Origin: Campylobacteraceae bacterium UBA1877 | GTDB lineage: Bacteria > Campylobacterota > Campylobacteria > Campylobacterales > Campylobacteraceae | Assembly: GCA_002352945.1 (NCBI GenBank) | Contig: DDHL01000033.1 | Coordinates: 16,840-28,869, forward strand | Reading direction: 5' to 3' | Length of the DNA stretch: 12,030 nt | Part shown: positions 1-12,030 of the stretch, piece by piece | Layout: each line of letters starts with the position of its first letter | Position numbering within the stretch: position 1 is the first letter of the stretch | The notes under the pieces: model-generated | Databases searched by the model: none | The model's input: the letters and a program-made list of their open reading frames with translations, nothing else | What the model was told of the DNA's origin: nothing | Program-made: the position numbers and the translations under genes

Positions 1-574
1 AGATTTTTTCAAAAATGGATGGAACCTTTTTGATTTTGTCATAGTTGCTATTACTCTAGTGCCTCTTGAGAGCAGTTCGTTTGCGGCAATCGCAAGGCTT
101 ATGCGTGTGTTTAGAATATTGCGGCTTTTTACCGCAAGACCAGAGCTCAAAGAGATTTTAGATATATTAATCAGGGCGATTCCGTCTATTGTTGATATTG
201 TAATTTTAATGTTTATTATCTTTTATATTTATGCAATTATTGGCAGTTTCATCTTTGCTGATATGCCTTCTGGACTGTGGAAAAACTTCTTGGTTGCTAT
301 GTTGACACTCTTTAGGGTGCTAACTTTTGAGGATTGGACAGATGTGATGTATGAAACGATGGAAGTTTACCCATGGTCGTGGGTCTATTTTGTAAGTTTT
401 GTTATTATTGCTGCGTTTGTCTTTTTTAACCTTTTTGTGGCAGTTATTATTGGTGAGATGCAAAAACTGCAAAACGCAGATGCTGATAGTGAGCGCCACA
501 GCGACCATGAAACGCTCCAAGAGCTTTTAAAAGAAGTCCAAGAGCTAAAAGCTATGCTAAAAGAGAAAAAATAG
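1..574 (+). CDS. Voltage-gated cation channel, BacNav superfamily (3' part, 5' end outside window)
   Basis: The reading frame is open from base 2 to the TAG at 572-574; the true start lies upstream, so the GTG at 59 is internal. The visible part covers the end of S3 (GWNLFDFVIVAITLVP, about 17-64), an S4 sensor with four arginines spaced by three (RLMRVFRILR, about 95-124), S5, a pore loop with selectivity filter TFEDWTD (323-343) and S6 (FVSFVIIAAFVFFNLFVAVII). A charged heptad-like tail (LQELLKEVQELKAMLKEKK) resembles the C-terminal coiled coil that tetramerises BacNav channels. In this family four identical six-helix subunits form a voltage-opened inner-membrane cation channel. Sodium channels such as NaChBac and NavAb carry TLESW-type filters. 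The extra Asp after Glu and the Asp at the last filter position match the acidic positions of engineered calcium-selective variants, so calcium permeation is possible (inference). Family assignment is confident; the ion is not. Confidence 0.93.
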   Translation, partial: DFFKNGWNLFDFVIVAITLVPLESSSFAAIARLMRVFRILRLFTARPELKEILDILIRAIPSIVDIVILMFIIFYIYAIIGSFIFADMPSGLWKNFLVAMLTLFRVLTFEDWTDVMYETMEVYPWSWVYFVSFVIIAAFVFFNLFVAVIIGEMQKLQNADADSERHSDHETLQELLKEVQELKAMLKEKK

Positions 575-589
575 TCTACTTGAGCTTTA

Positions 590-613
590 GTTTTACATGT
601 AAAGCGTTTTTTT
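590..613 (+). terminator. Intrinsic terminator built on the TTTACATGTAAA palindrome
   Basis: GTTTTA at 590-595 pairs with TAAAGC at 600-605 (one G-U pair) around a CATG tetraloop, followed by seven T residues at 607-613. It lies 15 bases after the channel stop codon on the same strand. The stem is short and AU-rich, so efficiency is uncertain. An alternative outer stem GCTTTA (584-589)/TAAAGC (600-605) is also possible. Confidence 0.55.
592..603. repeat. TTTACATGTAAA palindrome, copy 1
   Basis: Perfect 12-bp palindrome, part of the terminator after the channel gene. With copy 2 it can form a 13-bp inverted repeat (592-604 with 623-635). Confidence 0.85.
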
Positions 614-623
614 GGCTTTAATC

Positions 624-635
624 TTTACATGTAAA
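624..635. repeat. TTTACATGTAAA palindrome, copy 2
   Basis: Perfect 12-bp palindrome 20 bases downstream of copy 1. The flanking C and G extend it to CTTTACATGTAAAG. Confidence 0.85.
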
Positions 636-864
636 GCTTTATATCACTTTTTGTTTGCATAAGCTTTGTATTATCTGTAAGTTTGAGTTGAAAATAAAAC
701 ATAATAAATTAAAAAAATTTATTCTAAATTATTATTAAAAGTTTCAATTGCAAGTGTTGTGCAAAAAGTTAAAGATGCCAAAAAATCCTAGATGCAAACG
801 AAATGAATGGTTTATAGCTTTATGACTTAATAAGTGAAGAGTTTGAGATTGTGGAGGGTGTATA

Positions 865-948
865 GTGTTCTTTATTGAAAAAGTATTAAAATATATTTTT
901 GTAGGGGTGTATATAGTTGCATTTTCTGTGTTCTTGTGGCTACTTTAA
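865..948 (+). CDS. Possible 27-aa single-span membrane peptide
   Basis: A GTG start is preceded by a good Shine-Dalgarno sequence (GGAGG at 853-857, seven bases upstream). The frame encodes 27 residues, starting MFFIEKVLKY and ending in a hydrophobic run (IFVGVYIVAFSVFLWLL) long enough for one membrane span, then TAA at 946-948. The start codon shares its first G with the TAG of an upstream open frame (TAGTG), an arrangement typical of translational coupling, although that upstream frame has no visible start of its own. I do not recognise the family. It could be a genuine small membrane protein, the C-terminal scrap of a decayed gene, or chance. Confidence 0.3.
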   Translation: MFFIEKVLKYIFVGVYIVAFSVFLWLL

Positions 949-1067
949 GCTTATATTTTTTACGACAAAGATGCTTAATTATATTTAAGTTTTATTTGCA
1001 AAATACAATAACAATATTTTACTCTAAGACATAACCACTTCATCAAGTTGGGCAGATGAAATCTCTC

Positions 1068-1079
1068 TTTACATGTAAA
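1068..1079. repeat. TTTACATGTAAA palindrome, copy 3
   Basis: Perfect copy in the intergenic region, about 130 bases before the start of the 248-aa gene and upstream of its Fur box. Confidence 0.85.
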
Positions 1080-1107
1080 ACTTGCTTAACTAAAATAGCT
1101 TTTAATT

Positions 1108-1126
1108 CTAGGTATGGTATGCCTAG
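1108..1126. promoter_or_regulatory. Imperfect dyad, possible operator between -35 and -10
   Basis: CTAGGTATGGTATGCCTAG is a 19-bp near-palindrome (arms CTAGGTAT/ATGCCTAG with one G-T mispair and a 3-base centre). It lies directly upstream of the TATAAT at 1130-1135, in the usual place for a repressor or activator site. No known regulator is assigned. Confidence 0.3.
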
Positions 1127-1129
1127 TTG

Positions 1130-1135
1130 TATAAT
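1130..1135 (+). promoter_or_regulatory. Probable -10 box of the flavodoxin operon promoter
   Basis: A perfect TATAAT lies one base before the Fur box, placing the likely transcription start inside that box. No good -35 is seen at 17-bp spacing, which is common for Campylobacterota promoters. Confidence 0.5.
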
Positions 1136-1136
1136 T

Positions 1137-1151
1137 TGATAATAATTATCA
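1137..1151. promoter_or_regulatory. Fur box (perfect 7-1-7)
   Basis: TGATAATAATTATCA matches the 7-1-7 Fur consensus TGATAATNATTATCA at every position. It overlaps the expected transcription start of the operon with flavodoxin, so iron-loaded Fur should repress it. Confidence 0.8.
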
Positions 1152-1177
1152 TGTGTTAAGTTTTTATTTAATAAAAA

Positions 1178-1192
1178 TGATTATAATTACCA
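1178..1192. promoter_or_regulatory. Second Fur-box-like site (2 mismatches)
   Basis: TGATTATAATTACCA matches the 7-1-7 consensus at 12 of 14 specified positions and lies 19 bases before the start codon at 1211. It could extend Fur binding from the upstream perfect site. Confidence 0.45.
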
Positions 1193-1210
1193 AAATATAA
1201 AGGGGATGAA

Positions 1211-1957
1211 ATGTGTTTTGGCTTTGAGTTAAAAAATGGAAGTTGGGTTGAACAAAACCCATCAATTTTTAAACACCTTAAGTTACATCAAAGAAGAATG
1301 CTGTTTTTAGCTCAGTATAATTGGTATGTTGATGCTTCAGAGAGAGTTTATCTTAAAAATAAAAACCTCTCATTGCAAGAAGTTTTTTTTCAGTCCATAT
1401 TAACTCTTCTTCCAAAACCCCTTTCGCCAGCCATTAAGCCAAAAGAGTTCATACCCAAAGAAGCAGTTTTAATCCGTCTTTTTTTAAATGGCGATCCTAA
1501 AAAAGTCCAAGAGTATGCTATTTGTTTGGCTTATATTCCAAAAACAGAGATGGCAAGGCGAATTTATCGCGTTTTTGCTAAAGATATTCCTGGAATTGTT
1601 TTTGATGCAAGGAGTCTGTTTTTACACTTTGTGTATGAAAAAATCGCCAATCGCAATAAAGATAAAATCGTCTATATTAAAAATGATGAAATCCTAATCG
1701 AAAGCGATGGGAAGGTGTTATTAAGCGTTGTTCCATATCTAAAAGAGGTTAATAAAGATAACCCTATGGGAATAAAAGATGAGATAAATAGAGCCTGGCA
1801 AAGGCTAAAAGAGAGTAGGGCACAAGCTTTATACCTAGTTTTTCCAAGAAATGAAAACTTTACCCGTCACATCGAAGTTCGAAATTGTGAGCACCAAAGG
1901 GCTAGGCTAAAGCTTGTTCCATACACTATTTTACATTCAGTAAAGGAGAATAGATGA
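1211..1957 (+). CDS. Uncharacterised basic protein encoded upstream of flavodoxin
   Basis: A 248-residue protein with no signal peptide and no membrane span, rich in Lys and Arg, probably cytoplasmic. The start is supported by AGGGG at 1201-1205 five bases before ATG. Visible segments are an N-terminal part with several aromatic residues (FLAQYNWYVDASERVYL, about 32-48), a middle part with PKPLSPAIKPKEFIP and EAVLIRLFLNG (about 68-94), and a C-terminal part with RLKESRAQALYLVFPRNENF. I recognise no catalytic motif. Its stop overlaps the flavodoxin ATG (ATGA), so the two are translationally coupled, and the Fur boxes upstream should put both under iron control. From memory, Campylobacter jejuni also has a hypothetical gene (Cj1383c) directly before fldA, so this may be a conserved Campylobacterota pairing; homology is not proven here. 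A role in flavodoxin function or low-iron redox metabolism is only inference. Confidence 0.85.
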   Translation: MCFGFELKNGSWVEQNPSIFKHLKLHQRRMLFLAQYNWYVDASERVYLKNKNLSLQEVFFQSILTLLPKPLSPAIKPKEFIPKEAVLIRLFLNGDPKKVQEYAICLAYIPKTEMARRIYRVFAKDIPGIVFDARSLFLHFVYEKIANRNKDKIVYIKNDEILIESDGKVLLSVVPYLKEVNKDNPMGIKDEINRAWQRLKESRAQALYLVFPRNENFTRHIEVRNCEHQRARLKLVPYTILHSVKENR

Positions 1958-2457
1958 AAATTGCAATTGTTTACGGAAGCACAGGCGGCAACGCAGAAGA
2001 TGTTGCTAAAAAGATTCAATCAAATTTAAAAGTAGATGCCGAGCTTTTAGATATTGGAAGTACTGATGCAGATACAATTAACAGCTTTGATGCTTTGATT
2101 TTAGGTTCATCAACATGGTACGATGGAGAACTTCAAGATGATTGGGATGCTTTTGATATGGATTCATTAGAGCTTAAAGGAAAGAAAGTTGCCCTTTTTG
2201 GAGTTGGAGATCAGCAAGAATATGGTGATGAATTTTGCAACGCTTTGGGGATTTTATATGAGGTTTGCGTGCAAAAAGGTGCGCAAATTTATGGAGACAA
2301 ATGGAGCACTGAAGGGTACGACTTTGAAGCATCAAATGCAGTTGTTGATGGAGCCTTTGTCGGCTTGGCAATCGACCAAGAAAACGAAGAAGATTTGACT
2401 GATGAGAGGGTTGAAAAATGGGTTAAAAACCTTGAAGAGAGTTCGTTTTTTTCATGA
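1954..2457 (+). CDS. fldA: Flavodoxin, long-chain type
   Basis: A 167-residue FMN protein of the long-chain class; flavodoxins shuttle low-potential electrons, for example to or from pyruvate oxidoreductase, and replace ferredoxin when iron is limiting. The FMN phosphate loop is GSTGGNAEDVA (about 8-18), with the NAE variant also found in Helicobacter flavodoxin. The first isoalloxazine loop is GSSTWYDGELQDDW, with Trp55 where most flavodoxins have Trp (H. pylori has Ala there). The second is GVGDQQEYGDEF with Tyr90. The C-terminal part (YDFEAS...VGLAIDQENEEDLTDERVEKWV) is the conserved long-chain tail. AAGGAG at 1943-1948 is an excellent ribosome site five bases before ATG. The gene shares ATGA with the upstream gene and probably its Fur-controlled promoter. 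Confidence 0.95.
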   Translation: MKIAIVYGSTGGNAEDVAKKIQSNLKVDAELLDIGSTDADTINSFDALILGSSTWYDGELQDDWDAFDMDSLELKGKKVALFGVGDQQEYGDEFCNALGILYEVCVQKGAQIYGDKWSTEGYDFEASNAVVDGAFVGLAIDQENEEDLTDERVEKWVKNLEESSFFS

Positions 2458-2469
2458 TTTACATGTATA
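2458..2469. repeat. Variant palindrome TTTACATGTATA, copy 4
   Basis: Begins on the base after the flavodoxin stop codon. The 8-bp core TACATGTA and left flank match; the right flank differs by one base. Confidence 0.6.
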
Positions 2470-2502
2470 GTCAAATGATGGGCTTTAAATCCATCATTTG
2501 AC
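2470..2502. repeat. Perfect 12-bp stem-loop between convergent genes
   Basis: GTCAAATGATGG (2470-2481) is perfectly inverted at 2491-2502 with a 9-base loop. It lies between flavodoxin (+) and the Fur-family gene (-). Neither strand has a T-run immediately after the stem, so it is not a textbook intrinsic terminator. It may protect 3' ends or assist bidirectional termination. Confidence 0.6.
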
Positions 2503-2533
2503 AAAAATTACTGTCTATAAGTTTATTTTAAAA

Positions 2534-2557
2534 TAGATAAAAACCCTTCTTATTCTA
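2534..2557 (-). terminator. Weak candidate terminator for the minus-strand cluster
   Basis: On the minus strand TAGAATAA (2557-2550) can pair, with one bulge, to TTATCTA (2540-2534), followed by TTTT. It is about 40 bases past the stop of the Fur-family gene. The stem is short and imperfect. Confidence 0.25.
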
Positions 2558-2595
2558 AAAAATTCAAGTCAAAAATTGGCAAAAAGATTGTTTGA

Positions 2596-3051
2596 TTATC
2601 GCTGCTTTTTTTGACAAGAAAAGCAAACTCCGTAGAGTATAATAGTTCTATTTATGGCAGTAAAATTATAGTTTTGTAAAATTTCACTCTCTTTTTCTCG
2701 AAGTTTTTTGTCGCAAAAAGGCATGGCCGTACCGCACTTTATGCAAACTAGCTGATCATGATAGTCCAATTTTAGTTTGTAAGTTTTAGTTTTAAAAGGC
2801 GGTAAAACCAAAGTGTGAATGAGTCCGAGATTTTCTAAAAAATTAAGCGTGTTATAAACTGTCGGCAAAGATATGCGAATATACTTTCTAGCACGACACG
2901 CAATCTCATCGGCGCTAAGATGGGCGTTGCTGTGATAAAGCACCCGCAAGATAACCTCACGCTGACTTGAGTCATAATGGCCATAATTTTTTGCTAGGTT
3001 CAAAAATTTTTCATAAAACTGGTTAAAATTCTCTTTTTTATCCATTGCCAT
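2596..3051 (-). CDS. Fur-family transcriptional regulator with altered metal-sensing residues
   Basis: 151 residues with the two-domain Fur layout: an N-terminal winged helix (QREVILRVLYHSNAHLSADEI, then the recognition segment LPTVYNTLNFLENLGLI at about 62-78) and a C-terminal dimerisation domain. The structural zinc site is intact: C103-x2-C106 and C143-x2-C146. The regulatory region differs from canonical Fur. The usual HHDH before the first Cys pair is YHDQ (97-100), the acidic residue in the strand before it is Lys92 (TYKLKL), and the C-terminal His is Arg135 (NRTIILYGVC). By alignment from memory to E. coli Fur, the equivalents of E81, H87, H90 and H125 are lost while D89 and the N-terminal His (H44) remain. 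It may sense another signal or act without metal. It overlaps the upstream membrane-protein gene by 14 bases; a second in-frame ATG at 3045 is an alternative start. As last gene of the feo cluster it may control the cluster. Confidence 0.9.
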   Translation of the reverse strand: MAMDKKENFNQFYEKFLNLAKNYGHYDSSQREVILRVLYHSNAHLSADEIACRARKYIRISLPTVYNTLNFLENLGLIHTLVLPPFKTKTYKLKLDYHDQLVCIKCGTAMPFCDKKLREKESEILQNYNFTAINRTIILYGVCFSCQKKQR

Positions 3052-4672
3052 CTTTCTTTACAGGAGGTGCATTTTTTTCTAACTTTGCAAAATCAACAGG
3101 TGTAAAATCTTTTTTGAAAAGCCTGATAAAATAGCTATTTTCATCGTTGTAGCGCACTATGTAATGAAGCGGGTCACTTAAAAATTGCAAATCCATCTTT
3201 TTATAATCAAAGTTTGGCAAATCCAATTTAACAAAGCTAAACCCATCTTGTTTCAATAGATAAAATTCACTGTTTTTACCAATCGCATATCCAACAATTT
3301 TTTTGGCTGCATTTTCACTTACATGTAAATAGACTAAAGTTTGAGGTGTAAAAATTTGCTTTACATGTAAAGTGTCGTTATAGCGTATAAGCTGGAAAAG
3401 TTTATCTTTTGCATCTGTTATAAACAGACCCAAATCATAAGGTTTTAAATTCGTAAACTTACCCCAAACTTTTTTGGCTGGAAAAACAAAGCCCTCTTCA
3501 TTTAAAGCTAGATTTACCTCGCTTGTTAAACGTTTATCAACCTCTCCATGATGATGATAAATTACGATACCCTTTTTTGAAATATATAAAGCTTCTTTGG
3601 GAAAAGGAATGATGCCAACTTTAGGGTCTGGATTAAAAAGCGGATACAAAGCAACTCGAGGAGGAGTTAAAAGAGTTGGTTTATACGAAAGGCTCAAGCG
3701 CTCTTTTTTGATTGAGGGCGCATCATAAGATTTGCCATCAATTACAACCGGAAGCCTGCCTTGTGTTTGCAAGTCGCGCCAATAAACAAAAGGCAGCGCA
3801 TCTTTAAACTCTTCATAACTTAAGCTATCTGCTTTGATTGTCCCATACTCAAAATTGTGCCCTCCAAGGTTTCTTTGATAAACAAATGTTTTGAGTTTAT
3901 TAGAATAAAATGGGTAGTAATGAACTCTTTTTGAAATTGCATTGTTTAAAAGTTCTTTGCCTCCAAGCCATCCAATTGCAATTATGCTAACAATTAAAAG
4001 CGCGTAAAAAATGGGGTTTTTAACGCGTTTATTTGAAATTGCCAAAATAGAATCAATACCCAAAAATAGACAAACTACAATAAAGCTAGTCCACAAAAAT
4101 ATATTTTTATTTGCATCAGCGCTTATTAGCAATCCAAGAGCCAGAAAAAGAAAAAGTGCTTTTAAAAGCATTACTTTTTGCTTTGGTTCCATAATAACTG
4201 CGCAGCTGCCAAGATAAACAAACAGAGCACAAAATAAAAACCAAAGGTTATCAATAAGGCTTACATGTAAAAGTACATTGGGATAGTACTCCATAAAAAT
4301 AACCCACAAGCCAATGCCAATTATCAATCCAAAAAGCGCTATGATAGCTACTCCAATGAGCTGGTGCAGTCCTAGGGTAAACCAAGGGTTCATGGGCAGA
4401 TGCACAAGAATCCGACCACGATATCTTTCGGTATAAAATTGAAAAAGTGCAGTCAAAAAACCAACCAACAGATAAATCCATTTTAAAAAACCGTGAGGAT
4501 GGGTGTCAAAAAAGACAAATCTATGCCACAAAAGGGATTCTGGCTCGCTTGTCATAAAAAGCGTGTGGGTTTGGTAGGCTAAAATCGCAATTAGGGCAAA
4601 AGAGATGAGAGTGAAACTAATAATTGTGGGTCGAAGCTTTACCCACTCTTTAAGTGCAATGGCTCCCATCAT
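3038..4672 (-). CDS. ABC-type membrane protein with large extracytoplasmic C-terminal domain
   Basis: 544 residues. The N-terminal 240 hold about seven hydrophobic segments (near 14-33, 63-80, 103-126, 141-161, 168-184, 191-210, 221-238), as in an ABC-2-like permease. The remaining 300 have no membrane span and look like a beta-rich domain, presumably periplasmic. This domain contains DALPFVYWRDLQTQGRLP (about 291-308), which recalls the DUF4857 family, though I cannot confirm that here, and a His triplet at 373-375 (YHHHGE) that might bind metal. Its ATG overlaps the ATPase stop (ATGA), so the two should form one transporter. The overlap with the Fur-family gene extends the operon. Transport direction and substrate cannot be told; no substrate-binding protein is seen, which argues against a classical importer. 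Three TTACATGTAA palindromes lie inside the gene, each encoding Leu-His-Val. Confidence 0.75.
   Translation of the reverse strand: MMGAIALKEWVKLRPTIISFTLISFALIAILAYQTHTLFMTSEPESLLWHRFVFFDTHPHGFLKWIYLLVGFLTALFQFYTERYRGRILVHLPMNPWFTLGLHQLIGVAIIALFGLIIGIGLWVIFMEYYPNVLLHVSLIDNLWFLFCALFVYLGSCAVIMEPKQKVMLLKALFLFLALGLLISADANKNIFLWTSFIVVCLFLGIDSILAISNKRVKNPIFYALLIVSIIAIGWLGGKELLNNAISKRVHYYPFYSNKLKTFVYQRNLGGHNFEYGTIKADSLSYEEFKDALPFVYWRDLQTQGRLPVVIDGKSYDAPSIKKERLSLSYKPTLLTPPRVALYPLFNPDPKVGIIPFPKEALYISKKGIVIYHHHGEVDKRLTSEVNLALNEEGFVFPAKKVWGKFTNLKPYDLGLFITDAKDKLFQLIRYNDTLHVKQIFTPQTLVYLHVSENAAKKIVGYAIGKNSEFYLLKQDGFSFVKLDLPNFDYKKMDLQFLSDPLHYIVRYNDENSYFIRLFKKDFTPVDFAKLEKNAPPVKKDGNG
3318..3329. repeat. Variant palindrome CTTACATGTAAA inside the membrane-protein gene, copy 5
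   Basis: The 10-bp core TTACATGTAA is intact. On the coding (minus) strand it reads Leu-His-Val at residues 449-451. Confidence 0.65.
3360..3371. repeat. TTTACATGTAAA palindrome inside the membrane-protein gene, copy 6
   Basis: Perfect 12-bp copy with flank GCTTTACATGTAAAGT, almost a 16-bp palindrome. It encodes Leu-His-Val-Lys at residues 435-438. Confidence 0.85.
4260..4271. repeat. Variant palindrome CTTACATGTAAA inside the membrane-protein gene, copy 7
   Basis: The 10-bp core TTACATGTAA is intact. It encodes Leu-His-Val at residues 135-137, in the same reading phase as the other two copies in this gene. Confidence 0.65.
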
Positions 4673-5505
4673 TCATACTTTCCTACATATCCTAAAAATT
4701 TCTCTTCAAAATCACAATCTATCAATTGTAAACGTGTGCTTGTATCAAAGGTAAAACATCTATTGTGATCTTTGTGGCGCTCAATGCGATGAATATTTAA
4801 ATCCTCAAGCTCCCAATCGTCTTTAAACATATAGCAGTGAAATGAATCTAAAAACTCATTCATGCTTGATTTATAAATTTTGCCACCTTTTTGGATAATC
4901 ATCATAGAATCGATAAGTCCAACAAGTTCGCCCATAACATGAGATGTCATCAAAACACTCTTTTGAGTTTGATAGACATGATCTTTTAAATAGTCAATAA
5001 AGAGTCTTCTATAACCACTATCTAAACCCATAGAGTAATCATCAAGTATCAACAAATCTGCATCTTGTGCAAAAAGAGCGCCTAATACGACTTGGGATTT
5101 TTGCCCAAAGGAGAGGGTGCTAAGTTTTTGGCTTGGATCGCACCCTAGCAAATCTACCAAATCGTAAAAGTATTTTCGTTTCCATTTTGGATAAAAAGCA
5201 CTAAAAAAGGCTTCATATTGCTTGATACTTAAAAAATCATATGCCTTAAAACCCTCATGTAAAAGTGCAATTTTTCGCTTTAAATCTGGAGTTAGGGCAT
5301 GGGATGGTTTACCAAAAATAAGGCAACTTCCCTTTGCGGGAAGAATGTAGCCCATTAAAATGTGAATCAGAGTAGATTTACCCACCCCATTTTTGCCCAA
5401 TACTCCAAAAATTTGCCCAGGCTCAATGGACAAATTTAAATTCTCATACAGCTTTTTTTGGCCAAAATAGTGACCTAGATTTTGAAGTTCAATCACTGGA
5501 TTCAT
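4669..5505 (-). CDS. ABC transporter ATP-binding protein
   Basis: 278 residues with ABC ATPase motifs in order: Walker A GKNGVGKST (37-45), signature LSFGQ (131-135, variant of LSGGQ), Walker B LLILD (151-155), D-loop GLD (160-162) and switch His189 (TSHVMGE). The residue after Walker B, normally the catalytic Glu, is Asp156 (LDDYSMGLD). The Q-loop region (ALLHEGFKAYDFLS, about 80-93) has no obvious Gln. These changes suggest slow or altered ATP hydrolysis, although Glu-to-Asp can retain activity. The layout resembles the ATPases that pair with ABC-2 permeases. Its ATG overlaps the stop of the upstream 42-aa Cys-rich gene and its stop overlaps the ATG of the membrane protein, so it belongs to the feo cluster and partners that protein. 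The substrate is unknown. Confidence 0.9.
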   Translation of the reverse strand: MNPVIELQNLGHYFGQKKLYENLNLSIEPGQIFGVLGKNGVGKSTLIHILMGYILPAKGSCLIFGKPSHALTPDLKRKIALLHEGFKAYDFLSIKQYEAFFSAFYPKWKRKYFYDLVDLLGCDPSQKLSTLSFGQKSQVVLGALFAQDADLLILDDYSMGLDSGYRRLFIDYLKDHVYQTQKSVLMTSHVMGELVGLIDSMMIIQKGGKIYKSSMNEFLDSFHCYMFKDDWELEDLNIHRIERHKDHNRCFTFDTSTRLQLIDCDFEEKFLGYVGKYE

Positions 5506-5630
5506 TTTTCATTCTTTTGATTAGAACAACACCCTTTGCTGCCACAATTGCAGCTTCCTTTTTTAAATAATGAGTAATATATGTACGCTCCAGCCGCTAA
5601 GGCTATAACAATTAAAATCGCTGTTTCCAT
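5502..5630 (-). CDS. FeoB-associated Cys-rich membrane protein (42 aa)
   Basis: A small gene starting at ATG 5630-5628, with AGGAG about seven bases upstream in the minus-strand sequence, and ending at TGA 5504-5502. The peptide begins METAILIVIALAAGAYIYYS, one membrane span, followed by a basic stretch and a Cys cluster SCNCGSKGCCSN (C27-x-C29-x4-C34-C35). This matches the size and architecture of the FeoB-associated Cys-rich membrane proteins often found beside feoB; the Cys residues are thought to handle Fe(II) or influence FeoB at the membrane, but the function is not established. Its TGA overlaps the ATG of the ABC ATPase gene, coupling the Feo part of the cluster to the ABC part. Unusually, it is separated from feoB by three genes. 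Confidence 0.85.
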   Translation of the reverse strand: METAILIVIALAAGAYIYYSLFKKGSCNCGSKGCCSNQKNEK

Positions 5631-5643
5631 CTTTTTCTCCTAA

Positions 5644-5674
5644 TTTACATGTAGGGAAAATCCCTACATGTAAA
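5644..5674 (-). repeat. 14-bp perfect hairpin from two facing TTTACATGTA half-motifs (copies 8 and 9), after the porin gene
   Basis: TTTACATGTAGGGA (5644-5657) is perfectly inverted at 5661-5674 with a 3-base loop. It begins two bases after the porin stop and ends just before the ribosome site of the Cys-rich gene. No T-run follows on the minus strand, so it is unlikely to be a simple terminator. It may stabilise the porin mRNA end or lower expression of the downstream genes. Confidence 0.75.
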
Positions 5675-5676
5675 GA

Positions 5677-6762
5677 TTAAAATGTGTAAGTTGCATTGAG
5701 TGCAAATTTTGTATAATCATCATTGCTATCTTCAGCATCAATATCAGCTACAATAGCTCCAAGACTGAGATTATCATTAAATGAATACTCCGCACTAAAG
5801 TTAATCTCGCTCTCTTTGTCTGAGCCATACTTTGTTTGGCCAGCTAAAGCACCAAGGGCAAAATCGCCAAATTCATAAGATGCACCAACGTAGTAAGTTC
5901 TAGCATCAGTTTCATAAACTTGGTTGCCATCTTCAAATGGATTAACGTTCTCGCCAATGGCATCCATGCTTCCGATTCCACCATCTTCATCAGTAACAAT
6001 ATAGCCGCCATTTAGGCTGACCCCAGCTATATTTAAGCGACCCTCAATATTGTAAATTGAGCCATCATCTGTATCACTCTCATCTTCACTGCTTTGTGCA
6101 CCATGAAGGGTGATGCCAAACATATCCGAATCCCACTCGCCTTTGAGTCCATACCATGTGGCTACATCATTTGCGTTATATACATAACCATTTATGAGTG
6201 CACCATCAATTCCGGTATAAGCAACATCTAAAAGCTGGGCACCATCGCTTCCATTTATTTTTTCAAATTTTTCCAATGGAGCATCTGGATCGGCAACTGC
6301 CAATCTAATTGTGTGTCCTGCTGTGATAGTCAAATCACTAAGCGGAGTAAAAACTCCTACAACAGCTTCATGAAAATCGCCTGCCCATTCAAGATCAAGC
6401 TCTTGTCGGCCTATGATAAAACCAAATCCATCATTTTCGTATGAAATATTTGCTGTATGAAGCAAGACACGAGGTTCGCTGCCATCGCTATAATCACCAT
6501 CATTTCGCTCATCAAAATCATTATTGGCTCTAAAGCCAAGATTTAATCCAAATCCATTAAATTTTGCACTCTCATAGGCAAAACCAAGTGAGCCCATTGT
6601 AAAACCAGCATCTTCGCCTGTTTGGTCAATTGACTCATGATAAACCATCACATCACCACTAAAACTTCCGCTTTGCAGGGCGTCAGTTAAATCAAAAGCG
6701 TCTGCATTTAAAACGCTTGCACTAAGAGCTAATGCTGTAACAAAAGATAGTTTTTTATACAT
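5677..6762 (-). CDS. Outer-membrane porin, acidic beta-barrel
   Basis: 361 residues with a signal peptide (MYKKLSFVTALALSASVLNADA, cut near residue 22) and alternating aromatic/small-residue beta strands throughout. The C-terminal strand NATYTF ends in Phe, the usual outer-membrane insertion signal. The length suits a 16-18-strand barrel; it resembles the Opr-type porins of Campylobacterota. Predicted loops are strongly acidic (for example NNDFDERNDGDYSDGSE, SSEDESDTDDGS, DIDAEDSNDD), which would favour cations. The ribosome site TAAGGA overlaps the stop of the upstream DUF4198 gene, so the two are co-transcribed. Placement in the feo cluster suggests an outer-membrane entry pore for Fe(II) or another divalent cation; this is inference from context and charge. 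A strong hairpin follows the stop codon. Confidence 0.85.
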   Translation of the reverse strand: MYKKLSFVTALALSASVLNADAFDLTDALQSGSFSGDVMVYHESIDQTGEDAGFTMGSLGFAYESAKFNGFGLNLGFRANNDFDERNDGDYSDGSEPRVLLHTANISYENDGFGFIIGRQELDLEWAGDFHEAVVGVFTPLSDLTITAGHTIRLAVADPDAPLEKFEKINGSDGAQLLDVAYTGIDGALINGYVYNANDVATWYGLKGEWDSDMFGITLHGAQSSEDESDTDDGSIYNIEGRLNIAGVSLNGGYIVTDEDGGIGSMDAIGENVNPFEDGNQVYETDARTYYVGASYEFGDFALGALAGQTKYGSDKESEINFSAEYSFNDNLSLGAIVADIDAEDSNDDYTKFALNATYTF

Positions 6763-6772
6763 CCATCAATCC

Positions 6773-7564
6773 TTATTTCATCTCTTTTGCTTGAACCCAA
6801 ATAACGGCATCTTGACTAAGTTCTTTTCCCTCGTATTTGGTATCAGGGCCAACTCCAAGCGCTGCAAATCCCCACCAACCAGCTTTAGGAATTCCAAATG
6901 TAAACTCACCATCTTTATTGGCCTTGATTCCCATAGTTACAAAGGCATCTTGAGGTGCGCTAACGTGAGGTTTTCCCATTGCATTTGCTTCAAGATCAAC
7001 ATCATGGTTAAGATACTCAACCTCAATTTCAGCAAAAGGTACAGGTTTTCCTTCGCTCATAACAACGCCGGTAAATGTACCGCCCGCCCAAATCGCATAG
7101 GGCTTAGTTAAAGGCACAATTTCAGCTTTTAAATTAAAGTTTGTATCCCAATCTGTTGGAGCACCTGCTACATTAACAACTGTTTTTGTAATTTGCTGGA
7201 TATAAGCATCTTCATTTTTTTCAAAGTATGGTTTAGGAGTGACAATAAGCACATGATCTCCCATTCTTCGAGCTTTGTAGGTTGACTTGTAAGCTTTGCC
7301 ACTGTTTGCATTTCCCTTAAACTCTATTGGCTCAAGAGTGTCTAAAAGAGACTTTTCTTTACCTTTATTAACAACTACAAAGGATTCAATGCCCGCAATA
7401 TCCATTGTATGTTCATCTGCAAATGGGTGATTAAACACATGTCGAAGCTCAATAGTACTTGGGCCAGTTAACGCACTCTCTGGCGTGTAAAGCATTTGAA
7501 AATGAGCCAAAGCACCCGTTGATAAGAGCGCTGCTGCTGCCGTGCTTGCTAAAAATTTCTTCAT
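6773..7564 (-). CDS. Periplasmic DUF4198 family protein (Co/Ni-transport-type component)
   Basis: 263 residues with a signal peptide (MKKFLASTAAAALLSTGALA, cut after Ala20) leaving a mature N-terminus of His-Phe-Gln. The N-terminal domain has a His-rich patch RHVFNHPFADEHTMD (His42, His46, His52). The C-terminal domain (about 165-240: GVVMSEGKPVPFAEIEVEYLN ... DGEFTFGIPKAGWWGFAAL) matches the carboxypeptidase-regulatory-like beta-sandwich typical of DUF4198/COG5266 proteins, which are usually annotated as periplasmic components of cobalt or nickel uptake. Here it lies in a feo cluster, so Fe(II) handling is the likelier role (inference). Start: AAGGAG at 7571-7576 precedes ATG 7564-7562; another ATG four bases upstream is out of frame. 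It is separated from the 99-aa gene by a terminator-like hairpin and lies 10 bases before the porin gene. Confidence 0.85.
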   Translation of the reverse strand: MKKFLASTAAAALLSTGALAHFQMLYTPESALTGPSTIELRHVFNHPFADEHTMDIAGIESFVVVNKGKEKSLLDTLEPIEFKGNANSGKAYKSTYKARRMGDHVLIVTPKPYFEKNEDAYIQQITKTVVNVAGAPTDWDTNFNLKAEIVPLTKPYAIWAGGTFTGVVMSEGKPVPFAEIEVEYLNHDVDLEANAMGKPHVSAPQDAFVTMGIKANKDGEFTFGIPKAGWWGFAALGVGPDTKYEGKELSQDAVIWVQAKEMK

Positions 7565-7619
7565 CCATAACTCCTTTAAGATAAATGTAATAATAATCTA
7601 TATCAAAATACAACAAAAA

Positions 7620-7645
7620 GATATTGCTCACTACTGAGCAATATC
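7620..7645 (-). terminator. Intrinsic terminator/attenuator inside the feo cluster
   Basis: On the minus strand an 11-bp perfect stem (GATATTGCTCA/TGAGCAATATC) with a 4-base loop is followed by five T residues. The TAG stop of the 99-aa gene lies in the loop and the last codons form the stem, so translating ribosomes could affect folding. It should cut transcription before the DUF4198 gene, making the second half of the cluster partly dependent on read-through or on its own promoter. Confidence 0.75.
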
Positions 7646-7930
7646 GCTTCCTTTGATTACAACTTGATGGCCTTCGCCTGCATCAAATACCGCTTCAAAT
7701 TCACCCTCTGGTTTTTCAAAGGTAAATTCACTATAATCATCCATCTTTCCGCTTACAACGGTTTTTCCATTTTGAACAACTTTAAAAGCTGTACCAGTGG
7801 CGCTGCTGCCATCGCTAAAGCCGCCTTCGCATGTAATGGTGCCATCACCATTATCAAAGCAGCTCATAAGTGCCGAATGGGCAAAAAGTGAACTCGCTGC
7901 AAACAGTGTTGCAACAACAATTTTTCTCAT
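7631..7930 (-). CDS. Small periplasmic protein, NikL/carboxypeptidase-regulatory-like (99 aa)
   Basis: A signal peptide (MRKIVVATLFAASSLFA) would leave a mature protein starting His-Ser-Ala-Leu-Met-Ser-Cys. The mature part has two Cys (24 and 34) around an Asp/Gly-rich turn (FDNGDGTITC), perhaps a disulphide. The second half, GTAFKVVQNGKTVVSGKMD and EFTFEKPEGEFEAVFDAGEGH (about 46-88), resembles the beta-sandwich repeat of NikL-type and DUF4198 metal-uptake accessory proteins. The ribosome site AAAGGAGT overlaps the feoB stop codon, 10 bases upstream, so it is co-translated with feoB. A role in periplasmic Fe(II) delivery or as partner of the DUF4198 protein is inferred. I know no characterised homologue. 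Confidence 0.75.
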   Translation of the reverse strand: MRKIVVATLFAASSLFAHSALMSCFDNGDGTITCEGGFSDGSSATGTAFKVVQNGKTVVSGKMDDYSEFTFEKPEGEFEAVFDAGEGHQVVIKGSDIAQ

Positions 7931-7940
7931 CTTTACTCCT

Positions 7941-10388
7941 TTAGTTAGATTTAGTGGCTAAACCGCCACTCCAGTTTATTCGTTTTTGCGGAATTGAGCC
8001 CGCAATTAGGGCTAAAGCAATTACAAGGGCATAAAAGAGACCAAAGGCCTCAACTCCATTTAGGTTTAAAGATACTCCTAGGCTAAAGATACTAGATGCA
8101 GCTATAAGGCCTAAAGTTATAGGGAAAAAGATTGCAAAAAGCATCCATTTATAACTATTGGTTTGAAGCTTCACAACAATCATGGTTGCGATGCAAGGTG
8201 GAGTTAAAATCATAAAAATAATAATCGCAGCTGCATGCAGTGGTGTATAGCCGCTATTTTGTGCCATGGCTTCTTCTGCTCGCAAATTGTCTGCCTTGTT
8301 ATTTTCATACAAACTACCAAGAGTAGCCACGGCCGACTCCCTTGCAGCAAAAGAGCTTAAAAATGCTACGTTAATCTTCCAGTCAAAACCGGCAAATTGG
8401 GTGATTGGCTCAAGTCCTCGGCCGATTTTTCCAAGGAGTGAACTTTCAATCTTGTCGTTTTTGATTGATTGCAATATTCCTCGTCGTCCTCTAGAGAGTT
8501 TGCGTAACTCCCTATTTACCAATTTTGCCGCCTTATCTGATGGGGCTGGTTTAACTATGACAAATTGTTCAGGATACTTTATTTTAAACTTCTCATCTAA
8601 AGCTTTTGCCTTTTGAGGGCTTGTTATCATCCTTTTTGACTTATAATCATCATACACATTTAAGAGTTTGCTTACCTCTTCTCTGGAGCTAAATTTTTGA
8701 GCATAAGATGTTTTTTCAATTTTTTTGTAAAAGTTGCTTAATAAGGCTTCACTTTGGGCTTCATATTGAGCCTTTTGCTCATTTGAGAGCCCTGGAAGCT
8801 CCAAAAGGCAAAAGAGTACAATTGCAACTGCTAGAACAACAGTTCCAACCTTTTTAATATAAAGCCACACCCTTTCAAATGCTCTAAAAATCACACCTTT
8901 GATTGTAGGCGCATGATATGGAGGCAACTCCATTACAAAAGGTGAAGTCTCTTTTGTTCGCAAAACAGTTGAGGTTAGGACTTTGGCAACTATAAGGGCG
9001 ATAAAAAGAGTGACTGTTGATATAAAAAACATCATTAAACTCATTTGAGGCTCAAAAAAAGCTCCCAAAATAAGGGTATAAAAGGGCACTTTAGCTAAGC
9101 AGTTCATATAAGGAACTGATAAAATCGTAGCCATTCTAGCTCTTTCATCTGCAATGCCCCTAGTTGCCATAACACCAGGAACTGCACATCCTCCAACAAA
9201 TGCTCCGCCCAAAACAAGAGGCAGGGTTGATTGCCCATGAAGACCAAATTTTCTAAAGACCCTATCGAGAATAAAAGCCATTCTTGGCATATAGCCTACA
9301 TCTTCTAAAATAGCTATCATGGCAAAGAGAATTAAAAAGACTGGAATGTAGTTTAAAAGGGCGTTGGCGCTATTGACCATCCAGATAGCAAAATCTGTAA
9401 TCATAGGCACATCTGTAAAATCTGCTGCTGGCGAAATTGCAATGACAAAGTTTTTAAAGCTGGCTAAAATTGGCCAAGTATAATCAGTTAGTTTATAGCC
9501 ATAAACGATGGAAGATTGGTAAATTATAAAAATAATTAAAAAAAGAATCGGAAATGAGAACCAGCGATTGAGTACAACCGAATCTACTTTGTCGGTTAAA
9601 TTTTTCTTTTTGTTTAGTTTTTCTTGGACAGTTTGGTGGTAAATCACATCGGCTGAATCATATCTTGCTGCAGCCAAAAAGCTATCTGGATCTTTATCGT
9701 ACCTTTGGTGGAACTCTTGGGATTTTTGATCAACTAAGGAGACAAGCTCAGGGTATTTATCATAAATATTTTTATCCCCCTCTAGCGCTTTTATAGCAAT
9801 CCACCTTTTCATATTTGCAGGTGCATTGCTAATTTGTTTCTCCACTTCGGCAATGAATGGCTCAAGCTCTTCATAATTTATTTTAAATAAAGAGTATTTG
9901 GCTTTTGATGCATCTACAATGGCTTTTAAGATGGCTTCTTTACCTTCTCCTTTTGCCCCAACTGCTGGAATTACAGGACACCCTAACATTGATGAAATTT
10001 TTTGAATATCAATTTCAATCTCTCTTCTTGATACAACATCCATCATATTTAAAACAACTATGACAGGCTTTCCAATTTCAAGCAGTTGAAATGTAAGATA
10101 GAGATTTCTTTTTAAATTGGAGGCATCTACAACATTTACTATAATGTCTGGATTTTCATTTATAATAAACTCTTTAGCAACTCTCTCTTCTAGGGAGTAA
10201 GAGCTAAATGAATAGGTTCCAGGCAAGTCTACAATTTCAATATTGCTATTTTCAAATTTTACTCTTCCAGATTTCTTTTCAACTGTTACACCCGGGTAGT
10301 TGGCAATATGCTGTTTTAAACCGGTAATGAGATTAAAAAGGGTTGATTTTCCGCAATTTGGCTGACCCGCTAAAGCAACCTTTATCAT
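7941..10388 (-). CDS. feoB: Ferrous iron transport protein B
   Basis: An 815-residue inner-membrane Fe(II) transporter with an N-terminal GTPase-like domain: G1 GQPNCGKS (8-15), G2 around Thr35 (YPGVTVEKK), G3 DLPG (54-57), G4 NMMD (114-117) and a G5-like GAKG (144-147). A helical spacer follows, then the membrane domain from about residue 277 with two Gate regions. Conserved Cys of the first Gate are at GGCAVPG (C401) and MNCLAKVPFY (C430); another is in TPPCIATM (C732). Between the segment ending LLELPG (533) and LLGKIGRGLEPITQFAGFDW (651-670) there is an unusual charged insertion of about 115 residues; most FeoBs have a short loop here, and E. coli FeoB is 773 aa. Its ATG overlaps the feoA stop. 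Two Fur-box-like sites upstream of feoA indicate iron repression. Confidence 0.96.
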   Translation of the reverse strand: MIKVALAGQPNCGKSTLFNLITGLKQHIANYPGVTVEKKSGRVKFENSNIEIVDLPGTYSFSSYSLEERVAKEFIINENPDIIVNVVDASNLKRNLYLTFQLLEIGKPVIVVLNMMDVVSRREIEIDIQKISSMLGCPVIPAVGAKGEGKEAILKAIVDASKAKYSLFKINYEELEPFIAEVEKQISNAPANMKRWIAIKALEGDKNIYDKYPELVSLVDQKSQEFHQRYDKDPDSFLAAARYDSADVIYHQTVQEKLNKKKNLTDKVDSVVLNRWFSFPILFLIIFIIYQSSIVYGYKLTDYTWPILASFKNFVIAISPAADFTDVPMITDFAIWMVNSANALLNYIPVFLILFAMIAILEDVGYMPRMAFILDRVFRKFGLHGQSTLPLVLGGAFVGGCAVPGVMATRGIADERARMATILSVPYMNCLAKVPFYTLILGAFFEPQMSLMMFFISTVTLFIALIVAKVLTSTVLRTKETSPFVMELPPYHAPTIKGVIFRAFERVWLYIKKVGTVVLAVAIVLFCLLELPGLSNEQKAQYEAQSEALLSNFYKKIEKTSYAQKFSSREEVSKLLNVYDDYKSKRMITSPQKAKALDEKFKIKYPEQFVIVKPAPSDKAAKLVNRELRKLSRGRRGILQSIKNDKIESSLLGKIGRGLEPITQFAGFDWKINVAFLSSFAARESAVATLGSLYENNKADNLRAEEAMAQNSGYTPLHAAAIIIFMILTPPCIATMIVVKLQTNSYKWMLFAIFFPITLGLIAASSIFSLGVSLNLNGVEAFGLFYALVIALALIAGSIPQKRINWSGGLATKSN

Positions 10389-10612
10389 ATGATGTCAACC
10401 TCAACCAAGCAAGCCTCGCTTTTGCGCAAAGAGAGTAAATATCGATGGATTTTTAATTCCATCGGATCATACAAGGGGGCTTCTCGCACCACTTCAATAT
10501 CAGCTCCTGATACAAAGCCCATATCTAAAAGTTTTGTACGCAGCGCATCCGTTGCTTTGATTGAAACTATCTTGCATTTTGTGCCGCTTTTGGTCACCTC
10601 GTCTAATCGCAT
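10385..10612 (-). CDS. feoA: Ferrous iron transport protein A
   Basis: A 75-residue SH3-like cytoplasmic protein typical of FeoA in length and sequence: KIVSIKATDALRTKLLDMGFVSGADIEVVREAPLYDP, then MELKIHRYLLSLRKSEACLVEV. FeoA binds FeoB and is needed for full Fe(II) uptake. AAGGA at 10625-10621 is eight bases before the ATG. The stop overlaps the feoB ATG. It is the first gene of the minus-strand cluster and lies just downstream of a Fur-box-like site. Confidence 0.93.
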   Translation of the reverse strand: MRLDEVTKSGTKCKIVSIKATDALRTKLLDMGFVSGADIEVVREAPLYDPMELKIHRYLLSLRKSEACLVEVDII

Positions 10613-10636
10613 TTTTAAGTTCCTTTATAATGCTTT

Positions 10637-10651
10637 TGATAATTGTTATCG
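10637..10651. promoter_or_regulatory. Fur-box-like site upstream of feoA (2 mismatches)
   Basis: TGATAATTGTTATCG matches TGATAATNATTATCA at 12 of 14 positions and retains the inner dyad. It lies 25 bases upstream of the feoA ATG, consistent with overlap of the feo promoter. Confidence 0.6.
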
Positions 10652-10705
10652 AATAGTAAGTAAAATAAACTTAATTTTTGATGAAAAAATGAAAAAAAAT
10701 TAAAA

Positions 10706-10720
10706 TGATAATTATTATAA
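10706..10720. promoter_or_regulatory. Fur-box-like site in the feoA/flavoprotein divergent region (1 mismatch)
   Basis: TGATAATTATTATAA matches the 7-1-7 consensus at 13 of 14 positions. It lies about 94 bases from both divergent starts and could control either or both genes. Confidence 0.6.
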
Positions 10721-10812
10721 ATATTTCATAAAAAGTATTGAAATTTTGCACTTTGTGTATATTTTTACCCAATTTATGCTACTCTAAAAATATCTTAAAC
10801 CAAGGATAAACG

Positions 10813-11427
10813 GTGTTAAATTATAGGCAAGATAAACCCAAAAAGAAGATTTTGTGCATCGGAGCAAGTCCAAGAAAGGGTGGAAATAGTGATGCAATTT
10901 TAGACTCAATTCAAAAAGGGATTGCAAGGGCAAATATTGAATCAAACTCCATTTTGCTAAGAAATTTTAGTATAAGCTCTTGCATAGGTTGTGAGCGCTG
11001 CCGCAAAGAGAAGGAGTGTGGTGGAGTTGATGATGATATGCAAAAAATTTACCCCCTAATAATCCAATCAAGCGGGCTTGTTTTAATTTCACCAGCTCAT
11101 AATTACAATGTAAGTGCATTGATGAAAATATTCATTGATAGATTATATAGATTTTATAATTTTAATAATGACCATCCAAGAGGTTGGAGTTCTCAGCTTA
11201 TGGATCAAAACCGAAAGGCCGTTGCAGTTGCCATTGGCGAACAGTTAAATAAAGAAGATCTTGGCTTTACATTAAATGGTATGGTTTGGCCGCTTCAAGC
11301 TCTTGGATATGAAGTGGCGGCAAAAGAGCAAATATATGGAAAGTTTCAAAGAGGTATTGTAAAAAAGGATTTATCGCTTATGAAATATTTTGAAGAGCTT
11401 GGATTTAAGTTTGCAAAATTGCTTTAA
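10813..11427 (+). CDS. NADPH-dependent FMN reductase / iron-sulfur flavoprotein family
   Basis: 204 residues with a flavodoxin-like fold: the FMN phosphate loop GASPRKGGNSDAIL (17-30), then a compact Cys motif CIGCERCRKEKEC (C57-x2-C60-x2-C63-x5-C69), and the FMN-contact segment ISPAHNYNVSALMKIFIDR (92-110; usually SPIYxxxxSAxxKxxIDR). The Cys spacing fits the CX2CX2CX4-7C motif of archaeal and anaerobic iron-sulfur flavoproteins that hold a 4Fe-4S cluster, so it is likely a redox protein rather than a simple flavin reductase. The start is GTG with AAGGA at 10802-10806; no better ATG is near. It is divergent from feoA across two Fur-box-like sites, so it may be iron-controlled and could help reduce ferric iron or respond to oxidants (inference). 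Confidence 0.85.
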   Translation: MLNYRQDKPKKKILCIGASPRKGGNSDAILDSIQKGIARANIESNSILLRNFSISSCIGCERCRKEKECGGVDDDMQKIYPLIIQSSGLVLISPAHNYNVSALMKIFIDRLYRFYNFNNDHPRGWSSQLMDQNRKAVAVAIGEQLNKEDLGFTLNGMVWPLQALGYEVAAKEQIYGKFQRGIVKKDLSLMKYFEELGFKFAKLL

Positions 11428-11433
11428 ACTCTT

Positions 11434-11475
11434 TTTACATGTAAAACTTTTTTAAGGATAAGTTTTACATGTAAA
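11434..11475. repeat. Paired TTTACATGTAAA palindromes (copies 10 and 11) as an inverted repeat between convergent genes
   Basis: Perfect copies lie at 11434-11445 and 11464-11475. Extended arms TTTACATGTAAAACTT (11434-11449) and AAGTTTTACATGTAAA (11460-11475) form a 16-bp inverted repeat around a 10-base loop. On the + strand the first copy is followed by six T residues (11448-11453), so it may also terminate the flavoprotein gene that stops at 11427. The position suits a bidirectional terminator. Confidence 0.75.
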
Positions 11476-11480
11476 GCATC

Positions 11481-12030
11481 TTAAATAGAGTTTGAAATCT
11501 TCTTTTTTAGTCCATTGTAAATTTTTGAAAAAGTTGTGGCTTGAACACCTAGTTTATCCGCTTCTTGTACAACTGTTCCAACAAGGGAATTGAGCTCATT
11601 TTTTCTATTGCTATTTATATCAAGCTGCAAGGATGTAGTGGAGTTGTATGGGATCTTTTCTTGAGCTTGGATAAGATAATTTTGGATAATCGAATCTGGT
11701 ATATCTATGCCTTTTTTGTTAGCAACCGATTGGATTTCTAAAAGCATAGCTTTAGCTTCATCGTAATGGTTTTTTACAATTGCTCCAATTGGTTCATTGT
11801 AATATGCTGTTAAGGCGCCAAAAACAGATATAAATATATACTTCTTCCAGCATTCAAAAGTGATATTTTCACTCACTTTAAAACGCATTTTTGCATCATT
11901 GAAAAGTTCAGAAAGAAAAATCAAGGTTTGTGGCATTGGGTTTGCTCCTGCAATGAGCAAGAAAACCCCGCCATATTTTCGAATATATCCAGGCTTTGTA
12001 ATATTTGAAAAAATATAGATACATGCGCTT
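11481..12030 (-). CDS. 2-dehydropantoate 2-reductase (PanE/ApbA) family, C-terminal part, 5' end outside window
   Basis: The frame is open from the right edge (base 12029) to TAA at 11483-11481; the TTG at 11960 is internal, since the reading continues upstream as SACIYIFSNITKPGYIRKYGG. The visible part is the end of the nucleotide-binding domain and the C-terminal helical domain of ketopantoate reductases: the catalytic-Lys region CWKKYIFISVFGALTAYYNEPIG, then TTSLQLDINSNRKNELNSLVG, the conserved ligand-binding segment, and LGVQATTFSKIYNGLKKKI at the end. The family reduces 2-dehydropantoate to pantoate with NADPH in coenzyme A synthesis, but paralogs with other substrates are common, so the exact reaction is not certain. 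No link to the iron genes is seen. Confidence 0.88.
   Translation of the reverse strand, partial: SACIYIFSNITKPGYIRKYGGVFLLIAGANPMPQTLIFLSELFNDAKMRFKVSENITFECWKKYIFISVFGALTAYYNEPIGAIVKNHYDEAKAMLLEIQSVANKKGIDIPDSIIQNYLIQAQEKIPYNSTTSLQLDINSNRKNELNSLVGTVVQEADKLGVQATTFSKIYNGLKKKISNSI

Follow-up and report, generated by a model that had tools for sequence, protein, structure and literature searches.

An ABC ATPase-DUF4857 pair found next to iron-uptake genes across many relatives points to a possible, undescribed accessory iron-import machine

Gene content of the feo locus

The window, i.e. the whole stretch of 12,030 nucleotides that was analysed, is located on contig C47 of the draft genome of Campylobacteraceae bacterium UBA1877 (1.94 Mb, 121 contigs, 82% complete). 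Nine co-oriented genes are encoded on the minus strand, from feoA to a Fur-family paralog, and two further genes of interest are found on the plus strand. A check of the coordinates showed the nine genes to be present as given in a preliminary description of this DNA.

10385-10612, minus strand: feoA (PF04023, E 3.1e-19, above the Pfam cut-off)
7941-10388, minus strand: feoB, 815 aa (PF02421, PF07670, PF17910 and PF07664, above cut-off)
7631-7930, minus strand: NikL-like exported protein, 99 aa (NF058648, below cut-off)
6773-7564, minus strand: DUF4198 (NikK-like) exported protein, 263 aa (PF10670, E 1.7e-55)
5677-6762, minus strand: Opr-family porin, 361 aa (NF033922, 304.7 bits, cut-off 100)
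5502-5630, minus strand: Cys-rich membrane peptide, 42 aa, FeoB_associated-like (PF12669, 23.8 bits, below cut-off)
4669-5505, minus strand: ABC ATPase, Asp at Walker B (LILDD), Glu in the Q-loop (PF00005)
3038-4672, minus strand: DUF4857 membrane protein, 544 aa (PF16149, 214 bits)
2596-3051, minus strand: Fur-family paralog with degenerate metal sites (PF01475, 77.5 bits)
1211-1957, plus strand: HYP248, 248 aa, without a match in Pfam, accompanies flavodoxin in relatives
1954-2457, plus strand: flavodoxin (PF00258)

The spacing also agrees with that description: four junctions overlap (by 4, 4, 4 and 14 bases) and the remaining intergenic gaps measure 10, 66, 10 and 46 bases. FeoA adjoins FeoB, their genes overlapping by 4 bases. 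The FeoB domain set is complete, with FeoB_N, Gate, FeoB_Cyto and FeoB_C all above the Pfam cut-off, and the protein reaches 493 bits against TIGR00437, which is also above cut-off. The NikL-like protein matches NF058648 at positions 2-88 of 180 only (49.5 bits against an equivalog cut-off of 100) and is without the C-terminal half of NikL. The match of the Cys-rich 42-aa peptide to PF12669 (E 5.5e-5) falls below the 27-bit cut-off of that family with its 23.8 bits. Its gene is the first of an ABC cassette that continues with the ATPase and the DUF4857 protein.

Putative Fur boxes, hairpins and the Fur paralog

The window was scanned with the Fur-box pattern TGATAATNATTATCA, allowing up to 3 mismatches. 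Six matches were found versus 2.0 expected, and all four sites with 0-2 mismatches precede either feoA or the HYP248-flavodoxin pair. Two hairpins are located within the nine-gene series.

10637-10651, no strand assigned: Fur-box-like palindrome, 2 mismatches, 25 bases upstream of feoA
10706-10720, no strand assigned: Fur-box-like palindrome, 1 mismatch, in the divergent feoA / FMN-reductase intergenic region
7591-7605, no strand assigned: weak match to the Fur box with 3 mismatches, 27 bases ahead of the DUF4198 gene
1137-1151, no strand assigned: Fur box matching the pattern without mismatch, ahead of the HYP248-flavodoxin pair
1178-1192, no strand assigned: second Fur-box-like site, 2 mismatches, before the HYP248-flavodoxin pair
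7620-7645, minus strand: terminator-like hairpin, 11-pair stem and T-run, after the NikL-like gene
5644-5674, minus strand: hairpin after the porin gene, 14 pairs, no U-tract, -19.6 kcal/mol, z -6.64

From these matches, regulation of the locus by Fur is predicted, and the flavodoxin is predicted to belong to the same Fur regulon. Because of the terminator-like hairpin after the NikL-like gene and the strong hairpin after the porin, a single nine-gene transcript is not established; the two hairpins rather suggest sub-operons within the series, at odds with the view of one uninterrupted operon.

The Fur paralog at the end of the series was compared with the intact Fur encoded on contig C11 of the same genome. 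All four zinc-site cysteines are retained, and 3 of the 8 canonical S1/S2 metal ligands are kept, the sites being assigned by the E. coli Fur numbering. Among the paralog's relatives, the ligand sets range from intact (loci L074, L075 and L079) to fully degenerate (L080). With five of eight canonical ligands lost, the paralog of the window is doubtful as an iron sensor and, judged by its residues, is more plausibly regarded as a regulator that has diverged. The earlier proposal that the locus has its own regulator is therefore not upheld: Fur boxes precede the operon, an intact Fur is encoded elsewhere, and the paralog lacks these ligands.

Exported proteins and the transported metal

The exported DUF4198 protein, which we presume to be equivalent to NikK, and the NikL-like protein share a feature at their N-termini. 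A His follows the Ala or Gly that closes the signal-like segment in all 13 aligned DUF4198 rows and in all 17 NikL-like rows (each row set includes one duplicate contig). If cleavage occurs at this point, both mature proteins may carry His at their N-terminus, a configuration with precedent in metal binding. The adjacency of NikK/DUF4198-like and NikL-like exported proteins is shared with the nickel/cobalt ECF transporter NikKMLQO (PMC2667541). Unlike NikKMLQO, the window has no NikM, NikQ or NikO match and its NikL-like protein is shortened; CbiM and CbiQ likewise gave no match among the window proteins scanned. The only CbiM (Ni/Co-type) match in the genome is found on contig C44, beside a DUF4198 gene of its own.

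Import of Ni, Co or Mn as the divalent metal in place of iron would fit the resemblance of the exported proteins to NikL and NikK, and Mn is moved by some Feo systems (PMC8749426). This explanation is nevertheless very improbable, given the Fur boxes in the window, the CbiM gene that the same genome carries at a separate place next to a different DUF4198 gene, the Cys-rich FeoB_associated-like peptide and the neighbouring flavodoxin. In Caulobacter, an operon that includes DUF4198 has been tied to iron, with Alteromonas data cited as well (PMC12004947).

Co-occurrence in Campylobacterota

The distribution of the genes was analysed in 298 Campylobacterota genomes. FeoB in general is common (FeoB_C domain in at least 247), and matches to the FeoB of the window at E <= 1e-150, defined here as the window FeoB type, are found in 28. 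DUF4857 is present in 27 genomes, including that of the window, and both occur together in 19 (Fisher 2.5e-17); at genus level, the two sets of 13 and 12, out of 59, have 10 in common (p 2.7e-7). A DUF4857 protein is also encoded by Sulfurospirillum barnesii, a non-pathogenic relative that can be cultured. These Fisher values ignore phylogeny and are inflated by the relatedness of the genomes. In at least 21 of the 28 genomes, a DUF4198 gene lies within 1 kb of the window FeoB type, compared to only 6 of 28 with DUF4857 within 5 kb. The firm core consists of FeoAB and DUF4198, usually with the NikL-like protein, to which the ABC cassette is often added. No DUF4857 match was found in 9 of these 28 genomes, so the cassette is not needed everywhere.

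Gene neighborhoods of DUF4857 were obtained from two sources. For the even phylum sample, up to 20 kb was fetched around all 30 DUF4857 places. A named set of 15 loci from named GTDB genomes was picked by similarity to a DUF4857 alignment that is weighted to the single-ORF form. The 46 loci mapped yielded 42 distinct ones after removal of L068, which is without DUF4857, and of three duplicate contigs (L076 = L049, L078 = L040, L085 = L043). FeoB is located within about 20 kb of DUF4857 in 14 of the 42, in several gene orders; a weak 365-aa FeoB match in L043 (6e-5) was excluded from this count. The even sample contributes six of its 30 places (L039, L040, L041, L042, L048 and the window). Eight of 12 loci are FeoB-linked in the similarity-chosen named set, namely L074 (Halarcobacter), L075 (Campylobacterales), L077 (Arcobacteraceae), L080 (Sulfurospirillum), L081 (Aliarcobacter vitoriensis), L082 (Sulfurovum), L084 (Campylobacterales) and L086 (Deltaproteobacteria MAG).

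The order is ABC-DUF4857-feoA-feoB-nikL in some loci and feoA-feoB-nikL-DUF4198-ABC-DUF4857 in others. This combination of kept membership and shifting order argues for a functional link and not for inheritance of a single block, and the recurrence of the pieces in differing orders in other genomes indicates that the nine-gene set is more than a chance arrangement. The preliminary description would have been refuted by missing co-occurrence in relatives; this check came out in its favor, with both the ABC pair and DUF4198 found to accompany this feoB.

FeoB is not the only partner of DUF4857. At 18 of the 42 loci, FeoB is missing and at least one TonB-receptor, TonB, ExbB, ExbD or PepSY cluster gene is present, so the ABC-DUF4857 pair is not Feo-specific. 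DUF4857 is split into two or more ORFs in 14 of these 18. The two contexts overlap, since 5 of the 14 FeoB-linked loci also carry TonB-system/PepSY genes (L041, L042, L075, L077 and L081). Neither kind of gene is found in the remaining 10 loci.

Fur boxes were also searched for in 20 of the 42 loci (the 14 FeoB-linked and six others), at up to 2 mismatches and with 0.05-0.85 matches expected per locus. Matches are found before feoA (L040, L077, L080, L082, L084), before the ABC gene (L040, L074, L075) and, better in all three loci than the window's site at 7591-7605, before DUF4198 (L042, L074, L077). Others precede the NikL-like gene (L048), fur (L074, L075, L077) and HYP248 (L084). At this threshold, three of the 14 FeoB-linked loci have no Fur box (L041, L081, L086), and in L039 the single match lies away from feo, with none near it. 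The same scan gave no match in L052 and L055 or at the unlinked copies L061 and L062.

The ABC cassette

The gene for the Cys-rich peptide lies immediately upstream of the ATPase gene in 12 FeoB-linked loci out of 14, whereas L083 is the only one of the 26 other loci scored to show this arrangement. This count covers 40 of the 42 loci (all but L043 and L065), with a doubtful ATPase ORF in L049 and L045 and a candidate in L074 judged unrelated by eye; an 80-aa Cys-rich ORF in L087 exceeds the length limit of the count and is known only via its clustering with the L086 peptide.

The ATPases themselves carry an unusual active site. In all 37 copies scored among the 42 distinct loci, including that of the window, the Walker-B Glu is replaced by Asp, within a segment reading LILDD or a close variant, and the Q-loop Gln is replaced by Glu. 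The catalytic Glu and the Q-loop Gln are assigned by the usual positions and roles in ABC ATPases. Walker A, the signature region and the H-loop His are present, except that the L057 row lacks part of Walker A. ABC paralogues from the window's own genome have Glu at Walker B in 14 of 14 rows that contain the segment (three rows are without it) and Gln in the Q-loop in 16 of 17; two long ORFs (L104, L109) were excluded from this alignment, in which L096/L107 probably represent a single ORF, as do L108/L110.

In a tree of 37 ATPase rows, 13 of the 14 FeoB-linked copies group with six of seven orphan copies and L083 (100/99). A second group comprises 12 TonB-linked copies. The L086/L087 pair is separate from these, as are three further TonB-linked rows. 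Loci L043, L045, L049, L065 and L067, which are without a usable ATPase ORF, and L068 were omitted.

L083 is labelled TonB in this tree, and feoA-like ORFs are also present at that locus.

The modelled DUF4857 protein has about seven predicted transmembrane helices and a beta-rich C-terminal domain at residues 246-535 (pLDDT 85.8). By helix count, this large and conserved extra domain is predicted to be periplasmic. It looks propeller-like in the model, and structural comparison gave no firm match for it.

One explanation is that the pair itself imports Fe(II), or iron in complexed form, in parallel to FeoB and serves with TonB/PepSY systems where FeoB is missing. In its favor, TonB-system genes take the neighboring place of FeoB in the 18 loci described above, and some DUF4857 genomes, e.g. 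G002, have no FeoB_C among the matches listed. We regard an importer as unlikely, as the catalytic Glu of the ATPase is replaced, no substrate-binding protein was matched among the window proteins scanned, and the best NCBIfam match is the export ATPase PmtA (below cut-off). Moreover, the best solved relatives are ABC-F, ABCA and Rv1218c proteins and not importers.

The same export-type matches would suit a Fur-regulated exporter of an iron-related ligand or envelope component (chelator, lipid) that stands outside Fe(II) transfer. Iron starvation would then be the sole factor common to the Feo and TonB systems with which the pair is found alike. Such a role also appears unlikely in the light of the coupling to the Cys-rich FeoB_associated-like peptide, which is almost restricted to Feo-type loci, and of the large conserved extra domain of DUF4857; no biosynthesis genes were recognised in the window.

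Comparison with described systems

With FeoA, a full-domain FeoB and a small Cys-rich membrane peptide, the locus resembles the Feo system (FeoAB and a PF12669 protein). In contrast to Feo, the Cys-rich gene is coupled to the ABC ATPase instead of directly following feoB, and the NikL-like, DUF4198, porin and ABC-DUF4857 genes are additional. The terms 'ABC transporter' and 'DUF4198' were not found in the main text of a paper on Feo evolution (PMC8749426). Ferrosome (fez) genes were considered for the neighbors in relatives, where the Pfam matches were of a general kind only.

The preliminary description knew of no system of this composition. As worded, this is not supported in view of two kinds of described loci. 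In Campylobacter jejuni and Yersinia pestis, a ferrous permease is accompanied by accessory ABC genes, and the downstream genes matter for low-iron growth (PMC6083913). The C. jejuni 81-176 1649-1656/FetMP system shares with the window a ferrous permease, a periplasmic iron protein, ABC genes and a Fur box, but differs in its FTR1/FetM permease, P19 carrier, two permeases and thioredoxins (PMC6083913). No FTR1 permease or P19 Pfam match was found among the 14 window proteins scanned.

The second is the iron-responsive locus BT3625-BT3633 of Bacteroides thetaiotaomicron (DUF4857/ABC/PepSY/TonB), which is up 37-128 fold in low iron (PMC10434189). There, DUF4857, a hypothetical protein and an ABC ATPase are consecutive and strongly induced, a likeness to the window by description and not by sequence comparison; the context differs, with a TonB receptor, PepSY and DUF4876, and no Feo gene is named in the text available (PMC10434189). 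A literature search of titles and abstracts returned no description of an ABC-DUF4857 cassette with Feo and no paper on the nine-gene composition.

Proposed function

The composition of the locus is real and conserved in parts, and the locus is a variant of Feo-based iron uptake that is new by its accessory ABC cassette. The reading that we tentatively prefer, at a little under an even chance, is an Fe(II) uptake system under Fur control, with carriers in the periplasm and an accessory that is powered by ATP and acts on the periplasmic side. Fe(II), the presumed metal, would enter via the Opr porin and be held in the periplasm by the NikL-like and DUF4198/NikK-like proteins as putative carriers, and FeoAB would move it, probably inward, across the inner membrane. 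The Cys-peptide/ABC/DUF4857 cassette would form an accessory inner-membrane machine, in which the ATPase drives movement of DUF4857 and of its beta-rich domain facing the periplasm. In this way, the machine may assist the transfer of iron from the carriers to FeoB or maintain the iron in a transport-ready state, instead of, or in addition to, moving iron itself. This mechanotransmission model draws on the predicted topology, together with the ATPase signature and the gene neighbors; signature, composition, linkage and Fur-box matches are read from the DNA itself. Of the envelope-spanning Fe(II) route proposed earlier, a multi-layer iron-uptake locus is supported, and a regulator of its own is not; nor is one uninterrupted operon.

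Several lines of evidence were counted for an accessory role: gene content, linkage to FeoB, co-occurrence, coupling to the Cys-rich peptide, Fur boxes and the ATPase residues, as well as the iron response in B. thetaiotaomicron, the Caulobacter DUF4198 operon and the separate CbiM gene. Counted against it were the proximity of DUF4857 to only 6 of 28 FeoB genes, the TonB/PepSY contexts, the loci without Fur boxes, the origin of 8 of the 14 FeoB-linked loci from a similarity-picked set, and the periplasmic domain without a solid structural match. A bolder version of the accessory role is unlikely: the cassette as a new class of ATP-powered periplasmic iron machine, working interchangeably alongside FeoB or TonB/PepSY systems, in which an ABC protein with a conserved non-canonical active site mechanically drives the beta-domain and delivers Fe(II) to an inner-membrane carrier with no iron transport of its own.

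We know of no clear account of the periplasmic hand-over of Fe(II) to FeoB. If the proposed function is true, a conserved ATP-driven accessory would provide a concrete, deletable candidate for this step. This accessory, recognizable by the changed active site of its ATPase, would be shared with the iron systems of the TonB/PepSY type, and a role would be assigned to DUF4857 and to the Feo-linked DUF4198 and NikL-like proteins.

Genes flanking the feo cluster

The following features lie in the window outside the nine-gene feo cluster:

2-574, voltage-gated-type ion channel (Ion_trans), C-terminal part, at the window edge
1137-2457, two Fur-box matches followed by a gene pair (248-aa protein and flavodoxin)
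10813-11427, FMN-reductase-like gene, divergent from feoA

The FMN-reductase-like gene may be a member of the regulon of feoA, since the two genes share an intergenic region that carries two Fur-box matches. The 248-aa protein paired with the flavodoxin has no Pfam match, and the two genes are found together again in five of the loci around DUF4857 genes in relatives (L044, L045, L067, L077 and L084). According to PMC10434189, an operon of P. gingivalis consisting of an unknown protein and a flavodoxin is strongly induced by low iron; its likeness to the window pair is one of described gene make-up.

Second copies spread over several reading frames

The second, distant FeoB of the window's genome (G000:C7:8701-11024) is split across two overlapping reading frames of 378 and 480 aa, either by a frame change or by an assembly error. 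The second DUF4857/ABC copy of genome G257, located at L067 (G257:C76), is interrupted, with one TAA within the match and several short ORFs.

Gene neighborhoods in relatives

The surroundings of the Fur paralog and two longer NikL-like proteins were located as follows:

L048:10390-17374, Fur-paralog neighborhood
L074:18635-21257, Fur-paralog neighborhood
L075:3601-8528, Fur-paralog neighborhood
L080:13134-19866, Fur-paralog neighborhood
L039:13468-14079, longer NikL-like protein
L075:15678-16175, longer NikL-like protein

HMA_2-type proteins, a ferritin-like (DUF2202/rubrerythrin) protein and small membrane proteins adjoin the Fur paralog in these four neighborhoods, and P-type ATPases are also found beside it in L048, L075 and L080. 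Judged by gene content, the neighborhoods resemble a putative ferrosome-type iron-storage cluster.

Both longer NikL-like proteins have a hydrophobic C-terminal segment. Their genes adjoin PepSY cluster genes, which suggests that the NikL-like domain is used by other iron systems, too.
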